DNA of 64,000 nt from Thermococcus gammatolerans EJ3 (GTDB lineage: Archaea > Methanobacteriota_B > Thermococci > Thermococcales > Thermococcaceae). The stretch lies in NCBI RefSeq assembly GCF_000022365.1, contig NC_012804.1, positions 1,302,001 through 1,366,000 on the forward strand. Direction: 5' to 3'. Every line of letters starts with the position of its first letter. Position 1 is the first letter of the stretch. A program made the translations under genes and the position numbers. This document shows, in pieces, positions 1 to 64,000 of the stretch. The notes beneath the pieces were generated by a model. The model did no database searches and was not told the origin of the DNA. It worked only from the letters and a program-made list of their open reading frames with translations.

Positions 1-1225
1 CCAGCAGGTCTCTGGGCGTCAGAACCTCTATTCCTTCGGGTTCGCGCTCGAGAACGTCTTCGCTTGGGACAATGAGCACTCTGCGGCAGTCGAAGCGCGA
101 TAACTTCTCCTCAATCTTCCTCACTTCCTCCCTCTTTACCCTATCCTTCCACTTGACCTCTCCGACGAGTTCGAGCCTTTTGAACCCCTGTAAAGCTATG
201 TCAAGCTCAAGCTGGGGAAGCTCGACACTCACCCTTCTCAAACCATAGGCCTTGGCGAGTAAATCAGCGATGAAGTCCTCAACATGCCTCGGAAGCTTGT
301 AATCGACGGCCCTTCTTATGAACTCCACGGACGTTTCAAGCTCTGTGTAGGCGTACTTGGCCTCAAGATAGAAGTGTAGGTCGAGGAGGGGCGAGGCGTG
401 CCGGTAAACGAACTTTTTGCGCCTCTTGCCCTGAACCAGGAACTTGCGCAGGATTCCCATCTTCGTGAGGATCGTGAGGTACTTCTGGAGCGTCCCGGGG
501 TTGTCCTTCTTCAGCAGGCCGCGGGAGAAGAGTGCAGAGGAAAGTTCGGTGCTCGTCCCCTTTCCGTTGGCGACTTCCATCATTATCCCGAGGTAAACCC
601 TCGTCAGTTCGTGACCCTCTTCGCTGAAGGTCTCGCCAACGAGCTCGCTCACGAATGAACCCGAGGACGAAAAGAAGCCGGTTAAAAAGTCCCTCAGCGG
701 GGGTTTGTAAGCCGGCACGAGCATGGGCTCCCTCAGGTAGGTTGAGGCCTCTATCAGCTCCTTCCTCTTCACTTCCTTTGACAGCTCCACCAGAATTTCG
801 CGCTCGTCTATGAGTCCGATTTTCACGAGGAAAGCTATCCCAAGGAGCGGGCTTTCCCTCATCGAGAGAAGCCTTTGAGCGAGCCACATGGTTGAGGTTA
901 CGAGTATCACCTGGCTGTCCTGTTCAGTTGAGTATGTGTGCAGGAGGTCGAGGAAGCCCTCGGGAAGGCGGTGGAACTCGTCGATGACGATTCGTCTCTT
1001 CTCCTTAACCAGCCTTGGAAAGAGCCTCATGAACTCTTGGTAGGTCATTTTATCGTTGCTCAGCCTGTCGTGGACTGTGCTGTCTTTGTTCACGAAGAAG
1101 AACTCGTCGTAGTCGAGGAAGTGCTCGACGAGGAAGGTCTTGCCCGTCTTTCTCCTTCCGTAGAGCATCTTCCAGTCGGGGTATTTCAGGAAGGCACGTT
1201 CAATTTTTCGGGGAATTATTCTCAT
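1..1225 (-). CDS. Archaeal P-loop ATPase with DUF234-type C-terminus (3'-truncated by window edge)
   Basis: The minus-strand reading frame begins at ATG 1225 (MRIIPRKIERAF) and stays open to base 1, so the C-terminus lies outside the window. A Walker A motif (YGRRKTGKTF) sits near residue 20 and a Walker B-like RRIVIDEFHRLPEG near residue 80. The middle reads like a winged-helix region, and the last visible part (RLELVGEVKWKDR) matches the nuclease-like C-terminal domain common in this family. Such ATPases are abundant and variable in Thermococcales and their cellular role is not established. The start lies in the middle of a perfect palindrome (separate entry), with a TATA-like TTTATAAT about 26 bases upstream, which suggests leaderless transcription. 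A second member lies at 43097-44464. Confidence 0.85.
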   Translation of the reverse strand, partial: MRIIPRKIERAFLKYPDWKMLYGRRKTGKTFLVEHFLDYDEFFFVNKDSTVHDRLSNDKMTYQEFMRLFPRLVKEKRRIVIDEFHRLPEGFLDLLHTYSTEQDSQVILVTSTMWLAQRLLSMRESPLLGIAFLVKIGLIDEREILVELSKEVKRKELIEASTYLREPMLVPAYKPPLRDFLTGFFSSSGSFVSELVGETFSEEGHELTRVYLGIMMEVANGKGTSTELSSALFSRGLLKKDNPGTLQKYLTILTKMGILRKFLVQGKRRKKFVYRHASPLLDLHFYLEAKYAYTELETSVEFIRRAVDYKLPRHVEDFIADLLAKAYGLRRVSVELPQLELDIALQGFKRLELVGEVKWKDRVKREEVRKIEEKLSRFDCRRVLIVPSEDVLEREPEGIEVLTPRDLL

Positions 1226-1238
1226 GAGAATAATTCCC
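1211..1238. promoter_or_regulatory. 28-bp perfect palindrome centred on the ATPase start codon
   Basis: Each half reads GGGAATTATTCTCA followed by its exact reverse complement. The central CATG contains the minus-strand ATG of the ATPase gene at 1225. A further AATAATTAT copy follows at about 1242-1250, overlapping the putative TATA box. The position over the predicted transcription and translation start suggests an operator or an mRNA hairpin that represses the gene; this is inference. Confidence 0.7.
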
Positions 1239-1294
1239 GCTGGAATAATTATAAAAGTTTCGGGGTTCTCTCATACCTCTTATGTGCTCATTTT

Positions 1295-1529
1295 CCTGAT
1301 GTCCCACCTTTGGAAGCCATAGACAGACACTCGGACAGGATAACCCAGCTGGCCGACGAACTCGCGGAACTCGGGAGGAAGAGAGGCCACGGAAGAGGCA
1401 ATAAAAAGCGGGAAAGTCTACGATGATATATTTGCCCGCCTCGACAGACTGGAGGAGAAAGTCGACGAGCTCACGAGGAAGGTGGACGAGCTGGTGGAGC
1501 TCCTCAGGCTCCTCTCAAAGGAGAGGTAA
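1295..1529 (+). pseudogene. Decayed small coiled-coil protein gene
   Basis: Two open stretches in different frames form one plausible heptad-rich protein. Bases about 1295-1380 encode PDVPPLEAIDRHSDRITQL and onward to AELG; then in another frame about 1382-1526 encode EEAIKSGKVYDDIFARLDRL and onward to a lysine/glutamate-rich leucine heptad tail ending at TAA 1527-1529. There is no ATG in the first frame (a TTG at 1310 is the only nearby start) and the halves are joined by a frameshift. It resembles short coiled-coil proteins of Thermococcales mobile regions; no function can be assigned. Confidence 0.45.
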
Positions 1530-1603
1530 GCCACTCTCTTCAAATTTAAGCCATTGCCAGAAACTATTCACCCCCGCAGAGCTATCAACGGAGGGATGGA
1601 TGT

Positions 1604-1813
1604 GTGAAAGTCATCATTGGAAAGTTCGACGTCCAGGGGCGGCTTCTCCTGCCGAACGAGCTGAGGGATAAGCTCGGCGATGAGGTGATAATAGTCGACC
1701 TCGAGGACAGGGTTGAGCTCCTTCCAAGGAAAAGGGTGAACCTGAAGAGGTTCTTCGACACCGTTGAGATTGAGGAACTGAAGGTGTGGGGAGAGCTCAA
1801 AAAGGAGCTATGA
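1604..1813 (+). CDS. AbrB/MazE-fold DNA-binding protein (antitoxin-like)
   Basis: A 69-residue protein starting at GTG 1604, preceded by GGAGGG at a suitable distance. The N-terminal half (GKFDVQGRLLLPNELRDKLG, then a short acidic stretch and VELLPR) is the swapped-hairpin AbrB/SpoVT fold in which FDVQGRLLLP is the hallmark. The tail is a charged helix ending in ELKKEL. Proteins of this kind act as autoregulators or as VapB/MazE-type antitoxins. No toxin gene follows directly; the next genes form a separate VapBC-like pair, so this may be an orphan antitoxin or a transcription regulator. Confidence 0.75.
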   Translation: MKVIIGKFDVQGRLLLPNELRDKLGDEVIIVDLEDRVELLPRKRVNLKRFFDTVEIEELKVWGELKKEL

Positions 1814-1863
1814 CTCGGGTGAAGGTTTAAATTCCCTTGCGTCGAGAACTTGTTGGTGGGAAA

Positions 1864-2052
1864 ATGGAGGAAGTTGATAAGGTGATATCCCGTCACAAAA
1901 ATGAAGACCCCCTGTGGCTTGAGATTCAGCTGGCCATTATGCTCGGAAAGATTGACCCAAAAGAGGCTCTGAGAAGAGCCAAGGGTGCCATGAAGACCTC
2001 CAAATCTTGGCAGGAGCTGGAGGCAGAGATGTATGATGAGCTTGTTCCTTGA
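1864..2052 (+). CDS. Small VapB-like antitoxin
   Basis: A 62-residue acidic protein beginning MEEVDKVISRHKNEDPLW, predicted mostly helical. ATG 1864 is chosen because GGTGGG lies just upstream; an in-frame TTG at 1837 is an alternative. The 3' end overlaps the following PIN-domain toxin by 20 bases, the usual VapB-before-VapC layout with translational coupling. I recognise no DNA-binding fold in the short sequence, so the antitoxin role rests on context. Confidence 0.6.
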   Translation: MEEVDKVISRHKNEDPLWLEIQLAIMLGKIDPKEALRRAKGAMKTSKSWQELEAEMYDELVP

Positions 2053-2494
2053 CAGCAACGTGTTCATTGAGTATCTCAAAGGGAATCCAAACGCGTCTGC
2101 TCTTCTCTCTCGTTTAGCAGATGGAGAGTTCAGACTGTTCACAAATGAGACGGTTTATAATGAGGTTCTCTTCACGTATCTACGTTCGAATATTGGGGGA
2201 TACTGGACCCTTAAACGGAGTCGAGATGAAGTTAAACGAATTGCGAGAATCTTTGTCCATCAGGTTCTACCAATGCTGAGTTCGACAAATTTTCTTGACA
2301 CGAATCATGAAATTGTCCTTTTGTCAATCAAATTCACCGTGGAATATGGCCTTCTTCCGAGTGATGCCCTAATCTTGGCAACTGCCAAGTACTATGGCCT
2401 TGACGGGGTAGTAAGCCTTGACTCCGACCTGCTTACCGTTGCACCGCGGGAAGGTCTTTTGGCTATTTCAAAAGTTGAGGATCTGGAGGTGTAG
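2033..2494 (+). CDS. vapC: PIN-domain ribonuclease toxin (VapC family)
   Basis: A 153-residue PIN protein. It opens with the typical strand and first acidic residue (SLFLDSNVFIEYL). A conserved glutamate follows at NETVYNEVLFTY and the C-terminal acidic cluster at LPSDALILATAKYYG and VSLDSDLL. These residues bind the metal ions used by VapC enzymes to cut tRNA or rRNA. It starts with two consecutive ATGs inside the end of the antitoxin gene. The stop is two bases before the TTG start of surE, so the pair may be read through into surE. Confidence 0.85.
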   Translation: MMSLFLDSNVFIEYLKGNPNASALLSRLADGEFRLFTNETVYNEVLFTYLRSNIGGYWTLKRSRDEVKRIARIFVHQVLPMLSSTNFLDTNHEIVLLSIKFTVEYGLLPSDALILATAKYYGLDGVVSLDSDLLTVAPREGLLAISKVEDLEV

Positions 2495-2496
2495 GC

Positions 2497-3297
2497 TTGA
2501 GAATCCTCCTCACCAACGACGACGGAATCTACTCAAACGGCCTGCGCGCGGCGGTAAAGGCTCTCAGCGAGCTCGGCGAAGTTTACGTCGTTGCCCCCCT
2601 CTTCCAGAGGAGTGCAAGCGGCAGGGCCATGACGCTCCACAGGCCGATAAGGGCCAAGCGCGTTGACGTCCCCGGCGCGAGGATAGCCTATGGGATAGAC
2701 GGGACGCCAACAGACTGCGTGATTTTCGCCATAGCCCGCTTCGGGAGCTTTGATTTAGCCGTCAGCGGGATTAACCTCGGCGAGAACCTCAGCACGGAGA
2801 TAACAGTCTCGGGGACGGCCTCAGCGGCGATAGAGGCATCAACCCACGGGATTCCGAGCATAGCGGTGAGTCTTGAGGTGGACTGGAAGAAGACCCTTGG
2901 TGAGGGTGAGGGAGTGGACTTCTCGGTCTCGGCTCATTTCCTCAGGAGAATAGCCGGTGCAGTCCTTGAGAGGGGCCTTCCTGAGGGCGTTGACATGCTC
3001 AACGTCAACGTCCCGAGCGACGCTACGGAGGACACGAAGATGGCAATCACCCGCTTAGCCAGGAAGCGCTACTCCCCAACGGTCGAGGAGAGGATTGACC
3101 CGAAGGGCAACCCATACTACTGGATCGTCGGCAGACTTGTTCAGGACTTCGAGCCGGGAACCGATGCGTACGCCCTAAAGGTCGAGAGGAAGGTCAGCGT
3201 TACGCCGATAAACATCGACATGACTGCGAGGGTGGATTTTGAGAAACTTAAAAACGTTCTTTTTGGTGAATCTTTGCAGACTGGAAGGACGTATTAA
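2497..3297 (+). CDS. surE: 5'/3'-nucleotidase SurE
   Basis: A 266-residue SurE homologue that hydrolyses nucleoside monophosphates in the cytoplasm, probably in nucleotide salvage or stress. The signature N-terminus RILLTNDDGIYSNG carries the metal-binding Asp-Asp pair. PLFQRSASGRAMTL holds the conserved Ser, and DLAVSGINLGENL and VSGTASAAIEA the conserved asparagine and helix motifs. The start is TTG 2497, placed right after the vapC stop; the motif begins at residue 2, so no other start fits. Length is normal for archaeal SurE. Confidence 0.95.
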   Translation: MRILLTNDDGIYSNGLRAAVKALSELGEVYVVAPLFQRSASGRAMTLHRPIRAKRVDVPGARIAYGIDGTPTDCVIFAIARFGSFDLAVSGINLGENLSTEITVSGTASAAIEASTHGIPSIAVSLEVDWKKTLGEGEGVDFSVSAHFLRRIAGAVLERGLPEGVDMLNVNVPSDATEDTKMAITRLARKRYSPTVEERIDPKGNPYYWIVGRLVQDFEPGTDAYALKVERKVSVTPINIDMTARVDFEKLKNVLFGESLQTGRTY

Positions 3298-3339
3298 TGG
3301 GAACTGGGAAGATGCAGACATAATAGAGGTGAGGGCCTC

Positions 3340-3899
3340 ATGAGAGGGAAACATTCAAAGCGGCTTCTTTTTACATTTTTAGTCCTCATAGTCGTTGCCG
3401 TACTACTGATAAGAACACCACTTTCCTTCCGCCAGACTCTTTAAATGAGCTCAACACATCCGATGCACAATCCCGCGCCTTTGAAGTTCTTAGCGAGATG
3501 CTCACCCACTTTAGCTCAAGGCAGGAGAGGAAATGGCTTCCCTACAACGTCTCGGGTTATGAGGAAGGCTTTGAGGGCATTGTCTCCAACGGCACTTCCA
3601 GCTTTGAAGTTGCCGTTTTTGTTTACGGAAACCTGAGCGAGTGCCGGAAACTGTTCAAGAGCATTGAAAACGACCTAAAATCCTCACTCGCCGTCGTGAA
3701 CAGCTCCGAAGGAGAGTCATGCATATGGAGGCTGTTCTCCGGAAACAAAAGCTATTACATCGAGTGCAGCGGGTTCTGGAATAAGAGTGTCCTCCTCGTT
3801 GTTAGGGGAAGCGACGAAAAAGCCGTTGAAAGGCTCACCTGGTGGTTTCCAACGCAGAACTGCCTCAGACCCGGAACCAGACTCGTGGTTCAGACGTGA
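3340..3899 (+). pseudogene. Frameshifted membrane-anchored extracytoplasmic protein
   Basis: ATG 3340 follows GAGGTGAGGG and encodes MRGKHSKRLLFTFLVLIVVA, a single signal-anchor helix, which stops after 34 residues. Shifting one base near 3405-3412 opens a second frame (KNTTFLPPDSLNELNT) that runs without a stop to 3899, for about 160 residues. That part contains several N-glycosylation-like NxS/T sites and Cys residues, as expected outside the cell. A one-base deletion or a sequencing error explains the break. I do not recognise the family. Confidence 0.6.
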
Positions 3900-3964
3900 G
3901 ATACTCTCACAACCAACCCTGAAAATTGGAACCTATTAATGGTATAGATTCCCTTCCGGAAATA

Positions 3965-4015
3965 TTTTGTGAGCCCTAGGTTTTTCACGATGTAAAACCT
4001 TTGGGATTCACAAAA
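3965..4015. promoter_or_regulatory. Long interrupted inverted repeat upstream of the PEGA surface-protein gene
   Basis: TTTTGTGA (3965-3972) pairs with TCACAAAA (4008-4015), AGGTTTT (3978-3984) pairs with AAAACCT (3994-4000), and CCC (3974-3976) can pair with GGG (4003-4005), around a 9-base loop. The right end abuts TTTATAAC (about 4017-4023), the likely TATA box for the gene at 4055. This is a candidate operator or activator site next to the promoter; a transcribed hairpin is less likely because it lies upstream of the predicted start. Confidence 0.6.
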
Positions 4016-4054
4016 TTTATAACTTCCGGAGGGATATTCTAACCGGTGAACGCC

Positions 4055-6367
4055 ATGAAGCGGCTAGCAACCATCATAGCAGCTTTCGTGTTGTTTAGCG
4101 TTTTTGGGTTTGCTATGGCCAGCGCAACAACCGTTGCAGTGGACTTAACTCACGGTGAAAACACCAAGTATCTCGTTGACCCAGTTGTTGACAGGGACAA
4201 TCAGAGCCACATTCTTGCGCCTTCGATCGTCGAAGGCGTTGGAGACATGGAGTGGGCCTACTTTGGAAGCCCGGACATGTTCCCCAACAACACCAAGATC
4301 AAGAACTTGGGGGACACCATAACCCCCGATGCCCTCAAGGACGTTGACGTCCTTATCCTCGGCCAGCCAACCAGTCCATTCACACCGGAGGAGATCCAGG
4401 CAATCAAAGACTGGTTTGCCCAGGGCGGTAAGGTTCTCTGGATCGCCGCCGACAGCGACTACGGAAGTGGAGTCCAGGCTCAGGACATAGCTGACAGCTT
4501 CCTCGAGCAGTTCGGCTACGGAAACCTTAGAGTTGACCTCTGTTCAGTTGAAGACCCGAGCAGCAATGCAGGCGCCGGTTACCGTGTCGTCGGCCACGTT
4601 AACCCCGATTCCGACACACCCTTCGGAGGAATGCTCACCGAGGGCTTCCTCCACGATGGAAAGGTCCTCTACCACGGTCCAGGCGTGGTTGCCTGGGTTG
4701 ACGCTAACGGAACCTGGCACCCGCTTAACGAGACATCAAAGCCACCCCTCACCTACAGGATTGTGGTAACCAGCGAGAACGGTACGATAGTTGAGAACAA
4801 CGATCCAATGGCAAACGCTTACCTTGCCGGTGACACCGGTGTCTTCACACTTCTCGCGGCCCAGATCGTCCCGCTTAACGACACTCAGAGCTTGCTCATC
4901 GTCAGCGGTGAGAGCCCGTACGGTGACTACGAGCCGACCTGGAGCCCGCTTTACCATGGAGTTGAACTCGACGGTCCGCAGTTCGTCAGCAACATACTCC
5001 ACTGGGCGGCAGTGGTTGCCAAGTACGGTGTTCCCGAGGAGGTATTCTCGATTGACGACCCAGCCGGTGACGATCACGGTCCGGGAACCTACACCTACCC
5101 GACTGATCCAGTCTTCAACAAGACCGGACTCTTCGACATAACCGGAATGGACATCCTCAAGGCAGGTGACAAGTACATATTCAGCTTCCACTTCAAGAAC
5201 CTTGGAGGTAACGTTTGGAACGGGCCGAACGGATTCAGCCTCCAGATAATCGAGGCATACTTCGACTTCAAGGACGGAGGCAACACTTCCGCTATAAAGA
5301 TGGCGGACAATGGACCCGGTGCGAACGTCGACCTCGACCCGAACCACCCGTGGGACCTCGCCTTCAGGGTTCACGGATGGGGCAAGGCCCTCGTCCTTCC
5401 GAACGGAACCGTTCTTGACGACATCGACGTCTTCACAGACCAAGGCCAGAACACAATCAACGTCGTTGTTCCGGCCAAGTACTTCGGCGACGGCCTCAAA
5501 GTCGAGGGCATCAAGTTCCCGAGGCTCGCCGTTCTCGTTGGCAGCCAGGACGGTTACGGTGTTGACCAGTGGCGTGATGTTCAGGTCAATGCCTCCCAGT
5601 GGAGGGTTGGTGGCGGTGACTCTGACGCTATCATAGCCGGCGTCGCCCCGCGCGTCATGGACCTCCTCGTCCCCAACTGGTTCTCCCCGAGCCAGGAGGA
5701 GCAACTGAGTTCCTACAACGCCAGCGCAGGAAAGAGGGCCACTGTTGACATGATCCCAGTCGTTCCGACAGGTTACCTCACGATAACGAGCGACCCCGCC
5801 AACGCCACCGTTACGATTGACGGAACCACCGTCGGAAAGACCCCCATAGAGAAGCTTGAGCTCCCGGCCGGAGTCCACAAGGTCATCCTCAAGCTCGACG
5901 GCTACAAGGACGAGGAGTTCAGCGTCTCAATCCAGGCCGGAAAGACCCTCGAGGTTCCGGTAACACTTTCAAAGCTCACCGGAATGCTTACCATAACCAC
6001 TGACCCAAGCGGTGCGGAAGTTTACATCGACGGCAAGAAGGTTGGAGAGACCCCGCTCGAGCAGTACGTCCTTCCGATCGGAACCCACAAGGTTGTCATT
6101 AAGAAGGAGGGCTACAAGGAGGAGAGCTTCGACGTCTCAATTCAGGCCGGTAAGGAGCTGAAGTTCAGCTACACCCTTACTCCACTTCAGACAACGACCA
6201 CCACGACTACTACCACCACAACCACAACAACAACCACGACCACCACTACCAAGCCTTCCACCACTACTACGACTACGACGACTTCTGAGGGCGGTGGAGG
6301 CATCTGTGGTCCAGCGGCCCTCATAGGCCTCGCAATAATCCCACTCCTCCTCAGGAGGAGAAAGTGA
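4055..6367 (+). CDS. Exported PEGA-domain protein with glucodextranase-type domain and CGP-CTERM anchor
   Basis: A secreted protein of 770 residues. ATG 4055 is preferred over GTG 4046 because GGTGA precedes it by six bases and a signal peptide (MKRLATIIAAFVLF, cut after AMASA) follows. Residues about 25-330 form an alpha/beta domain of the amidotransferase-like type (FTPEEIQAIKDWFAQGGKVL). Residues about 335-575 match the C-terminal domain of glucodextranases and pullulanases (DDPAGDDHGPGTYTYP). Two PEGA repeats follow (GYLTITSDPANATVTIDG and GMLTITTDPSGAEVYIDG), then a Thr-rich stalk and a CGP-CTERM sorting tail (CGPAALIGL, a hydrophobic helix, RRRK). It is probably displayed on the cell surface and may bind polysaccharide. 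No catalytic glycosidase domain is visible. Confidence 0.85.
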   Translation: MKRLATIIAAFVLFSVFGFAMASATTVAVDLTHGENTKYLVDPVVDRDNQSHILAPSIVEGVGDMEWAYFGSPDMFPNNTKIKNLGDTITPDALKDVDVLILGQPTSPFTPEEIQAIKDWFAQGGKVLWIAADSDYGSGVQAQDIADSFLEQFGYGNLRVDLCSVEDPSSNAGAGYRVVGHVNPDSDTPFGGMLTEGFLHDGKVLYHGPGVVAWVDANGTWHPLNETSKPPLTYRIVVTSENGTIVENNDPMANAYLAGDTGVFTLLAAQIVPLNDTQSLLIVSGESPYGDYEPTWSPLYHGVELDGPQFVSNILHWAAVVAKYGVPEEVFSIDDPAGDDHGPGTYTYPTDPVFNKTGLFDITGMDILKAGDKYIFSFHFKNLGGNVWNGPNGFSLQIIEAYFDFKDGGNTSAIKMADNGPGANVDLDPNHPWDLAFRVHGWGKALVLPNGTVLDDIDVFTDQGQNTINVVVPAKYFGDGLKVEGIKFPRLAVLVGSQDGYGVDQWRDVQVNASQWRVGGGDSDAIIAGVAPRVMDLLVPNWFSPSQEEQLSSYNASAGKRATVDMIPVVPTGYLTITSDPANATVTIDGTTVGKTPIEKLELPAGVHKVILKLDGYKDEEFSVSIQAGKTLEVPVTLSKLTGMLTITTDPSGAEVYIDGKKVGETPLEQYVLPIGTHKVVIKKEGYKEESFDVSIQAGKELKFSYTLTPLQTTTTTTTTTTTTTTTTTTTTKPSTTTTTTTTSEGGGGICGPAALIGLAIIPLLLRRRK

Positions 6368-6370
6368 CCC

Positions 6371-6410
6371 CCTTTCCCCTCTTTTCTTCTGTTTATTTCC
6401 TGCGTTTTTG
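6371..6410 (+). terminator. T-rich terminator after the PEGA gene
   Basis: Pyrimidine-rich sequence with several T runs (CTTTCCCCTCTTTTCTTC, then TTTATTTCC and GTTTTTG) directly follows the stop codon, as in archaeal intrinsic terminators. The convergent gene on the other strand ends at 6413. Confidence 0.5.
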
Positions 6411-6412
6411 AG

Positions 6413-7057
6413 TCACTTGGGGTTAAGAATTGGTGCTATCTCCTTATCAATCGGGACGGAATGTTCTCCAAGAAGAGACACCAACTCTCCGGGTGCCCTT
6501 AAAAGAGAGATTCCCAGACGGTAGTGGCCCCGGTATGACTTGACACGGGCGACGAGGAGGTATTCAAACAGCTCCGGGAACTCAAAATACCGTGTGAACT
6601 CGCCAAAGAGATCCAGCTCGTTGAGGACAAGAGGTGTATGGGAGAGGAACAGTGTTAAATCCCGCTCGCTGGCCCTCTCGAGTACCTCCACCACAGTGGA
6701 TCCGTTCCTGCCCTCCAGCAGAGGGAATCCAGAAACAACTAAGGCAGAACCCGGATCAACGACATCCAGAGCCCTGATTACGTCCTGAATGCGATACGTC
6801 CTTCCGAAATGCAGGTTCCCGGTGTCGGTTGCGATCCTGTGGATAACCAACGGGGAAAAGCCACCACTGACCTGGACGTGGTACACCTTGCCCCTCTCGA
6901 GGAAGGCCCTTTCAATGTAGGCGAGCAGAAAAACCTCCGAAAGTTCATCGGAGAAGAGCACGGCAACGGAGCTACCCCTACTTATTCCAAAGGGAAAGCC
7001 CTCGAAAGGTTTTACCTCTTCTCTCTCCCCGGGAGCAGTAAAAACCAGCGCCATCAT
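6413..7057 (-). CDS. Uncharacterised protein, possibly a degenerate RecA/KaiC-like fold
   Basis: A 214-residue soluble protein that I cannot name. Segments such as SSVAVLFSDELSEVFLLAYI, a later GSALVVSGFPLL, DLTLFLSHTPLV and RGHYRLGISLLRAP follow the strand-helix order of RecA/KaiC-type proteins. However, no Walker A motif is present where the P-loop would be, so ATP binding is doubtful. It starts MMALVF at 7057, overlapping the stop of a 40-codon upstream ORF by ATGA. It may be cotranscribed with that ORF, or use the TATA-like ATATAAATA about 20 bases upstream. Confidence 0.6.
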   Translation of the reverse strand: MMALVFTAPGEREEVKPFEGFPFGISRGSSVAVLFSDELSEVFLLAYIERAFLERGKVYHVQVSGGFSPLVIHRIATDTGNLHFGRTYRIQDVIRALDVVDPGSALVVSGFPLLEGRNGSTVVEVLERASERDLTLFLSHTPLVLNELDLFGEFTRYFEFPELFEYLLVARVKSYRGHYRLGISLLRAPGELVSLLGEHSVPIDKEIAPILNPK

Positions 7058-7176
7058 CCTGTGAATGGTGCGAACCTATTTATATCTTGCGTTTCGGGAA
7101 AACCAAAATGGGAGATCACGAACAGGATAACCACGTTGATGACTACCGCCAGGATCAACGCATGAGCACTAGGCAT
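7054..7176 (-). CDS. Possible 40-residue single-span membrane protein
   Basis: An ATG at 7176 opens MPSAHALILAVVINVVILFV and continues to residue 40, giving one clear hydrophobic helix and a short polar tail. Its TGA stop overlaps the ATG of the next gene (ATGATG at 7057-7052), the coupling seen in many Thermococcus operons. Against it: no strong ribosome-binding site, and a TATA-like box for the downstream gene lies inside it. It is real only if translated with the trm1/6413-7057 unit. Confidence 0.4.
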   Translation of the reverse strand: MPSAHALILAVVINVVILFVISHFGFPETQDINRFAPFTG

Positions 7177-7204
7177 ATTAGAGTCCGGGCAAAAGCCCTG
7201 TTCC

Positions 7205-8341
7205 TCATTTTCTCATGCTTCTGAGCACAACATCGAAGGGTGCGTTCGTCTTTATAGAGGTTGGGGAAAAGTGCGTTCTCGTCGCCTCAAAACCAAGGGA
7301 GTGAAGGGTCTCGATGACTCTTGAAATCTTCACGACCTCAAGGCCGTTTTTTCTTGCAAGTGCGTGAGTATCGTAATGGAATGGAACGTCGAGCTCTTCC
7401 ACCAGCAACGAAAGGAATTGGAAGGTTTTCCTGTGGGATATTGATTCCTCGGATGTTTTGGTGAGCCTCACAAGTTCCTCCAGAAAAGCCTGGTTCTTGA
7501 GCGGCCCGAGCCACATTGGCCCGTACGCCCCCCGCTTGCCGGGGAGGAAGTCTCTTTCGTACTTAAACTTTCCAGTTTCATCCTGCCACAGGTAACCCAA
7601 GAGCTCAACGCTTTCGTCTGCCTTTTTTGCCCCGCTCCTCAGCCTCAAAAAGACCCTGAAGTAGTGATCACGGTAATATGCCAGCAGAACTTCAACGCCG
7701 AGATCGTACTTGGCCGCGTACCTAACGATCGTTCCTATTAAAATCCTGAGACCTGCCTCGTGACACAACTCACCTCGAATTGGCTCAGCGAGGTATTTCC
7801 TCCTGCATGCCCTCCGGTAAGCTCCGCAGAGAACCCCGGTGTCGGTCGCGGTGAGCCCGAGAAAGCCCCTTCTCCGCACGGATCGAAGGGCTGAATCGAG
7901 GAACTCCACAGGTGACCCGAAGGGGTCAAGGTCTATGAAATCAAAGTACCTGAAGTTCTCAGACATGAGCTTATTGGCATCGCCGAGGTTTACAACGAGA
8001 CGCTTTTCAGGTAGTCCAAGCTCAGCCCTTCCATTCGCGAGCACCGGTTTCGATCCAAAGTTCAGCTCAAGGTTCTTGAGGATAAGGCGAAACGCATCTT
8101 CATTGATGTCGTTCATCCAGACTTCCTCTGCTGACGTTTCAAGGGAGTACCTGAGGCCTCTGATTCCCGTTGCGGAGAGGGCATCAAGGACGCGTCTCGG
8201 GGAGAGGGCTTTCACGGCCAGAACACTGATATCCCTGTTGAGGGCCATCACAGGATTGTAAAAAACCGGCGCATCGTATATTCTTTCAGCCTTTGGAACT
8301 AACACCCTCGCAAGTCCTTCCCTGATCTCCACAAGTTCCAT
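7205..8341 (-). CDS. trm1: tRNA (guanine26-N2)-dimethyltransferase Trm1
   Basis: A 378-residue enzyme that makes N2,N2-dimethylguanosine at position 26 of tRNA using S-adenosylmethionine. The Trm1 N-terminus (EGLARVLVP, then [13 protein letters not shown]) precedes the Rossmann methyltransferase core ([14 protein letters not shown]) and the catalytic [17 protein letters not shown] motif; the C-terminal region is typical of archaeal Trm1. The start at ATG 8341 is supported by GGTGGGAGA just upstream. It follows the L35Ae gene by about 30 bases and is probably cotranscribed with it. Confidence 0.95.
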
Positions 8342-8373
8342 TCTCCCACCGGAAAAAGAAATGATGTGGGGAT

Positions 8374-8637
8374 TTAAAGGATTTCGACGTAATCGCCGAG
8401 GGCCTGACCTGGAAGGCCGGGCTTAAAGTATGCCTTGACCTCCCCTCTGTTACCGTGAACTCTCAGAATCTTCCCGAACATTTTCCTGCCGGTCGGTGTC
8501 CTCCACACCACCTTTCTGCCGATGAGGGCGCTCGCCCCCGCCCTGTCTTCAACGCCGATTGGCTTGAGAATCATGTGGTGGTTGTGTCTGTGCTCGTGGG
8601 AACCGGCGTAGGCGAGGATCAGGGCCTTTCGCCTCAT
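8374..8637 (-). CDS. rpl35ae: 50S ribosomal protein L35Ae
   Basis: An 87-residue ribosomal protein of the large subunit. It has the family pattern [19 protein letters not shown], then [21 protein letters not shown] and a final [20 protein letters not shown] 8637 is preferred to GTG 8646 because GGTGAG lies right before it. A TATA-like TTTAAAAA near 8675 would serve the transcript, which probably continues into trm1. Confidence 0.93.
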
Positions 8638-8785
8638 GACCCTCACCCCAAGCTGATAGGGAAACGTGGATTTTTAAATGTTATTTCCAGCCCCACCCCA
8701 AGATCGACCCGTTCGCTGGATTGCCTGCCGTTAAGAGGAGAAACGGTAATATACACAAACCAACCAACGTTCATCAGTGCTCCCG

Positions 8786-9358
8786 ATGCTCGGCTTCCTG
8801 AGGAGGAGAAAGCTTAGAAAGCTCAGACAGAATTCAGGAGAAACCCTCGTCATGCACATAGGGGACACGCCAGAGCGCGTTTATCCCTTTCTCAAAGGTC
8901 TCATCGGAGAGGCTCGGCCAGATGTGATAATCCACACGGGCGATTTAGTTGACAACATCAAGCTGGAGCGGAGACCTGACCTAAAGCCAGCTTATGAAGC
9001 AGGCCTGAGAAAGCTCGCGCGGATTCTCAAGGGCTCTAGAGCGAAGCTTTACATAGTTCCAGGCAACGAGGACGATCCCGAGCTTTTGAGACGGTTCTTT
9101 GGGGAAAGTGTCGTCGAGCCCGGAAGCATCGTCGAGATCTGCAGAAAGACCTTCGCGCTCGGCCACTGCTGGCGGGACGTTGCAGATAAGGAGGCAGACT
9201 TCAAGCTCTACGGCCATAACTTCAAAGCCATCCCCAGGGGACTGAACGCGGTTCTCGGCGTCAACTTCATCTTCCTGCCGAGCGGAAGGGTCGTTAAGGT
9301 GGATTACCCCGTGGGAACCGACACGGCCAGGGGTTACAGGCTTTGGAGGGGGTTGTGA
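8786..9358 (+). CDS. Calcineurin-like metallophosphoesterase
   Basis: A protein of about 190 residues with the metallophosphoesterase signatures in order: MHIGDT, IIHTGDLVDN, YIVPGNEDD and LYGHNFKAIP. These supply Asp, Asn and His ligands of a di-metal site; the first motif lacks the usual DxH spacing, so this may be a divergent subfamily. The substrate is unknown. No clear ribosome-binding site exists before GTG 8777 or ATG 8786, and a TATA-like AATATAC at about 8750 lies about 27 bases upstream, so the message may be leaderless. It overlaps the next gene by one base (TGATGA). Confidence 0.8.
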   Translation: MLGFLRRRKLRKLRQNSGETLVMHIGDTPERVYPFLKGLIGEARPDVIIHTGDLVDNIKLERRPDLKPAYEAGLRKLARILKGSRAKLYIVPGNEDDPELLRRFFGESVVEPGSIVEICRKTFALGHCWRDVADKEADFKLYGHNFKAIPRGLNAVLGVNFIFLPSGRVVKVDYPVGTDTARGYRLWRGL

Positions 9359-10353
9359 TGAGACTGCTCCGTTTTGGGCCATCGATTATCTTCCTGAGGA
9401 CTCCACACAGGGAAGCGGTTGAATCAGCAATCGAGGAGCTTTTCGGCGTTGAAAAGACTCCAACTGACATCGCGATAAAGGAGAGCAGCGAGTTTGAGAC
9501 CGTGCTTTTCGTCACGGACGAGTGGAAGAAAGAAACCATTCCCCCCGAGAGTGCGTTCCTCATAAGGTGCCACGCTCCAGCCGTTCTGAGCAGAATCATA
9601 AACGCCAACCTGCCAGTCGAGAAGGTTCACGTCGAGAGCGCGATAATATTCCTCAGGGTTCCCGATAGAGTCGGGGAAGGGCTCAAACTGATAGCCGAGA
9701 AGTATAACGGAGAGGTTATGGACATAAGGACCGCCCTCGATGAGGGCGAGGCTATGGACACGATAATAGGCCTGACGAGGAAAAAGCTGAACTCGCCAAT
9801 AGGGCCAGAGGACGTGGAAGGAGCCGTCCTCGTGAGGAGGGACTTCCTGAGCGTTTACAGGGAACTGCTCATGGACACCCCGCTGTTGCTCCTCAAGCTC
9901 ATGCCCGAGTGGAACGAGATGACGATAAAGCTCTACGACACGGCGAAGCGCTACGAGGAGAACATCGAGAGGCTCATGCTCGTCATAGAGGACCTTGACC
10001 TCGGCTTCATCGTTGGTGAGGGCTGGGACTGGGACTACCCGAGGCCTTTCATGCGCGTTCCGGTTTACAAGCTTAAGCTCCTGACATGGGAAGACCCGCT
10101 CCGCGTGAAGTTCCTGCTGAAGGGGCTTGAATACCGGGGCTACAAACGGCTCTGCGACATAGACGTCTTCGTCGAGGGCAAGAAGATAGACTGGGTGAAG
10201 CTGGGAAAGTTTGACTCCAAGTTCGAGCTGGCCAAGACCGCGAGGGAGGAGCTTGAAAAGCTCCTGAGCGAGGACGTTCGGAGAAGGCTCCACGAGATAG
10301 AGGAGAAGCTCCTCGGAGACACCAGAGAAGAGGGTGAAGTCAAAGCTTCCTGA
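9358..10353 (+). CDS. Uncharacterised Thermococcales protein
   Basis: A 331-residue protein without signal peptide or membrane helix. It starts at ATG 9358, overlapping the metallophosphoesterase stop, so the two are translationally coupled. I recognise no domain. Features visible are an acidic middle (IEDLDLGFIVGEGWDWDYPR), a basic C-terminal third with helical Lys/Glu-rich tail (EELEKLLSEDVRRRLHEIEE), and no metal- or nucleotide-binding motif. The last 14 bases overlap the end of the convergent methyltransferase gene. Confidence 0.7.
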   Translation: MRLLRFGPSIIFLRTPHREAVESAIEELFGVEKTPTDIAIKESSEFETVLFVTDEWKKETIPPESAFLIRCHAPAVLSRIINANLPVEKVHVESAIIFLRVPDRVGEGLKLIAEKYNGEVMDIRTALDEGEAMDTIIGLTRKKLNSPIGPEDVEGAVLVRRDFLSVYRELLMDTPLLLLKLMPEWNEMTIKLYDTAKRYEENIERLMLVIEDLDLGFIVGEGWDWDYPRPFMRVPVYKLKLLTWEDPLRVKFLLKGLEYRGYKRLCDIDVFVEGKKIDWVKLGKFDSKFELAKTAREELEKLLSEDVRRRLHEIEEKLLGDTREEGEVKAS

Positions 10354-11269
10354 GCTTCGCCACGAAGAAACCGCTCGTCCCGTGTCTGTCGGGATAAAAG
10401 CGCCTTGCTTTCTTTATTTCCTCGCTCAGCTCGATTCCGAAGGGTCTCGTTAGTGCGGGCTCGCCGTAGCGGAGGGGAAGCAGTTCAACGTCGAAGTTGT
10501 CCAGAACCCACTGGATTACGAACTCGTTCTCCTCCGGTTCGAGTGAGCAGGTTGAGTAAACCAGGATTCCGCCCTTCCTGAGGACGCTCAGTCCCTTCTC
10601 AAGCATCTTCATCTGGAGGTTCTGGCAGAACTTCACATCCTCTATCGTGCGGTTAGCCTTCCGCTCGGGGTTCTTGTGTATCGTCCCTGAACCTGTGCAC
10701 GGCGCATCGAGGAGGATTTTATCGAACTCAACGCCGAGTTCGTCTATGTAGAGCGACGAGCGGTGGAAGAGAACTGTATTAGTGACGCCGAGGCGAGAGA
10801 GGTTTAAGCGGGTCTCCTTCAGTCTCTCCTCGCCGACATCAAAAGCGTAGATTATTCCCTCGTTTTCCATAAGCTGGGCCAAATAGCTCGTCTTTCCTCC
10901 TGGAGCGGCGGCCATATCTGCAACGACTTCGCCGGGCTTCGGCTCAAGGGCAACGGGAGGATACATCGAACTCGCTTCCTGGATGTAGAGGAGACCGCTC
11001 AGGTACTCGGGCGTTGATGTAATCGAAAACGGCTCGCGCGTGAGGCAGAAACCTTCTCTCGCCCAGGGAATCCTCCTAAACTGGAAGCCCTTCTTGTTGA
11101 GGAGCTTTGTAAGCTTTGGAATCTCAATGCGAAGCGTGTTCACGCGGAAGCACCTTGGCAGGGGCTTTTCCATCGCCTCGGCTATGCTTAAGGCCCTCTC
11201 GCCCCAGAGCTCGTAATAGCGCTCCGCGAAGGTCTTGGAGTAGCCGAGGGAAAACAACTTTTCGAGCAT
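10340..11269 (-). CDS. NOL1/NOP2/Sun-family RNA (cytosine-5) methyltransferase, archaeal Trm4-like
   Basis: A 309-residue S-adenosylmethionine-dependent enzyme that forms 5-methylcytosine in RNA. The cofactor site is DMAAAPGGKTSYLAQLM. The two catalytic cysteines are in LLDAPCTGSGT and VYSTCSLEPEENE. The N-terminus carries the short Sun-family region (PRCFRVNTLRI). The size and lack of an extra N-terminal domain resemble archaeal tRNA m5C methyltransferases rather than the longer enzyme at 61326-62681. ATG 11269 (MLEKLFSLGYSK) is chosen because longer frames run antisense into EF-2. It has its own TATA (ATTTTAAAC, about 11292-11300). Confidence 0.88.
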   Translation of the reverse strand: MLEKLFSLGYSKTFAERYYELWGERALSIAEAMEKPLPRCFRVNTLRIEIPKLTKLLNKKGFQFRRIPWAREGFCLTREPFSITSTPEYLSGLLYIQEASSMYPPVALEPKPGEVVADMAAAPGGKTSYLAQLMENEGIIYAFDVGEERLKETRLNLSRLGVTNTVLFHRSSLYIDELGVEFDKILLDAPCTGSGTIHKNPERKANRTIEDVKFCQNLQMKMLEKGLSVLRKGGILVYSTCSLEPEENEFVIQWVLDNFDVELLPLRYGEPALTRPFGIELSEEIKKARRFYPDRHGTSGFFVAKLRKL

Positions 11270-11331
11270 GACGAGGGTTGGAAAAGGGAGTTTAAAATCC
11301 TTCGTTTGTGCACGGGGGCCACTCCCACGAA

Positions 11332-11366
11332 CTGAGAAAGGGAGAAAAGCGAAACAAAAGCGAAAG
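11332..11366 (-). terminator. T-rich terminator after EF-2
   Basis: On the minus strand the bases after the EF-2 stop read CTTTCGCTTTTGTTTCGC and CTTTTCTCCC, a repeated T-run pattern typical of archaeal termination, before the promoter of the methyltransferase gene. Confidence 0.45.
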
Positions 11367-11369
11367 CCC

Positions 11370-13568
11370 TCACTGCTGCGGGCAGACGTCCTTCTCGGTC
11401 GGTGGGTTCGGATCGAGGCCCTTCCTCTGGCGTATCTGCCTGATGATCTGCTGGGCAAGCTCGTTCGGAACGCGCTTGAAGCCAGCGTGCTCTGTAGTCC
11501 AGAGGGCCTTTCCGCTGGTGGCACCACGGATGGCTCCGGCGAATCCGAACATCTCTGCAACTGGAGCCTCTCCGATGATAATCATGACCTCGCCTTCCTG
11601 CCTCATGTCGATGAGCTGACCGCGCCTCTGGTTGAGCTCCCTGCTGACGGCACCCATGTACTCGTAGGGTATGTTGATGATGACCTTCTGGTAGGGTTCG
11701 TAGAGGACCGGACCTGCCTTCATCATGGCGCAGTGGATTGCGGTCCTGATGGCCGGGTAGATCTGGGCCGGACCGCGGTGGACGTTGTCCTCGTGTATCT
11801 TGGCGTCGTGAAGCCTGACGATGACCTTCATGACTGGCTCCTTGGCGAGCGGTCCCTCGTCCATCGCCATGTGGAATCCGTCGACGAGGAGATCCATGAC
11901 CTCGTTGAGGTACTGGATACCCTTGGTGTTGTCGAAGAACATGTTGCCGTTGTAGACGTCGACAATGCCCTTGGCAAGCTCGTAGTCCATACCGAGCTCG
12001 GCGAGCTTCTTGGCGACCTCCTTCGGGTTCTTGGGCCTGCCCTCCGGGATAATGCCCTCGCGAATTGCCTCGTAGATCTCGTCCGGCATCGGCTCGACGG
12101 TGATGTAGAACCTGTTGTGCTTGTTCGGAGACTTTCCTTCGACTATCGGGCTCTTCTTGGTTACACTCTCGCGGTAGACGACGATCGGCGGTGAAACGTC
12201 AACGTCGAGCTTCCACTCGGTCTTGAGCCTGTAGAGCTTGACCTCGAGGTGAAGCTCACCCATGCCGCTGAGGAGGTGCTGGCCGGTCTCCTCGTCGATC
12301 TTAACGTGCAGAGTTGGATCCTCCTTGGCGAGCTGTCTCAAAGCTTCGATGAGCTTGGGAAGGTCCTTAACGTTTTTAGCTTCAATCGCAACGGTAACGA
12401 CGGGCTCGCTGGTGTAGTGGAGGGCCTCAAAGGGCTCGATCTTCTCAACTGAGACGGTCTCACCGGCCATAGCATCGCGCAGACCGGTTACGGCAACGAT
12501 GTTTCCAGCGGGGACAGCCTCCATGTTGATCCTCTCGGGACCCATGTAGATACCGACCTGCTGGATTCTAGCTTTTCTCTTGCTGTTGATGAGGTAGACC
12601 TCCTGGCCGGTCTTGACGGTACCGCTCCAGACACGGCCGGTAGCTACCTCACCGGCGTGCTTGTCGAGGATGATCTTGGTGACGACCATGACCATCTTGC
12701 CCTTTGGGTCGCACTTGAGCATAGCCTGGCCGACGTCGCTGTTTATGTCACCCCTCCAGAGGTGTGGGATCCTGTACTTCTGGGCCTCAAGCGGGTTCGG
12801 GAGGTGCCTGACAACCATATCGAGGACGACGACGTGAAGCGGAGCCTTCTGGCGGAGCCCCTTAAGGTCGCCCTTGTTGGTGAGCTCGACGATGTCCTTG
12901 AAGGAAACGCCGGTCTTCTTCATGAACGGGACGCTGAGGGCCCAGTTGTAGTAGGCCGAACCGAAGGCGACGCTACCATCCTCGACCTTGACCATCCACT
13001 GACTCTTGAACTCCTCGGGGGCGTAGCGTTTGATGAGCCTGTTAACGTCGGTAATAATCTTGGCGAACCTCTGGAGTATCTCGTTCGGGCCGAGCTTGAG
13101 CTCCTTGATGAGACGGTCAACCTTGTTGATGAAGAGAACCGGCTTGACGTACTCCCTGAGGGCCTGCCTGAGAACGGTCTCTGTCTGGGGCATGACACCC
13201 TCGACGGCGTCGACAACTATAATCGCACCGTCAATGGCACGCATGGCCCTGGTAACGTCACCACCGAAGTCAACGTGACCCGGGGTGTCAATCAGGTTGA
13301 TGAGGTAGTCCTGGCCCTCGTAGTTGTGGACCATCGAAACGTTGGCCGCGTTGATTGTAATACCCCTCGCCTGCTCCTGCTCGTCGAAGTCGAGAACGAG
13401 CTGCTTTCCTGCCAACTCTTCGCTAATCATTCCGGCACCGGCGAGCAGGTTGTCGCTCAGCGTCGTCTTACCGTGGTCAATATGAGCGGCAATACCCATG
13501 TTCCTGATTCTCTCAGGCTGGGTCATCAATTCCTTAATCTTCGCGATCATCTCTTCCCTTCTTCCCAT
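11370..13568 (-). CDS. fusA: Elongation factor 2
   Basis: A 732-residue archaeal/eukaryotic-type EF-2, the GTPase that moves tRNA and mRNA through the ribosome. G1 is [13 protein letters not shown]3 [12 protein letters not shown] and G4 FINKVDR. The diphthamide region reads [15 protein letters not shown], whose His is the modified residue. The C-terminus ends [16 protein letters not shown] then [14 protein letters not shown]. The length is normal and no intein interrupts the GTPase motifs. GGTGGTGCGTT precedes ATG 13568, and TTTATAACC near 13618 is a likely TATA box. Confidence 0.98.
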
Positions 13569-13661
13569 AACGCACCACCTTTGGATGAGCTTGTCGGCTT
13601 AACTTAAAAGGCTCGGTTATAAAGCTTTTCCCCGGAAGCGAAAGAGCATTGGGGAGGAAGA

Positions 13662-14741
13662 TCAGAAGACGAGAAGGCGTGAAACCAGCCTCCGAACCCG
13701 CTCAACCTCCGAGTTTTCAGCATAGACTCCCCAGCGCCAGTAAGTGTCCTTCAGCTCGAAGAGCGAGCGGACCAGGGGAGAGACGTCGCTGAGCCTCCTC
13801 AGCTTCCCCTCGACAAGAACGAAGGCGTTCTTTTCCTCGAACTTTGGCTTCGGAGGATAATCGAGCAACGCGAGGTGTCCGAACTCGGCTTCAAGCTCTC
13901 GCCTTAACTCTTCGAGGAGATCCCTTTCGAGGGGTTCAGAGCTCCATATGACACGCTTGTAGAGCTTCCGGGAGTCTATGGCACGAATGAGCCCCCTGAC
14001 CTCTGGCTTGTCGCTCGTCCTGAGCCTAGCCACGAGGTCGATCTCGTCCATGAGGCGTATCTCGTCGAGCGGAATTCCCTCAAGCTTAACTGCTTCAACG
14101 AGCATTGCCCCCGCTATTCTGGAAACGTGATGGAGGTAAACCGTTGGGTACATCATGCTCCTTGCCAAGAGGAGGTTTTGAGCCGCCATGATGCCCTTCT
14201 CCAGGACCACAAGCCTCTCGCCGTCCCAGTGAAGGTTTCTGATCAGCCTGTCGAGATCAACGAGGCCGTAGGCAACGCCAGTGTAATATGCGTCCCTGAT
14301 GAGGTAGTCCATCCTGTCAGCGTCTATGTCCCCGCTGACGACGGGATGCTTGAGAAACCGGAGGAACTCCCCGATGGAATACGACTCCTCGATGATATCC
14401 CTGACCTCGCCGTTCTTGATGAACCAAGCCGTATTTTCCTCATGCCTCGGATAGATGGCCTCAAGAGTGTGAGAGAAGGGATATTGGCCGAGATCGTGAA
14501 GCAGGGCAGCGTAGATCACGCCCCTCTCCACATCGGGGTTATGATCCACTAGCTTTCTGGCGAGATGAAACGTTCCGAGGGAGTGCTCGAAGCGGGTGTG
14601 TCTGGCCGTCGGATAGGCAAGAAACACAAAACCGAGCTGGGTTATTCTCCTCAGCCTCTGGAACTCGGGCGTATCCACTAGCTCAACCGCGAAATCGTCG
14701 AGCTCTATAGTCCCGTGAACGGGGCCGTGAACGAGCTTCAT
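13662..14741 (-). CDS. HD-superfamily phosphohydrolase (dGTPase/SAMHD1-like)
   Basis: A 359-residue protein with the HD metal site HTRFEHSLGTFHLARK, ALLHDLGQYPFSHTLE and the later Asp in SGDIDADRMDYLIRDA. The start of the family is also clear (GPVHGTIELDDFAVELVDTP). Relatives hydrolyse deoxynucleotides or other nucleotides; the exact substrate here cannot be told. ATG 14741 is selected because GAGGGA lies six bases upstream; an upstream in-frame start would overlap relE. The gene lies 10 bases after relE and may be in the same transcript. Confidence 0.88.
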   Translation of the reverse strand: MKLVHGPVHGTIELDDFAVELVDTPEFQRLRRITQLGFVFLAYPTARHTRFEHSLGTFHLARKLVDHNPDVERGVIYAALLHDLGQYPFSHTLEAIYPRHEENTAWFIKNGEVRDIIEESYSIGEFLRFLKHPVVSGDIDADRMDYLIRDAYYTGVAYGLVDLDRLIRNLHWDGERLVVLEKGIMAAQNLLLARSMMYPTVYLHHVSRIAGAMLVEAVKLEGIPLDEIRLMDEIDLVARLRTSDKPEVRGLIRAIDSRKLYKRVIWSSEPLERDLLEELRRELEAEFGHLALLDYPPKPKFEEKNAFVLVEGKLRRLSDVSPLVRSLFELKDTYWRWGVYAENSEVERVRRLVSRLLVF

Positions 14742-14751
14742 GGGAAATCCC

Positions 14752-15015
14752 TCAGTAAACGTTCTCACGCTTTCCAATTTTCAGAACTTTTATCAATCTT
14801 TCACGTTTCTGGTACTCGAATATAATCCGGTACTCCCCCACTCTAAGACGGTATATGTTTTCATACCCTCTAAGCTTTTGAACATCAAGCCTCGCAAGAG
14901 GAAAGAACGCCAGCTTAGAGATGCGATCTTTAATCAGTTCCCGTTCTTTTTCGGGAACTTCTCGAAGCTCCTTAGTAGCCTTCCTGCTGATAAGGAGCTT
15001 ATTCTCAAAGCTCAT
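14752..15015 (-). CDS. relE: RelE/ParE-family toxin
   Basis: An 87-residue basic protein with the RelE pattern: KLLISRKATKELREVPEKER in the first helix pair, then LARLDVQKLRGYENIYRLRV and GEYRIIFEYQKRERLI, ending KVLKIGKRENVY. The conserved arginines (YRLRVGEYRIIF) and the final basic-tyrosine segment are those used by archaeal RelE for ribosome-dependent mRNA cleavage. It starts inside the 3' end of the antitoxin gene, overlapping 11 bases. Confidence 0.88.
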   Translation of the reverse strand: MSFENKLLISRKATKELREVPEKERELIKDRISKLAFFPLARLDVQKLRGYENIYRLRVGEYRIIFEYQKRERLIKVLKIGKRENVY

Positions 15016-15187
15016 TCCTTATCACGTCCCAGTTAAGGAACTCGTCTTTCTTTCTCTCCTTTACAGCCTTTCGCTCCCATTCCTCAGGTTCGGCTTCTTC
15101 TATAAGCTGGAGGTTAACCTCTATGAGCTCGCGGAGGAACCTCTCTAGTTCATCTACCCTGTGACGGATCTCAGCGAGGGTATTCAT
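15005..15187 (-). CDS. relB: RelB-type antitoxin
   Basis: A 60-residue acidic, helical protein (NTLAEIRHRVDELERFLREL) placed directly upstream of and overlapping relE, which is the standard antitoxin position. The C-terminal half (KAVKERKKDEFLNWDVIRNE) would wrap the toxin. ATG 15187 follows GGGGGGTGATGTG. TTTATAAAT about 25 bases upstream of the start is a probable TATA box, so the leader is very short and promoter and start site could be covered by the antitoxin-toxin complex. Confidence 0.8.
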   Translation of the reverse strand: MNTLAEIRHRVDELERFLRELIEVNLQLIEEAEPEEWERKAVKERKKDEFLNWDVIRNEL

Positions 15188-15223
15188 CACATCACCCCCC
15201 GAAGATTTATAAAAAAGAAAACC

Positions 15224-15652
15224 TCACTCCTTCTCCCGGACGACGCGGACGAGCTTGTATCTCCGCCCTGAACACTCCACGTCGTCGAGGATCTCGAGGA
15301 TCTTCACGGTGTCCCCCTCAAAGAGACCCTCTGGTTTCACCAGGTCTGCCTTTTCTGGATCAGGGCAGTCAACGAACTTCAGCGTCACTTTGGAGCCCAC
15401 TATGGCCGTCCTTGGATCAACGAGGATTTCTATTGCAGGTTCGACGACCTCAACAACACGAACCTTGCCCTCGTGCAACGGGCAAGAGTGCTCTATGTTC
15501 CTTACCTTGACGATCTTGTAGCGCCTTCCGGGTTCGAGGTTCCCAACGCAAACTCTTGCCAGTCTGCAACTCTTGCACGGTTCAGCGGGCCCGTAATAGA
15601 TGAACTCAAGCCCGGGTTTTGCCAGTTTTTCCCCAACCAGTGTGATGACCAT
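15224..15652 (-). CDS. UPF0179 family protein
   Basis: A 142-residue conserved archaeal protein of unknown function. The visible hallmark is a cysteine-rich N-terminal half: [21 protein letters not shown] and later [11 protein letters not shown], with further Cys in [10 protein letters not shown] and DDVECSGRR. The first cysteines could bind zinc or an iron-sulfur cluster (inference). AGGAGGTG six bases before ATG 15652 fixes the start and excludes the longer frame. It lies close downstream of egsA. Confidence 0.85.
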
Positions 15653-15686
15653 CTCAAACACCTCCTAATCTCTGAAGACATGACCG

Positions 15687-16727
15687 TTAGATAACCCCCG
15701 TGATTTTAGCGGCCTTTTCAGCGGCCTCCCAGGTCAGACCCTCCTTTCCAAGTATTGTGTAGCGCTCAGGCCTTATGGTGTGAGCTATAGTGAGGGCCTT
15801 GATTATAATCTCAGGATCGATTCCAAGCTCGTATGCGTTGGTAGGTGCCCCTACCCTCTTTAAGGTTTCCCTAACCCTCTCCCACTTCAGCCCGTGAAGG
15901 TAAGCCATTATTATCGTCCCGACGCCGCACTGCTCCCCGTGGAGGGCTGGCTTGGGAGCAAGCATGTCGAGGGCGTGGCTGAAGAGATGCTCCGCTCCGC
16001 TGGCGGGCCTTGAAGAACCGGCTATGCTCATTGCAACGCCGCTGCTTATGAGGCCCTTGATAACCTTTCTCACGCTCTCCTCGTTTCCAAGCCGAATTAT
16101 GTCGGCGTTCTTTATGACCATTTTCGCGCTCATGAGGGAGAGCGATGCCGCGTACTCGCTGTAGTACTCACCGCGAATCCTGTGGGCCAACTGCCAGTCC
16201 TTTACCGCCGTTAGGTTGCTTATGATATCACCAACTCCCGCCGCAAGGTAGCGGTAGGGAGCAGTTTTGATTACACTGACGTCGGCTATCACCGCTATCG
16301 GGGGCCTGGCCTTCACCGACGTTTTTGAGCCGAGATCCTTAATTGAGGCGTTGGCGCTTGCTATTCCATCGTGAGAAGCCGTCGTTGGAAAGCTGACGAA
16401 AGGGATTCCCACCCGGTACGAGGAGAGCTTTGCAACGTCGATTATACTGCCCCCACCAACGGCTATCATCCAGTCAGCGGAGGTCTCCCTGGCTATGGCA
16501 ATGACCCTCTCAACTTCCTCCATAGTGGCTCCCCTAACTACGACTCCAGAAGCCTCGAACTCGCGGGAGAGGTTTTCCTCAACCTCCCCCCCCGCTATCT
16601 CTTTTGTCTTGGGGCCGTAGAGAACGAGAACCCTCCTGCCGAGCTTTAGCCTCTTGGCAACGCTCACGGTTTCCCCTGCCAAGTTCTCGCCCAAAAGCAC
16701 TTCCCGCGGGAGCTCCATCAGGTGCAC
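15687..16727 (-). CDS. egsA: sn-Glycerol-1-phosphate dehydrogenase
   Basis: A 346-residue enzyme reducing dihydroxyacetone phosphate to sn-glycerol-1-phosphate, the backbone of archaeal membrane lipids. The NAD(P)-binding motif GGGSIIDVAKLSSY, the substrate loop FPTTASHDGIASANASI, and metal-binding histidines in ASGAEHLFSHALD and LHGEQCGVGT are all present. GTG 16727 (VHLMELPREVLLG) is chosen because GAGGTGA lies six bases before it and archaeal relatives start at this point; GTG 16736 is an alternative. Confidence 0.95.
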   Translation of the reverse strand: MHLMELPREVLLGENLAGETVSVAKRLKLGRRVLVLYGPKTKEIAGGEVEENLSREFEASGVVVRGATMEEVERVIAIARETSADWMIAVGGGSIIDVAKLSSYRVGIPFVSFPTTASHDGIASANASIKDLGSKTSVKARPPIAVIADVSVIKTAPYRYLAAGVGDIISNLTAVKDWQLAHRIRGEYYSEYAASLSLMSAKMVIKNADIIRLGNEESVRKVIKGLISSGVAMSIAGSSRPASGAEHLFSHALDMLAPKPALHGEQCGVGTIIMAYLHGLKWERVRETLKRVGAPTNAYELGIDPEIIIKALTIAHTIRPERYTILGKEGLTWEAAEKAAKITGVI

Positions 16728-16878
16728 TTTCTTCACCTCATCTAACTAAGGTGCCGGGACTTAAAAATTGATTGGGTTGGGCACGTGATGGAACAACGTC
16801 AAAGTTCACGGTATAAATACGGCATAAATCCGGAGGAAACCTTTAAGTGTCCGGCCCCGACTCTTACACGGTGGTCGG

Positions 16879-17697
16879 ATGGGTCTTCAGGAGTTCTTCC
16901 AGAGGTACTTCGTGGATCCAATAAAGTACAACCAGGGCTACAATCCCGTGAACACGCTCGTGTACGCGATAATCCTCGGGATCGCGGTTCTGCTGCTCTA
17001 CCGGTTTCTCAAGCGGCTTGGGGTGAAGGTGGACGAGAGGTTTTTCGTGGCGCTGATGCCCTACATATTCCTCGGGCCACTAATGAGGGCCATGACCGAT
17101 GTAGGGATGCTCCCCAGGACGTACCTCACCGTGAGCCCAGGGGGCTACTTCGTGATAGCTGCTTTCGCGATAGCATCGCTCCTCGTCGTGTGGAGACACG
17201 TTGGAACCGGAGAAAAGTTGTATCCCCTCTACCGTGACGTTGGTTTTCTCCTCGTCGGCGGTCTCCTTTTCATTCTGATAATAAACCTCGACAAGGTGAA
17301 CTTTCGGTGGGAGTACTTCAAGTACTTCATTCCGTCCCTCCTCGTTGCCGAGGCCTTCATATGGACCCTCTCCCGGAAGTTCGAGCTCATCAGAAACAAC
17401 AGGTTGCTTTTCTACACCCACTTCTACGACGCGACGACGACCTTCGTTGGGATACAGTTCTTCGGTTACTGGGAGCAACACGTTCTCGCAAGAACGCTGA
17501 TAGACCTGACGGGAACGGCGGCGGTGATGTACCTCGAAAAGCTGATCATCCTGCTCCCAATCGTGTGGATACTCGACGTCGAGATGAAGGATGAAGACCC
17601 GGATTTAATAAACTTCGTTAAACTGGCCATGTTCATCCTCGGCTTTGGGCCCGGGACGAGGAACCTACTCATAACGCTCATGGGGGTGGGAAGATGA
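16879..17697 (+). CDS. DUF63 family membrane protein
   Basis: A 272-residue integral membrane protein with about seven or eight hydrophobic spans. The conserved DUF63 region is LMPYIFLGPLMRAMTDVGML and the following YLTVSPGGYFV. The role of the family is unknown. The start at ATG 16879 follows GGTGGTCGG; TTTAAGTG about 30 bases upstream may be the TATA box. Its TGA overlaps the ATG of the phosphatase gene by four bases (ATGA), pointing to coupled translation. Confidence 0.85.
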   Translation: MGLQEFFQRYFVDPIKYNQGYNPVNTLVYAIILGIAVLLLYRFLKRLGVKVDERFFVALMPYIFLGPLMRAMTDVGMLPRTYLTVSPGGYFVIAAFAIASLLVVWRHVGTGEKLYPLYRDVGFLLVGGLLFILIINLDKVNFRWEYFKYFIPSLLVAEAFIWTLSRKFELIRNNRLLFYTHFYDATTTFVGIQFFGYWEQHVLARTLIDLTGTAAVMYLEKLIILLPIVWILDVEMKDEDPDLINFVKLAMFILGFGPGTRNLLITLMGVGR

Positions 17698-18479
17698 CCG
17701 ACCCATCGGAGGTCATATGGAACGAGGTCGTTTTTTCCCTTGCCAAGGATCTTGAAAAGGTCGTCATGCCTATCTTTGGAAAACCCAAAGCGGGAGAAAC
17801 CGTTGGAACGAACGTCAGCGGAGACGTTACCAAGTACGTGGACAAGGTTGCCGAGGAAATGGTTCTGGAGAGGCTGAAAATCCTCGGGATAAACGTCGTC
17901 AGCGAGGAAGTCGGTACCATAGACGTCGGAAGCGAGTACACAGCGGTAGTTGATCCAATCGATGGGTCATACAACTTCGCCGCGGGCATACCAATCTTCG
18001 CCTTCAGTTTCGCACTGTTCCGAAGGAGAAAGCCTGTTTACGCCGCCCTTTACGAATTCACCACAGGAAACTACTATGAAGCAATCCCTGGGAACGGAGC
18101 ATTTATGAACGGAAGGCCAATTAAGGTTCAGCAGGTTCCAGCATCGAGGGCGGCGATAAGCTTCTACACCCGGGGAAGGGGCGTGGGACTTATCAGCCGC
18201 GTTAAGAGGGTTAGAGTCCTCGGGGCGATAGCGGTAGAGCTGGCGTACCTCGCGAGGGGCACGCTCCAGGGCGTGGTTGACATAAGGAATTACGTACGAC
18301 CAACGGACGTGGCGGCAGGGGTTATGCTAGTGCGTGAAGCTGGTGGGCTCGTCGTCGATGACTCCGGAAAGGATATAGACGTGCATCTGAGCGCTGAAGA
18401 GAAGATGAACCTGATAGCGGTGAGCGATCAGGAACTGCTCAGGATAATTCTCGAAGAGGTGAACGGTAGTGGGAGTTGA
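17694..18479 (+). CDS. Inositol monophosphatase / fructose-1,6-bisphosphatase family enzyme
   Basis: A 261-residue member of the lithium-sensitive phosphatase superfamily. Metal ligands are visible in VVSEEVGTIDVG and AVVDPIDGSYNFAAGIP, with the third motif at NYVRPTDVAAGVMLVREAGG. Archaeal members often hydrolyse both inositol-1-phosphate and fructose-1,6-bisphosphate. In hyperthermophiles the former route relates to di-myo-inositol phosphate, but the true substrate cannot be read from sequence. Coupled to DUF63 upstream and overlapping the rhomboid gene by 11 bases. Confidence 0.88.
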   Translation: MTDPSEVIWNEVVFSLAKDLEKVVMPIFGKPKAGETVGTNVSGDVTKYVDKVAEEMVLERLKILGINVVSEEVGTIDVGSEYTAVVDPIDGSYNFAAGIPIFAFSFALFRRRKPVYAALYEFTTGNYYEAIPGNGAFMNGRPIKVQQVPASRAAISFYTRGRGVGLISRVKRVRVLGAIAVELAYLARGTLQGVVDIRNYVRPTDVAAGVMLVREAGGLVVDDSGKDIDVHLSAEEKMNLIAVSDQELLRIILEEVNGSGS

Positions 18480-19092
18480 GGATCTTGTAAAAGCAGTGAG
18501 ATACGCGTGGCTCACCTACACCCTCGCCTTCATCAACGTTGCTGTTTACCTCTACGAGCTCCATCTGAGCGACTCGATAGCGGGGCCATCCGTCTACGCT
18601 CTCTTAAAGCTCGCGCTCGTGAACGTCCTCGTGACCCAGCACCACGAGTGGTGGAGGCTCTTCACGGCGATGTTCGTGCACCTGAGCTGGATCCACCTGG
18701 CGATGAACACCTTCTTCCTCATATATCTGGGAAGCCAGCTGGAGCTCTTCGTGGGCAGGTGGAGGTACCTGATCCTTTACATAACCGCCGGCCTGTTCGG
18801 TAACGTCCTCAGCGTAGCCCTTATGGATCCGTACACAATAAGTGGAGGAGCGAGCGGGGCCCTCTTCGGCATAGCAGGGGCACTGATAATGATAGAGGGC
18901 ATACTGAAGAAGAACATCCAGAGTGCTCTGGCCAACGCGTTCTTTCTCTTCCTGATAAACAGCTGGATGCCCCACGTTAATGCCATAGCACATCTTGGGG
19001 GCCTGCTCGTTGGGATAGCCTTCGGCTATATCTACGGCAACTACGTCAAGGAGAGGATGATGAGGATGCTTTACTGGGATGAGTTTTACTGA
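18469..19092 (+). CDS. Rhomboid family intramembrane serine protease
   Basis: A 207-residue, six-helix membrane protease. The catalytic serine is in SGGASGALFGIAGAL and the catalytic histidine in NAIAHLGGLLVGIAFG; the first loop carries the HHEWWRLFTAMFVHLSWIHL segment typical of rhomboids. It cleaves membrane-spanning substrates; none is identified here. The GTG 18469 start is supported by GAGGTG upstream and overlaps the end of the phosphatase gene, so both belong to the operon leading to upp. Confidence 0.92.
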   Translation: MGVEDLVKAVRYAWLTYTLAFINVAVYLYELHLSDSIAGPSVYALLKLALVNVLVTQHHEWWRLFTAMFVHLSWIHLAMNTFFLIYLGSQLELFVGRWRYLILYITAGLFGNVLSVALMDPYTISGGASGALFGIAGALIMIEGILKKNIQSALANAFFLFLINSWMPHVNAIAHLGGLLVGIAFGYIYGNYVKERMMRMLYWDEFY

Positions 19093-19101
19093 GGTGGTAG
19101 T

Positions 19102-19776
19102 ATGAGACGGGACGAGAGGTGGGACGGGGTTTACTCCTTTGAGGACTCGCCCTTCATAATGGAGATCCTGACCGAGTTGAGGGACAAAAACACGGACAGC
19201 ATAGCCTTCAGAAAGGGTCTCGTAAAGCTCGGTAGGTACATGGGGTACGAGCTGACGAAGACGATGGACGTTGAGGAGATCGAGGTCGAGACGCCGCTGG
19301 AAAAAACCAGGGGAATCCTCGTGAAGGACAGGAGAAACGTCGTTATCATAACCGTGCTGAGGGCGGCAATACCCCTGATGGAGGGTCTGATAAAGGTCTT
19401 TGAGCACGCAAGGGTGGGCATAGTCTCGGCTTCGCGTGGAAAAGCCCCGAAGTTTGAGATCGAGATGAACTACATCAAGATACCGACCGTGAAGCCAGAT
19501 GATACCGTCATAGTGGCAGATCCCATGATTGCCACCGGCTCAACGCTTATCCGGGTTCTCAAAGAGGTGTCAAAGTACGGAAGGCCAAAGAGGCTTATCA
19601 TCCTGGGGGTGCTCGCAGCTCCTGAGGGAATCAGCAGGATCAAGGAGGCCTTTCCCGAGGCGGAAATTTTCGTCGCCAAGGTCGACAGGGAGCTGAACGA
19701 GAAGGGCTACATCCTCCCGGGCCTCGGGGACGCCGGGGACAGGGCTTTCGGAGCGCCCCTGAAGAGTCCCCGATAA
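19102..19776 (+). CDS. upp: Uracil phosphoribosyltransferase
   Basis: A 224-residue salvage enzyme converting uracil and PRPP to UMP. The PRPP-binding loop is [18 protein letters not shown], preceded by the strand [14 protein letters not shown] and followed by the uracil-binding tail [17 protein letters not shown]. All are intact. GAGGTGGTAGT precedes ATG 19102, nine bases after the rhomboid stop, so it is probably last in the DUF63-phosphatase-rhomboid-upp unit. Confidence 0.96.
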
Positions 19777-19908
19777 GTTCGTTCTCCTTATCCTTAAAAT
19801 TTCAAGATGACGTTTGGGAGTAGTTTAAATTCGAAGGTGCGTTACGAAAACCTTATTAGCATTGGACTCAAAAATCAACTGTCTACAACCCAACCCGGAG
19901 GGGCTAAA

Positions 19909-20649
19909 ATGAGAATCGAAATCAGGCTCAGGCCCGTTGGGGATGATCCAATCCTGCCCTTCAACTACAACTACGAGGTGTACCGCCAGATCGTGGAGAA
20001 GATTTCGCTGATCTCCCCCCGGCTGGCTCAGGAGGTGGAGGTCAGCCACGTTGATCACTTCACGTTCTCCCGCATACTGGTGAGAAAGAGAGAATTAATC
20101 CCCGAGAGCGGCATACGGATTCTATCCGAGACGGTCTCACTGTACGTTTCGTCGCATTCTCCCGAGGTTATAGGGGCGATAGTTGAGGGATTCATGGCCA
20201 GCCCCTCCATAAGGATCGGCGAGACCGACTTCGTTGCTGAAGATGTTAAACCCCTCAAGGAGCCCAGGATAAAAGACGGAACCCTCTTCTCAACGCTAAG
20301 CCCGATAATAGTCCGCACCGTTAAGATCTCAAACAACAGAATGAAAATATGGGACCTATATCCCAACGAGCCCACGTTCTTTGATAAGCTCAGGAAAGTT
20401 ATGCTCCTCCGCTACTCCGAGCTCTACGGGAGCACCCCCGAGGATTCTGCATTCAAGATAGAGGTCATTAAGTTCAAGCCAGTGAGGATTCTCGTGGCGG
20501 ACACATACTACCGCGGATCGCTTATGATATTCCGGTACTGGGGCTCGAGGGAGATAGCCAAATTCGGCTACGATCTGGGCTTCGGGGAGAAGACGAAGTA
20601 CGGTTTCGGCATGGTCAAGGTTATTGACGAGGGCACCGAGGAAAAATAG
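19909..20649 (+). CDS. cas6: Stand-alone Cas6-like CRISPR RNA-binding protein
   Basis: A 246-residue Cas6. The first strand MRIEIRLRP, the segment FSTLSPIIVRTVK and the C-terminal glycine-rich loop GFGEKTKYGFGMVKV are the family hallmarks. From my recalled alignment with Pyrococcus furiosus Cas6, the catalytic Tyr31, His46 and Lys52 fall on Val29, Glu44 and Asp49/His50; nearby His47 and His50 might substitute. A non-catalytic Cas6 is known from P. horikoshii, so this could be a binding-only form. GGAGGGG before ATG 19909 fixes the start. No cas gene or repeat array is in the window. Confidence 0.85.
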   Translation: MRIEIRLRPVGDDPILPFNYNYEVYRQIVEKISLISPRLAQEVEVSHVDHFTFSRILVRKRELIPESGIRILSETVSLYVSSHSPEVIGAIVEGFMASPSIRIGETDFVAEDVKPLKEPRIKDGTLFSTLSPIIVRTVKISNNRMKIWDLYPNEPTFFDKLRKVMLLRYSELYGSTPEDSAFKIEVIKFKPVRILVADTYYRGSLMIFRYWGSREIAKFGYDLGFGEKTKYGFGMVKVIDEGTEEK

Positions 20650-20720
20650 TCCCTCTTCCGAACTTTTTCCGAAGGATAGAGTTAAAAAGGCAGTTCTCGG
20701 TATTATAGTCAGGTGAGAGA

Positions 20721-21914
20721 ATGGGAAGTTTCGATGAGGTAAGCCACGATACAGGTTACGAGGATTACATCACGTTCCTCAAGAGGAGGATAAGGCAGCT
20801 TGAACTCCAGGTCAGAACCCTGGAGGCGGACAAGGAGAGACTCGAGCGGGAGCTCTCAAGGCTTAGGACGGAGATGTCCCGGCTCAGGCAGCCCCCGGCC
20901 TTCGCTGGCACTGTCATAGAGGTTCTCGATGACGATAGAGCGATAGTCCAGAACTACAACGGGCCGCGCTTCGTCGTCAGGATCGCGCCGTGGATAGAGC
21001 GGGACAAACTGAAACCCGGCTCAAGGGTCGCTTTAGACCAGAGGACAATGGCAATAGTCGAGCTCCTGCCAACAGAGAAGGATCCAAGTGTTCTTGGTTT
21101 CGAGGTCATAGAGAAACCCAGGGTCACGTATCAGGACATTGGCGGCCTCGAAAGACAGCTGGCCGAGCTTAGGGAGGCCGTTGAACTGCCTCTGAAGCAC
21201 CCCGAACTTTTTGAAAAGGTTGGAATTGAACCACCAAAGGGAGTCCTCCTCTACGGCCCACCGGGCTGCGGAAAGACGCTTATGGCCAAGGCGGTAGCAA
21301 ACCATGTCAACGCCACTTTCATCCGCGTCGTCGGCAGTGAACTCGTCAGAAAGTTTATCGGTGAGGGGGCAAGGCTGGTTCACGAGCTCTTTGAGATGGC
21401 AAAAGAAAAGGCCCCAACGATAATCTTCATCGATGAAATTGACGCGATAGGCGCTAAGAGAATGGACGAGACGACCGGTGGCGAGAGAGAGGTTAACAGA
21501 ACGCTAATGCAGCTTTTGGCGGAAATGGACGGTTTCGACCCGCGCGGAAACGTCAAGGTAATAGCCGCCACCAACAGGCCCGACATCCTCGATCCGGCTC
21601 TACTGAGACCTGGCCGCTTCGACAGGCTCATCGAGGTTCCGCTCCCGGACTTCCGCGGAAGGCTTGAGATACTCAAGGTTCACACGAGGAAGATGAACCT
21701 CAGGAACGTTGACCTCAGCATCATAGCGGACATAACGGAAGGGGCCAGCGGTGCGGATCTAAAGGCAATAGCAACGGAGGCCGGTATGTTCGCGATAAGG
21801 GACAGAAGAACGTACGTAACTCAGGAGGACTTCCTCAAGGCTGTGGACAAGGTTCTGGGAGCGGAGAAGAGGCTCGCCCAGGCGATAGCGATGCACGAGG
21901 TTATGTACGGGTGA
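20721..21914 (+). CDS. pan: Proteasome-activating nucleotidase (PAN)
   Basis: A 397-residue AAA+ ATPase that unfolds proteins and feeds them to the 20S proteasome. Residues about 15-65 form a coiled coil ([19 protein letters not shown]). An OB domain follows, then Walker [16 protein letters not shown], Walker [15 protein letters not shown], sensor and arginine fingers ([20 protein letters not shown]). The C-terminus ends in MYG, the HbYX motif that docks into the proteasome ring. CAGGTGAGAGA precedes ATG 20721. It appears to be a single gene with its own promoter (TATTATAG about 20700). Confidence 0.98.
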
Positions 21915-21952
21915 GATAGCTTTTTAAGTTCCTTTTTAGTATTTATTTAGGT
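21915..21952 (+). terminator. T-rich region downstream of pan
   Basis: GCTTTTTAAGTTCCTTTTTAG follows the pan stop within a few bases, with two runs of five T. The sequence probably ends the pan message and TTTTTAAG/TATTTATT may also serve as the TATA region of the next gene. Confidence 0.4.
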
Positions 21953-21959
21953 GACCATT

Positions 21960-22524
21960 GTGAAGAAGCATTTTACGTATGCAGTAGTGGTTGGTTTGAT
22001 AGGGGCTGTGATTTTTCTTCTGTGGAACAACGTACTCACAACCACCGTTGAACCGCATATCCACAAAAGAGTTCCTACAACGAGACAGCGATCCCGACCA
22101 ACTGGCTCGCAAAGGGGGACAGCCTCTACGCGAACTTCAGTGGGTACTTTACCGTAAGCATCGGCAGGGATTTCAACAACAAGATAATTCTGATGATAAC
22201 TCCCAGGAAGGTGCGAGGACAACCCACATAAAAGTGCTCGTAAAGAGGAAGTTCGCAAACGGACTTTACATTGAGGTAATGCCTCCTTATCAGGGGAAAG
22301 TCGAGATCAGCGAGGCCTTCGATCAAGAGGGAGTGGGTTACCTAGTTCAGGTTCATCCCGAGGGAAATTCTGGAGAGGGTACCTACGGGATGGCCTTCAT
22401 AGACCTCACCTCAGAGAAGAGCATCAAGATGAAGATAACCGTAGAGGTTCAATACGGTTTCAGAAGGTACAGGGGGACGTTTTCTGCCGTGATACTGGAT
22501 CCACTATTCAAACCACTGGCGTGA
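21960..22524 (+). pseudogene. Doubly frameshifted membrane-anchored protein
   Basis: GTG 21960, preceded by AGGTGA, encodes a signal-anchor helix (KKHFTYAVVVGLIGAVIFLL) and about 20 further residues. Near 22066-22072 the sense moves to a second frame (SSYNETAIPTNWLAKGD and on to ILMITPRKV). Near 22215-22220 it moves to a third (HIKVLVKRKFANGLYIEV), which stays open to 22524. Each break fits loss of one base, the first in an A run and the second in a C run. Restored, it would be an exported protein of about 187 residues with no recognised domain. It may be a pseudogene or two base-calling errors. Confidence 0.6.
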
Positions 22525-22603
22525 GTTTATACGATTTCAGTGGACAGAGATGGCCGACTAAGGTTTATAAAATCGGAGCGTAAGTAACGCTAGGAGGGAG
22601 GAG

Positions 22604-23536
22604 ATGGTCAGCAAACTTCTGGCCCTCGAAGCGTACCCAAGCCTCCGCGACCTGGACTTCAGAATCCTCAGGGGAGTAGAGCTAAACATGAGGCACCACA
22701 AGTGGGTGCCGTTGGAGGACATCGCGCGTTTCGCGAGGGTAGATGTTGAAACGGCCTCTTTCAGGCTCGGCAAGCTCGACGATATGTCACTCGTCAGGCG
22801 GAGGAGCGACATAGGCTACATCGGCTACCAGCTCACGATACACGGCTACGACGTTTTGGCCATAAGGGCCCTCGCGAGGAAAGGGGTTGTAGAGGCAATA
22901 AGCACGACGCAGATCGGAGTTGGCAAGGACGCCGACGTTTACGTCGGGATAACGCCAACCGGCGAGAAAGTTGCCGTTAAGTTCAACAGGATAGGCGGAA
23001 GAACCGCATCGAGGAGGGCAGGCTACCACTCGCACGTCTTCGCCGATAAACACCACACGAGCTGGCTCTACGTCTCAAGGCTCATAGCGAAGAAGGAGTA
23101 CGATGCCCTCGTTCTGCTCAGCCCGATTGCGAGGGTTCCAAAACCGATAGCCTGGAACAGGCACGTTTTGGTTATGGAGTTCGTCGAGGGAACGGAGCTG
23201 GCGGAGCTTAGGGACGACGATCTGACGAAGGAGGAAGCAACGGAAGTCCTCGACAGGATCCTCGAGGAGTACCTCAAGATAGTGCGCTTTGGCATAGTCC
23301 ACTCGGATTTGAGCGAGTTCAACGTCGTCTTGACTGACGACGGCATCCTGATAATAGACTGGGCCCAGCACCTGACTACTGCCCACCCGGAGAGCTACGA
23401 GCTGTTGAAGAGGGATTTAACGGTCATAATCAACGCCTTCAGGCGGAGGTGGCGGGTTGAGAGGAGCTTTGATGAAATCTGGCCTTCCTTCGAGGAGGCC
23501 TGGCACGAGAGCAGGGGTGAAGGATATGGCAATTAA
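22604..23536 (+). CDS. rio2: Serine/threonine protein kinase/ATPase Rio2
   Basis: A 310-residue Rio2 homologue acting in small-subunit ribosome maturation. The N-terminal winged helix (residues 1-90, HHKWVPLEDIARFARVDVE) is specific to Rio2. The kinase part has the glycine loop STTQIGVGKDADVYVG, catalytic loop GIVHSDLSEFNVVL and metal-binding DWAQ (IIDWAQHLTT). Rio1 is encoded at 33963-34739. The start is preceded by GGAGGGAGGAG, and it overlaps the TPR gene by 11 bases. Confidence 0.96.
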   Translation: MVSKLLALEAYPSLRDLDFRILRGVELNMRHHKWVPLEDIARFARVDVETASFRLGKLDDMSLVRRRSDIGYIGYQLTIHGYDVLAIRALARKGVVEAISTTQIGVGKDADVYVGITPTGEKVAVKFNRIGGRTASRRAGYHSHVFADKHHTSWLYVSRLIAKKEYDALVLLSPIARVPKPIAWNRHVLVMEFVEGTELAELRDDDLTKEEATEVLDRILEEYLKIVRFGIVHSDLSEFNVVLTDDGILIIDWAQHLTTAHPESYELLKRDLTVIINAFRRRWRVERSFDEIWPSFEEAWHESRGEGYGN

Positions 23537-24023
23537 GTACGAGCCCCTTAACAGGCGCGAGAGGATTGTCAAGCTCTTCCGCGAGGCAATCGAGGCCGAG
23601 AACAGGAACGACTTTGAAACCGCGAAGAGGAAGCTCGACGAGATACTTCACGAGAGCCTCGACGTAGAGCCTGAGTTCTACTTCGAGGCCTGCTTCCGCC
23701 TGGCCGACATATTCCTCCAGGAGGACAACTACAGAGGAGCGGTGAAGTGCGCGATACGGGGAACGGTGAGGGCCCCCAACGAAAATCTATACCGGCTCGG
23801 CGTGAAAAGGCTCGGTGATATCCTGGCCGTCATAAAGGAAGCAGGAAAGCTGGGGGAGCTTGAGAACGATCCCGAAAGCTTCATAAGACAAGCCGATGAA
23901 GACGAAGAGCTTAAGGCGTTTGTAAGAGCGATCCTGAACGTGATTCAAGGAAAGAAGGTTGAAGAAAAGTTTTCCGTGAGGGAAATGGAGGAGGTCATCT
24001 CTCTCCTTGAAGGGCTGAAATGA
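23526..24023 (+). CDS. TPR-like helical repeat protein
   Basis: A 165-residue acidic, helical protein that I cannot assign to a named family. Helix pairs such as REAIEAENRNDFETAKRKLD and FRLADIFLQEDNYRGAVKCA have TPR spacing, suggesting a protein-protein interaction role. ATG 23526 follows GGTGAAGGAT and lies inside the end of rio2, so the two are translationally coupled and may work together. Its final 29 bases overlap the convergent radical SAM gene. Confidence 0.75.
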   Translation: MAIKYEPLNRRERIVKLFREAIEAENRNDFETAKRKLDEILHESLDVEPEFYFEACFRLADIFLQEDNYRGAVKCAIRGTVRAPNENLYRLGVKRLGDILAVIKEAGKLGELENDPESFIRQADEDEELKAFVRAILNVIQGKKVEEKFSVREMEEVISLLEGLK

Positions 24024-24927
24024 TTTTCTTAACGTACCGCTCTTCCGGCGGAAACGGGAAGTTGTAGAGCTCTCCCCCGGGCCTCTCGTTGTAATAGGGC
24101 CTGTTGCAGGCGGGACAGCCGTGCGTCGCGAAAACTGCCGGCGGAACCTCAATGTCTTCCAAATCGAAGCCCGCTATGGACTCCCCCTCGAACAGTATCC
24201 TATCACCCAGATCACGTTCGATTAACCACCTCGCCAGCTGGACTTTACGGTAACGCTCAACGCTCGGTGGTTCGAGGTTCTCAAGCCTCGTCCCCTTCAG
24301 AGGGGTGAATGCGAAGAGCGAGACGTCCGCTCCAATTGAGTAGGCCCTCTCGAAAACCTCAACGAGCTCCCTGTCGGTTTCGCCGAGGCCGACTATGACG
24401 TGGATTAAAGCTTTCCCCGGACCGAGGACTTCAACTATCCTCTCCGCAAAGCCCCACATCTCATCCCACTCAAAGTCTGGTTTTATTTCACCGAAGAGCC
24501 TCTCGCTTGCAACGTCGAGACCCACCCCAACGTAGTCAACGCCGAGCCCTTTAAATTCCTCAAGCGTGGCATTATCAACAGGCGTTATCGAGACCGAGAC
24601 CGGCAAGCTGAGGGGCTTGAGCGCCCTCAGAAGTGCCAGAACGTCGTCGAGCATCCCAGGATAGTCTATCGTCTGGAGGCATATCCTTCCGAAACGGCCG
24701 TTGGGGAGAGCTTGAACGACTTTTTCGAGCTCGAAGGCAGGCCACGTAACCCGGGAGAGTTTGGCAAGGTCCGCTTTACTGGAGCGCGCCTGGGCGCAGA
24801 AGGCGCAGTCGTTCGCGCACTTGCCGGGCCAGTAGGTCATCAGATAGGCGGTCGTCGGCCTGGCGAGGAGCTTTGCCCTGATTAGGCCCATCGCTATCGC
24901 CGTTCCGTAGGAGACCCTAACGAGCAT
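23995..24927 (-). CDS. Radical SAM enzyme of the biotin/lipoate synthase type (LipS-like)
   Basis: A 310-residue radical SAM enzyme. The 4Fe-4S motif is CANDCAFCAQA (CxxxCxxC). Barrel strands such as VSVSITPVDN, VDYVGVGLDVAS and ALIHVIVGLGETDRELVEVF follow. A C-terminal CPACNRPYYNERPGG supplies two more cysteines, as would suit an auxiliary cluster or sulfur donor. In Thermococcus kodakarensis two such proteins together make lipoate (LipS1 and LipS2). From recalled gene order next to an asparaginase and pan, this is most like TK2248 (LipS2); that assignment is from memory. It overlaps the transporter gene by 11 bases. Confidence 0.75.
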   Translation of the reverse strand: MLVRVSYGTAIAMGLIRAKLLARPTTAYLMTYWPGKCANDCAFCAQARSSKADLAKLSRVTWPAFELEKVVQALPNGRFGRICLQTIDYPGMLDDVLALLRALKPLSLPVSVSITPVDNATLEEFKGLGVDYVGVGLDVASERLFGEIKPDFEWDEMWGFAERIVEVLGPGKALIHVIVGLGETDRELVEVFERAYSIGADVSLFAFTPLKGTRLENLEPPSVERYRKVQLARWLIERDLGDRILFEGESIAGFDLEDIEVPPAVFATHGCPACNRPYYNERPGGELYNFPFPPEERYVKKIISALQGER

Positions 24928-26086
24928 TTAACTTCCCCCAGATGATGGGCGCGTAGAGGGTTATAAACCCGACCCCCAGGATGAGCGGGAGGAGCGGGAA
25001 GACGCCGGTGTAACCCCTGAGCTGGGCAACGTAGCCAAGGCTGACCTGACCCGCAAGCATTCCGAGGTCAAAGAACATCGTGTAGATTCCAGAACCCATC
25101 GTCCTGATTCTCCTCGGAAGGTTTCCGAGGGCCATCAGCTGCATCGCCGGGACCGCTAAGCCAAAACCGGCCCCGACTAGGGAAGCACTTACGTAGGAGC
25201 GAGGCGGAAGGGTGTAAAGGTTAAGCAGGACGTAGCCGAGGAGGAGCAGGGAGAGGCCGAAGGTTATCACGGGGAGAGGCCCGTGCCTGTCAGCGCTCCT
25301 GCCCCCGATAAGGCGCGTCATAAAGGAGAAGATGCCGATGACCATCATATAGTAACCGAAGAGGCTCTGGGGGAGGGAAAGGGACTTGTAAAGGGCAGGG
25401 AGGTAAGTTATAACACCCGCGTAGCTCATAGAGAAAAGGAAGAGCGTCAGCGAGGCGGAGACGAAAGTAACCCTGAGAAGCTCGCGGTAGCTGGCCCTCT
25501 CGTGCTCCCTCGGCCTGACGACCTCAACGGCTCCGCGCCAGGCGGTAAGCGCGAAGAGTGCTCCAACACCTGAGAATAGGGCCGTTAATGCAAAGGCCCC
25601 AGCGAATCCGATCACGTCGGAGGCGTAGCCGCCTATGGCCGGCCCGAGTATGTTGCCGAGGGAGAACATCATGCCCCTCCATCCGAGGGTCTCGCCAACC
25701 CTTCCCTCTGGGGCTAAATCAACGGCCGTGGAGAGGCTTGACGGAAAGAACAGGCCCATCGAAAAGCCGTGAATGGCCCTTGCGAAGGCGAATAGGTAAA
25801 CGTTAGCGGTTATGGCCGAAACCACATAGAGGAGTCCCGAGAGGAGACCCAGCAGGTTCCCGCCGACGAGGGCGTGAAAGCGGTAGCCCCTATCGCCGAT
25901 TGCCCCACCTACCGGCTTGGAGATTAGGGCCAAGAAGGAGGTGACGCCAGCGATGAGACCTACGAGAAAGGGCTCGGCGTGGAGGCTGACGAGGAAAGGG
26001 GAAACGACGGGAGTCACGACGCTTATCCCGAGGAAGAAAAAGAAGGTCGAAAAGTTGAGGAGCCAGACGTCTCTCATCGAGGCCAC
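24917..26086 (-). CDS. Major facilitator superfamily transporter
   Basis: A 389-residue membrane protein with 12 predicted helices. The loop 2-3 motif of the superfamily is visible (KPVGGAIGDRGYRFHALVGG), and its echo in the second half is RLIGGRSADRHGPLP. Substrate unknown. The GTG at 26086 shares a base with the asparaginase TAG stop (TAGTG) and has GGTG four bases before it; ATG 26077 is an alternative. It lies between the asparaginase and the radical SAM gene with overlaps on both sides, so the three probably share one transcript. Confidence 0.85.
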   Translation of the reverse strand: MASMRDVWLLNFSTFFFFLGISVVTPVVSPFLVSLHAEPFLVGLIAGVTSFLALISKPVGGAIGDRGYRFHALVGGNLLGLLSGLLYVVSAITANVYLFAFARAIHGFSMGLFFPSSLSTAVDLAPEGRVGETLGWRGMMFSLGNILGPAIGGYASDVIGFAGAFALTALFSGVGALFALTAWRGAVEVVRPREHERASYRELLRVTFVSASLTLFLFSMSYAGVITYLPALYKSLSLPQSLFGYYMMVIGIFSFMTRLIGGRSADRHGPLPVITFGLSLLLLGYVLLNLYTLPPRSYVSASLVGAGFGLAVPAMQLMALGNLPRRIRTMGSGIYTMFFDLGMLAGQVSLGYVAQLRGYTGVFPLLPLILGVGFITLYAPIIWGKLNAR

Positions 26087-27006
26087 TAAACACCAGCCTC
26101 CGGCTCGTCCATGCCGTCCTTCATGAAGGCGTAGCTCATGTGCTTGGTGTTCTTGGCGAAGCCCACGTTACCCCTTGCATCAACCATTATGATGCCCATC
26201 GTGTCCTTGCCGAAGTACTTCGTGGCGAGGCTTATCGCGGCATCGCTCGCCGATTGAGCGTCAAGGCCGAGCCTGACGAGGTCGGTGGCGCTCTTGGCCA
26301 GTGCGAGCTTTATGGCAACCTCTCCGAGGCCGGTGCAGGAAGCGCCGGCAACCTCGTTGGCGTAGGTTCCGCCACCGATTATAGGCGTGTCGCCAACACG
26401 GCCGAACATCTTGAGGAAGACGCCGCCGGTAGATGTTCCAGCAACGACCTCCTCGCCGTCGAAGGCAACCGCTCCGACGGTGCTCCTTAAAACCTCGGGA
26501 TACTCCTTGATGAGCTCGTTGAGCTTCTTCCAGTGCCTCGTTTCGCCCTTTTCTATGAGCTTTTTCCTGAGTTCCTCCCACTGCTTGAGCCGCTCCTCGG
26601 TTATGGGGTCGTACTCCTCGAAGCCGAGAAGTCTTGCGAACTTTACCGCCCCGTCACCTATTAAAAGGACGTGGTCGGTCTTCTCCATGACCTTCCTCGC
26701 GACGCTTATCGGGTTCTTAACGCCCCAGATTCCAGCGACTGCACCGGCTTCAAGGGTCTTTCCGCGCATTATTGCCGCATCCATCTCGACCCTGCCGTCG
26801 AGGGTTAAAACGCTCCCGGTTCCAGCGTTGAAAATCGGGTTGTCCTCAAGGGCCTTTACAGCTTCCTCGACCGCATCAAGGGCAGAACCTCTCTTCAGCT
26901 CGCGCCAGCCCGCTAAGACGGCCGCTCTAACGCCCTCAATGACCTTTGGAATGCGCTCCTCCTTCCTTATCGTGCCGGCGCCACCGTGAACTATTATCGC
27001 GACCAT
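26086..27006 (-). CDS. Plant-type L-asparaginase / isoaspartyl peptidase (Ntn hydrolase)
   Basis: A 306-residue N-terminal-nucleophile hydrolase precursor. It opens AIIVHGGAGTIRKEERIP. The autocleavage and nucleophile site is EVLRSTVGAVAFDGEE, with Thr as catalytic residue after self-processing. The substrate site is GGTYANEVAGASCTGLGE. It hydrolyses L-asparagine and perhaps isoaspartyl dipeptides. ATG 27006 is chosen because AGGTGG lies six bases before it. It is unrelated in fold to the type I asparaginase at 50123-51109. A homologue in T. kodakarensis (TK2246, from memory) has been studied. Confidence 0.95.
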   Translation of the reverse strand: MVAIIVHGGAGTIRKEERIPKVIEGVRAAVLAGWRELKRGSALDAVEEAVKALEDNPIFNAGTGSVLTLDGRVEMDAAIMRGKTLEAGAVAGIWGVKNPISVARKVMEKTDHVLLIGDGAVKFARLLGFEEYDPITEERLKQWEELRKKLIEKGETRHWKKLNELIKEYPEVLRSTVGAVAFDGEEVVAGTSTGGVFLKMFGRVGDTPIIGGGTYANEVAGASCTGLGEVAIKLALAKSATDLVRLGLDAQSASDAAISLATKYFGKDTMGIIMVDARGNVGFAKNTKHMSYAFMKDGMDEPEAGV

Positions 27007-27060
27007 GAAAACCACCTGAGAAAAGAGCGCTCGAAAGGTTAAAAGGATTGTGGAAACGAC

Positions 27061-27930
27061 TCAACCGGCGGATATTAGCAGTATTCCCGCTATCGCCAAG
27101 GCAAGCCCCTCCCAGATCCTCGCATTGGGTCTCTCTTTGAGTACAAGAACGGCCAGTAGAGACGTTATCAGGGGGTTTATTGCCGAAACTGGTGCTGAGA
27201 CCTGGGATCCAACGGTTTGGGTGGCATAGACGAACAGGAGCTGCCCGAGAAAGAGACCACTGAAAGCCGCCAAGGCCAAGATTTTAAGCTCCCGTGGGTT
27301 TACCCTTCTGACTTCCGGCCAGTACCGGGGAAGGAAGAAAGAAACGCCGATGGCGGCGGAGAACATCCTCAGGGCGGCGAGGGGAAGTGGATCAAAGTAT
27401 CGGGTCAGCCAGTCCATCATCGTTATCGCCAGGCTCCACGAAACCGGGGCGAGGATAGCAAAGACAAAGCCAAGGGGGTCGGAGCCTTCCCTATCCTCAG
27501 CCCTCTTGACTATTATGATGGCGAGGACTATCAGAAAAGCGCCCGCGTAAACCCTGATCGGAACCTTTCTGCCGAGGTAAAGCGCCGCCCATAGGACGGC
27601 CCAGAGGGGATAAGTGGAGGTAATCGGCACAGTTCTCGAAACGCCGAGGCGATGAAGGGCGTTGAGGTAAAAGTAGTCGCCTATTACGAAGCCGAACTGA
27701 GCGGAGATGAACGCGACGAGGAGGTACTTCGGTTCCGCTCCAAGAATTTCACCGAACTTCCCCGCCAGGAGAAGGGTGAAGGCGTAGAAGAGGGAGACAA
27801 GGTAAAGGCGGATGATGTTGACCGATACAGGGCTCTTTGAGCGCATACCAATCTTCAGCAGGATCGTGGAGACCGCCCAGCCGAAGGCAGAGCCCAGGGC
27901 CGCGAGAACGCCGAGTATGAGCTGGTTCAT
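27061..27930 (-). CDS. EamA/DMT-family transporter
   Basis: A 289-residue protein with ten predicted membrane helices arranged as two EamA repeats (LGSAFGWAVSTILLKIGMRS and the later LAPVSWSLAITMMDWLTRYF). The drug/metabolite superfamily exports diverse small molecules; none is indicated here. There is no ribosome-binding site before ATG 27930 and a TTTTTAAG element lies about 20 bases upstream, so the transcript may be leaderless. It stands 54 bases beyond the asparaginase start, on the same strand. Confidence 0.85.
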   Translation of the reverse strand: MNQLILGVLAALGSAFGWAVSTILLKIGMRSKSPVSVNIIRLYLVSLFYAFTLLLAGKFGEILGAEPKYLLVAFISAQFGFVIGDYFYLNALHRLGVSRTVPITSTYPLWAVLWAALYLGRKVPIRVYAGAFLIVLAIIIVKRAEDREGSDPLGFVFAILAPVSWSLAITMMDWLTRYFDPLPLAALRMFSAAIGVSFFLPRYWPEVRRVNPRELKILALAAFSGLFLGQLLFVYATQTVGSQVSAPVSAINPLITSLLAVLVLKERPNARIWEGLALAIAGILLISAG

Positions 27931-27989
27931 GATGAATGAGAGTATCCATAAACTTAAAAACTTAACGTTTCGATGGTTTTCAAAAAGAG

Positions 27990-28000
27990 ACCTATAAACT
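27990..28000 (+). promoter_or_regulatory. TATA box of the C/D sRNA
   Basis: ACCTATAAACT centred near 27995 lies about 25 bases before the predicted 5' end of the small RNA at 28020, the standard archaeal spacing. Confidence 0.5.
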
Positions 28001-28019
28001 TCCCGAATGAGTTAGGGAC

Positions 28020-28072
28020 GTGATGAGCTCGGCAGTTGCTGACGCAAGGATGATGAGGATCTTGAGTGCTGA
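28020..28072 (+). ncRNA. C/D-box guide sRNA (2'-O-methylation)
   Basis: All four boxes are present in order: C GTGATGA (28020-28026), 12-base guide GCTCGGCAGTTG, D' CTGA (28039-28042), 7-base spacer, C' ATGATGA (28050-28056), 12-base guide GGATCTTGAGTG, D CTGA (28069-28072). The 12-base guides are the classic archaeal length. By the fifth-nucleotide rule the D' guide would methylate the U in a target reading CAACUGCCGAGC, and the D guide the second C of CACUCAAGAUCC. The RNA lies alone in the 158-base gap between two minus-strand genes. Confidence 0.82.
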
Positions 28073-28088
28073 AAAATATGAAAAGCGC

Positions 28089-28814
28089 TCAGCCCTTCAA
28101 AAACGCCTCAACCAGGTTCCTCGTCTCGTTTAAGGCCTCCAGTGGAATGCCCTTTGGCAGGCCACCGATTTCGCCCTTCACATCTTTGAGAACGCCCTTC
28201 CCGGCGCCGAGGAACATGCCCTCGCTGACTATTCCTCTAAAGTTCGCAGGCGGAAGGAGAGCAACGGCGACGCGATTTCCCTCTTTCACCGTTAAGTCGT
28301 TTGTAACCACCGTTATTGCCCTGTCGCCGATGTTCACGTTAGTAACAAGCAATCGGTCGGCGTTGGGGTGCTTGGCGACGCTCATAACTTCTCCGACCTT
28401 AATGTCAACTGCTATGACAGGGTCGTTTATCTTGCCGAGAGCCAATCTCTTGTCGAGGTTGAGGATCGTGTTGAGGAAGAAGCGTATTTTAGCCACTTGC
28501 TCCTCAACCTTCTCGCGCTCGTCCTTGGAGGCGTTGCTTATGAACTTGTGGTGCCAGTCCTCACCGCCCAGAGCCTCGATTATTCCCAGGGCTTTTTCCT
28601 TCAGGGCCTTCATCTGGGGAGTCTCAATCAGCTCCTTTGGTTCTATGTAACTGTAGCGCATCGCCTGTATCTCCGGGATCATCTCTTTACCGAGCTTTAT
28701 GGCTTTCTTCTTGTCCCAGTGACCCTTGAACTTGGCGCCCTCGACCGTTTTTAGGAAGAGCTCTGTCGCCTTCTCAGCCACGAGTAAGCGGTAATCCTTG
28801 CTCGTATCCCACAT
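28089..28814 (-). CDS. tRNA-binding domain protein (MetRS/EMAP-type OB fold)
   Basis: A 241-residue protein. The N-terminal about 130 residues are helical and archaea-specific ([20 protein letters not shown]). The C-terminal part is the tRNA-binding OB fold seen in methionyl-tRNA synthetase beta chains and EMAP-II ([20 protein letters not shown] then [16 protein letters not shown] and SEGMFLGAG). It probably binds tRNA or a synthetase. ATG 28814 has GGTGGCGGCA before it and lies inside the 3' end of the TPR-like gene at 28774-29874, overlapping 41 bases. Confidence 0.82.
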
Positions 28815-29874
28815 TGCCGCCACCGCCAATCTGCTGGAGAACCTTGCTCTTAATGCTTTCGTTCGGTATATTGAGGGTTATCGTTCTCGCCATGAGCTCA
28901 TCGCCCTCCCGGAGGTACTCAACCGCGACCCTGGCGAGAACCCTCGACGACAGCTCGTCACTCCGGATAAGCCTGACAAGGCGCAGGGCAAGATCGGGAT
29001 AGCCAAGCTTTACGAAGTCAAAGGCTATGCTCGAGAGGTACTTGTCCGAGGCCCCAAACCGGGATAAGAGTTCGATGGCATCGTTAAAAACCTGCTCGCC
29101 GAGGTCTCTCCGCCCGTTGGCGAGCAACCAGAAGGATATCTCAAGAAACGCGCTCCCCTTCTTCTCCGGGGGCATGTATCGGGCCATTAGAACCGCTCCG
29201 TCAACCCAGTCCTCCGCGAGGATCCTCCGGAGGAACTGAACGTCACCGGCGATTGCCCTCTCTATCAGCGCCGCCTTGGCCCTGACAGTCTTCGCCGGAA
29301 TTCCCAGGCCCGCGTGCTCATAAACCTCCGAGGCCCAGTTGAAGAACTCAACGGCCCATTCGCCAGAGTCAATCCACTCAACCGAGAACACCATCGAATC
29401 AGCGAGCTTGCGAAGGAGACGAAGCGCTTTCTCGGGTTCCTCCCCCTCAAGGACAGTAATGGCCTCAAACGCCTCACTGAACAGGTACAGAGCGTCATCG
29501 TAGAAGCCCGCCCTCACGAGGTTAAGTGCAACGCCTATGAGGGCTTCAGCGCGCCACGTCTCGACTCCTATTCCCCTCGCCACCGACATCGCTTCTCTGA
29601 AGAATTTAACCCCTTCTTTCTCGTCTCCTGAGGAGAAAAGAGCCTCCCCTATGACTGAGAGAATCAGCGCCTTGGTCTTTCTATCCGGGGCCTCATACCT
29701 GCACTTCAGGAGTTCCCCTTTAACGTATCGGTAGTCGTCAAGTCTGATAACCCTCTTGAGGAGCTCCGCTAAGAGTTCGGCCTTGACTACACCGTCCCCC
29801 TCGCTCAGAATGAGCCTAACCGCCTCGTCAACCCGGTTTCTCCTCACGTACTCCTCTATCCTCTCCATCCACAT
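28774..29874 (-). CDS. TPR-like helical repeat protein, tandem paralogue A
   Basis: A 366-residue, almost all-helical cytoplasmic protein. Helical pairs with TPR-like spacing recur: [40 protein letters not shown] and [20 protein letters not shown]. It is a paralogue of the upstream gene: [20 protein letters not shown] here against LQMARFLPPAERAIAMLNVT there, and [11 protein letters not shown] against RAVFNDATEML. No enzyme motif is visible; a scaffold role is inference. GGGGGAGGCC precedes ATG 29874, which lies within the paralogue's 3' end. Confidence 0.8.
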
Positions 29875-30991
29875 TCACTAGGCCTCCCCCACCCCGTTCA
29901 TTATTGGGACGCTCTGATTCAACATTTCCACCAATGCGTGATAATGTGTTCCCAACTCCCTTTATGGCCTTTAGTACCTTATCCCTAATAAGTATATCGC
30001 CGATCCTCGCGGCCAGTTCACGGGCGTGGCCTATTTCACCCCTCTTTGCGTAGGCAATCGCTATCTCCCCCACAAGCTCGGAGAACCTTCTCTCGTCCTT
30101 CAAAAGGCCTGCAAGAACGAGGGCCTCTTTGAGCTTCCCTATGCGCAGGAGCTTGTAGGCAACGGCCTCGATCTCGCTTTCCCTCACTTCAAATTTCCCG
30201 ACGAGGAGCATCTCCGTTGCATCGTTGAAAACCGCCCTAGCAAGATCGGGATAGTCGTGAATGAAGAGCCAGTATGTAACGTTGAGCATCGCGATCGCCC
30301 GCTCCGCCGGGGGCAGGAACCGGGCCATCTGGAGGGCCCTATCCACATCCCCCCTTTCGAGAAGCTCTGTAACTGCTACGGAGCCCCGTTTGAACACTTC
30401 CCTTGCGATCTTTATCTTGGATTCTATCTCCCTCGCCTGCAGTTTAAAGCCTATACTCTCGTAGATCTCCCTCGTCAAGTGGTAGAAATCCAAGGCGATC
30501 TCGTTTGGGATTTCCTCCGCGCTCTTCTCAACCCTCCTGGCGAGGTTTACAAGGTTGGAGACGACCTCGGAGTACATGGCCCTGGCCGATTGTATCAGCT
30601 CAAAAGCCCGCCTGAAGGCGGCGAGACCGTCGCTGTATCTCCCGGACAGAACGAGGTTTTTGCCGATCACTCCCAACACCTCAGCGCGGACTACGGGAGA
30701 GCTTATCCTCTCCACGAGCTCAAGGGCACGCTGGAAATGCACCTCACCGTCTCGCTCCATCTCAAGGGCATAGAAGGCCCTACCAACGTAGGACTCGGCA
30801 ATCGCCCCTTCGGTCGGTGATTTTATCTCGTTGAGGGTGTCGAGGAGCTGAGGGACGAATTCCTCCCGATAAGACCTCGTCACGATCTCGGCAATCATTA
30901 TGATCCTCCGAAGAGGATCCCTGACACGGAGTGCCTCTGCAAAGGCTCCCCGGTAGTTCCCAATGCGAAGGAGTTCTCTGAAGCGCTCCAC
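29828..30991 (-). CDS. TPR-like helical repeat protein, tandem paralogue B
   Basis: A protein of about 387 residues built of TPR-like helix pairs (FYALEMERDGEVHFQRALEL, KNLVLSGRYSDGLAAFRRAF, AYKLLRIGKLKEALVLAGLL). It is homologous along its length to the next gene, so the two arose by tandem duplication. Several starts are possible; GTG 30991 (VERFRELLRIGNY) has GGTGG five bases upstream, while GTG 31000 and TTG 31009 are alternatives. The C-terminal tail after about residue 355 is Gly/Asn/Arg-rich and overlaps the start of the paralogue by 47 bases. Confidence 0.78.
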   Translation of the reverse strand: MERFRELLRIGNYRGAFAEALRVRDPLRRIIMIAEIVTRSYREEFVPQLLDTLNEIKSPTEGAIAESYVGRAFYALEMERDGEVHFQRALELVERISSPVVRAEVLGVIGKNLVLSGRYSDGLAAFRRAFELIQSARAMYSEVVSNLVNLARRVEKSAEEIPNEIALDFYHLTREIYESIGFKLQAREIESKIKIAREVFKRGSVAVTELLERGDVDRALQMARFLPPAERAIAMLNVTYWLFIHDYPDLARAVFNDATEMLLVGKFEVRESEIEAVAYKLLRIGKLKEALVLAGLLKDERRFSELVGEIAIAYAKRGEIGHARELAARIGDILIRDKVLKAIKGVGNTLSRIGGNVESERPNNERGGGGLVNVDGEDRGVREEKPG

Positions 30992-31048
30992 CCCATCCAC
31001 CCTTCGCAATTTGGGTTTGAAAACCTAAAAGGGTTTCGAGTGGATAGT

Positions 31049-32762
<1,714 letters not shown>

Positions 32763-32763
32763 T

Positions 32764-33429
32764 TCAATCTCCCCCCTCAAAGAACTCCGTAAGTCTTTCA
32801 TCAATATCGAGGATCTCTCTGAGGCTCTTTATCTTGATGAAATTCTCACGCTCAAAGAGGAGCGCGACGTCGTGCTTGTAGGGCGAGGCCTTCTGCACAA
32901 GAAGGGTGTTCTCATCGGTTATGTAGGTGAACCGTCCCGGGCTGTCGTCGACCCAAACTATTGGATCCTCTGGATAGAGCTCCCTAACTGCCTGAAACTT
33001 CTGAAGCATGTCCCTTGTGCTCCTGAAGGTTATGACCATGTCAAACTCATCGTACCAGTTCGTCTTCTTGAGAAATATGACCTTTCCTCCTGGATAAGTG
33101 TGCTCACCGGAGAAGCTTATAACCGTCCTCCCCGCCTTCCTGAGGGTTCTAATGACCCGCCTCGCGTGTGGCAGATCCTGAATGAAGCGCGGCATCAACC
33201 GATAATACTCGTGTATCGTGCCCTGGGCCACGAGCTCGTGAATGACGCCGAGGTGCCTGTAGGTAAGTTTCCCCTTGATGAAGAGGAAGAGCGCCGTGTA
33301 ATACTCGTCGTAGAGGTCACTTTCAATAACGGCTGGCATGGTGCGCTCTATCGCTAGTCTCAGAGCCTTCTCAACGGCCTGATGGCTGTCCACGAGCGTC
33401 CCATCAAAGTCGAAGAGGTACACCACCAT
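32764..33429 (-). CDS. HAD-superfamily hydrolase
   Basis: A protein of about 221 residues with the HAD motifs: motif [19 protein letters not shown], motif II near [10 protein letters not shown], and motif IV in [13 protein letters not shown]. It should be a phosphatase or phosphatase-like hydrolase; the substrate is unknown. ATG 33429 has no clear ribosome-binding site; the TATA-like TTATATTCC near 33466 places transcription close to the start, so a short or absent leader is likely. An in-frame ATG at 33453 is the alternative. Confidence 0.82.
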
Positions 33430-33478
33430 GGTCAACACTGTAACTGTATCCATAACCGGGAATATAACGGTTTGCCCG

Positions 33479-33529
33479 TGCAAAAATTTTAAAAGCGCAA
33501 GAGTGTACACTGGATGGAAAATTTTTGCA
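33479..33529. promoter_or_regulatory. 12-bp inverted repeat enclosing a 10-bp palindrome in the HAD/aIF1A divergent promoter
   Basis: TGCAAAAATTTT (33479-33490) is repeated exactly inverted as AAAATTTTTGCA (33518-33529). Between them is the perfect palindrome AGTGTACACT (33502-33511). TATA-like elements for the two divergent genes flank the structure (about 33460-33470 and about 33539-33546). The arrangement suits a regulator or chromatin protein binding between two promoters. Confidence 0.6.
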
Positions 33530-33577
33530 AGGCTCAGGTTTATAAGGACTCAAACCGAGTGTGTGGAGGTGATGATC

Positions 33578-33946
33578 ATGGCTTACCACAGGGGTAGTAG
33601 AGGCAAGGGTAAGAAAAACCATCAGGAAGGAGAGGAGATAATTCGCGTTCCCCTCCCGGACAGGAGTAAGGGACAGCTCTTCGGTGTTATAGAGCAGGCC
33701 CTCGGAGCGGGCTGGATGGACGTCCGCTGCGAGGACGGAAAGGTCAGGAGATGCAGGATCCCTGGCAAGCTAAAGAGGAGGATGTGGATGCGCGTTGGCG
33801 ACGTGGTAATAGTCCAGCCCTGGCCGGTTCAGACCGATAAGAGGGGTGACATAGTCTACCGCTACACGAGGACTCAGGTTGATTGGCTCCTCAGAAAGGG
33901 CAAGATAAGCCAGGACTTCCTCACGGGCGGCGAGATGCTGTTCTGA
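33578..33946 (+). CDS. eif1A: Translation initiation factor aIF1A
   Basis: A 122-residue OB-fold protein that binds the A site of the small ribosomal subunit during initiation. Conserved segments: a basic N-terminal tail ([18 protein letters not shown]), [40 protein letters not shown] and [22 protein letters not shown] 33578 is used because GGAGGTGA lies five bases upstream; an ATG at 33572 is too close to it. TTTATAAGG at about 33539-33547 is the TATA box. It heads the aIF1A-rio1-KH-top6BA run. Confidence 0.97.
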
Positions 33947-33962
33947 TTCCGAGTGATGGGAG

Positions 33963-34739
33963 ATGCGCGAGGAAGCCATCGAACGGGAGATCGAGGAGAT
34001 ACTCGGCCTCAGGGAAAGAAGGGAGAAGGACAGCGAGCTCTACAAGATAGCCAACGAGGTCTTCGACAGAACAACAAAGGAGACGCTCGCTTACCTCCAC
34101 AGGCGCGGTAAAATAGAGGAGCTCTACGGCGTCGTAAGCACTGGCAAGGAAGCAAACGTCTTCGCTGGCGTAGATGCTGAGGGCAATAAGATAGCGGTGA
34201 AGATTTACAGAACCTACACAACCGAGTTCAGACGGATATGGGAGTACCTCGCCGCCGACCCGCGCATCGGCTACCTGCCGAAGGACATGCGGAAGCTCGT
34301 CTTCGTCTGGACGAGGCGGGAGTTCAAGAACCTCCAGAGGGCGATAAAGTACGCGGTTCGCGTTCCGGAGCCTGTAATCTTCCGCAACAACGTCCTTGTT
34401 ATGGAATTCATCGGCGATGAAACCCCAGCTCCCCGTCTTAAGGACGTTGAGAAAAGCCTCGAAAGGAGCGACTTCGAGGAGCTTTACAGCTACCTGATGA
34501 GTGTTATTGAGAGGCTCTGGAAGCGCGGTGACATGGTTCACGGTGATTTGAGCGAGTACAACGTCCTGCTCTGGGACGGGCCTGTGGTTATAGACTGGTC
34601 GCAGGCTACCGTGAGGAGGAACAGGATGAGCGTTGAGCTGTTAAAGCGCGACTTAAGGAACGTTACCAACTACTTCGCGAGAAAGGGTGTTGATGTTGAG
34701 GACTACGAGGTGAAACTCCGCGAGCTGATTGAGAGGTGA
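33963..34739 (+). CDS. rio1: Serine protein kinase Rio1
   Basis: A 258-residue atypical kinase/ATPase of 30S subunit maturation. Motifs: ATP loop GVVSTGKEANVFAGVD, VAVKIYRT lysine, catalytic GDMVHGDLSEYNVLLW and metal-binding VVIDWSQATVRRNR. The winged helix of Rio2 is absent. It follows aIF1A by 16 bases with GTGATGGGAG before ATG 33963, and is followed four bases later by a KH protein of the same maturation pathway, a recurrent archaeal gene order. Confidence 0.96.
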   Translation: MREEAIEREIEEILGLRERREKDSELYKIANEVFDRTTKETLAYLHRRGKIEELYGVVSTGKEANVFAGVDAEGNKIAVKIYRTYTTEFRRIWEYLAADPRIGYLPKDMRKLVFVWTRREFKNLQRAIKYAVRVPEPVIFRNNVLVMEFIGDETPAPRLKDVEKSLERSDFEELYSYLMSVIERLWKRGDMVHGDLSEYNVLLWDGPVVIDWSQATVRRNRMSVELLKRDLRNVTNYFARKGVDVEDYEVKLRELIER

Positions 34740-34743
34740 GAGC

Positions 34744-35448
34744 ATGGACGAGTTTGAGAGGCTCCTGAAGAAGTACGAGCGCGTTGATAAGGACGGAAGG
34801 CCAATTGGGGAACCTAAAGAGGAGGAAATTGATTACCTCGCTGAGGGCGAGCAGGAGGAGTTCGTAAGGATTCCCAAGGAAAGGATAGCGGTTCTCATCG
34901 GTAAGAAAGGCAGAACCAAGAGGGAGATAGAGGAGCGTACAGGCACGAAGATAGAGGTTGACAGCGAGACGGGAGAAGTTTTCATCACCGCCACGAAGAA
35001 GACGAAAGATCCCCTCGCCGTCTGGAAGGCAAGGGACGTCGTCCTCGCCATCGGGAGGGGCTTCTCCCCCGAGAGGGCCTTCCGCCTGTTTAACGAGGGT
35101 GAGACCCTCGAGATCGTGAACTTAACAGACATCGTCGTTGGAAACGAGAAGAACGCCCTTCCGAGGGTCAGGGGTAGGATCATCGGGCGGAGGGGGAGGA
35201 CGAGGGAGATTATCGAGGAGATGAGCGGTGCCGACGTTAGCGTTTACGGAAAGACCGTCGCGATTATCGGCAACCCGATTCAGGTTGAGGTTGCCAGAAC
35301 GGCTGTAGAGAAGCTCGCAAGGGGCTCGCCCCACGGTGTCGTTTACCGCTACCTCGAAAGGCGCAAGAAGGATTTGGAGCTTGAAAGTTCGGCCTACTAC
35401 GAGGCCCTCGAGGGCGGGCCCGAGCCTGAGGATTGGGAGGAGGAATGA
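34744..35448 (+). CDS. KH-domain RNA-binding protein (Krr1/Pno1-like ribosome maturation factor)
   Basis: A 234-residue protein with two KH domains: the first around RIPKERIAVLIGKKGRTKRE and the second around RVRGRIIGRRGRTREIIEEM, each with the GxxG loop (GKKG, GRRG). Eukaryotic Pno1/Dim2 and Krr1 have the same paired layout and bind pre-rRNA near the 3' end of the small subunit; archaeal members associate with Rio1 by gene order. GAGGTGAGAGC precedes ATG 34744. The stop overlaps top6B through ATGA. Confidence 0.92.
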   Translation: MDEFERLLKKYERVDKDGRPIGEPKEEEIDYLAEGEQEEFVRIPKERIAVLIGKKGRTKREIEERTGTKIEVDSETGEVFITATKKTKDPLAVWKARDVVLAIGRGFSPERAFRLFNEGETLEIVNLTDIVVGNEKNALPRVRGRIIGRRGRTREIIEEMSGADVSVYGKTVAIIGNPIQVEVARTAVEKLARGSPHGVVYRYLERRKKDLELESSAYYEALEGGPEPEDWEEE

Positions 35449-37136
35449 GCATGGCCGAGGCGAGTCAGCTCTTTAAGGAGTTCAAAATCCAGAGCGTCAG
35501 CGAGTTCTTCAGGCGAAACGCGGCAATGCTGGGCTACACTGGAAAAGTCCGCTCGCTCACAACGCTCGTCCACGAGGCGGTCACGAACTCGCTCGACGCC
35601 TGTGAAGAGGCTGGAATTCCGCCCTACATAAGGGTTGAGATTGAGGAACTCGGAAGGGAGCACTACAAGGTCGTCGTTGAGGACAACGGGCCGGGAATCC
35701 CGGAGAAGTACATAACCCACGTCTTCGGAAAGATGCTGGCTGGAACCAAAGCGCACAGAAACATACAGAGTCGTGGTCAGCAGGGTATCGGTATAAGCGG
35801 TGCTGTTATGTTCGCCCAGATAACGAGCGGAAAGGCCACGCGCGTGATTACTTCAACGGGCGACGAGATTATCGAGGCCTGGGTGAAGATAGACGTTGAC
35901 AAGAACGAGGGTAAAATCGTAAAGAAGGAGAAGCACCCCAATCCCGACGGCTGGCATGGGACGAGGATAGAGCTCGAGGTGAAGAACGTCAAGTACATGC
36001 GCTCCAAGCAGGGCGTCTACTGGTACCTCAAGCTCACCGCCATAGCGAACCCCCACGCCCACATCGAGCTAATCGAGCCCGACGGAAAGCTGATTGTCTT
36101 CCCGCGTTCGAGCGAAGAGGTTCCCGAGCCACCTGTGGAGATGAAGCCCCACCCTAAGGGAGTTCTGACGGACGACGTTTACAGGATGGCCAAGAAGACT
36201 AAAAGGCAGAGTGTGAGGCGCTTCCTCATCGGGGAGTTCTCCAGGATAAGCGACAAGAAGGTTGACGAGCTCATCGAGTACGTAGCCGCTTTAAGGCTCA
36301 TTAAAAAGGTCGGGGACAAGAAGGTTCAGGAACAGCTCTACGAGAGGCTCATGAAAGGTGAAGTCAAGGCAGTCCTCCGCTCCTTCAGGGGTTACACCAA
36401 GGTCGTCAAGCAGGTCGCGAAGATGATGGAGAAGCCACCCGAGAAGCTCACCTGGCATGAAGCTGAAGAGATAGTCGAGGCCTTCAAGTACATGAAGTTC
36501 CTCGCTCCGCCGACGCACGGCCTCAGGCCCATAGGCGAAGAGAACATTGAGAAGGGTTTGAAGGGAATCCTCAAGCCCGAATTCGTGACGGCCGTAACGA
36601 GACCCCCCAAGGTGTACTCAGGTGGAATCCCCTTCCAGGTTGAAGTCGGCCTTGCCTACGGCGGTGAGATACCGAGCGGGTTCGAGCTTTTACGCTACGC
36701 GAACCGCGTCCCACTGTTGTTTGACGCGGGCTCGTGCGTAACCACTCAGGCCGCACGCTCAATAGACTGGAAGAGGTATAAAGTTGACGACCTCGACAGA
36801 ACGCCCCTCGTGCTCATGATTAACGTGGTTTCCGTCCACGTCCCCTACACCGGAACCGGAAAGCAGAGCATAGCGAGCGTCGATGAGATTTACAACGAGA
36901 TTCGCCTGGCCATAATGGACGCGGCGAGAAGACTGCAGACCTACCTCAGCGGAAAGCACAGGCGCCTCTACCAGGTAAAGAGAAAGAAGACCTTCGAAAA
37001 GTACGTGCCCGAGATAGCCAGGGCTCTGAGCGTTCTGACGGGCGAGTCCGAGGAGAAGATTAGGGAGTACTTCCTAAACTTCATCGAGAGTCACTTCGCC
37101 TCGAAGGAGGCAGTGGAGGTGAGCGAGAATGCCTAA
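35445..37136 (+). CDS. top6B: DNA topoisomerase VI subunit B
   Basis: A protein of about 563 residues supplying the ATPase of the type IIB topoisomerase. GHKL motifs: N box [19 protein letters not shown]1 [15 protein letters not shown]2 [16 protein letters not shown]. The helix-two-turns-helix region follows around [18 protein letters not shown] and the transducer lysine near [15 protein letters not shown]. Start: ATG 35445 overlaps the KH stop, with GGAGGA close by; ATG 35451 is equally possible. It overlaps the top6A start by eight bases, so subunits are made together. Confidence 0.97.
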
Positions 37137-38289
37137 ACGCAAGGTCATACACCGCGAGAAGCCCAAGGAGAAGTTCTCCTACGACCCGAAAAAGGTGCTC
37201 AGCAAGCTCGAAGAGTACGGAAGGAGCGTCCTTGAGGCCATCAAGTCGGGTAAGAACCCCTATTTCGACATCCCGATGCGCGGACTCAACAACGTCTACT
37301 TCGACGAGAAGAGCAGGCTAATCAAGATGGGCGACAAGCTCTCAAGGCGTTACTTCCTCAACGTTGCTCATGCCAGAAAGTTCATGCAAACCTTGCTCAT
37401 AATGGCCTACGTGAAAAGGCTCGTGAGTGAGGGCAAGCACGCGAGCCTTCGTGAAGCCTACTACGCCAACAAGCACACGATTCCCGGAACGAGGGAGAAC
37501 ACCTTCGAGGACCAGCGCGAGAGCGACCCGATTATCGAGGATTTGGAGAGGATGCTCGGTGTCCTGCGTGAGGAGATGCACATAACCGCTGACAGGCGCG
37601 GTTACATCTACGGCGACATAGTGATTAGGGACGGCGAGGACGAGTTCAACGCGAGCAAGCTCGGAAGCGGTGGGTGGGCGGTTCCTGGAACGGTGGAGCA
37701 CATCCAGTTCCCAGAGATAAACGTTGATTACGCCCTCGTTGTCGAGACCGCCGCTATGGCCGACCGTCTCATCGAGGAAAAGTTCCCAAAGAAGGAGAAC
37801 GCCCTGATCATAGCCACCCAGGGACAGGCCTCGCGCGGCGTCAGGCGTTTAATCCACAGGCTCCACTACGAGGAGGGCCTTCCAATCATCGTCTTCACCG
37901 ATGGCGACCCCTACGGTTGGTACATCTACTCCACAATAAAGCAGGGTTCTATTAACCTCGCTTACCTCAGCGACAAGCTGGCAACGCCCGAGGCGAGGTT
38001 CGTCGGCATGACTATGGACGACATAAAGCGCTACGGTTTGGAGAACGTCACCGAGAAGCTCAAGGGGATTCCCCCTAACAAGAAAGGTGGCCCAACGGGC
38101 GACTACAAGCGCATTTTGGAAGAGATGGAGTACCCCTGGTTCCAGAACAGGGAGTGGCAGAGACAGCTCAAGTTAGCGCTCAAGTGGGGCGTCAGGATTG
38201 AACAGCAGGCTTTGGCAAACAAGTCCCTTGAGTTCGTCGCCAAGGAGTATTTGCCAGAAAAGATAAACAGCGGTGATTTGCTGCCATGA
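37129..38289 (+). CDS. top6A: DNA topoisomerase VI subunit A (Spo11-like)
   Basis: A 386-residue DNA-cleaving subunit. The catalytic tyrosine is in the 5Y-CAP region [15 protein letters not shown]. The Toprim metal site is [17 protein letters not shown] with an acidic partner in [14 protein letters not shown]. It makes the transient double-strand break that the B subunit gates with ATP. GGAGGTGAGCGAGA before ATG 37129 lies within top6B. It overlaps the DUF530 gene by four bases. Confidence 0.97.
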
Positions 38290-39539
38290 CGACGACTGAG
38301 GAGCTCGTCGCCCAGGTCAACAAGATACTCGACGACATCGGGATAGACCTGGGTGAGCTCTTTGAGGAGTTCGAGCCCGTTAAATTAGCCTACACTTTGG
38401 CTAGAAACGTTTCCCTTTTGAATGACCTCAGGGAGGAGCTTGAGAGGCGCGTTGGGGAAACGGCCCCCTCCCTCCGCTTCATGGACAAGAAGAACCGGGA
38501 TCCACACCTCCAGTGGATTTACAGGAAGAAACACAACAGGGCTTTGGCACTAGAAAGGCTCCACTCAGCGATAACCGCCCACAAGATGGCCTTGGCTTTG
38601 CTCTCGGCCAACTACACCTTCAAGCTGGGAAAAAGGGAGCTGAAGGCAGAGGAGCTAAAACCCGAACACCTGCCAAAGGTCAGGACAGTACCAAAGCCGA
38701 TTCAACTCGGCAGGCTTGAAGTTCTCCCACATCTCGCTTACTCAGGGGACGTGCTCAGACTCCTGGCGAGGGAGAGTATAGAGGTCAGGGAGCAGTTCAA
38801 GCTCATAAAGGGAAAACTCAGGGAGAAGGGAATAGTGCAGACCAAGAGCATCAGGATAGAGGTAGAGTACTTCGAGGAGAACAGGCTGAAGAAGACGCGC
38901 CTGGATCTTCCGGCGGACGCTGACATAGAGGCCGAGCTGAGAAAACGCTTTGGCAGACGGTTCCGCTGGAGAATCCTCAGCTTCATCAAGACGAAGGGCG
39001 TGCTTATAAACAACCACTACACCGTCGACAACCTTGCCCTGGCCTACGCCTCCCTCGATCCCGAGAAAGGCGCCGAAAAGCTCGGCCTCGATCTCTTCCG
39101 CTACTACTTCCTCACCTCCGAGACAGAAAGGCAGAGCCTCGGCCTCTATCCGGACATAAGGCTGTGCATAGACTGTCACTACTCAATCTTTGATCTCCCC
39201 TTCCGGCGCGAGAGGGACTTCAAAACGGGCTACGGGAGCATGCTGATAATCCGGAAGTGTGAAATGGAAAGCCAGCTTTCGGGGAAGAGGGCCGAGATAA
39301 GCACAATTCCCAACTACGTCCTTGGGGGCGTTCTCCTCTACGGGATAAGCGGCTGGGATGAAAGGAAGGTCGCCGAAGTTCTCGCGATCCCGCTGGACGA
39401 GCTGGAGGAGGGCCTCAAGAAGTTCGTTATTTCGGGACTCCACAAGGTTCTCTTCATGGAGAATGAGCTCAAAAGGTTCGAGAAGTTCATGCCCAAGAGC
39501 GACAAGGCGAGGGAGTTCCTGGCGCTCCTTCAGGGGTGA
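38286..39539 (+). CDS. DUF530-like archaeal protein
   Basis: A 417-residue cytoplasmic protein of unknown function, translationally coupled to top6A by an ATGA overlap. The helical N-terminal half is rich in Lys/Glu ([20 protein letters not shown]). A cysteine motif [11 protein letters not shown] with a further KCEM suggests metal binding. I assign it to DUF530 from recalled sequence character, with moderate certainty. Its fixed position after topoisomerase VI could mean a link to DNA topology, but could also be simple cotranscription. Confidence 0.7.
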
Positions 39540-39543
39540 GGAG

Positions 39544-39969
39544 ATGAGGGTTGAGGTAAAGGCCCGAAACAACGCCGAGCTCATACGGAAGCTCCGGGAG
39601 AAGCTCGGGCCGGAGGTGACGGAGGTCTACATAAACCTCCGCCCCACAAAGGAGATAGTTGTTAGAATCCTTGAAAACGCCCCCAACGTCCGCAAGATAA
39701 GCTGTCCGCCCAGCCTCTACCCGAAGGTTTCAAAGAAGATAATCCACGCCCTCTCCCAGATCGGCGTTCAGCTGGTTCCCGAGGGCTACCCTAGGGGGAG
39801 ACCGAGAAAATACGACGAAAAAACTGTTCAAAAGATACTCACAATGCTCTCCGCAGGAAAGGGGCCGAAGGAAATAAGCTCCTCGCTCGGAATCCCCCTC
39901 AGAACGGTTTACTATCTCATTGAGCGGGCCAGAGAGGTGGAGGAATGGCCCTCAGACTTAAAGCAATGA
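39544..39969 (+). CDS. DUF1699-like protein with C-terminal helix-turn-helix
   Basis: A 141-residue protein. The first half (VKARNNAELIRKLREKLGPE, then EVYINLRPTKEIVVRILENA) is an alpha/beta unit. The second half is a clear helix-turn-helix: TVQKILTMLSAGKGPKEISS then LGIPLRTVYYLIERA, preceded by the basic RGRPRKYDEK. It is probably a DNA-binding regulator; the family assignment is from memory. GGGGTGAGGAG precedes ATG 39544, four bases after the DUF530 stop, and its end overlaps the next gene by 25 bases. Confidence 0.75.
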   Translation: MRVEVKARNNAELIRKLREKLGPEVTEVYINLRPTKEIVVRILENAPNVRKISCPPSLYPKVSKKIIHALSQIGVQLVPEGYPRGRPRKYDEKTVQKILTMLSAGKGPKEISSSLGIPLRTVYYLIERAREVEEWPSDLKQ

Positions 39970-40715
39970 TCCTCTTTGCATCGCTTGTCGTGATAATGGC
40001 CCTCCTGCTCGGCCCCTCCGTGAGGGCCGGCGTCACTGCGGTGAACCTTGACCTTCTGTATCTCTTCTGGGCGATAGTATCTTTCTCGCTCCTCGGCTAC
40101 GCTCTCTCCTCAATCCGGGTTAGGGGCATCTGGAAACGAAAAAAGAGGAGCAAGTACGCCGTAATCTCGGGCCTGCTCTGGATAATAGCCATAGGCGTCG
40201 CAATGTACTCACTCCTCTATCCAACGGAGCCGGAATGGAGCTCCGGAAACGAGACCGGAGTTCCGAAGAACGGACCCTTCGAAACGATGCGGGGAGGTCT
40301 TACCGTCTTCTACAAAGCGATTTCCCCGTATCTGTACGTGGTTCCATACGTTCTCCTACTGGCCATCCCGGTCATTCTGTACCTACGGCGAAGGAAGCCC
40401 AGAGAAGTTCTTTTACCAGAGGTACGGTTCGACCCGGAGCTCAGATACGAGGACATAACCGGATCGCCCAGCGAGAAGATCATCAGGATGTACAGGAACG
40501 TCGTCGCGGGCCTCGTACTCAAGGGCTATCCCTACCGGAGGAGCTGGACCCACTGGGAGCACGAGGAGAAGCTTCGGGAGATATTTCCTGACCTAGAGGA
40601 TCTGGATACCCTGACGAGGCTCTTCGAGAAAGCCAAGTACGCCGAGAGGATAGGACAGAAGGATCTAGAGCTGGCGGCCAAAAGCTACGAAAGACTGATG
40701 GAGTTCCTCAAGTAG
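39945..40715 (+). CDS. Membrane protein with DUF4129 domain
   Basis: A 256-residue membrane protein. Three to four hydrophobic segments lie in the first 150 residues (AMILFASLVVIMALLLG, LLYLFWAIVSFSLLGYAL, YLYVVPYVLLLAIPVILY), with an extracytoplasmic loop of about 40 residues between. The cytoplasmic C-terminus is DUF4129 (SPSEKIIRMYRNVVAGLVLK, then THWEHEEKLREIF and LTRLFEKAKYAER), found next to transglutaminase-like domains and in MoxR/DUF58 clusters. None of those partners is here. GGTGGAGGA precedes ATG 39945. Confidence 0.8.
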   Translation: MALRLKAMILFASLVVIMALLLGPSVRAGVTAVNLDLLYLFWAIVSFSLLGYALSSIRVRGIWKRKKRSKYAVISGLLWIIAIGVAMYSLLYPTEPEWSSGNETGVPKNGPFETMRGGLTVFYKAISPYLYVVPYVLLLAIPVILYLRRRKPREVLLPEVRFDPELRYEDITGSPSEKIIRMYRNVVAGLVLKGYPYRRSWTHWEHEEKLREIFPDLEDLDTLTRLFEKAKYAERIGQKDLELAAKSYERLMEFLK

Positions 40716-40759
40716 GCTTTAAAAGGGCAAGGAGGACATAGGCCAAGGAGGGATTGAGC

Positions 40760-41560
40760 ATGACGATCGAAACCCAGGAGGAAACCCCGAGGATTAAAGA
40801 ACCCCTGCGGCGCGTTGGAATAACTAACCTCAGGAGCGTCGCGAAGATAAACTGGAAAGGACGGATCTACACGTTCCTCCCCCTGTTTGAGATAACCATA
40901 GACCTCCCCGCCGAGAAGAAAGGCATACACATGAGCAGGCTTGTGGAGAGCGTAACCGAAGCCATGAGCGAGGCCGTTGAGGAGGAGGTCAAGGAAGCCC
41001 ACACATCGCTGGAGGAGCTGGGGAGGGCAATAATAAGGCGCCTTGAGGGAAAGCATCCCCATCGAAGAGCTGAGGTGTGGATACGGACACATCTCATCAT
41101 CCCCCGTGAGACCCCTGCGAGCGGAAAAGTGAGCTACGAGCCCTACGACGTCGAGGTCGGCGTCATAAAAGAGAACAAAAGCCTTGAGAAAGTCCTCAGG
41201 GTCAAGGTCATCGGAAACACGGTTTGCCCCCACGCGATGGCGAACAACGAGGGAAAAACGCACATCCAGAGGGCCGTTGCGGAGCTCGAGGTTAGAACTG
41301 CCTTTGAGGAGAACGTGGCTCTGGAGGACATGATAGAGGTCGTTGAGAGCTCCTTCAGCTCACCGACGTACACCCTCCTGAAGACCGTTGACGAGAACGC
41401 GGTGGTCAGGAGGATGTTCGAGAATCCGAAGTTCGTCGAGGACGTTGCGAGGGAGATATTCTCAAAGGCGAGGGAGCGGTTCAAGGGGAAAATACACGTG
41501 AGGGTCATAAGCAACGAGAGCATTCACAAGCACGACGTAATAGCCGAGACGTGGAGCTAA
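40760..41560 (+). CDS. mptA: GTP cyclohydrolase MptA (FolE2 type, GCYH-IB)
   Basis: A 266-residue metal-dependent enzyme converting GTP to a dihydroneopterin cyclic phosphate, the first step to the archaeal pterin cofactor. The catalytic Cys/metal site is [20 protein letters not shown], followed by [13 protein letters not shown] and the terminal [13 protein letters not shown] histidine pair. ATG 40760 has GGAGGG upstream; TTG 40754 is less likely. The 3' end overlaps the convergent GTPase gene by four bases. Confidence 0.95.
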
Positions 41561-42123
41561 TGCCTCCCGGCGTACATGGCCATGTGGGCGATCCTCTCTA
41601 GGAGCTCGTTGAAGCCCTCGTAGGTGACGAGCGAAAGAGCAAGTGGCTCCTGCTCCAGCCTCTTCTTTATGATTTTTCTTAGCTCCTCGACTCTCTCGCG
41701 CGAAACTAGATCGATCTTGTTGATCACCACGATTATAGGCTTCTCATAGCGCATCTTAAGCATGTGGTGGAGTTTCTCCATCCCCCTGTGAAGGCCAACC
41801 GTCGCGTCAACCATGTGGATTATTATGTCCGCTGAGACTATTTCCTCCATGAGCTCCCTAAAGCGCTCCTCGCTGAGAACCTTCCCGCGCAGTTCGAGGC
41901 GGGGATCGAATAACCCCGCTGTGTCTATGAGCACGAACTCGTCAGCCCCACCGAACGGGTTCTTCATTCCCTTGGGTATCTTCAGCTTTCCAAAGCGTTT
42001 CCGGATTATCCCCTTGGTCGTTCCCGGCAGATCTTCCACTTCGCTGACCTTTCCGCCGAGAAGGGCGTTCATAAGGGTCGATTTTCCAACGTTTTCGGCA
42101 CCGATTATCGCAACCTTTATCAA
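41557..42123 (-). CDS. Era-like GTP-binding protein
   Basis: A 188-residue TRAFAC-class GTPase. G1 is [21 protein letters not shown]2 a Thr in [13 protein letters not shown]3 [12 protein letters not shown] and G4 [12 protein letters not shown]. Length corresponds to a bare G domain without the KH domain of bacterial Era. Its role is unknown; relatives assist ribosome assembly. TTG 42123 is the start: GGTGAGAGG lies directly upstream and the P-loop strand begins at residue 3. It is divergent from the OB-fold gene, with a 75-base intergenic promoter region. Confidence 0.85.
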
Positions 42124-42198
42124 CCTCTCACCCCCGCAAGGTTTATCGCACCTATCGAAGATTATCCTAACGGTTATATAACTGCCGGAGGGGTGGGG

Positions 42199-42513
42199 AT
42201 GGCGAAGAGGGTCAAGATGGGGCATCACTATTACTACATCGTCACTCCTGAGGACCTGAAATCCGGGGCGTTCAAAGGCAAAAACGTCGTCGTTGAGGGC
42301 GTCATAGTGAACAAGCCCTGCGTTGAGTTTCTTCCAATGGAACTTCCCAGCTACAGGACGACCTTCCTGCTCGACGGAATCAGGGTCGAGTTCTCGGGAA
42401 GCCCCTGCATAGGGGTCGGAGAGAGGGTTAAGGTGTACGGGCGGTTCCTCGGAGACGGGATAATGGCCACCGCGGTGGAAACGGAGCGGGCTATCTTCAC
42501 AACGGAGGAGTGA
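42199..42513 (+). CDS. Small OB-fold-like archaeal protein
   Basis: A 104-residue protein. After a basic start (MAKRVKMGHHYYYIVTPEDL) come alternating strands with OB-fold character (NVVVEGVIVNKPCVEFLPME, then RVKVYGRFLGDGIMATAVET), including two cysteines. It may bind nucleic acid; I cannot name the family. GGAGGGGTGGGG before ATG 42199 is a very strong ribosome-binding site and TTATATAAC near 42172-42181 the TATA box. It overlaps the region coding for the HD protein start (GTG 42510) and is cotranscribed with it. Confidence 0.7.
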   Translation: MAKRVKMGHHYYYIVTPEDLKSGAFKGKNVVVEGVIVNKPCVEFLPMELPSYRTTFLLDGIRVEFSGSPCIGVGERVKVYGRFLGDGIMATAVETERAIFTTEE

Positions 42514-42515
42514 GC

Positions 42516-43139
42516 ATGCTGGAGCTGTTCTTGGAGCTCGGAAACCTGAAGAGGCTCCCGAGAACGGGATGGCTTTTGCGGGGGATTCCCAATCCCGAGC
42601 CCATAGCGGCCCACTCCTACAGGGTTGCCACGATAACCCTTTTTCTGGCCGATGAGCTCAAATCAAGGGGCGTTGAGATCGACGTTGAGAAGGCACTCAA
42701 GATAGCACTCCTTCACGACGCTGGGGAGGCAAGGATAACGGACGTTCCCCTGCCGGCCCAGAGGTACTTCAACAAGGTCGAGGGCGAGGTCAAGGCGCTG
42801 GGGGAGATGCTGAGCATTACGGGCAGGGAGGGGGAGTACCTAAGCCTGTTCCGCGAGTACGAGGAGGAGCTGAGTGTAGAAGGAAAGCTCGTTAAGTTCG
42901 CCGACAGGCTGGAGATGCTGATTCAGGCTTATGAGTACGAGAAAGCGGGCTTTGCCAACCTCGACGAGTTCTGGAGGACGGTGGAGAAGCTCCGTGAGAG
43001 CGAGCTCTATGAATACTTTAGGGACATCGTTGAGGGGCTCGTGGAGCGGAGGAAAAAGTTGCATCGGGGGTTAGCTCACTCCCACTACAACAACCCTCAA
43101 CTTCCAGTGGAGAAGTCCTCCAAGTCCCAGATGAGATAA
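42516..43139 (+). CDS. HD-domain 5'-deoxynucleotidase-like hydrolase (YfbR/HDDC2 type)
   Basis: A protein of 207 residues. The metal site is PIAAHSYRVATITLFLADEL, then KIALLHDAGEARITDVPLPA, and a later Asp in LVKFADRLEMLIQAYEYEK, all as in YfbR/HDDC2 deoxynucleoside monophosphatases. GGAGGAGTGAGC precedes ATG 42516. The last about 15 codons (HSHYNNPQLPVEKSSKSQMR) read across the 3' end of the convergent ATPase gene, so the native tail may be unusual for the family. Confidence 0.88.
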   Translation: MLELFLELGNLKRLPRTGWLLRGIPNPEPIAAHSYRVATITLFLADELKSRGVEIDVEKALKIALLHDAGEARITDVPLPAQRYFNKVEGEVKALGEMLSITGREGEYLSLFREYEEELSVEGKLVKFADRLEMLIQAYEYEKAGFANLDEFWRTVEKLRESELYEYFRDIVEGLVERRKKLHRGLAHSHYNNPQLPVEKSSKSQMR

Positions 43140-44464
43140 CTTCCGGCCCTCAGTTTTTCTTTCTCCCCAATTCTCTTAGCAATCAATCCATAACTCTTTT
43201 CCCAGCCCTCAAGACTCACAAGCTCGGCCTTTCTCTTCAAGTCCTCCAAGATACCTCTTGCCTCCCTCTCGCTCAAATCCTTCCACTTAACCTCAACGAA
43301 GAGCGCTCGTTTTTCCCGCTCGTTCAAAGCGACCAAATCAATCTCCTCACCCTTCCGCCACCACCTGCCAATTTTTGTAAAGCGGAACGGCAGTTTTTCA
43401 GCCCTGTTCATCCCGATTAAAAATTCCTTAGCAATCTTCTCAAAAACCCAGCCGAGGTAGCGGTTGAAGTTCCTCTCAAAGTGCCCAAGAGCCTCATCGG
43501 GAAGCCCAATCTCTATCTCCTCCTTGAACGGGTAAACGAACGTGTAGTAGAAGGCGAAGTAGTTGTCCCGTATGAAATACCGCGAGTTCCTTGCCCGTTT
43601 CTTCGGCTTTTCCGTAACGGGAGCTTCCCTGCCAACGATGCCGAGGTTTATGAGTATGCTGAGGTAGCGCGTCAGCTTTGACCCGTCGAGTCCTGTAATG
43701 TTCCTAAGCTCGTTGAACGAGCGGTGGCCGTAGCTTATCGCCTCGAGAATCGTGTTGTATGTGCTGAGGTCTCGGAGCTCGTATCGGAGCAGGTATTCCG
43801 CTTCATCGTAGAGGAAGCCCCTCCCGAAGAACTCCTCCCGCGCGTTCTCCTCGGGCGAGAGTGACGGGTCGAGGCGGAGCAGGTACTCTGGAATCCCATC
43901 AACCATGCCGTAGACCTTGACGAGGTCTTCAAGGCAGTAGTTCGGAAAGAACTCGCCGATGTGGCGGAACTTCAGCGGTTCAACCTTAAGCGAGAGGGTT
44001 CTTCTCCCGTAGATTGGACTGCCGTAGGAAACGAGCCTCTCCATCATCGAGACGCTCGAACCGCAGAGGACTACACTCCCCCTCCCCCTGAAGTCCAGAT
44101 GCTCCTGAAGGACGCCGAGGATTCTGGGGTGGTTTTTGGCCAGAACCTGAAACTCGTCGAAGATAACCACAACGTCCTCTGGCAGTCTCTCAAAGAACTC
44201 CTCAAACGAGCGTACTGGATGCCTTAACAGCGAATCATCGCCCGTGAGCGAGAAGAGCTTCGCGTTGAGGGTTTTCAGGGTCTCGTTCACTTCCTCCTCC
44301 TTGCAGAGGTGGTAGAGCGTTCTAAACCCTTTGGAAGCCTCTATGAGGAGCCTTGTCTTCCCGACCCTTCGCCTGCCGTAGACCAAGATTAGCGCACCTC
44401 GCGTGAATGCCTTCCTCAGTGTCTTCAGCTCCTCTTCCCTATCAACGAACTTTTGTGTAATCAT
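43097..44464 (-). CDS. Archaeal P-loop ATPase with DUF234-type C-terminus
   Basis: A 455-residue ATPase. Walker A is ILVYGRRRVGKTRLLIEASK, Walker B DVVVIFDEFQVLAKN. A winged helix lies around residues 245-300 (GHRSFNELRNITGLDGSKLT). The C-terminal part has a PD-(D/E)xK-like pattern (RKGEEIDLVALNEREKRALF then VEVKWKDLSERE). Together these suggest an ATP-driven nucleic-acid enzyme or regulator of unknown task. The ATG 44464 lies at the centre of a palindrome, as in the homologue at 1-1225, and TTAAATAA about 27 bases upstream implies leaderless transcription. A decayed relative lies just upstream. Confidence 0.88.
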   Translation of the reverse strand: MITQKFVDREEELKTLRKAFTRGALILVYGRRRVGKTRLLIEASKGFRTLYHLCKEEEVNETLKTLNAKLFSLTGDDSLLRHPVRSFEEFFERLPEDVVVIFDEFQVLAKNHPRILGVLQEHLDFRGRGSVVLCGSSVSMMERLVSYGSPIYGRRTLSLKVEPLKFRHIGEFFPNYCLEDLVKVYGMVDGIPEYLLRLDPSLSPEENAREEFFGRGFLYDEAEYLLRYELRDLSTYNTILEAISYGHRSFNELRNITGLDGSKLTRYLSILINLGIVGREAPVTEKPKKRARNSRYFIRDNYFAFYYTFVYPFKEEIEIGLPDEALGHFERNFNRYLGWVFEKIAKEFLIGMNRAEKLPFRFTKIGRWWRKGEEIDLVALNEREKRALFVEVKWKDLSEREARGILEDLKRKAELVSLEGWEKSYGLIAKRIGEKEKLRAGSYLIWDLEDFSTGS

Positions 44465-44483
44465 GATTATGTAATCGTGATTA
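44458..44483. promoter_or_regulatory. Tandem 12-bp palindromes over the ATPase start codon
   Basis: TAATCATGATTA (44458-44469) is a perfect palindrome whose central CATG holds the minus-strand start codon. TAATCGTGATTA (44472-44483), two bases on, is the same sequence with one change. They cover the predicted transcription start and start codon, so a bound protein would block the gene. The spacing of 14 bases also makes them direct repeats. Confidence 0.65.
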
Positions 44484-44509
44484 TGTTATTTAAGGGTTTC
44501 GACGTCAAG

Positions 44510-44740
44510 GTCTCCCAGGTTCAGACGAGGTGGCCTTTCTCTTCAAGTTTTCAAAACTCCCCTCGCTTCCCGCTGTTAAGGGCGAGCAAATAAATTTCCT
44601 CCTTCTTGTGTCACCGGCAATCGATTTTGGTGAACTTAAGGGGAAGCTTCCCTGCCACGCAAAAACTCGCGGACGAGACGGCTTTTCCCGAGTCCTCTCC
44701 TCTCAATGAAGAGGACGAGGGAGAATCCATCCAACCATAA
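44510..44740 (-). pseudogene. Relic of a DUF234-type ATPase gene
   Basis: On the minus strand, bases about 44735-44637 encode LVLFIERRGLGKSRLVREFL then RGREA, a Walker A region matching LILVYGRRRVGKTRLLIEAS of the intact neighbour. Immediately after, in another frame (about 44648-44580), comes LPLKFTKIDCR, stop, HKKEEIYLLALNSGKRGEF. This matches the neighbour's C-terminal LPFRFTKIGRWWRKGEEIDL and VALNEREKRALF; the stop is TGA where the neighbour has Trp. Bases about 44565-44535 still encode ENLKRKA against EDLKRKA. The central about 300 residues are deleted. No start, no ribosome-binding site. Confidence 0.75.
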
Positions 44741-44875
44741 AGCCCTTCGAGTGTTTTGAGCTCCTTTTTCTGCCCACAAATTTTCGAATCTCCCTCATAA
44801 TATAATCGCAGGTCAAAACTTGATAAAAAGGCTCGTTGAGATGCTGTTTATGAAAACACTTCTATTTACGGTTAA

Positions 44876-45958
<1,083 letters not shown>

Positions 45959-45995
45959 ACTTTTTATTCCCCTCTCCCAATTCAGGGGGAGAGCG

Positions 45996-46748
45996 ATGAG
46001 GCGCGACTACACCCTCTACTTTTTCGCATCGCTGGGGAGCTTTCTCATCGCCTACATAGCCCTGCCTTTAGTGGTTATCTTCGCCAAACAGCTCTCGGAC
46101 CTGGGGATGCTCGTTAGGACGCTCCACGACCCCTACGTAACCGAGGCCCTCAGAAATTCCCTCCTGACGGCGACCGCGACGGCATTAATCGCGCTCCTCT
46201 TCGGCGTCCCCCTCGGCTACGTTCTGGCGAGAAAGGACTTCCTTGGAAAGAGCCTCGTTCAGGCTCTCATTGACGTCCCCATAGTAATCCCCCACTCGGT
46301 CGTGGGCATAATGCTCCTCGTCACCTTTTCGAGCGCGATACTCGACAGCTACACTGGCATAATCGCGGCGATGCTCTTCGTTTCAGCACCATTCACGATA
46401 AACGCCTCGCGCGATGGCTTTTTGGCGGTTGATGAGAAACTCGAGGCAGTCGCGAGAACCCTCGGCGCTTCCCGCCTAAGAGTCTTCTTCTCGGTCTCCC
46501 TGCCGATAGCCCTTCCAAGCGTGGCGAGTGGGGCGATAATGACGTGGGCGAGGGCAATAAGTGAGGTTGGAGCCATACTCATCGTCGCCTACTACCCCAA
46601 GACGGCGCAGGTGTTAATCCTGGAATACTTCAACAACTACGGGCTGAGGGCCTCGAGGCCGATAGCCGTCCTCATGGTGACCATAAGCCTCACGATATTC
46701 GTCCTGCTCCGCTGGATTGTCGGGAGGAAGGCCAATGCTCAGGGCTGA
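45996..46748 (+). CDS. wtpB: Tungstate ABC transporter permease WtpB
   Basis: A 250-residue membrane protein with about six helices. The permease EAA loop that contacts the ATPase reads [20 protein letters not shown]. Homology to ModB/CysT-type permeases is evident from [15 protein letters not shown] and [27 protein letters not shown] precedes ATG 45996, 37 bases after wtpA. It overlaps wtpC by 14 bases. Confidence 0.94.
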
Positions 46749-47769
46749 GGGAATCTCCAAGGACTGGAAGGAGTTCCACCTCAGGGAGGTAACCTTTGAG
46801 GTCAAAGAGGGAGAGCACTTCATAATCCTTGGCCCGAGCGGTGCTGGAAAGACCGTCCTCCTCGAGATAATCGCTGGAATAATAGAGCCCGACGCGGGCA
46901 GGGTTTATCTCGGCGGGAGGGACGTTACAGAACTGCCCCCGGAGAAGCGCGGTTTGGCTTACGTCCCTCAGAACTACGCCCTCTTCCCGAACATGAGCGT
47001 CTACGACAACATAGCCTTCGGCCTTAAAGTCAGGAAAGTTCCAAAGCCCGAAATAGAGCGCAAAGTGCGGGAAATCTCCGAGGTCCTCAGGATAGAACAC
47101 CTCCTCAACAGGAAGCCGAGGACGCTGAGCGGTGGGGAGCAACAGAGGGTTGCACTCGCGAGGGCGCTCGTCGTCGAGCCACCCTTAATCCTCCTCGACG
47201 AGCCCTTCGCGAACCTCGACGTCCAGACGAGGGCGAAGCTGTTAACCGAGATGAAGCGCTGGAAGCGAGAGCTGGGCTTTACAGCTCTGCACGTAACGCA
47301 TTCCTTTGAGGAAGCAATAAGCCTCGGTGACCGCGTTGGAGTGATGCTCGATGGAAAGCTCGTTCAGGTGGGTAAGGTCAGGGACGTCTTCTCAAGGCCG
47401 GTGAGTGAGGAGGTGGCGAGATTCCTCGGCTTCGAGAACATAATAGAGGGAATCGCGGAGGGAAGGAGGCTGAAGGTAAACGGTATTGAGATTGAACTTC
47501 CCGTCGAAGCTAATGGGAAGGTCAGGGTCGGCTTAAGACCAGAGGACATAATAATCTCGACCGAGCCGATAAAGAGCTCCGCCAGAAACGAGTTTAAAGC
47601 CCTCGTTGAGTCAATCGAGGAGCTCGGCCCACTCGTGAGGGTTCACCTCTCCCTCGGCGATATAACCCTTACGGCCTTCATAACCCGCTCATCGATGCTC
47701 GAACTCGGGGTGGAGAAGGGAAAAGAAGTCTACGTCAGCTTCAAGGCGAGCGCGCTTCACGTTTTTTGA
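46735..47769 (+). CDS. wtpC: Tungstate ABC transporter ATP-binding protein WtpC
   Basis: A 344-residue ATPase. Walker [19 protein letters not shown]-loop [16 protein letters not shown], signature [17 protein letters not shown], Walker [14 protein letters not shown]-loop [11 protein letters not shown]. The last about 110 residues form a TOBE/MOP-like regulatory domain ([17 protein letters not shown]), which in relatives senses cytoplasmic oxyanion and inhibits transport. GGGAGGAAGG precedes ATG 46735. Confidence 0.95.
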
Positions 47770-47876
47770 AGAAGTTACAACTCCCGGTAGTTTTCCAAAT
47801 TTTGCTTTCTCACCCTCGGAGTTTGCGAAATCTGGATAGAAAATGCTTATATATTTGGTGTGCATATAACATAACG

Positions 47877-48095
47877 ATGAAGATGAGGGTGATAGTCGAG
47901 CGGGACGTCGATAGAACTGTCAAAGAAATCCTGCCCTGGGCCACATCAGACTACCTCGAAAAGGCTATGGAGGAGAAGAAGCGGGAGATGGATGAGGTCC
48001 TGGAGATCCTTGACTCCCTGAGCCTATCCGAGGTTCCGGAGGAAATCAGGGACATCGTGAAGAGGCCCCGCTGGGAGACCCTGCTCGCGGACTGA
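47877..48095 (+). CDS. Small uncharacterised acidic protein
   Basis: A 72-residue protein (MKMRVIVERDVDRTVKEILP) predicted helical with a C-terminal EEIRDIVKRPRWETLLAD. I recognise no family; size, charge and helical tail resemble antitoxins, but no toxin gene is adjacent. TTATATAT near 47849-47856 places transcription at or just before the ATG and no ribosome-binding site is seen, so a leaderless message is likely. It sits between wtpC and the convergent moeA, ending two bases before moeA ends. Confidence 0.55.
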   Translation: MKMRVIVERDVDRTVKEILPWATSDYLEKAMEEKKREMDEVLEILDSLSLSEVPEEIRDIVKRPRWETLLAD

Positions 48096-48096
48096 A

Positions 48097-49287
48097 TCAG
48101 TACAGGATAACCTCAACCTCTTCCCCCTCTAGGTATCCTTCACTGTTCTCCGGAATCACCACGTATCCGTTGCTCTGCACCAGCGAGCTTATGAGCCCGC
48201 TACCCCGCTTTTTAATTGGTTTTGCCCTCCCGTTCTCGTACCAGACCTTCACGAACTCGTATCTTCCGAGCTGGCTGGACACCCTATCGGTGAGCGTTGC
48301 CCTGAGGCGAATTTCATAGTTCCTGGCACCGACGAGCTTCGCTAGGGCGTGCTTGACATACAGGTGAAACTGGGCAAAAACTGCAGCGGGATAGCCGCTC
48401 ATTATGAAGGCCCTCTCCCCGTAGCCTATTGGCCGGCCCGGCTTTATCGTCGTGCCGTGGAAGAGCAAACTGACGAAGCGGTGGGCAAAGTCCCTGTCGC
48501 CGAAGGCCGAACCACCCGTAACGAGAACCAGGTCGCTCTCTCTCTTTGCACGATCCACGACTTCTTTTATCAAGTCCTCGTCATCGGGAAGAATTCCATA
48601 GAAGACCGGCTCACCAAAGTAGCGCTTAACGAGACCCCTAAGCATGATCGAGTTGCTCTCAAGGATTTTACCGGCTTTTAGAGCTTCCTCGTCAAACTCC
48701 TCTATCAGCTCGTCTCCTGTGATTATTATACCCACGCGGGGTTTTCTTTTGACCTTAACTTTCTTGAAGCCAACGCTCTTCAGCAGGGCCAAATCCTGAG
48801 GTCTTAGCACCTGACCCTTCTTGAGGATCACCTCCCCGCTCTTCACGTCCTCGCCGGCAAAGGCCACGTTCTGCCCCGGAGCGACCGGGCGGAGCACCTT
48901 TATCAAATCCCCCTCCCTCTCAGCCATTTCCTGCATTAGAACCGCGTTCGCGCCTTCTGGAAGCTTCGCCCCTGTCATGAGCTTCACTGCCGTTCCCGGT
49001 TCAACCGTTGCATCGCTGACCCCACCCGCGGTTATTTCGTCGATGACTCTCAGCTCGACCGGGCTGTACTCCCTCGCCTGGAAGGTGTCCTCTGCCCTTA
49101 ACGCGTACCCATCCACCGCCGAACGATCAAAGGGAGGGCTGTCTATGGGAGAAACAACGTCCTCCGCGAGGACCCTGCCAAGGGCCTCATCCAGAGGAAC
49201 TTCTTCCACCTCTGATATTTCGTCCAGATCGTTGAGCAAGAGCTCTAAAGCCTCTCTGTACGGGGTGAGTCTTTTGAACTCCTTCAT
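48097..49287 (-). CDS. moeA: Molybdopterin molybdenum/tungsten transferase MoeA
   Basis: A 396-residue enzyme inserting molybdenum or, here probably, tungsten into molybdopterin. Domain order is as usual: N-terminal VEEVPLDEALGRVLAEDVVS with SPPFDRSAVDGYALRAED, the MoaB-like domain RVGIIITGDELIEEFDE with VTGGSAFGDRDFAHRF and IMSGYPAAVFAQFHL, and a C-terminal beta domain. GGGAGGGAGTGAG precedes ATG 49287. It follows moaB after four bases and lies next to wtpABC, joining metal uptake and insertion. Confidence 0.94.
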   Translation of the reverse strand: MKEFKRLTPYREALELLLNDLDEISEVEEVPLDEALGRVLAEDVVSPIDSPPFDRSAVDGYALRAEDTFQAREYSPVELRVIDEITAGGVSDATVEPGTAVKLMTGAKLPEGANAVLMQEMAEREGDLIKVLRPVAPGQNVAFAGEDVKSGEVILKKGQVLRPQDLALLKSVGFKKVKVKRKPRVGIIITGDELIEEFDEEALKAGKILESNSIMLRGLVKRYFGEPVFYGILPDDEDLIKEVVDRAKRESDLVLVTGGSAFGDRDFAHRFVSLLFHGTTIKPGRPIGYGERAFIMSGYPAAVFAQFHLYVKHALAKLVGARNYEIRLRATLTDRVSSQLGRYEFVKVWYENGRAKPIKKRGSGLISSLVQSNGYVVIPENSEGYLEGEEVEVILY

Positions 49288-49291
49288 ACAC

Positions 49292-49807
49292 TCACTCCCT
49301 CCCGTGCTTGAGAACGTGGCCTGCCTCCTTCAGAATGATTCCAATCCCAGTTTTGGCCGCACCGAGGCTACCCGGCAGGCAGAAAACTGCCATGGCCCTT
49401 CCGGAGCTCCGGATTACTCCAGCGGTTGCCCTCGTCATCACCGCAGCCGTTCCTATCTCCTCGTAACTCATCAGCCGGAAGATCTCACCGAAACCCGTGA
49501 GCTCCTTATCGAAGAGGGGTCTGACGCTTTCGATGGTGATGTCCCTGCTAGTTATTCCCGTTCCCCCAGAGGTAACGACAACATCCGCCCCTGCCTCAAA
49601 GGCCTCAACAATGGCGCCGATTATCGCAATCTTCTCGTCCGGAACGATCCGGTAGAGAACACACTCATGGCCGTTCTTCTGAAGTTCATCGACGAGGAAC
49701 TTCCCGCTTTTGTCTTCTTTTTCTCCCCTGCTCGCGGTGTCGCTGACTGTTATGACCGCGAACTTAAACTTCTTTGGTGCACTCCTCCGGTGCTCTTCAA
49801 CGCCCAT
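49292..49807 (-). CDS. moaB: Molybdopterin adenylyltransferase-like protein MoaB
   Basis: A 171-residue protein adenylylating molybdopterin before metal insertion. The MPT-binding motif is VVVTSGGTGITSRDITIESV with FDKELTGFGEIFRLMSYEE and AVFCLPGSLGAAKTGI following; the first strand is FAVITVSDTASRGEKED. ATG 49807 is chosen for the GGTGG five bases upstream; a longer frame to 49834 lacks support. First gene of the moaB-moeA unit. Confidence 0.93.
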   Translation of the reverse strand: MGVEEHRRSAPKKFKFAVITVSDTASRGEKEDKSGKFLVDELQKNGHECVLYRIVPDEKIAIIGAIVEAFEAGADVVVTSGGTGITSRDITIESVRPLFDKELTGFGEIFRLMSYEEIGTAAVMTRATAGVIRSSGRAMAVFCLPGSLGAAKTGIGIILKEAGHVLKHGRE

Positions 49808-49926
49808 GATACCACCGCATGATGTGGGTGTCAATGGTTAATAACGTTTACCTTGTTAAAGAGCACCGTTTAACACGCGATGCGAGATTTTTTAACCCAT
49901 TAAACGAAGATCGAACGGTGATGTCC

Positions 49927-50139
49927 ATGTTCATGGCCGAGTTCAAGCTCAAGTTTGGAGACAGAAAGTGGTACGTCAGGAGAATCGTTGAGGCTTCCTC
50001 ACTTGAGGAGGCTGAGGAGAAGGCCAGAAAATACGTCCAGCTCATGAACAGGGGAGAAGTGCTCTGGGAGCTGAGCTACGTGATAGAGGCTCAGAGACCC
50101 CTCATAATAGGCGACGAGGAGCTCAAAAAGCTGAGCTGA
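49927..50139 (+). CDS. Small conserved archaeal protein
   Basis: A 70-residue protein with beta-alpha pattern (MAEFKLKFGDRKWYVRRIVE, then ASSLEEAEEKARKYVQLMNR). I do not recognise the family; the shape is that of small domains built from a strand hairpin and one helix. ATG 49927 is preferred because GGTGAT lies six bases upstream; ATG 49921 is possible. TTTTTTAACC near 49890 is the likely TATA box. Its end overlaps the convergent asparaginase gene by 17 bases. Confidence 0.65.
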   Translation: MFMAEFKLKFGDRKWYVRRIVEASSLEEAEEKARKYVQLMNRGEVLWELSYVIEAQRPLIIGDEELKKLS

Positions 50140-51109
50140 GCTCCCCGGCGAGGTTTTTCTCCATTATCCTTCTTACTTCTTCAAGACCGTTAGTTCTGCC
50201 GAGGGCGTACATAAGCTTGACGAGCGTCGCCTCCTTCGTCATGTCTCCAGCTGGAATAACACCGGCCTCGAGGGCCCTTCTTCCCACCTCGTAGCGCCTC
50301 AAGTCAACACCGCCGTAGAGGGCCTGCGTCGTCATGACAACGGGCTTTTCACGGGCGACCCTCGAGACGGCCTCGAGGAGGTTCCGCCCGCGGTAGGGGA
50401 TTCCTCCGGCCCCGTAACCTTCGAGCACTATCCCGTGAACCTTTTCAGCAACCGCGAGAAAGACCTCCGGCGAAAGGCCTGGCGTCAGGCGAAGGTAGGC
50501 AACGTTCGGGTCTATCCTCGGGTCAAAGGACGGCTCTCCAGTAGGAAGCTCGGGCCTGTGCCGTATAACGACCTCCTCGCCCTTGATGTAGGCAATATCA
50601 GGATAGTTTATGCTCTGGAAGGCGTTGAGGCCGAGGGAGTGCACCTTTGAAACGCGCGTCCCGAGCATTATCTTGTCCATGAAGGCGACGTATATCCCGG
50701 AAAAGCCCTTCATCGCGAAGGTTAGAGCAGTTTTCAGGTTCCTCGGCGCGTCACTGTTTGGTTCCGTTATGGGGAGCATCGAGCCCGTCAGGACTATCGG
50801 AATCGGAACGTTCCTCAGCATGAAGCTCAGGGCCGAGGAGGTGTAAGCGAGCGTGTCCGTTCCGTGAGTTATGACGATTCCATCGTAGTCGTTCAGGCTC
50901 TCAAAAACAGCTTTTCCTATCGTTATCCAGTCCTCTGGCTGGATGAGCGTGCTGTCGATGTTTAGAACGTCCTTCGTGTCTATTTTAACTCCATCACCCC
51001 TTATTCCAGCGATTTCAAGGATTTCATCAACGCTCAGCGTGGCTTTGTAACCTCTCTCCGTCTTTGAGCTCGCTATCGTCCCCCCGGTGCCTATTATTAG
51101 AATCCTCAC
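50123..51109 (-). CDS. ansA: L-Asparaginase, type I
   Basis: A 328-residue asparaginase of the bacterial type I/II fold, hydrolysing asparagine to aspartate and ammonia. The first nucleophile Thr is in ILIIGTGGTIASSKTERG and the second catalytic site is DGIVITHGTDTLAYTSSAL. IVLTGSMLPITEPNSDA and LEGYGAGGIPYRGRNLLE complete the pattern and match Pyrococcus asparaginase. GTG 51109 has GGTGGTAGGA immediately upstream. GatD also shares these motifs but carries an N-terminal extension that is missing here. Confidence 0.93.
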   Translation of the reverse strand: MRILIIGTGGTIASSKTERGYKATLSVDEILEIAGIRGDGVKIDTKDVLNIDSTLIQPEDWITIGKAVFESLNDYDGIVITHGTDTLAYTSSALSFMLRNVPIPIVLTGSMLPITEPNSDAPRNLKTALTFAMKGFSGIYVAFMDKIMLGTRVSKVHSLGLNAFQSINYPDIAYIKGEEVVIRHRPELPTGEPSFDPRIDPNVAYLRLTPGLSPEVFLAVAEKVHGIVLEGYGAGGIPYRGRNLLEAVSRVAREKPVVMTTQALYGGVDLRRYEVGRRALEAGVIPAGDMTKEATLVKLMYALGRTNGLEEVRRIMEKNLAGELSSAF

Positions 51110-51195
51110 TCCTACCACCGTGTTAGGTGCGCTCGACACTTTTTAGTCTTTTTGACGAATTTTACCGGAAAAAACGTTAAAAAATTGTAGAAATG

Positions 51196-52392
51196 TCAAC
51201 GATGATCCCTGATCAGGATCATCAAGACGAAAGCCAGAAGGTTCATGAAAGCCGCGTAGAGGAAGGAGTAAGTCAGGGAATAGCTCTGCCAGAGCCAGCC
51301 CGCTATCACCGACGCAGGAAAGACAAAGACCCCAAAGACGGTGTGGTATGCCCCTATCACCGTCCCCTTTTCAAAGTCCTTCGCCAGGTCGGCCATGTAG
51401 GCCCTTGGAACTGTGTCTTCGATAGCTATATAGATACCGTAGAGAACGAACGCAAGGATAAGCGTTCCGAGTCCCCGGGCGTAGGCGAACGCCAGCGATG
51501 CGAGTGCGGAGATAAGGAAGCCCGCTGTTATCAGCGTTTTCTTGCCCACCCTGTCCGAGTAAACTCCTATCGGGTAAGCCGCGAGGGCGTACATGAGGTT
51601 AAAGAGCGCGTAGAAGGCCATCTCTCCTTTAAGGGAATATCCCAGCTCCCCGGCCTTCCAGAGGGTAAAGGCGTAGCTGTACCTGCCGAGGGCACCGACC
51701 GCTATTACCAGGAGAAACAATCGGAGACTCCGGCTTTTCAGGGCTGAGACACCGGTTATCTTCTTCTTGACTTCCCTCCCGCGATCCTTGACGAGGAAGA
51801 CGATGATCAGGAGGGACAGCAGGCCGGGAACAGCCGCGGATAGGAAGAGGTAGCGGTAGGCCCTCCCGATTTCAATCCCGCGCATCAGGTGGAGCAGTCC
51901 TATGCCGACCAGAGGCCCCGCAACTGCCCCGAGGGTGTCCATCATCCTGTGGAAGCCGAACGACTTCCCTGTCTTCCCCTTTTCGGAGGACTCCGCTATG
52001 AGGGCGTCCCTCGGGGCCGTCCTGATGCCCTTTCCAACGCGGTCGAGAACCCTTAGACTCAGGAAGTCCCACCAGTGCCTTGTAAACGCGAGGGCACCCT
52101 TAGCAAAGGTCGAGAGGGCGTAGCCAGCGAAGATGAAGGCCTTCCTCTTTTTAAACCGGTCGCTGAAGTAGCCAAAGGCCACCTTGAAGAGTGAACTGAG
52201 GCTCTCTATGGCACCCATCAGGGTCCCGCTCAGGAGCTCACCGGTTCCAAGGACGTCCGTGAGGTATTTCGGGATTACTGGGTTTATCATCTCGCTGCTC
52301 ATGTCGTTGAGGAAGCTGACCAATCCGAGGACGAAGACGTTCCAGCTTATTCCGAAGACTTTCTTTTCGGTTTTTGATCCATCTTCGGTCAT
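51196..52392 (-). CDS. MFS transporter controlled by an adjacent PadR regulator
   Basis: A 398-residue protein with 12 predicted helices. MFS motifs: FKVAFGYFSDRFKKRKAFIF in loop 2-3, RVGKGIRTAPRDALIAESSE in loop 4-5 and YPIGVYSDRVGKKTLI in the second half. The RTAPRDALIAESS element is typical of a subgroup often linked to drug or metal export; the substrate is unknown. ATG 52392 has AGGTGA five bases before it and lies one base past the padR stop, so both are one transcription unit. Confidence 0.85.
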   Translation of the reverse strand: MTEDGSKTEKKVFGISWNVFVLGLVSFLNDMSSEMINPVIPKYLTDVLGTGELLSGTLMGAIESLSSLFKVAFGYFSDRFKKRKAFIFAGYALSTFAKGALAFTRHWWDFLSLRVLDRVGKGIRTAPRDALIAESSEKGKTGKSFGFHRMMDTLGAVAGPLVGIGLLHLMRGIEIGRAYRYLFLSAAVPGLLSLLIIVFLVKDRGREVKKKITGVSALKSRSLRLFLLVIAVGALGRYSYAFTLWKAGELGYSLKGEMAFYALFNLMYALAAYPIGVYSDRVGKKTLITAGFLISALASLAFAYARGLGTLILAFVLYGIYIAIEDTVPRAYMADLAKDFEKGTVIGAYHTVFGVFVFPASVIAGWLWQSYSLTYSFLYAAFMNLLAFVLMILIRDHR

Positions 52393-52393
52393 T

Positions 52394-52693
52394 TCAATCA
52401 CCTAGGAGCTCCTTGCAAAGCTCTCTAATCTTGTTCCTGGCTTCCTCAAGAAGTTTTTCACCTTTGGGGGTCGTTGTGTACACCCGCACGCGTTTTCCGT
52501 TCCTAACTTCCGTTCTGCTTTTCAGAAGGCCCATCTCCTCCATTCTGTGGAGGAGGGGGTATATCGTTCCGGGACTGACGTTGTAGCCGTGTTTTCTGAG
52601 TTCGTCCATCATGAACTTCCCCGTCACTCCCTCCCTGCTTGCGTGGTGAAGCACGTGAATCCCCATGAAGCCCAAGAGCACGCGCCGAATCAT
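52394..52693 (-). CDS. PadR-family transcriptional regulator
   Basis: A 99-residue winged-helix protein: MIRRVLLGFMGIHVLHHASR, then GKFMMDELRKHGYNVSPGTI and YPLLHRMEEMGLLKSRTEV, the PadR recognition-helix motif, ending in a short dimerisation helix. Such proteins repress neighbouring efflux genes until a ligand binds. It precedes the MFS transporter in the same unit. GGTG lies upstream of ATG 52693. Nested palindromes cover the start region and fit autoregulation. Confidence 0.88.
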   Translation of the reverse strand: MIRRVLLGFMGIHVLHHASREGVTGKFMMDELRKHGYNVSPGTIYPLLHRMEEMGLLKSRTEVRNGKRVRVYTTTPKGEKLLEEARNKIRELCKELLGD

Positions 52694-52722
52694 ATCGGAC
52701 ACCGATATCGGAATACGATATC
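52692..52722. promoter_or_regulatory. Nested operator palindromes of padR-MFS
   Basis: Two inverted repeats share a central half-site: ATATCGG-ACA-CCGATAT (52692-52708) and GATATCG-GAATA-CGATATC (52704-52722). They lie between the probable TATA (TTTTTAAGC, about 52724-52733 on the minus strand) and the padR start codon, so binding would block transcription start. Confidence 0.65.
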
Positions 52723-52762
52723 TAAGCTTAAAAACCTGACCGTCAAAACCGGAAGTTCAGAA

Positions 52763-52822
52763 GGGGCTCGGAGGGTGTTCACTTCATCATTTCTCAGAAT
52801 GCTTGCTATTCGTCATCGCCCC
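52763..52822 (-). ncRNA. Candidate C/D-box guide sRNA
   Basis: On the minus strand: terminal stem GGGGC, C box GCGATGA (one change from consensus), guide CGAATAGCAAGCATT, D' CTGA (52797-52794), spacer GAA, perfect C' ATGATGA (52790-52784), 12-base guide AGTGAACACCCT, D box CCGA (one change), closing stem GCCCC. The five-base terminal stem closes exactly around the C and D boxes. A minus-strand TATA (TTTTTAAAGG, about 52845) lies about 25 bases before the 5' end. The degenerate C and D boxes lower certainty. Confidence 0.62.
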
Positions 52823-52882
52823 ATCCCATTACCCCTCAGCCTTTAAAAACCATCCTCCCCGTAGGTTAAGGTGGGGATTGGA

Positions 52883-53926
52883 ATGAAGGCCCCCGAGCTG
52901 GGAATAAAAATCGGCGTTCACGAGCACGGAAAGAGGAACTCGATAGCTGATTTGGGAGTTAAGGTCGGCCACACAACGCTCATCGAGGGCAGTGACGTAA
53001 GAACAGGCGTGACAGTTCTCCTTCCGCCGGTTAAGAACCCATACAGGGAGAGGCTCTTTGCTTCAACCTTCGTCATGAACGGCTTCTCCAAGCCGATAGG
53101 CTTCGTTCAAGTCAACGAGCTCGGCTACATCGAGACGCCGATAGCTTTAACCAACACGCTGAGCGTCTATACCGTCGCAAGCGCGATGATAAAGCACATG
53201 ATTGAGCTGAACCCCGATTTGAAGAGCGTCTCCCCGGTCGTTATGGAGTGCAACGACTCCTACCTCAACAACATCAGGAAGATGGCGGTTAAGGAGGAGC
53301 ACTACTTCGAGGCCGTCAAAAACGCCTCGCTGGACTTCGGGGAAGGTGCCGTTGGAGCGGGAACAGGAATGAGCGCCTTCGAGTTCAAGGGTGGGATAGG
53401 CTCCTCCTCAAGGGTCGTTGAAATAAGTGGCGAGGAATACACCGTTGCATCGCTCGTCCTTGTGAACTTCGGAAAACGGGAGGACTTAACGGTAGCTGGC
53501 GTTCCCATCGGCCTTGAGCTGAGGGACTATCCTGGAAGAGGGTCCTCCGCGAAGGGTAGCATCTCGATGGTTGTCACAACGGACGCACCACTAACCGCGA
53601 GGCAACTGAAGAGGCTCGCGAAGAGGGCAGTTGTGGGTCTCGCGAGGACGGGTGGCTACGCCTATCACGGAAGTGGCGACGTCGTCTTAGCTTTCTCGAC
53701 CGCTCAAACAGTTCCACTCGACAAAGAACCACATCCGATAGGTTTCCTGCCCGACAACGCCCTCAGCAGGCTCTTCAAGGCAACCGCTGAGGCGACTGAA
53801 GAGGCTATAATCAACGCCCTCCTGCAGGCGAAAACCGTCGAGGGCAACGGCCACGTTAGGTACGCCCTGCCGGTCGAGAAACTGCTCGAGATAATGGAAA
53901 GGTACGGGAGGCTCGAGAAGGCCTAA
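52883..53926 (+). CDS. P1/DmpA-family (S58) aminopeptidase
   Basis: A 347-residue Ntn-like aminopeptidase precursor. The start of the fold is clear (NSIADLGVKVGHTTLIEG, RTGVTVLLPP). The family cuts itself before a serine to expose the nucleophile; the matching point is EFKGGIGSSSRVVEIS, and VPIGLELRDYPGRGSSAKGS lies in the second chain. Relatives release D- or L-amino acids from peptides. ATG 52883 follows AAGGTGGGGATTGG. The TTTAAAAA element at about 52842-52848 can serve as its TATA box. Confidence 0.87.
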   Translation: MKAPELGIKIGVHEHGKRNSIADLGVKVGHTTLIEGSDVRTGVTVLLPPVKNPYRERLFASTFVMNGFSKPIGFVQVNELGYIETPIALTNTLSVYTVASAMIKHMIELNPDLKSVSPVVMECNDSYLNNIRKMAVKEEHYFEAVKNASLDFGEGAVGAGTGMSAFEFKGGIGSSSRVVEISGEEYTVASLVLVNFGKREDLTVAGVPIGLELRDYPGRGSSAKGSISMVVTTDAPLTARQLKRLAKRAVVGLARTGGYAYHGSGDVVLAFSTAQTVPLDKEPHPIGFLPDNALSRLFKATAEATEEAIINALLQAKTVEGNGHVRYALPVEKLLEIMERYGRLEKA

Positions 53927-54768
53927 ACCCTTATCTCTTCGTACTTCTTCTTCATCAGGAGCGCATCCTCCTCGATGTTTGGACTCTCGCTTATGACGAC
54001 GCCCTTAACGCGGAACTCCTTTAAAACCCTGAGCAGGTCTTCCCACTTCATGTCGCTCTCCTGGAGCGGAAGGTGCCTCTTCTCTCCCTTCTCCGTGTAC
54101 TCGATGCCGCTCATGTGAATGTGCATGTTGTCCAAAGCCTCTCTGCCGAGGCGGTCTTCAATGAAGGCCAGCATCTCACGCCACTCCTCGGCGGAGTTGC
54201 ACTTACCTCTGTTCCTCGCGTGCGCGTGGGCAAAGTCTATCGTCGGAAGAACCATTTCAAGCTCTTCACTCAGCTTCACTATCTCCTTCAAATCGCCGAA
54301 TTGGGTCGGCTTCCCTGTCAGCTCGGGCCTTATCCAAACCTTTATCCCCCTGTCCATGAGCTCCCTCTCGATTTCCTTCAGCGCATCCCTAACCCGGGTG
54401 TAAACCTTCGCAGGGTCTTGCTTCATGTAATAGCCGGCGTGAAAGACGACGCTCCAGCCACCCGCCTGATGAAGCCTCTCAGCGCTTTGAATTATCCTCC
54501 TCTTGCTGGCTTCGACCTTTGCTTTCTCGTTCGCATTGAGGTTGATGTAGTAAGGAGCGTGCGCCGTGAGCAGGACGTCGTGCTTTTTGGCGACGTATTT
54601 GATTTTCTTTGCGAGTTCCGGCTTGAGGTTAACCCCCCTGACGAACTCCAGCTCCATCGCATCTAACCCGAGGTTCCTCACGTGGATGATGCCATCTATA
54701 GTTGAGCGCTTCGGCGTTGAGAGAGGTATTCCAGCCGTTCCGAAACGCAACCTGTCAACTTTGAACAT
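53923..54768 (-). CDS. Endonuclease IV-like TIM-barrel protein (AP endonuclease family 2)
   Basis: A 281-residue barrel protein: RFGTAGIPLSTPKRSTIDGI, VLLTAHAPYYINLNA, WSVVFHAGYYMKQD, VWIRPELTGKPTQFGD, PTIDFAHAHARNRGK and NMHIHMSGIEYT. The His, Glu and Asp residues in these strands match the zinc ligands of Nfo. It should cut DNA at abasic sites, though some barrel relatives are sugar isomerases. GGTGGGAGAG precedes ATG 54768. It ends four bases inside the convergent peptidase gene. Confidence 0.82.
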   Translation of the reverse strand: MFKVDRLRFGTAGIPLSTPKRSTIDGIIHVRNLGLDAMELEFVRGVNLKPELAKKIKYVAKKHDVLLTAHAPYYINLNANEKAKVEASKRRIIQSAERLHQAGGWSVVFHAGYYMKQDPAKVYTRVRDALKEIERELMDRGIKVWIRPELTGKPTQFGDLKEIVKLSEELEMVLPTIDFAHAHARNRGKCNSAEEWREMLAFIEDRLGREALDNMHIHMSGIEYTEKGEKRHLPLQESDMKWEDLLRVLKEFRVKGVVISESPNIEEDALLMKKKYEEIRV

Positions 54769-54803
54769 CTCTCCCACCAGTTTGATTAGGGCACCCTAAC
54801 TTA

Positions 54804-55850
54804 TTAAGCTTGCTGTTCCCTCTCAAGCAAAGCCCTGAGAACTTCACTCTCCCGTTGTAGTTCCTCTTCCAGGAATTCCAACCTGTGGTGGAGTTTTTTA
54901 AGTTCGTCTTCAATCTCATGGGCCCGTCTTCTGAGGCTTTCAAGCTCCCTGAGTCTGCCGGATGACGAAGCCATTAGCTCAGCTTCCCTCTCCTTTATCC
55001 TCGAAAGCTCGGCCTTAACCATCTGAAGTTCCTCAATCTTTGCCGGAAAGTTCTTCAAAATCCAGTCGGCAGCTTTCCTGCTTTTCCCGTCAAGGTTTGA
55101 ACGGACTTTTTTGACGAGCTTCAGGAATTCCTCCGGATGCTCAACGGCATAGGAGGAATCCCGCAGGAAAGGAGCCGCTTCCGGAAGACGCATCCTTTTT
55201 AGAGGCTTCTGGAGCTTCGAGGCCTTGGAGCGTACTTCGGTTTCAAGCGTTCTGACTTTAACCTCAAGCGACTCCTTTTGGCGTGAAATCAGCTCCATCT
55301 CATCCTCGTTAGCCGGGGCCATCTCAAGCTCGGAGATGCGCTCCCCGATCTTTTCAAGCTCTTCTTCCAGTTCCAGTATTTCCTTCCTCGTTTTTTCGAT
55401 TTCCTCAAAGGTTCTACCTGGATCTACCTCCGGAAGTTTCAGCTTTGCCATCTCGGCAGAGTACTCGGTGTACAGCTCCCCCAGCTCCTTGAGAAGGCGG
55501 TTTATCTTGTAGACGTCCCTCTCGAAGATCGCCAGCAGGTACCTCCCATGACCAACGTGCAGCTTTGAGAGCTCCCCAAGCTTCCGTCCTAGGTCTTCCA
55601 TAGAGGAAACGCTTTCGAGGATCCGCCGGAGGGTTGAGACATAGGTTTTCCTTTCCCGGAGGGCGATTTTCAGGAGGTGGGGATCAACGTTTACCGGCGG
55701 TTCTTTTTTGTCGAGTTCGTCCAGACCATCGAGGATCTCACGAATCAGGACACGAACCCTCCTTAGGTACTCCTCTCGGGCCCTTCCGATTTTCTCCTCA
55801 CGCTCTGCTTTCAGAGACTCGTATCTCTTCAGAAGACCCTTCAACTCCAC
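54804..55850 (-). CDS. Long coiled-coil protein
   Basis: A 348-residue protein, mainly coiled coil (GLLKRYESLKAEREEKIGRA, LELEEELEKIGERISELEMA, RLRELESLRRRAHEIEDELK) with a helical insert around residues 210-270. It has no P-loop, so it is not an SMC or Rad50 itself. Its function is unknown. GTG 55850 is the likely start (GGTGGT upstream), lying inside the 3' end of the DUF373 membrane gene; the 53-base overlap indicates coupled translation. Confidence 0.72.
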   Translation of the reverse strand: MELKGLLKRYESLKAEREEKIGRAREEYLRRVRVLIREILDGLDELDKKEPPVNVDPHLLKIALRERKTYVSTLRRILESVSSMEDLGRKLGELSKLHVGHGRYLLAIFERDVYKINRLLKELGELYTEYSAEMAKLKLPEVDPGRTFEEIEKTRKEILELEEELEKIGERISELEMAPANEDEMELISRQKESLEVKVRTLETEVRSKASKLQKPLKRMRLPEAAPFLRDSSYAVEHPEEFLKLVKKVRSNLDGKSRKAADWILKNFPAKIEELQMVKAELSRIKEREAELMASSSGRLRELESLRRRAHEIEDELKKLHHRLEFLEEELQRESEVLRALLEREQQA

Positions 55851-56961
55851 CGCTACCACCACTGCCCCAAGATATGAGGTACCTCCTTATGAAAGTTGAG
55901 ATAATGACGCTAAAGATGACATCGACGAAAGCGCCAAGGATTTCCAGTATGGTGCCGAAAGAATGGAAGTTTATGACTCCCAGGGCATACCTGGTTGTCA
56001 CGTCGATTATTATCCAGAATGTGGGCAGTATTAAAAGACCCGCTATGTTATACCAGATGTGGGTGTCTTTTCGCAGGTAAGCCTGAACAATGCGTCCGAC
56101 GAGCACCACCGCGATACCTATTATGATCGTGGTGTTGATGGCGTGGATGTAGAAAATGAACTTTATCGGGCCCGGCTGTGGGACGTAGCCTAAGAGCTGT
56201 CTTGCATATGCATCGATGTTAACGTAGGCGTTTATCATGCCTGCGATTATGATTAGTAGACCGGAAACACCAAAGATGACCTGAATGAACTCGTTTGTAA
56301 GGGCCCTGAACACCTGGATGCGGAAGCCTTTGGTAAAGGCGTAGCCACCGATGAAGAGCAATATAATGCCAACCACTATGTTCGAGATGATACTCATGCT
56401 CTGGGGGTAACTTACGGAAATCAGCTTACCGACTCCGTACAGCAGGAATATCAGACCCGGGATTCCAAGAAAAACCCTCGAAGCCTCGGGATCACTCAGG
56501 ATCTCTTTGATGTATCGGTAGATCACGTAATACGTGGTCTCAATGGTTTCATTCTGCTTGACAACCACTCTTTTGGAGGATACAATGGGCAAGCGGGAGG
56601 ACAGTATCGGGAAGACCTGCTCGTCCTCGGCTCCGTCCGTAACGGGAATAACCCCATCCGCCGGAAACTTCTTCAGGACGATGTCCAACTGCCTTCCGAG
56701 CTCAATATCGCTCTTAACGCCCACATCGGGGTGACCGGTGATGAGGGCCACTTCCACGTCCTCAAACTCCCCGCTCTTCTTTAGTTCATCGTAGAGCTTA
56801 ACCGCAGCATAAACAACGTTGGCATCGCTGTCCTCAGGGTCCGCCAGGCTGAGCTTCAAAGCGGCGTCAATGCACTTGCCCTTTCCGATCACAGGGCCCT
56901 TCACACCGGCCTTTATACCGAAGTCATCGTCCCTATCGATGGCCAGCACGAGAACTTTCAT
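55798..56961 (-). CDS. DUF373 family membrane protein
   Basis: A 387-residue protein. The N-terminal 140 residues form a soluble alpha/beta domain (VLVLAIDRDDDFGIKAGVKG, VEVALITGHPDVGVKSD, DGVIPVTDGAEDEQVFPIL), then about seven membrane helices follow, the standard DUF373 layout. The function is unknown. A Gly/Ser tail (SWGSGGSGGVEGSS) ends the protein over the start of the coiled-coil gene. GGGGGGTAGTG precedes ATG 56961, two bases after the thiamine-binding-protein gene. Confidence 0.87.
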   Translation of the reverse strand: MKVLVLAIDRDDDFGIKAGVKGPVIGKGKCIDAALKLSLADPEDSDANVVYAAVKLYDELKKSGEFEDVEVALITGHPDVGVKSDIELGRQLDIVLKKFPADGVIPVTDGAEDEQVFPILSSRLPIVSSKRVVVKQNETIETTYYVIYRYIKEILSDPEASRVFLGIPGLIFLLYGVGKLISVSYPQSMSIISNIVVGIILLFIGGYAFTKGFRIQVFRALTNEFIQVIFGVSGLLIIIAGMINAYVNIDAYARQLLGYVPQPGPIKFIFYIHAINTTIIIGIAVVLVGRIVQAYLRKDTHIWYNIAGLLILPTFWIIIDVTTRYALGVINFHSFGTILEILGAFVDVIFSVIISTFIRRYLISWGSGGSGGVEGSSEEIRVSESRA

Positions 56962-56963
56962 CA

Positions 56964-57266
56964 CTACCCCCCACGAACTTTCTCCAGGACTGATTCGACC
57001 TTGTCCTCCATGCGAACGGGCTTATCGCGCCGATCATCGATCCGAATTGTCGTTGAAACTCTCTTGGCACCGAGCCTGAACATTAACTCATGCGCCTCTT
57101 CGATCACATCGAAGGCATCCCTAACCGTTTCAACCTCTATTATCGTTGACATCGGAGTCAATTGATACTTAATTCCCCTCTCCTCTAAAAGCTTTACTAC
57201 CTCCGCCACGTATTTGCTCAAACTCGTTTCTCCGAGGGGGACGATTACAAACCCCACGATGACCAC
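56964..57266 (-). CDS. MTH1187/UPF0045 thiamine-binding-family protein
   Basis: A 100-residue protein of the MTH1187/YkoF-like fold: VVIVGFVIVPLGETSLSKYV, GIKYQLTPMSTIIEVE, and AKRVSTTIRIDDRRDKP. Members bind thiamine or a related pyrimidine between subunits. GTG 57266 is chosen because AGGTG lies five bases upstream and family members start at this strand. It is the first gene of a unit with the DUF373 and coiled-coil genes. Confidence 0.85.
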   Translation of the reverse strand: MVIVGFVIVPLGETSLSKYVAEVVKLLEERGIKYQLTPMSTIIEVETVRDAFDVIEEAHELMFRLGAKRVSTTIRIDDRRDKPVRMEDKVESVLEKVRGG

Positions 57267-57362
57267 TTTCGGCACCTGCCTTAACTTCCTTCGACGCATT
57301 TTAAACCTTGCGCCAGGTTAAGTTAATAAATAACCTAAGGATAATTTAATCGGGGTGAGACC

Positions 57363-57980
57363 ATGTACAGGATTAAGGACGAGTGGGGTGAGTTCCTCGT
57401 CAGGCTCGCGAGGAAAGCCATCGAGGAGTACGTGAGGAACGGAAGAGTAATCGAACCGCCAGAGGACACACCGCCAGAACTCTGGGAGAAGATGGGAGTC
57501 TTCGTAACGCTCAACCGCTATAGGGCTCCACCCCAGATGGCTCTCCGGGGGTGCATAGGCTTTCCCCTGCCGATTTACCCGCTGGTCGAGGCGACGATTA
57601 AAGCGGCCATACACGCGGCCGTTGAAGACCCGCGCTTCCCGCCGGTCAGACCCGAGGAGCTAGATGAGCTCACCGTCGAGGTCAGCGTTCTAACTCCTCC
57701 CGAACCCATCGAGGGCCCGCCCGAGGAGAGGCCGAGGAAGATAAAGGTCGGCAGGGACGGCCTGATAGTCGAGAAGGGCTTCTACTCAGGTTTACTGCTC
57801 CCGCAGGTGCCGGTGGAGTGGGGTTGGGACGAGGAGGAGTTCTTAGCTCAGACCTGCTGGAAGGCCGGCCTGCCGCCCGACTGCTGGCTCGATCCGGACA
57901 CAAAGGTCTACCGCTTCACCGCGGAGATTTTCGAGGAAGAATATCCGCGGGGACCCGTTAGGAGGAAACCGCTGGTATAA
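57363..57980 (+). CDS. AMMECR1-domain protein
   Basis: A 205-residue AMMECR1 family protein, conserved from archaea to humans. The hallmark LRGCIGFPLPIYPLVEATI is intact, as are AAVEDPRFPPVRPEELDELT and VEVSVLTPPEP. The tail LPPDCWLDPDTKVYRF is typical. The biochemical role is still unclear; links to MEMO1-like proteins and tRNA or protein modification have been suggested. GGGGTGAGACC precedes ATG 57363. It converges with the ABC transporter ATPase. Confidence 0.94.
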   Translation: MYRIKDEWGEFLVRLARKAIEEYVRNGRVIEPPEDTPPELWEKMGVFVTLNRYRAPPQMALRGCIGFPLPIYPLVEATIKAAIHAAVEDPRFPPVRPEELDELTVEVSVLTPPEPIEGPPEERPRKIKVGRDGLIVEKGFYSGLLLPQVPVEWGWDEEEFLAQTCWKAGLPPDCWLDPDTKVYRFTAEIFEEEYPRGPVRRKPLV

Positions 57981-57991
57981 AAATAATAAAT

Positions 57992-58687
57992 TCAAGAGCC
58001 CATTTCAGATCCAACGACCCTACCGTACCTGAGCCTGTAAGTGACATCTGCAATGCGGATAAGCTCAGGATCATGAGTCGAGACAACGATTGTTTTCCCC
58101 TTTTCTCTCAGCTCCCTGAGGATCTCTACAACCCGCTCTGACGACTCTTCGTCCAGGTAGGCGGTGGGTTCATCCAGAATGACGACCGAGGGATCCTTCG
58201 CGAGGGCCATGACTATCGAGGCCCTCCGGAGCTCGCCGCCGCTGACCTCGGTGGGCTTCTTCGACAGCAGTTTCTCAATGCCAAGACGCTCCGCCAGATC
58301 AACCGCCAGATCCCTGTGGTCATCGTTCAACTTACCAGAGGAGTTGAGTACAAGCTCTATGTTCTCCCATAGCGTGAGCTGGGAAACGAAGACCGGCTGC
58401 TGGAAGGATATTCCAATTTCTCGCCTGAGGGCGAGCAGTTCCTTCTTGGGAAGCTCGTAGGGATTTTTCCCGTTATAACCCACCCTACCCTCAGTCGGTT
58501 TGAGAAGCGTCCCAACGGCCTTCAGCAGGGTCGTCTTTCCCGAACCACTCGGGCCGAACACGACCGTTATCTTTCCGGGGACAAAGGAACCGCTGAACTT
58601 ATGGAGTGCCGTGGTTTGACTTTCTCCCGTTTTATACCTGACGGTGAGGCCTTCGCAGGTGATCTTCCACCCCTCTGCCAAAATCAC
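57992..58687 (-). CDS. ABC transporter ATP-binding protein (exporter type)
   Basis: A 231-residue ATPase: Walker A VFGPSGSGKTTLLKAVG, Q-loop ISFQQPVFVSQLTLWE, signature TEVSGGELRRASIVMAL, Walker B VVILDEPTAYLDEE and H-loop IVVSTHDPELIRIAD. The short form without extra domain matches MacB/LolD-like ATPases. GTG 58687 overlaps the permease TGA (GTGA), so it is coupled to the split permease gene upstream. Confidence 0.9.
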   Translation of the reverse strand: MILAEGWKITCEGLTVRYKTGESQTTALHKFSGSFVPGKITVVFGPSGSGKTTLLKAVGTLLKPTEGRVGYNGKNPYELPKKELLALRREIGISFQQPVFVSQLTLWENIELVLNSSGKLNDDHRDLAVDLAERLGIEKLLSKKPTEVSGGELRRASIVMALAKDPSVVILDEPTAYLDEESSERVVEILRELREKGKTIVVSTHDPELIRIADVTYRLRYGRVVGSEMGS

Positions 58688-60705
58688 ACCCCCTTCAATT
58701 TCCCTACTATTAGGAGGAAGTAGCTGATGAGGCCCGCAAAGAGGCCCAGCAGTGGCACGAGGCCGAGCAACATCAGCTTTCCGCTTACGAAGCCCGTCAA
58801 GGCCAGGTAGTAGCCGTCCCGGATCATCGAGGCGGGAACAAATGCCAGCACGACAAGGGCTGGAGCTATGACGACTGCAAAGAGGGACAGCGGCTCTTCC
58901 CCGTTGACTCTCATGATCTCAGCCAGCTTGGACAGTCGGTCTCCATCTCTGAGCCCCACCACCAGCCCGGTGACTACCATAAGGAAGCCGGAGAGCAACA
59001 ATGGAAGGAAGCTCCTCGGGTCTCCAAACTGGGACTCAACGTGGGTGGAGATCCCCTCCATGGACCACAGCTTGTCAAACGCTTCCGGATGCAAGGCGGC
59101 CGTTCTGTTCACTTCTTCCATCACTTCCCCAGTCGTTTTGGAGTCCCCGCTGAGCAGAATGAACGCAGGTTTGGGACTAAGGCCGTTTTTCGCCGCAACT
59201 TCACACGAGACGAGAAGACCGTCGATGCCTCCCGGAAGCAGGTCAACGGTCTCATAGGGGGCGGAGATCTCGTGGAGATTCCACTCATCGTCTACTACTG
59301 TAAAGGTGAGAGATTTACCCGAAATCCGAACAGCTCCGGCCTTTTTGATTTCATTGAGGTAATGGCTGGAAACCACGATCCCCTCGGGATTAGAGGACAG
59401 CTTGTGGTAGAGCAGCTGGGCAGTAGTGCTTGTCTTACCGGCCTTCTCTAAGAATTCCAGAAAGTCCTCGTCATAGCATAGGAGCCTGCCATGGGTTGAA
59501 TACGTCATCCCACTACCTTGGACAACGGTGCCGGCCTCCCAGAGGGTGGAGTAGACCACGTCCTTTCCCGAGACTGCCTCAAGGGTCAGGTTGTAGACCT
59601 TGGGCAGGTCCCTTGAGTCTCCGAAGTTAACCACCCCCGTTGCGCCGCCGCTGTAGGCATCGAGTATCGAGGCAAGGGAAACCACCGGGGCCGAAAACAG
59701 CAACGACGTGTAGAGGAACAGCATCCCTACTGAGGCGATCCCAGGGAAGAGGAGCCTTGAAACGGCCCTGTGCCCGGGTTTTCCGATCCTTGTCACTAGG
59801 AAAACGAGCGAAAGGGCCCCGACTGATATCAAAACCCCGGGGAGATACCTGAAGGCCACCAGCGTGAGCAACAGCGAAGCGTCAGAGTTGCCGAGGGAGA
59901 GGAGATAACCCAAGATGCCCGATGCGTAGAACCTCAGCGTGAAGTTGTAATGGAGCAGAATTCCAAGTACGCCCAGAAGTACCAGAGAGAAAGCCACGAT
60001 GGTGTACCTTCTTCCGAGCTCTCTTCCCGCCAAAAAGTTCCTCAGAACGTAAACGAGCAGGAGCATCGCCGCCGAGAGTAGGGAGGCCCTTTTGTCGAGG
60101 AGGAGAGCTGTCAGTGCAAGGGCAAAGAGAACGATTCCGGCGGTTATTAAGTCCAGGACGATTTTCCTGCCCCCGTTGGTCGAGATTAGATACCTCATCC
60201 TCTCCTCGTCTTCCCTTTCCCGGCCCATTATAACAAGCAACGCAGGCAGGGCCGGGAGAAAGAGGGCTATGTAGCTCCACAGGTAGTCCCAGAGGCTCCT
60301 TCCGGTGGAGGATTCCACCGCAAAAACCCAGCGGGGCGTTACAACCCTCATAACGACGGAGAGGTTGTACCTGGCTGCTTCCTGGGAGAGGGCCTGGTAG
60401 ATCTGTTCTATGCTCTGGCTTCCATCGGTTGCAACAATTATCCCCTGACCCCCCACGGAGAGCTCTCCGAGGTCGTCTCCAACGCCGTAGGGCTCGAGAA
60501 GTTTTCTCGCGAACTCTGGAGAGGCTATACAGGCTCTATCACCGTACTTCTCCCAGCTCTTTAGAATCGCCCTGAGAACTCTGCTCTTCTCGTCGTTTCC
60601 CGGGAGAACCTTAACGGTGTTAACCCTGATGGTAGCAACGTCATCATAGCCCTGTGACTCATCAATGAAGTGAGTATAGCGATATGTTATTTTGACCCCT
60701 TCCAT
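58684..60705 (-). CDS. ABC transporter permease, main fragment after a frameshift
   Basis: The in-frame ATG 60705 gives 673 residues. An extracytoplasmic region (residues about 1-130, ITYRYTHFIDESQGYDD) is followed by many membrane helices (SYIALFLPALPALLVIM, AALLLLVYVLRNFLAGRELG numbered loosely), a second large outer domain around residues 370-530, and four C-terminal helices (SLFAVVIAPALVVLAFV). This is the layout of large exporter permeases. Its frame opens upstream without a start into the fragment at 60662-61147, so the gene is broken by a frameshift near 60705-60725, or ATG 60705 is used as an internal start. Confidence 0.7.
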   Translation of the reverse strand: MEGVKITYRYTHFIDESQGYDDVATIRVNTVKVLPGNDEKSRVLRAILKSWEKYGDRACIASPEFARKLLEPYGVGDDLGELSVGGQGIIVATDGSQSIEQIYQALSQEAARYNLSVVMRVVTPRWVFAVESSTGRSLWDYLWSYIALFLPALPALLVIMGREREDEERMRYLISTNGGRKIVLDLITAGIVLFALALTALLLDKRASLLSAAMLLLVYVLRNFLAGRELGRRYTIVAFSLVLLGVLGILLHYNFTLRFYASGILGYLLSLGNSDASLLLTLVAFRYLPGVLISVGALSLVFLVTRIGKPGHRAVSRLLFPGIASVGMLFLYTSLLFSAPVVSLASILDAYSGGATGVVNFGDSRDLPKVYNLTLEAVSGKDVVYSTLWEAGTVVQGSGMTYSTHGRLLCYDEDFLEFLEKAGKTSTTAQLLYHKLSSNPEGIVVSSHYLNEIKKAGAVRISGKSLTFTVVDDEWNLHEISAPYETVDLLPGGIDGLLVSCEVAAKNGLSPKPAFILLSGDSKTTGEVMEEVNRTAALHPEAFDKLWSMEGISTHVESQFGDPRSFLPLLLSGFLMVVTGLVVGLRDGDRLSKLAEIMRVNGEEPLSLFAVVIAPALVVLAFVPASMIRDGYYLALTGFVSGKLMLLGLVPLLGLFAGLISYFLLIVGKLKGV

Positions 60706-61147
60706 TTTTATCCTTGGCAGTTTCATCCGAAACGTAGCAGTCATCCCCTTCGTATCCACCTAAAAGGGGCACCAAAATTATCCAATAATCGGATTTTTCA
60801 TCCGAGATGTACAGTGGGAGGTAAACGTCCGTGGCCCTTATTCCAGCATTGGCAAACATTCTCCGGATTTCGTTTACGGAGAGTCCCCCATAACCTTTCA
60901 CCGAACGGGGAGGTTCGGCCCCGGCAGGAAGTTCTCCATCACTCAGATAAATAACATGGGTGTCATCGTAATCCTCCTGCACGAAGTGGAACGAAAAATA
61001 GCTCCCCGAAAACTCCCCAAGCTTCATTTCCGTCGCCTGATTTATAAGGGCGCTTACCGTCGCTGGCATTATCGCGACGAGAAAAACGAGGAGAAGGAAG
61101 GAAAGAAAGACTTTGGAGTAGTGCTTTATCATTGGTCTGATCTTCAT
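60662..61147 (-). pseudogene. N-terminal fragment of the ABC permease (frameshifted)
   Basis: ATG 61147 follows GGAGGTG at ideal distance and encodes MIKHYSKVFLSFLLLVFLVA after five residues, a first membrane helix, then an outer domain (LGEFSGSYFSFHFVQEDYDD). After CYVSDETAK the frame degrades (DKNGRGQNN) while the other frame continues sensibly as RIKMEGVKITYRYTHF. A one-base insertion or two-base loss near 60710-60720 explains this. Together the parts make a permease of about 820 residues, of which this piece is the true start. Confidence 0.7.
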
Positions 61148-61269
61148 TCCGGCACCTCCAAACGGATGTTGATTTCACTTGGACGTCCAGTAGCCCAATG
61201 ATCGTCGAGCCTGTCAAGCCGCGGTAGGGTTCATCATTTAAAAGACTTCTATAAATTGTGTGATGCTTA

Positions 61270-61315
61270 ATACATCCCCGGAAAACAATAAGCACAAACA
61301 AGAAAAAGTAGTACA
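61270..61315 (-). terminator. T-rich terminator after the second m5C methyltransferase gene
   Basis: On the minus strand the bases after the stop at 61326 include ACTTTTTCTTGTTTGTGC and ATTGTTTTCC, successive T runs. They end the methyltransferase message before the permease promoter (TTTATAG, about 61251-61257). Confidence 0.45.
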
Positions 61316-61325
61316 TCATGCGGGG

Positions 61326-62681
61326 CTATTGCCTGCCCATCTTCGCTATGAAGAAGCTGTTGCAGTCGTGCCTGTGCGTCCACGCGCGGAAGACTCTATC
61401 GCCGATTTCGAGGAAGCCCCTATCACCCCAGCTGAAATCGTAGGGGAGAAGCTCCAATCCAACCTTCTCGACGGCGAAGAGGACGTTCTCCTCGTCTTCA
61501 TCGATCCTTATCGAGCACGTCGAGTAAGTCATCACCCCGCCATCGCGGAGGTTCTCGTACGCGTTGCGGAGCATGTTCCTCTGGACGCTTATTATGCGCT
61601 TAATTTTCCTCTCGTCGAAGCGCCACTTGACCTCTGGGAACTGTCTGTAGGTTCCGGAGCTTGAGCACGGCGCGTCGAGGATTATCCTATCGAACTTGGC
61701 CTTATCCCTGAAGCTCTGGCCGTCCGCGTGGACGAGCTTGACGTTTTTGATGCCCAGAATCTTCATCTTCTCCTTCATGCGCATGAGCCTGTCGTAGGAG
61801 TAGTCCACCGCGACTATTTCGCCTTTGTTCTCCATCAATGAGGCGGCATGGAAGGTTTTTGAACCAGGGGCAGCGGCCAAATCAAGGACCCTCTCGCCCG
61901 GCTCTGGATTGAGAACGTGGGCGACGTAGGCAGAGGCCAAATCTTGAATGACAAACTTCCCCTCTTTGTACCAGTCGAGCCTCGTTACCGGCGTCTTATA
62001 GTCAAGAACCTTCAAAACGTCCGGAACAGGAGTTAAAGCCGTCCTCACGCCGTTCTCCTCAAGGTAATCCCTCAGCGAGTCCATGTCGGTCTTGAGGGTG
62101 TTCGCGCGGACGTAGTACCTCTGCGGCCTGTTGTTGCTGAGAAGAAGCCTTACAGCTTCGTCGTAGCCTAAAAGCTCTATCACGTATTCGACGTACCAGC
62201 GCGGGTGGGAGAAGCGGACGGAGAGCCATTCTATCCTGTCCCTCTCCTTGAGCCGTTTTAAAGCCCTCTCGACGTCGAACTTCTCTATCGAGTGCATCAG
62301 CGCGTTGACGAACTTCGCCCTCGAGAAATCAAAGCGCTCCTTAACGACCCTGATTATAGAGTCGGTAGCTATGGCGGGCGGAACCTTCCGAAAGTGGATT
62401 TCAAACGTCCCGATGCGGAGGAGATTAGCCAAATAGGGGTCAAGGTCTTCCACCTTCGAACCCTTCAGCACGGAGTTGATGATGAAGTCTATCTTGGCCC
62501 TCCACTTCTCAATCTCAAAGACATAGGCGTGAGCCAATCCACGAGCTTTCTCCCTGTCCTTTCCAGCAACCTTCCGGAAGACCCGCTCAAGGGCGTGCTT
62601 CGATGAAAGCTCGCGCTCCTCAACCAAGCTCAAAGCGTCCGCAACGACTTCCTGAAAGCTCACCTTGTAAAACAGCTCCAT
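61326..62681 (-). CDS. RNA (cytosine-5) methyltransferase with NusB-like N-terminal domain
   Basis: A 451-residue Sun-family enzyme. The first about 140 residues are helical and NusB-like (EVVADALSLVEERELSSKHA, RIGTFEIHFRKVPPAIATDS), as in bacterial RsmB. The catalytic domain has RVLDLAAAPGSKTFHAASLM for S-adenosylmethionine and the two cysteines LDAPCSSSGTYRQFPE and MTYSTCSIRIDEDEEN. It probably methylates rRNA or tRNA; the exact position is unknown. It differs from the shorter paralogue at 10340-11269. It is divergent from polB across an 82-base gap. Confidence 0.9.
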   Translation of the reverse strand: MELFYKVSFQEVVADALSLVEERELSSKHALERVFRKVAGKDREKARGLAHAYVFEIEKWRAKIDFIINSVLKGSKVEDLDPYLANLLRIGTFEIHFRKVPPAIATDSIIRVVKERFDFSRAKFVNALMHSIEKFDVERALKRLKERDRIEWLSVRFSHPRWYVEYVIELLGYDEAVRLLLSNNRPQRYYVRANTLKTDMDSLRDYLEENGVRTALTPVPDVLKVLDYKTPVTRLDWYKEGKFVIQDLASAYVAHVLNPEPGERVLDLAAAPGSKTFHAASLMENKGEIVAVDYSYDRLMRMKEKMKILGIKNVKLVHADGQSFRDKAKFDRIILDAPCSSSGTYRQFPEVKWRFDERKIKRIISVQRNMLRNAYENLRDGGVMTYSTCSIRIDEDEENVLFAVEKVGLELLPYDFSWGDRGFLEIGDRVFRAWTHRHDCNSFFIAKMGRQ

Positions 62682-62763
62682 GCTCGGCCCTCCGAGGGAT
62701 ACCTTAAAAACCTGGCGGTGAGGTTTATTAGTTCCCAGTTCGATAAACCCTTAGGTGTGAGTC

Positions 62764-64000
62764 ATGATTCTCGATACCGACTACATCACCGAGAACGGGA
62801 AGCCCGTGATAAGGGTCTTCAAGAAGGAGAACGGCGAGTTTAAAATCGAGTACGACAGAACCTTCGAGCCATACTTCTACGCCCTCCTGAAGGATGATTC
62901 GGCAATAGAAGACGTGAAGAAAGTAACCGCCAAAAGGCACGGGGCGGTCGTCAAGGTGAAGCGCGCCGAGAAGGTGCAGAGGAAGTTCCTCGGCAGGCCG
63001 ATAGAGGTCTGGAAGCTCTACTTCACCCATCCTCAGGACGTCCCGGCGATTCGAGACAAGATACGCGCCCATCCAGCAGTTGTGGACATCTACGAGTACG
63101 ACATACCCTTCGCCAAGCGCTACCTCATCGACAAGGGCCTGATTCCGATGGAGGGGGACGAAGAGCTCAGGATGCTCGCCTTTGACATCGAGACTCTCTA
63201 CCATGAAGGCGAGGAGTTCGGAACCGGGCCGATTCTCATGATAAGCTACGCCGACGAGAACGAGGCAAGGGTGATAACCTGGAAGAAGATTGACCTTCCG
63301 TACGTTGACGTCGTTTCGACCGAGAAGGAGATGATTAAGCGCTTCCTCCGCGTCGTCAAGGAGAAGGACCCCGACGTGCTCATCACCTACAACGGCGACA
63401 ACTTCGACTTCGCCTACCTGAAAAAGCGCTGTGAGAAACTCGGGATAAAGTTCACGCTCGGGAGAGACGGAAGCGAGCCGAAGATCCAGCGCATGGGCGA
63501 CCGCTTCGCCGTCGAGGTAAAGGGTAGGATACACTTCGATCTCTATCCAGTCATAAGGCGCACGATAAACCTCCCGACCTACACCCTTGAGGCCGTTTAC
63601 GAGGCCGTCTTCGGGAAGCCAAAGGAGAAGGTTTACGCCGAGGAGATAACAGAGGCCTGGGAGAGCGGGGAGGGCCTTGAAAGGGTTGCCCGCTACTCGA
63701 TGGAGGACGCGAAGGTGACCTACGAGCTGGGAAGGGAGTTCTTTCCGATGGAGGCCCAGCTTTCAAGGCTCATAGGCCAGAGCCTCTGGGACGTCTCCCG
63801 CTCAAGCACCGGCAACCTCGTGGAGTGGTTCCTCCTGCGGAAGGCCTACGAGAGAAACGAGCTCGCCCCAAACAAGCCCGACGAGAGGGAACTTGCGAGA
63901 CGGCGCGAGAGCTATGCGGGTGGGTACGTTAAGGAACCAGAGCGTGGATTATGGGACAATATTGTGTATTTAGACTTTCGTAGTCTCTACCCCTCAATTA
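62764..64000 (+). CDS. polB: Family B DNA polymerase (5' part; continues beyond window)
   Basis: The first 412 residues of the replicative/repair polymerase, very similar to KOD and 9°N enzymes ([20 protein letters not shown]). Exonuclease motifs are intact: Exo [16 protein letters not shown], Exo [19 protein letters not shown], Exo [18 protein letters not shown]. The uracil-sensing N-terminal domain is present. Polymerase motif [12 protein letters not shown] places the catalytic Asp at residue 404, just before the window ends. The pol-a intein site (between Arg406 and Ser407) is empty. GGTGTGAGTC precedes ATG 62764 and GGTTTATTA near 62722 is the likely TATA box. Confidence 0.97.

Follow-up and report, generated by a model that had tools for sequence, protein, structure and literature searches.

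Tandem palindromes at the promoters of PDC-S27-type ATPase genes point to a probable autorepression operator

We analyzed a window of 64,000 nucleotides from Thermococcus gammatolerans EJ3 (contig NC_012804.1, positions 1,302,001 to 1,366,000), in which an ATPase gene on the minus strand begins inside one of two adjoining palindromes. The gene and the parts of its product are as follows.

43097..44464, minus strand: ATPase gene, a 455-aa open reading frame with ATPase_2 (aa 6-198), winged-helix (aa 233-298) and PD-(D/E)XK-like DUF234 (aa 306-405) parts (Pfam scan)
43250..43549, minus strand: DUF234 domain, PD-(D/E)XK-like (Pfam scan)
43571..43768, minus strand: winged-helix domain (aa 233-298), from the secondary structure of the AlphaFold2 model
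43646..43684, minus strand: predicted recognition helix of the winged helix (aa 261-273; AlphaFold2 model), the best tracker of operator similarity (see below)

By its Pfam scores (PF01637, 79.4 bits against a cut-off of 33.2; PF03008, 122.5 against 22.5), the protein is classed as a member of the ATPase_2-DUF234 (PF01637/PF03008) ATPases. The Walker A and B residues (G35-K36 and D103-E104) are intact and invariant in 37 aligned members, as are the nuclease-like PD-(D/E)XK residues D376, E391 and K393. An AlphaFold2 model of the protein had a mean pLDDT of 91, and the nearest solved folds were the archaeal ATPases 2qen (PABY2304) and 2fna (SSO1545), followed by STAND and ORC/Cdc6 proteins, 2qen being also the sole convincing sequence match. 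PADLOC models of PDC-S27, a candidate phage-defence family, matched the protein nearly full-length (E 9.9e-33 over aa 5-398 and E 4.3e-31 over aa 2-452). PDC-S27 comprises ATPases fused to a PD-(D/E)XK-superfamily domain, with 3503 copies in archaea and 4562 in bacteria, and experimental validation is pending for most candidate defence families of this kind (PMC12988326). A defence role of the T. gammatolerans ATPase may thus be inferred from its membership in PDC-S27, itself of candidate status. Conservation across the family is far higher in DUF234 than in the ATPase or winged-helix part, and DUF234 barely separates the operator types described below. Gene conversion homogenizing DUF234 between paralogues was considered and found unsupported, identities being alike within a genome (74%) and between genomes (73%).

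The start of the gene carries the following features.

44458..44469, no strand: putative operator dyad 2, TAATCATGATTA, start codon at its center, predicted to lie over the transcription start; type consensus
44462..44464, minus strand: ATG start codon of the ATPase gene, whose mRNA is predicted to be leaderless (TATA-to-ATG median of type B, 26 bp)
44472..44483, no strand: putative operator dyad 1, TAATCGTGATTA, spaced 14 bp from dyad 2; supported by the consensus of 14 members of the type
44487..44494, minus strand: TATA box CTTAAATA, its center about 26 bp before the ATG
about 44495-44502, minus strand: A-rich BRE, just upstream of the TATA box

On the minus strand, the gene start reads CTTAAATAA-CATAATCACGATTA-CATAATC[ATG]ATTACACAAAAG. 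An earlier note on this DNA had described a start codon inside a palindrome and a near copy of that palindrome two bases on, and both descriptions held: the ATG at 44464-44462, which opens the 455-aa frame, lies within TAATCATGATTA (44458-44469), and the copy, TAATCGTGATTA, occupies 44472-44483. A lone perfect 12-bp palindrome is unremarkable, the window containing 22 of at least 12 bp, and since its significance was too weak, we used a tandem test that scores four half-sites. The ATPase start scored 22 out of 24, a value matched by none of 1,000 dinucleotide shuffles, and the exact tandem pattern occurred at only six places in 61 Thermococcaceae genomes, all six of them starts of family genes. 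The tandem dyad at this start is thus unusual, unlike a lone palindrome.

The design was common among relatives. Within Thermococcaceae, 135 family members from 61 genomes had enough upstream sequence for analysis; 96 of them were positive in the tandem test, compared to none of 22 control genes of the window, and a simple inverted-repeat test (p <= 0.05) was positive for 72 of the 135 and for 2 of the 22 controls. Palindromes are therefore not absent from most members, the finding that the earlier note had named as one that would refute it. An alignment search returned 80 loci, mostly from other archaea and many bacterial phyla, and outside Thermococcaceae the tandem test was positive for 43 of 75 members versus 2 of 75 neighboring control genes of the same loci, the dyads being spaced by 15 bp in 36 of the 43. 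An independent held-out set, fetched later and filtered to less than 60% identity to earlier members and to one another, gave 25 positives among 42, with a 15-bp spacing in 17 of the 25. Within Thermococcaceae, most members of three operator types (2, 7 and 9) failed the four-half-site test and kept mainly the outer arms. Elsewhere in the T. gammatolerans genome, a paralogue (1269619-1273164) whose reading frame is broken near its start has the operator TACTCATGAGTA. Three ATPase_2 genes of the same genome with an MCM-type winged helix and without DUF234 (L006, L009 and L011) carry long dyads near their starts, for example CCCCAGTAGTTAACTACTGGGG.

The window holds a second ATPase gene with a palindrome at its start.

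2..1225, minus strand: companion ATPase (AAA_14), which runs past the window edge; weak PDC-S01 match
1211..1238, no strand: perfect 28-bp palindrome GGGAATTATTCTCATGAGAATAATTCCC at the companion ATPase start, ATG at its center

None of 1,000 shuffles attained the tandem score of the companion, and a core of the ATTCTCATGAGAAT type was kept in most of its 16 orthologues (61 to 100% protein identity). The proposal that two homologous genes carry different palindromes was borne out as regards the dyads, which both genes carry; the homology is distant, with 24% identity over 409 columns and a BLASTP E value of 0.005. Another branch of the AAA_14 family to which the companion belongs (L402-L413) has start sites of a different sequence, resembling ATTATTATAATGGTGATTATAAT. 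Beside the companion gene, at 1604-2494, three small genes, encoding by eye an AbrB-like protein, a small protein and a PIN-like protein, resemble a toxin-antitoxin-type cluster.

The position of the dyads was compared to those of the promoter and the start codon. The center of the TATA box precedes the ATG by 25 to 27 bp in most types and by 36 to 39 bp in three. In published maps, the TATA box is found about 23 to 27 bp ahead of the start site, and mRNAs are called leaderless when their leader is at most 8 nt long (PMC4247193, PMC5316973). Since the TATA-to-ATG distances match these published values, the mRNAs of most of these archaeal genes should be leaderless. With distances counted from the TATA center, most types have one dyad at about +12 to +14 bp and the other at about +26.5 to +28.5 bp, their midpoint falling at 19 to 21.5 bp; the operator is shifted by about 7 bp in type C and about 3 bp in type 2. 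The three types with a longer leader have GGTGA(G/T/A), a match to the Shine-Dalgarno consensus GGDGRD, at the center of the second dyad. In type C, the central ATG is replaced by ACG, GTG or GCG in some members with the dyad kept, and an upstream ATG can act as start codon. Because the dyad-to-TATA distance is kept while the ATG moves, the operator is fixed relative to the core promoter (TATA box and start site) and not to the ATG. The "ATG-at-dyad" geometry of the earlier note is therefore correct for leaderless genes and fails as an invariant, given the three types with a Shine-Dalgarno sequence at the dyad center, and we discarded the coincidence of ATG and dyad as the function itself. Of 28 bacterial members, 23 had a TATAAT-like box at the edge of the operator, compared to a background rate of 12.5%; this excess is partly due to operators themselves containing ATAAT.

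The nucleotide sequence of the coding half of the operator was itself constrained. In six types whose operator reaches into the gene, and comparing only members sharing the same amino acid, the synonymous third bases of codons 2 and 3 were 80% identical, compared to 55% in codons 13 to 60 (p 0.0002). The presence of a start codon or a Shine-Dalgarno sequence within a dyad could also mean that the palindrome acts at the RNA level, folding into a hairpin that masks the start codon or the ribosome site, and bacterial operators appear to fall in the 5' leader, where such a hairpin could form. In most archaeal types, however, the TATA distance predicts a leaderless mRNA, which would leave the upstream arms untranscribed, and the fixed TATA distance of the tandem dyads, together with their type-specific sequences, suits a DNA site better. 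We consider an RNA hairpin very unlikely.

Clustering of the promoter-start regions gave eleven recurring operator types, every one with a distinct sequence, such as TTTACTnnnnAGTAAATTACTGGTGAGTAAA for type A, TAATCnnGATTAtaTAATCATGATTA for type B, to which the gene at 43097-44464 belongs, TACTCnnGAGTATGATACTCATGAGTA for type C and TGATAATnnnnATTATCATAACGGTGATTATCA for type D. Mean protein distances were 0.16 to 0.37 within operator types and about 0.54 between types, showing that operator type and protein subfamily coincide closely. Type 6 was the most heterogeneous, with within-type protein distances of up to 0.55, and types 3 and 4 were close to each other. Operator similarity correlated with protein distance (rho 0.38), while the DNA upstream of the promoter did not (rho 0.03). 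A lack of correlation between ATPase subtype and palindrome, the second finding that would have spoken against the earlier proposal, was thus not what we observed.

We then searched the 61 genomes for sites matching the patterns of two types, A and B. With up to two mismatches, the type A pattern gave 25 distinct sites, all 25 at family gene starts, and the type B pattern gave extra sites at family genes plus a few others: two sites at an unrelated gene, three next to remnants of decayed genes and one where a contig ends; reversed control patterns of both types had no match in these genomes. Sites of types A and B are thus almost exclusive to family gene starts. The unrelated gene, found in a genus designated g4 (L183, 1490-1540, and L184), has its ATG inside a type B operator and encodes a hydrophobic protein of 265 aa with the look of a membrane protein and no Pfam match; the gene may have captured the promoter or be a second target. 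At three loci (L191, L195 and L196), the tandem dyads have outlived their genes, one gene having lost most of its reading frame and the other two being decayed remnants.

These data also bear on whether the palindromes arose by chance or from the base composition of AT-rich promoters and were inherited with the gene. The regions are indeed AT rich, and lone 12-bp palindromes are common, but the dinucleotide-preserving shuffles, the control genes, the lack of reversed-pattern matches in the 61 genomes, the synonymous constraint and the missing similarity signal upstream of the promoter all argue against this explanation, which we regard as barely credible.

We next asked where in the protein similarity follows that of the operator, the earlier note having suggested, as a check, that palindrome sequence be correlated with the winged-helix region. 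Sliding protein windows were compared to operator similarity among pairs more than 60% different, with the rest of the protein controlled for. The maximum over the whole protein fell at aa 257-284 (partial rho 0.18 to 0.20, reached by none of 60 permutations), a segment that includes the recognition helix of the model, aa 261-273. When one protein per cluster was kept (36 proteins), the recognition-helix windows were the top two, with point p values of 0.005 and 0.0025 and, after correction over the whole protein, family-wise p values of 0.11 and 0.25. For the held-out members, the discovery protein closest in the helix had an operator that was similar as well (mean percentile of 0.68, p 0.0003); the helix windows ranked second and fourth there, another window being first and other windows scoring equally well, and whole-protein similarity predicted operators too (0.63, p 0.006). 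Among distant proteins, operator similarity thus appears, on moderate statistics, to track the recognition helix of the winged helix best. In this check, the helix region topped the scan, with the family-wise p of 0.11 weakening the correlation. A one-residue code seen in the discovery set, a lysine before Tyr-Leu going with ACT half-sites, was dropped, since it was found in 2 of 4 versus 2 of 21 held-out cases (p 0.11). Some distant pairs had closely similar operators: a Thermococcus protein (L012) and a Methanoperedens protein (L339) share 48% identity and a near-identical operator, TATTCACTTA(G/C)TGAATAATTCAGT(T/A)GGTGAATA, and a Selenomonas protein (L236) and Thermococcus type B, 32% identical, both have TAATCACGATTA.

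No partner gene recurred beside the family, the type B loci being covered for the upstream 1.5 kb only, and the commonest flank family was common to one other of 15 loci and three others of 80 loci. Self-recognition is favored by this lack of a recurring partner, and binding of the ATPase to its own operator is supported by the helix correlation, the near-exclusive siting and the lack of a recurring neighbor taken together. We infer from these sequence comparisons that the ATPase probably binds its own operator. The operators could instead be bound by a separate trans-acting repressor, or by one for each operator type. Such a regulator would fit the type B operator at another gene in two genomes, and the match between subfamily and operator could partly reflect shared descent of gene and promoter. 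Against it, the many types per genome would need many regulators and no regulator gene recurs nearby, the recognition helix of the ATPase itself tracks the operator better than most of the protein does, and the design is found in both archaea and bacteria. We judge a separate repressor to be unlikely, though by no means negligible.

Taken together, these observations suggest that the palindromes are probably the operator of an autorepressed gene whose product, the ATPase, would bind there by means of its winged helix. The ATPase-nuclease would bind, through its winged-helix domain, the four half-sites of an operator made of two dyads, usually 15 bp apart (14 bp at 43097-44464), set between the TATA box of its gene and the start site. 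A protein bound between the TATA box and the start site usually blocks the archaeal polymerase, and the position of the site thus suggests repression as the sign of control: the operator-bound protein would block recruitment or initiation by RNA polymerase and so keep expression low. With a distinct operator sequence for every subfamily, cross-regulation among paralogues of the same cell would not be expected. In leaderless genes, start site, start codon and operator center would coincide, and the ATG would fall within a dyad because the mRNAs are mostly leaderless.

Self-binding might instead mainly activate or poise the gene, or mark a site on DNA for the nuclease, as could be imagined for an ATPase of STAND-like class with a nuclease-like domain; the STAND-like ATPases IniR and MalT, which activate transcription, provide a precedent (PMC5760070). 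The location of the operator, where a bound protein would be expected to block polymerase, and the finding that sites of types A and B lie almost only at the family's own genes argue against this reading, which we hold to be very improbable. A bolder extension of autorepression is that, in archaea and bacteria alike, each PDC-S27-type ATPase has a private operator code which its own winged helix reads, and that the protein parked on its operator is inactive, so that release would both derepress the gene and free the nuclease. Invading DNA or a change of nucleotide state are examples of what might titrate or remove the protein and so trigger this release. We find this extension rather doubtful; if it were true, the operator would be the built-in switch of a one-gene defence system.

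The conserved operator provides a first testable handle on the abundant PDC-S27 family, namely, what the protein binds and what releases it, and it suggests that the level of the ATPase is probably held down. Paralogues with private operators form a natural data set, spanning two domains of life, for the recognition code of winged helices, and the tandem dyad could aid the annotation of true start codons and of family members.

Control by autorepression through an operator over the start site is known in general and appears to be new for this ATPase family, for which we found no earlier description of the operator design; subscription literature lay mostly outside our search, and a prior report is possible. 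The ATPase matches PDC-S27 over most of its length (E 1e-32), and the main text of the recent survey of archaeal defence that covers PDC-S27 makes no mention of palindromes, operators, promoters or autoregulation (PMC12988326); the regulatory design is the new part. The related 2fna and 2qen proteins, at about 350 aa, are too short for a full DUF234 after the winged helix, unlike the 455-aa ATPase, and no operator for SSO1545 or PABY2304 was described in the texts consulted. In toxin-antitoxin modules and with restriction-modification control proteins, the system's own product binds dyads over the promoter of a small defence-type unit. Here, in contrast, the ATPase, DNA-binding and nuclease-like parts are in a single protein, and neither the conserved two-gene operon of toxin-antitoxin modules nor a recurring antitoxin or controller gene was found beside the family. 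In position, the operator resembles the sites of archaeal repressors acting between TATA box and start site, and this predicts a block of polymerase recruitment or initiation; those repressors are dedicated regulators, whereas the regulator proposed here is an ATPase-nuclease whose target is essentially its own gene alone.
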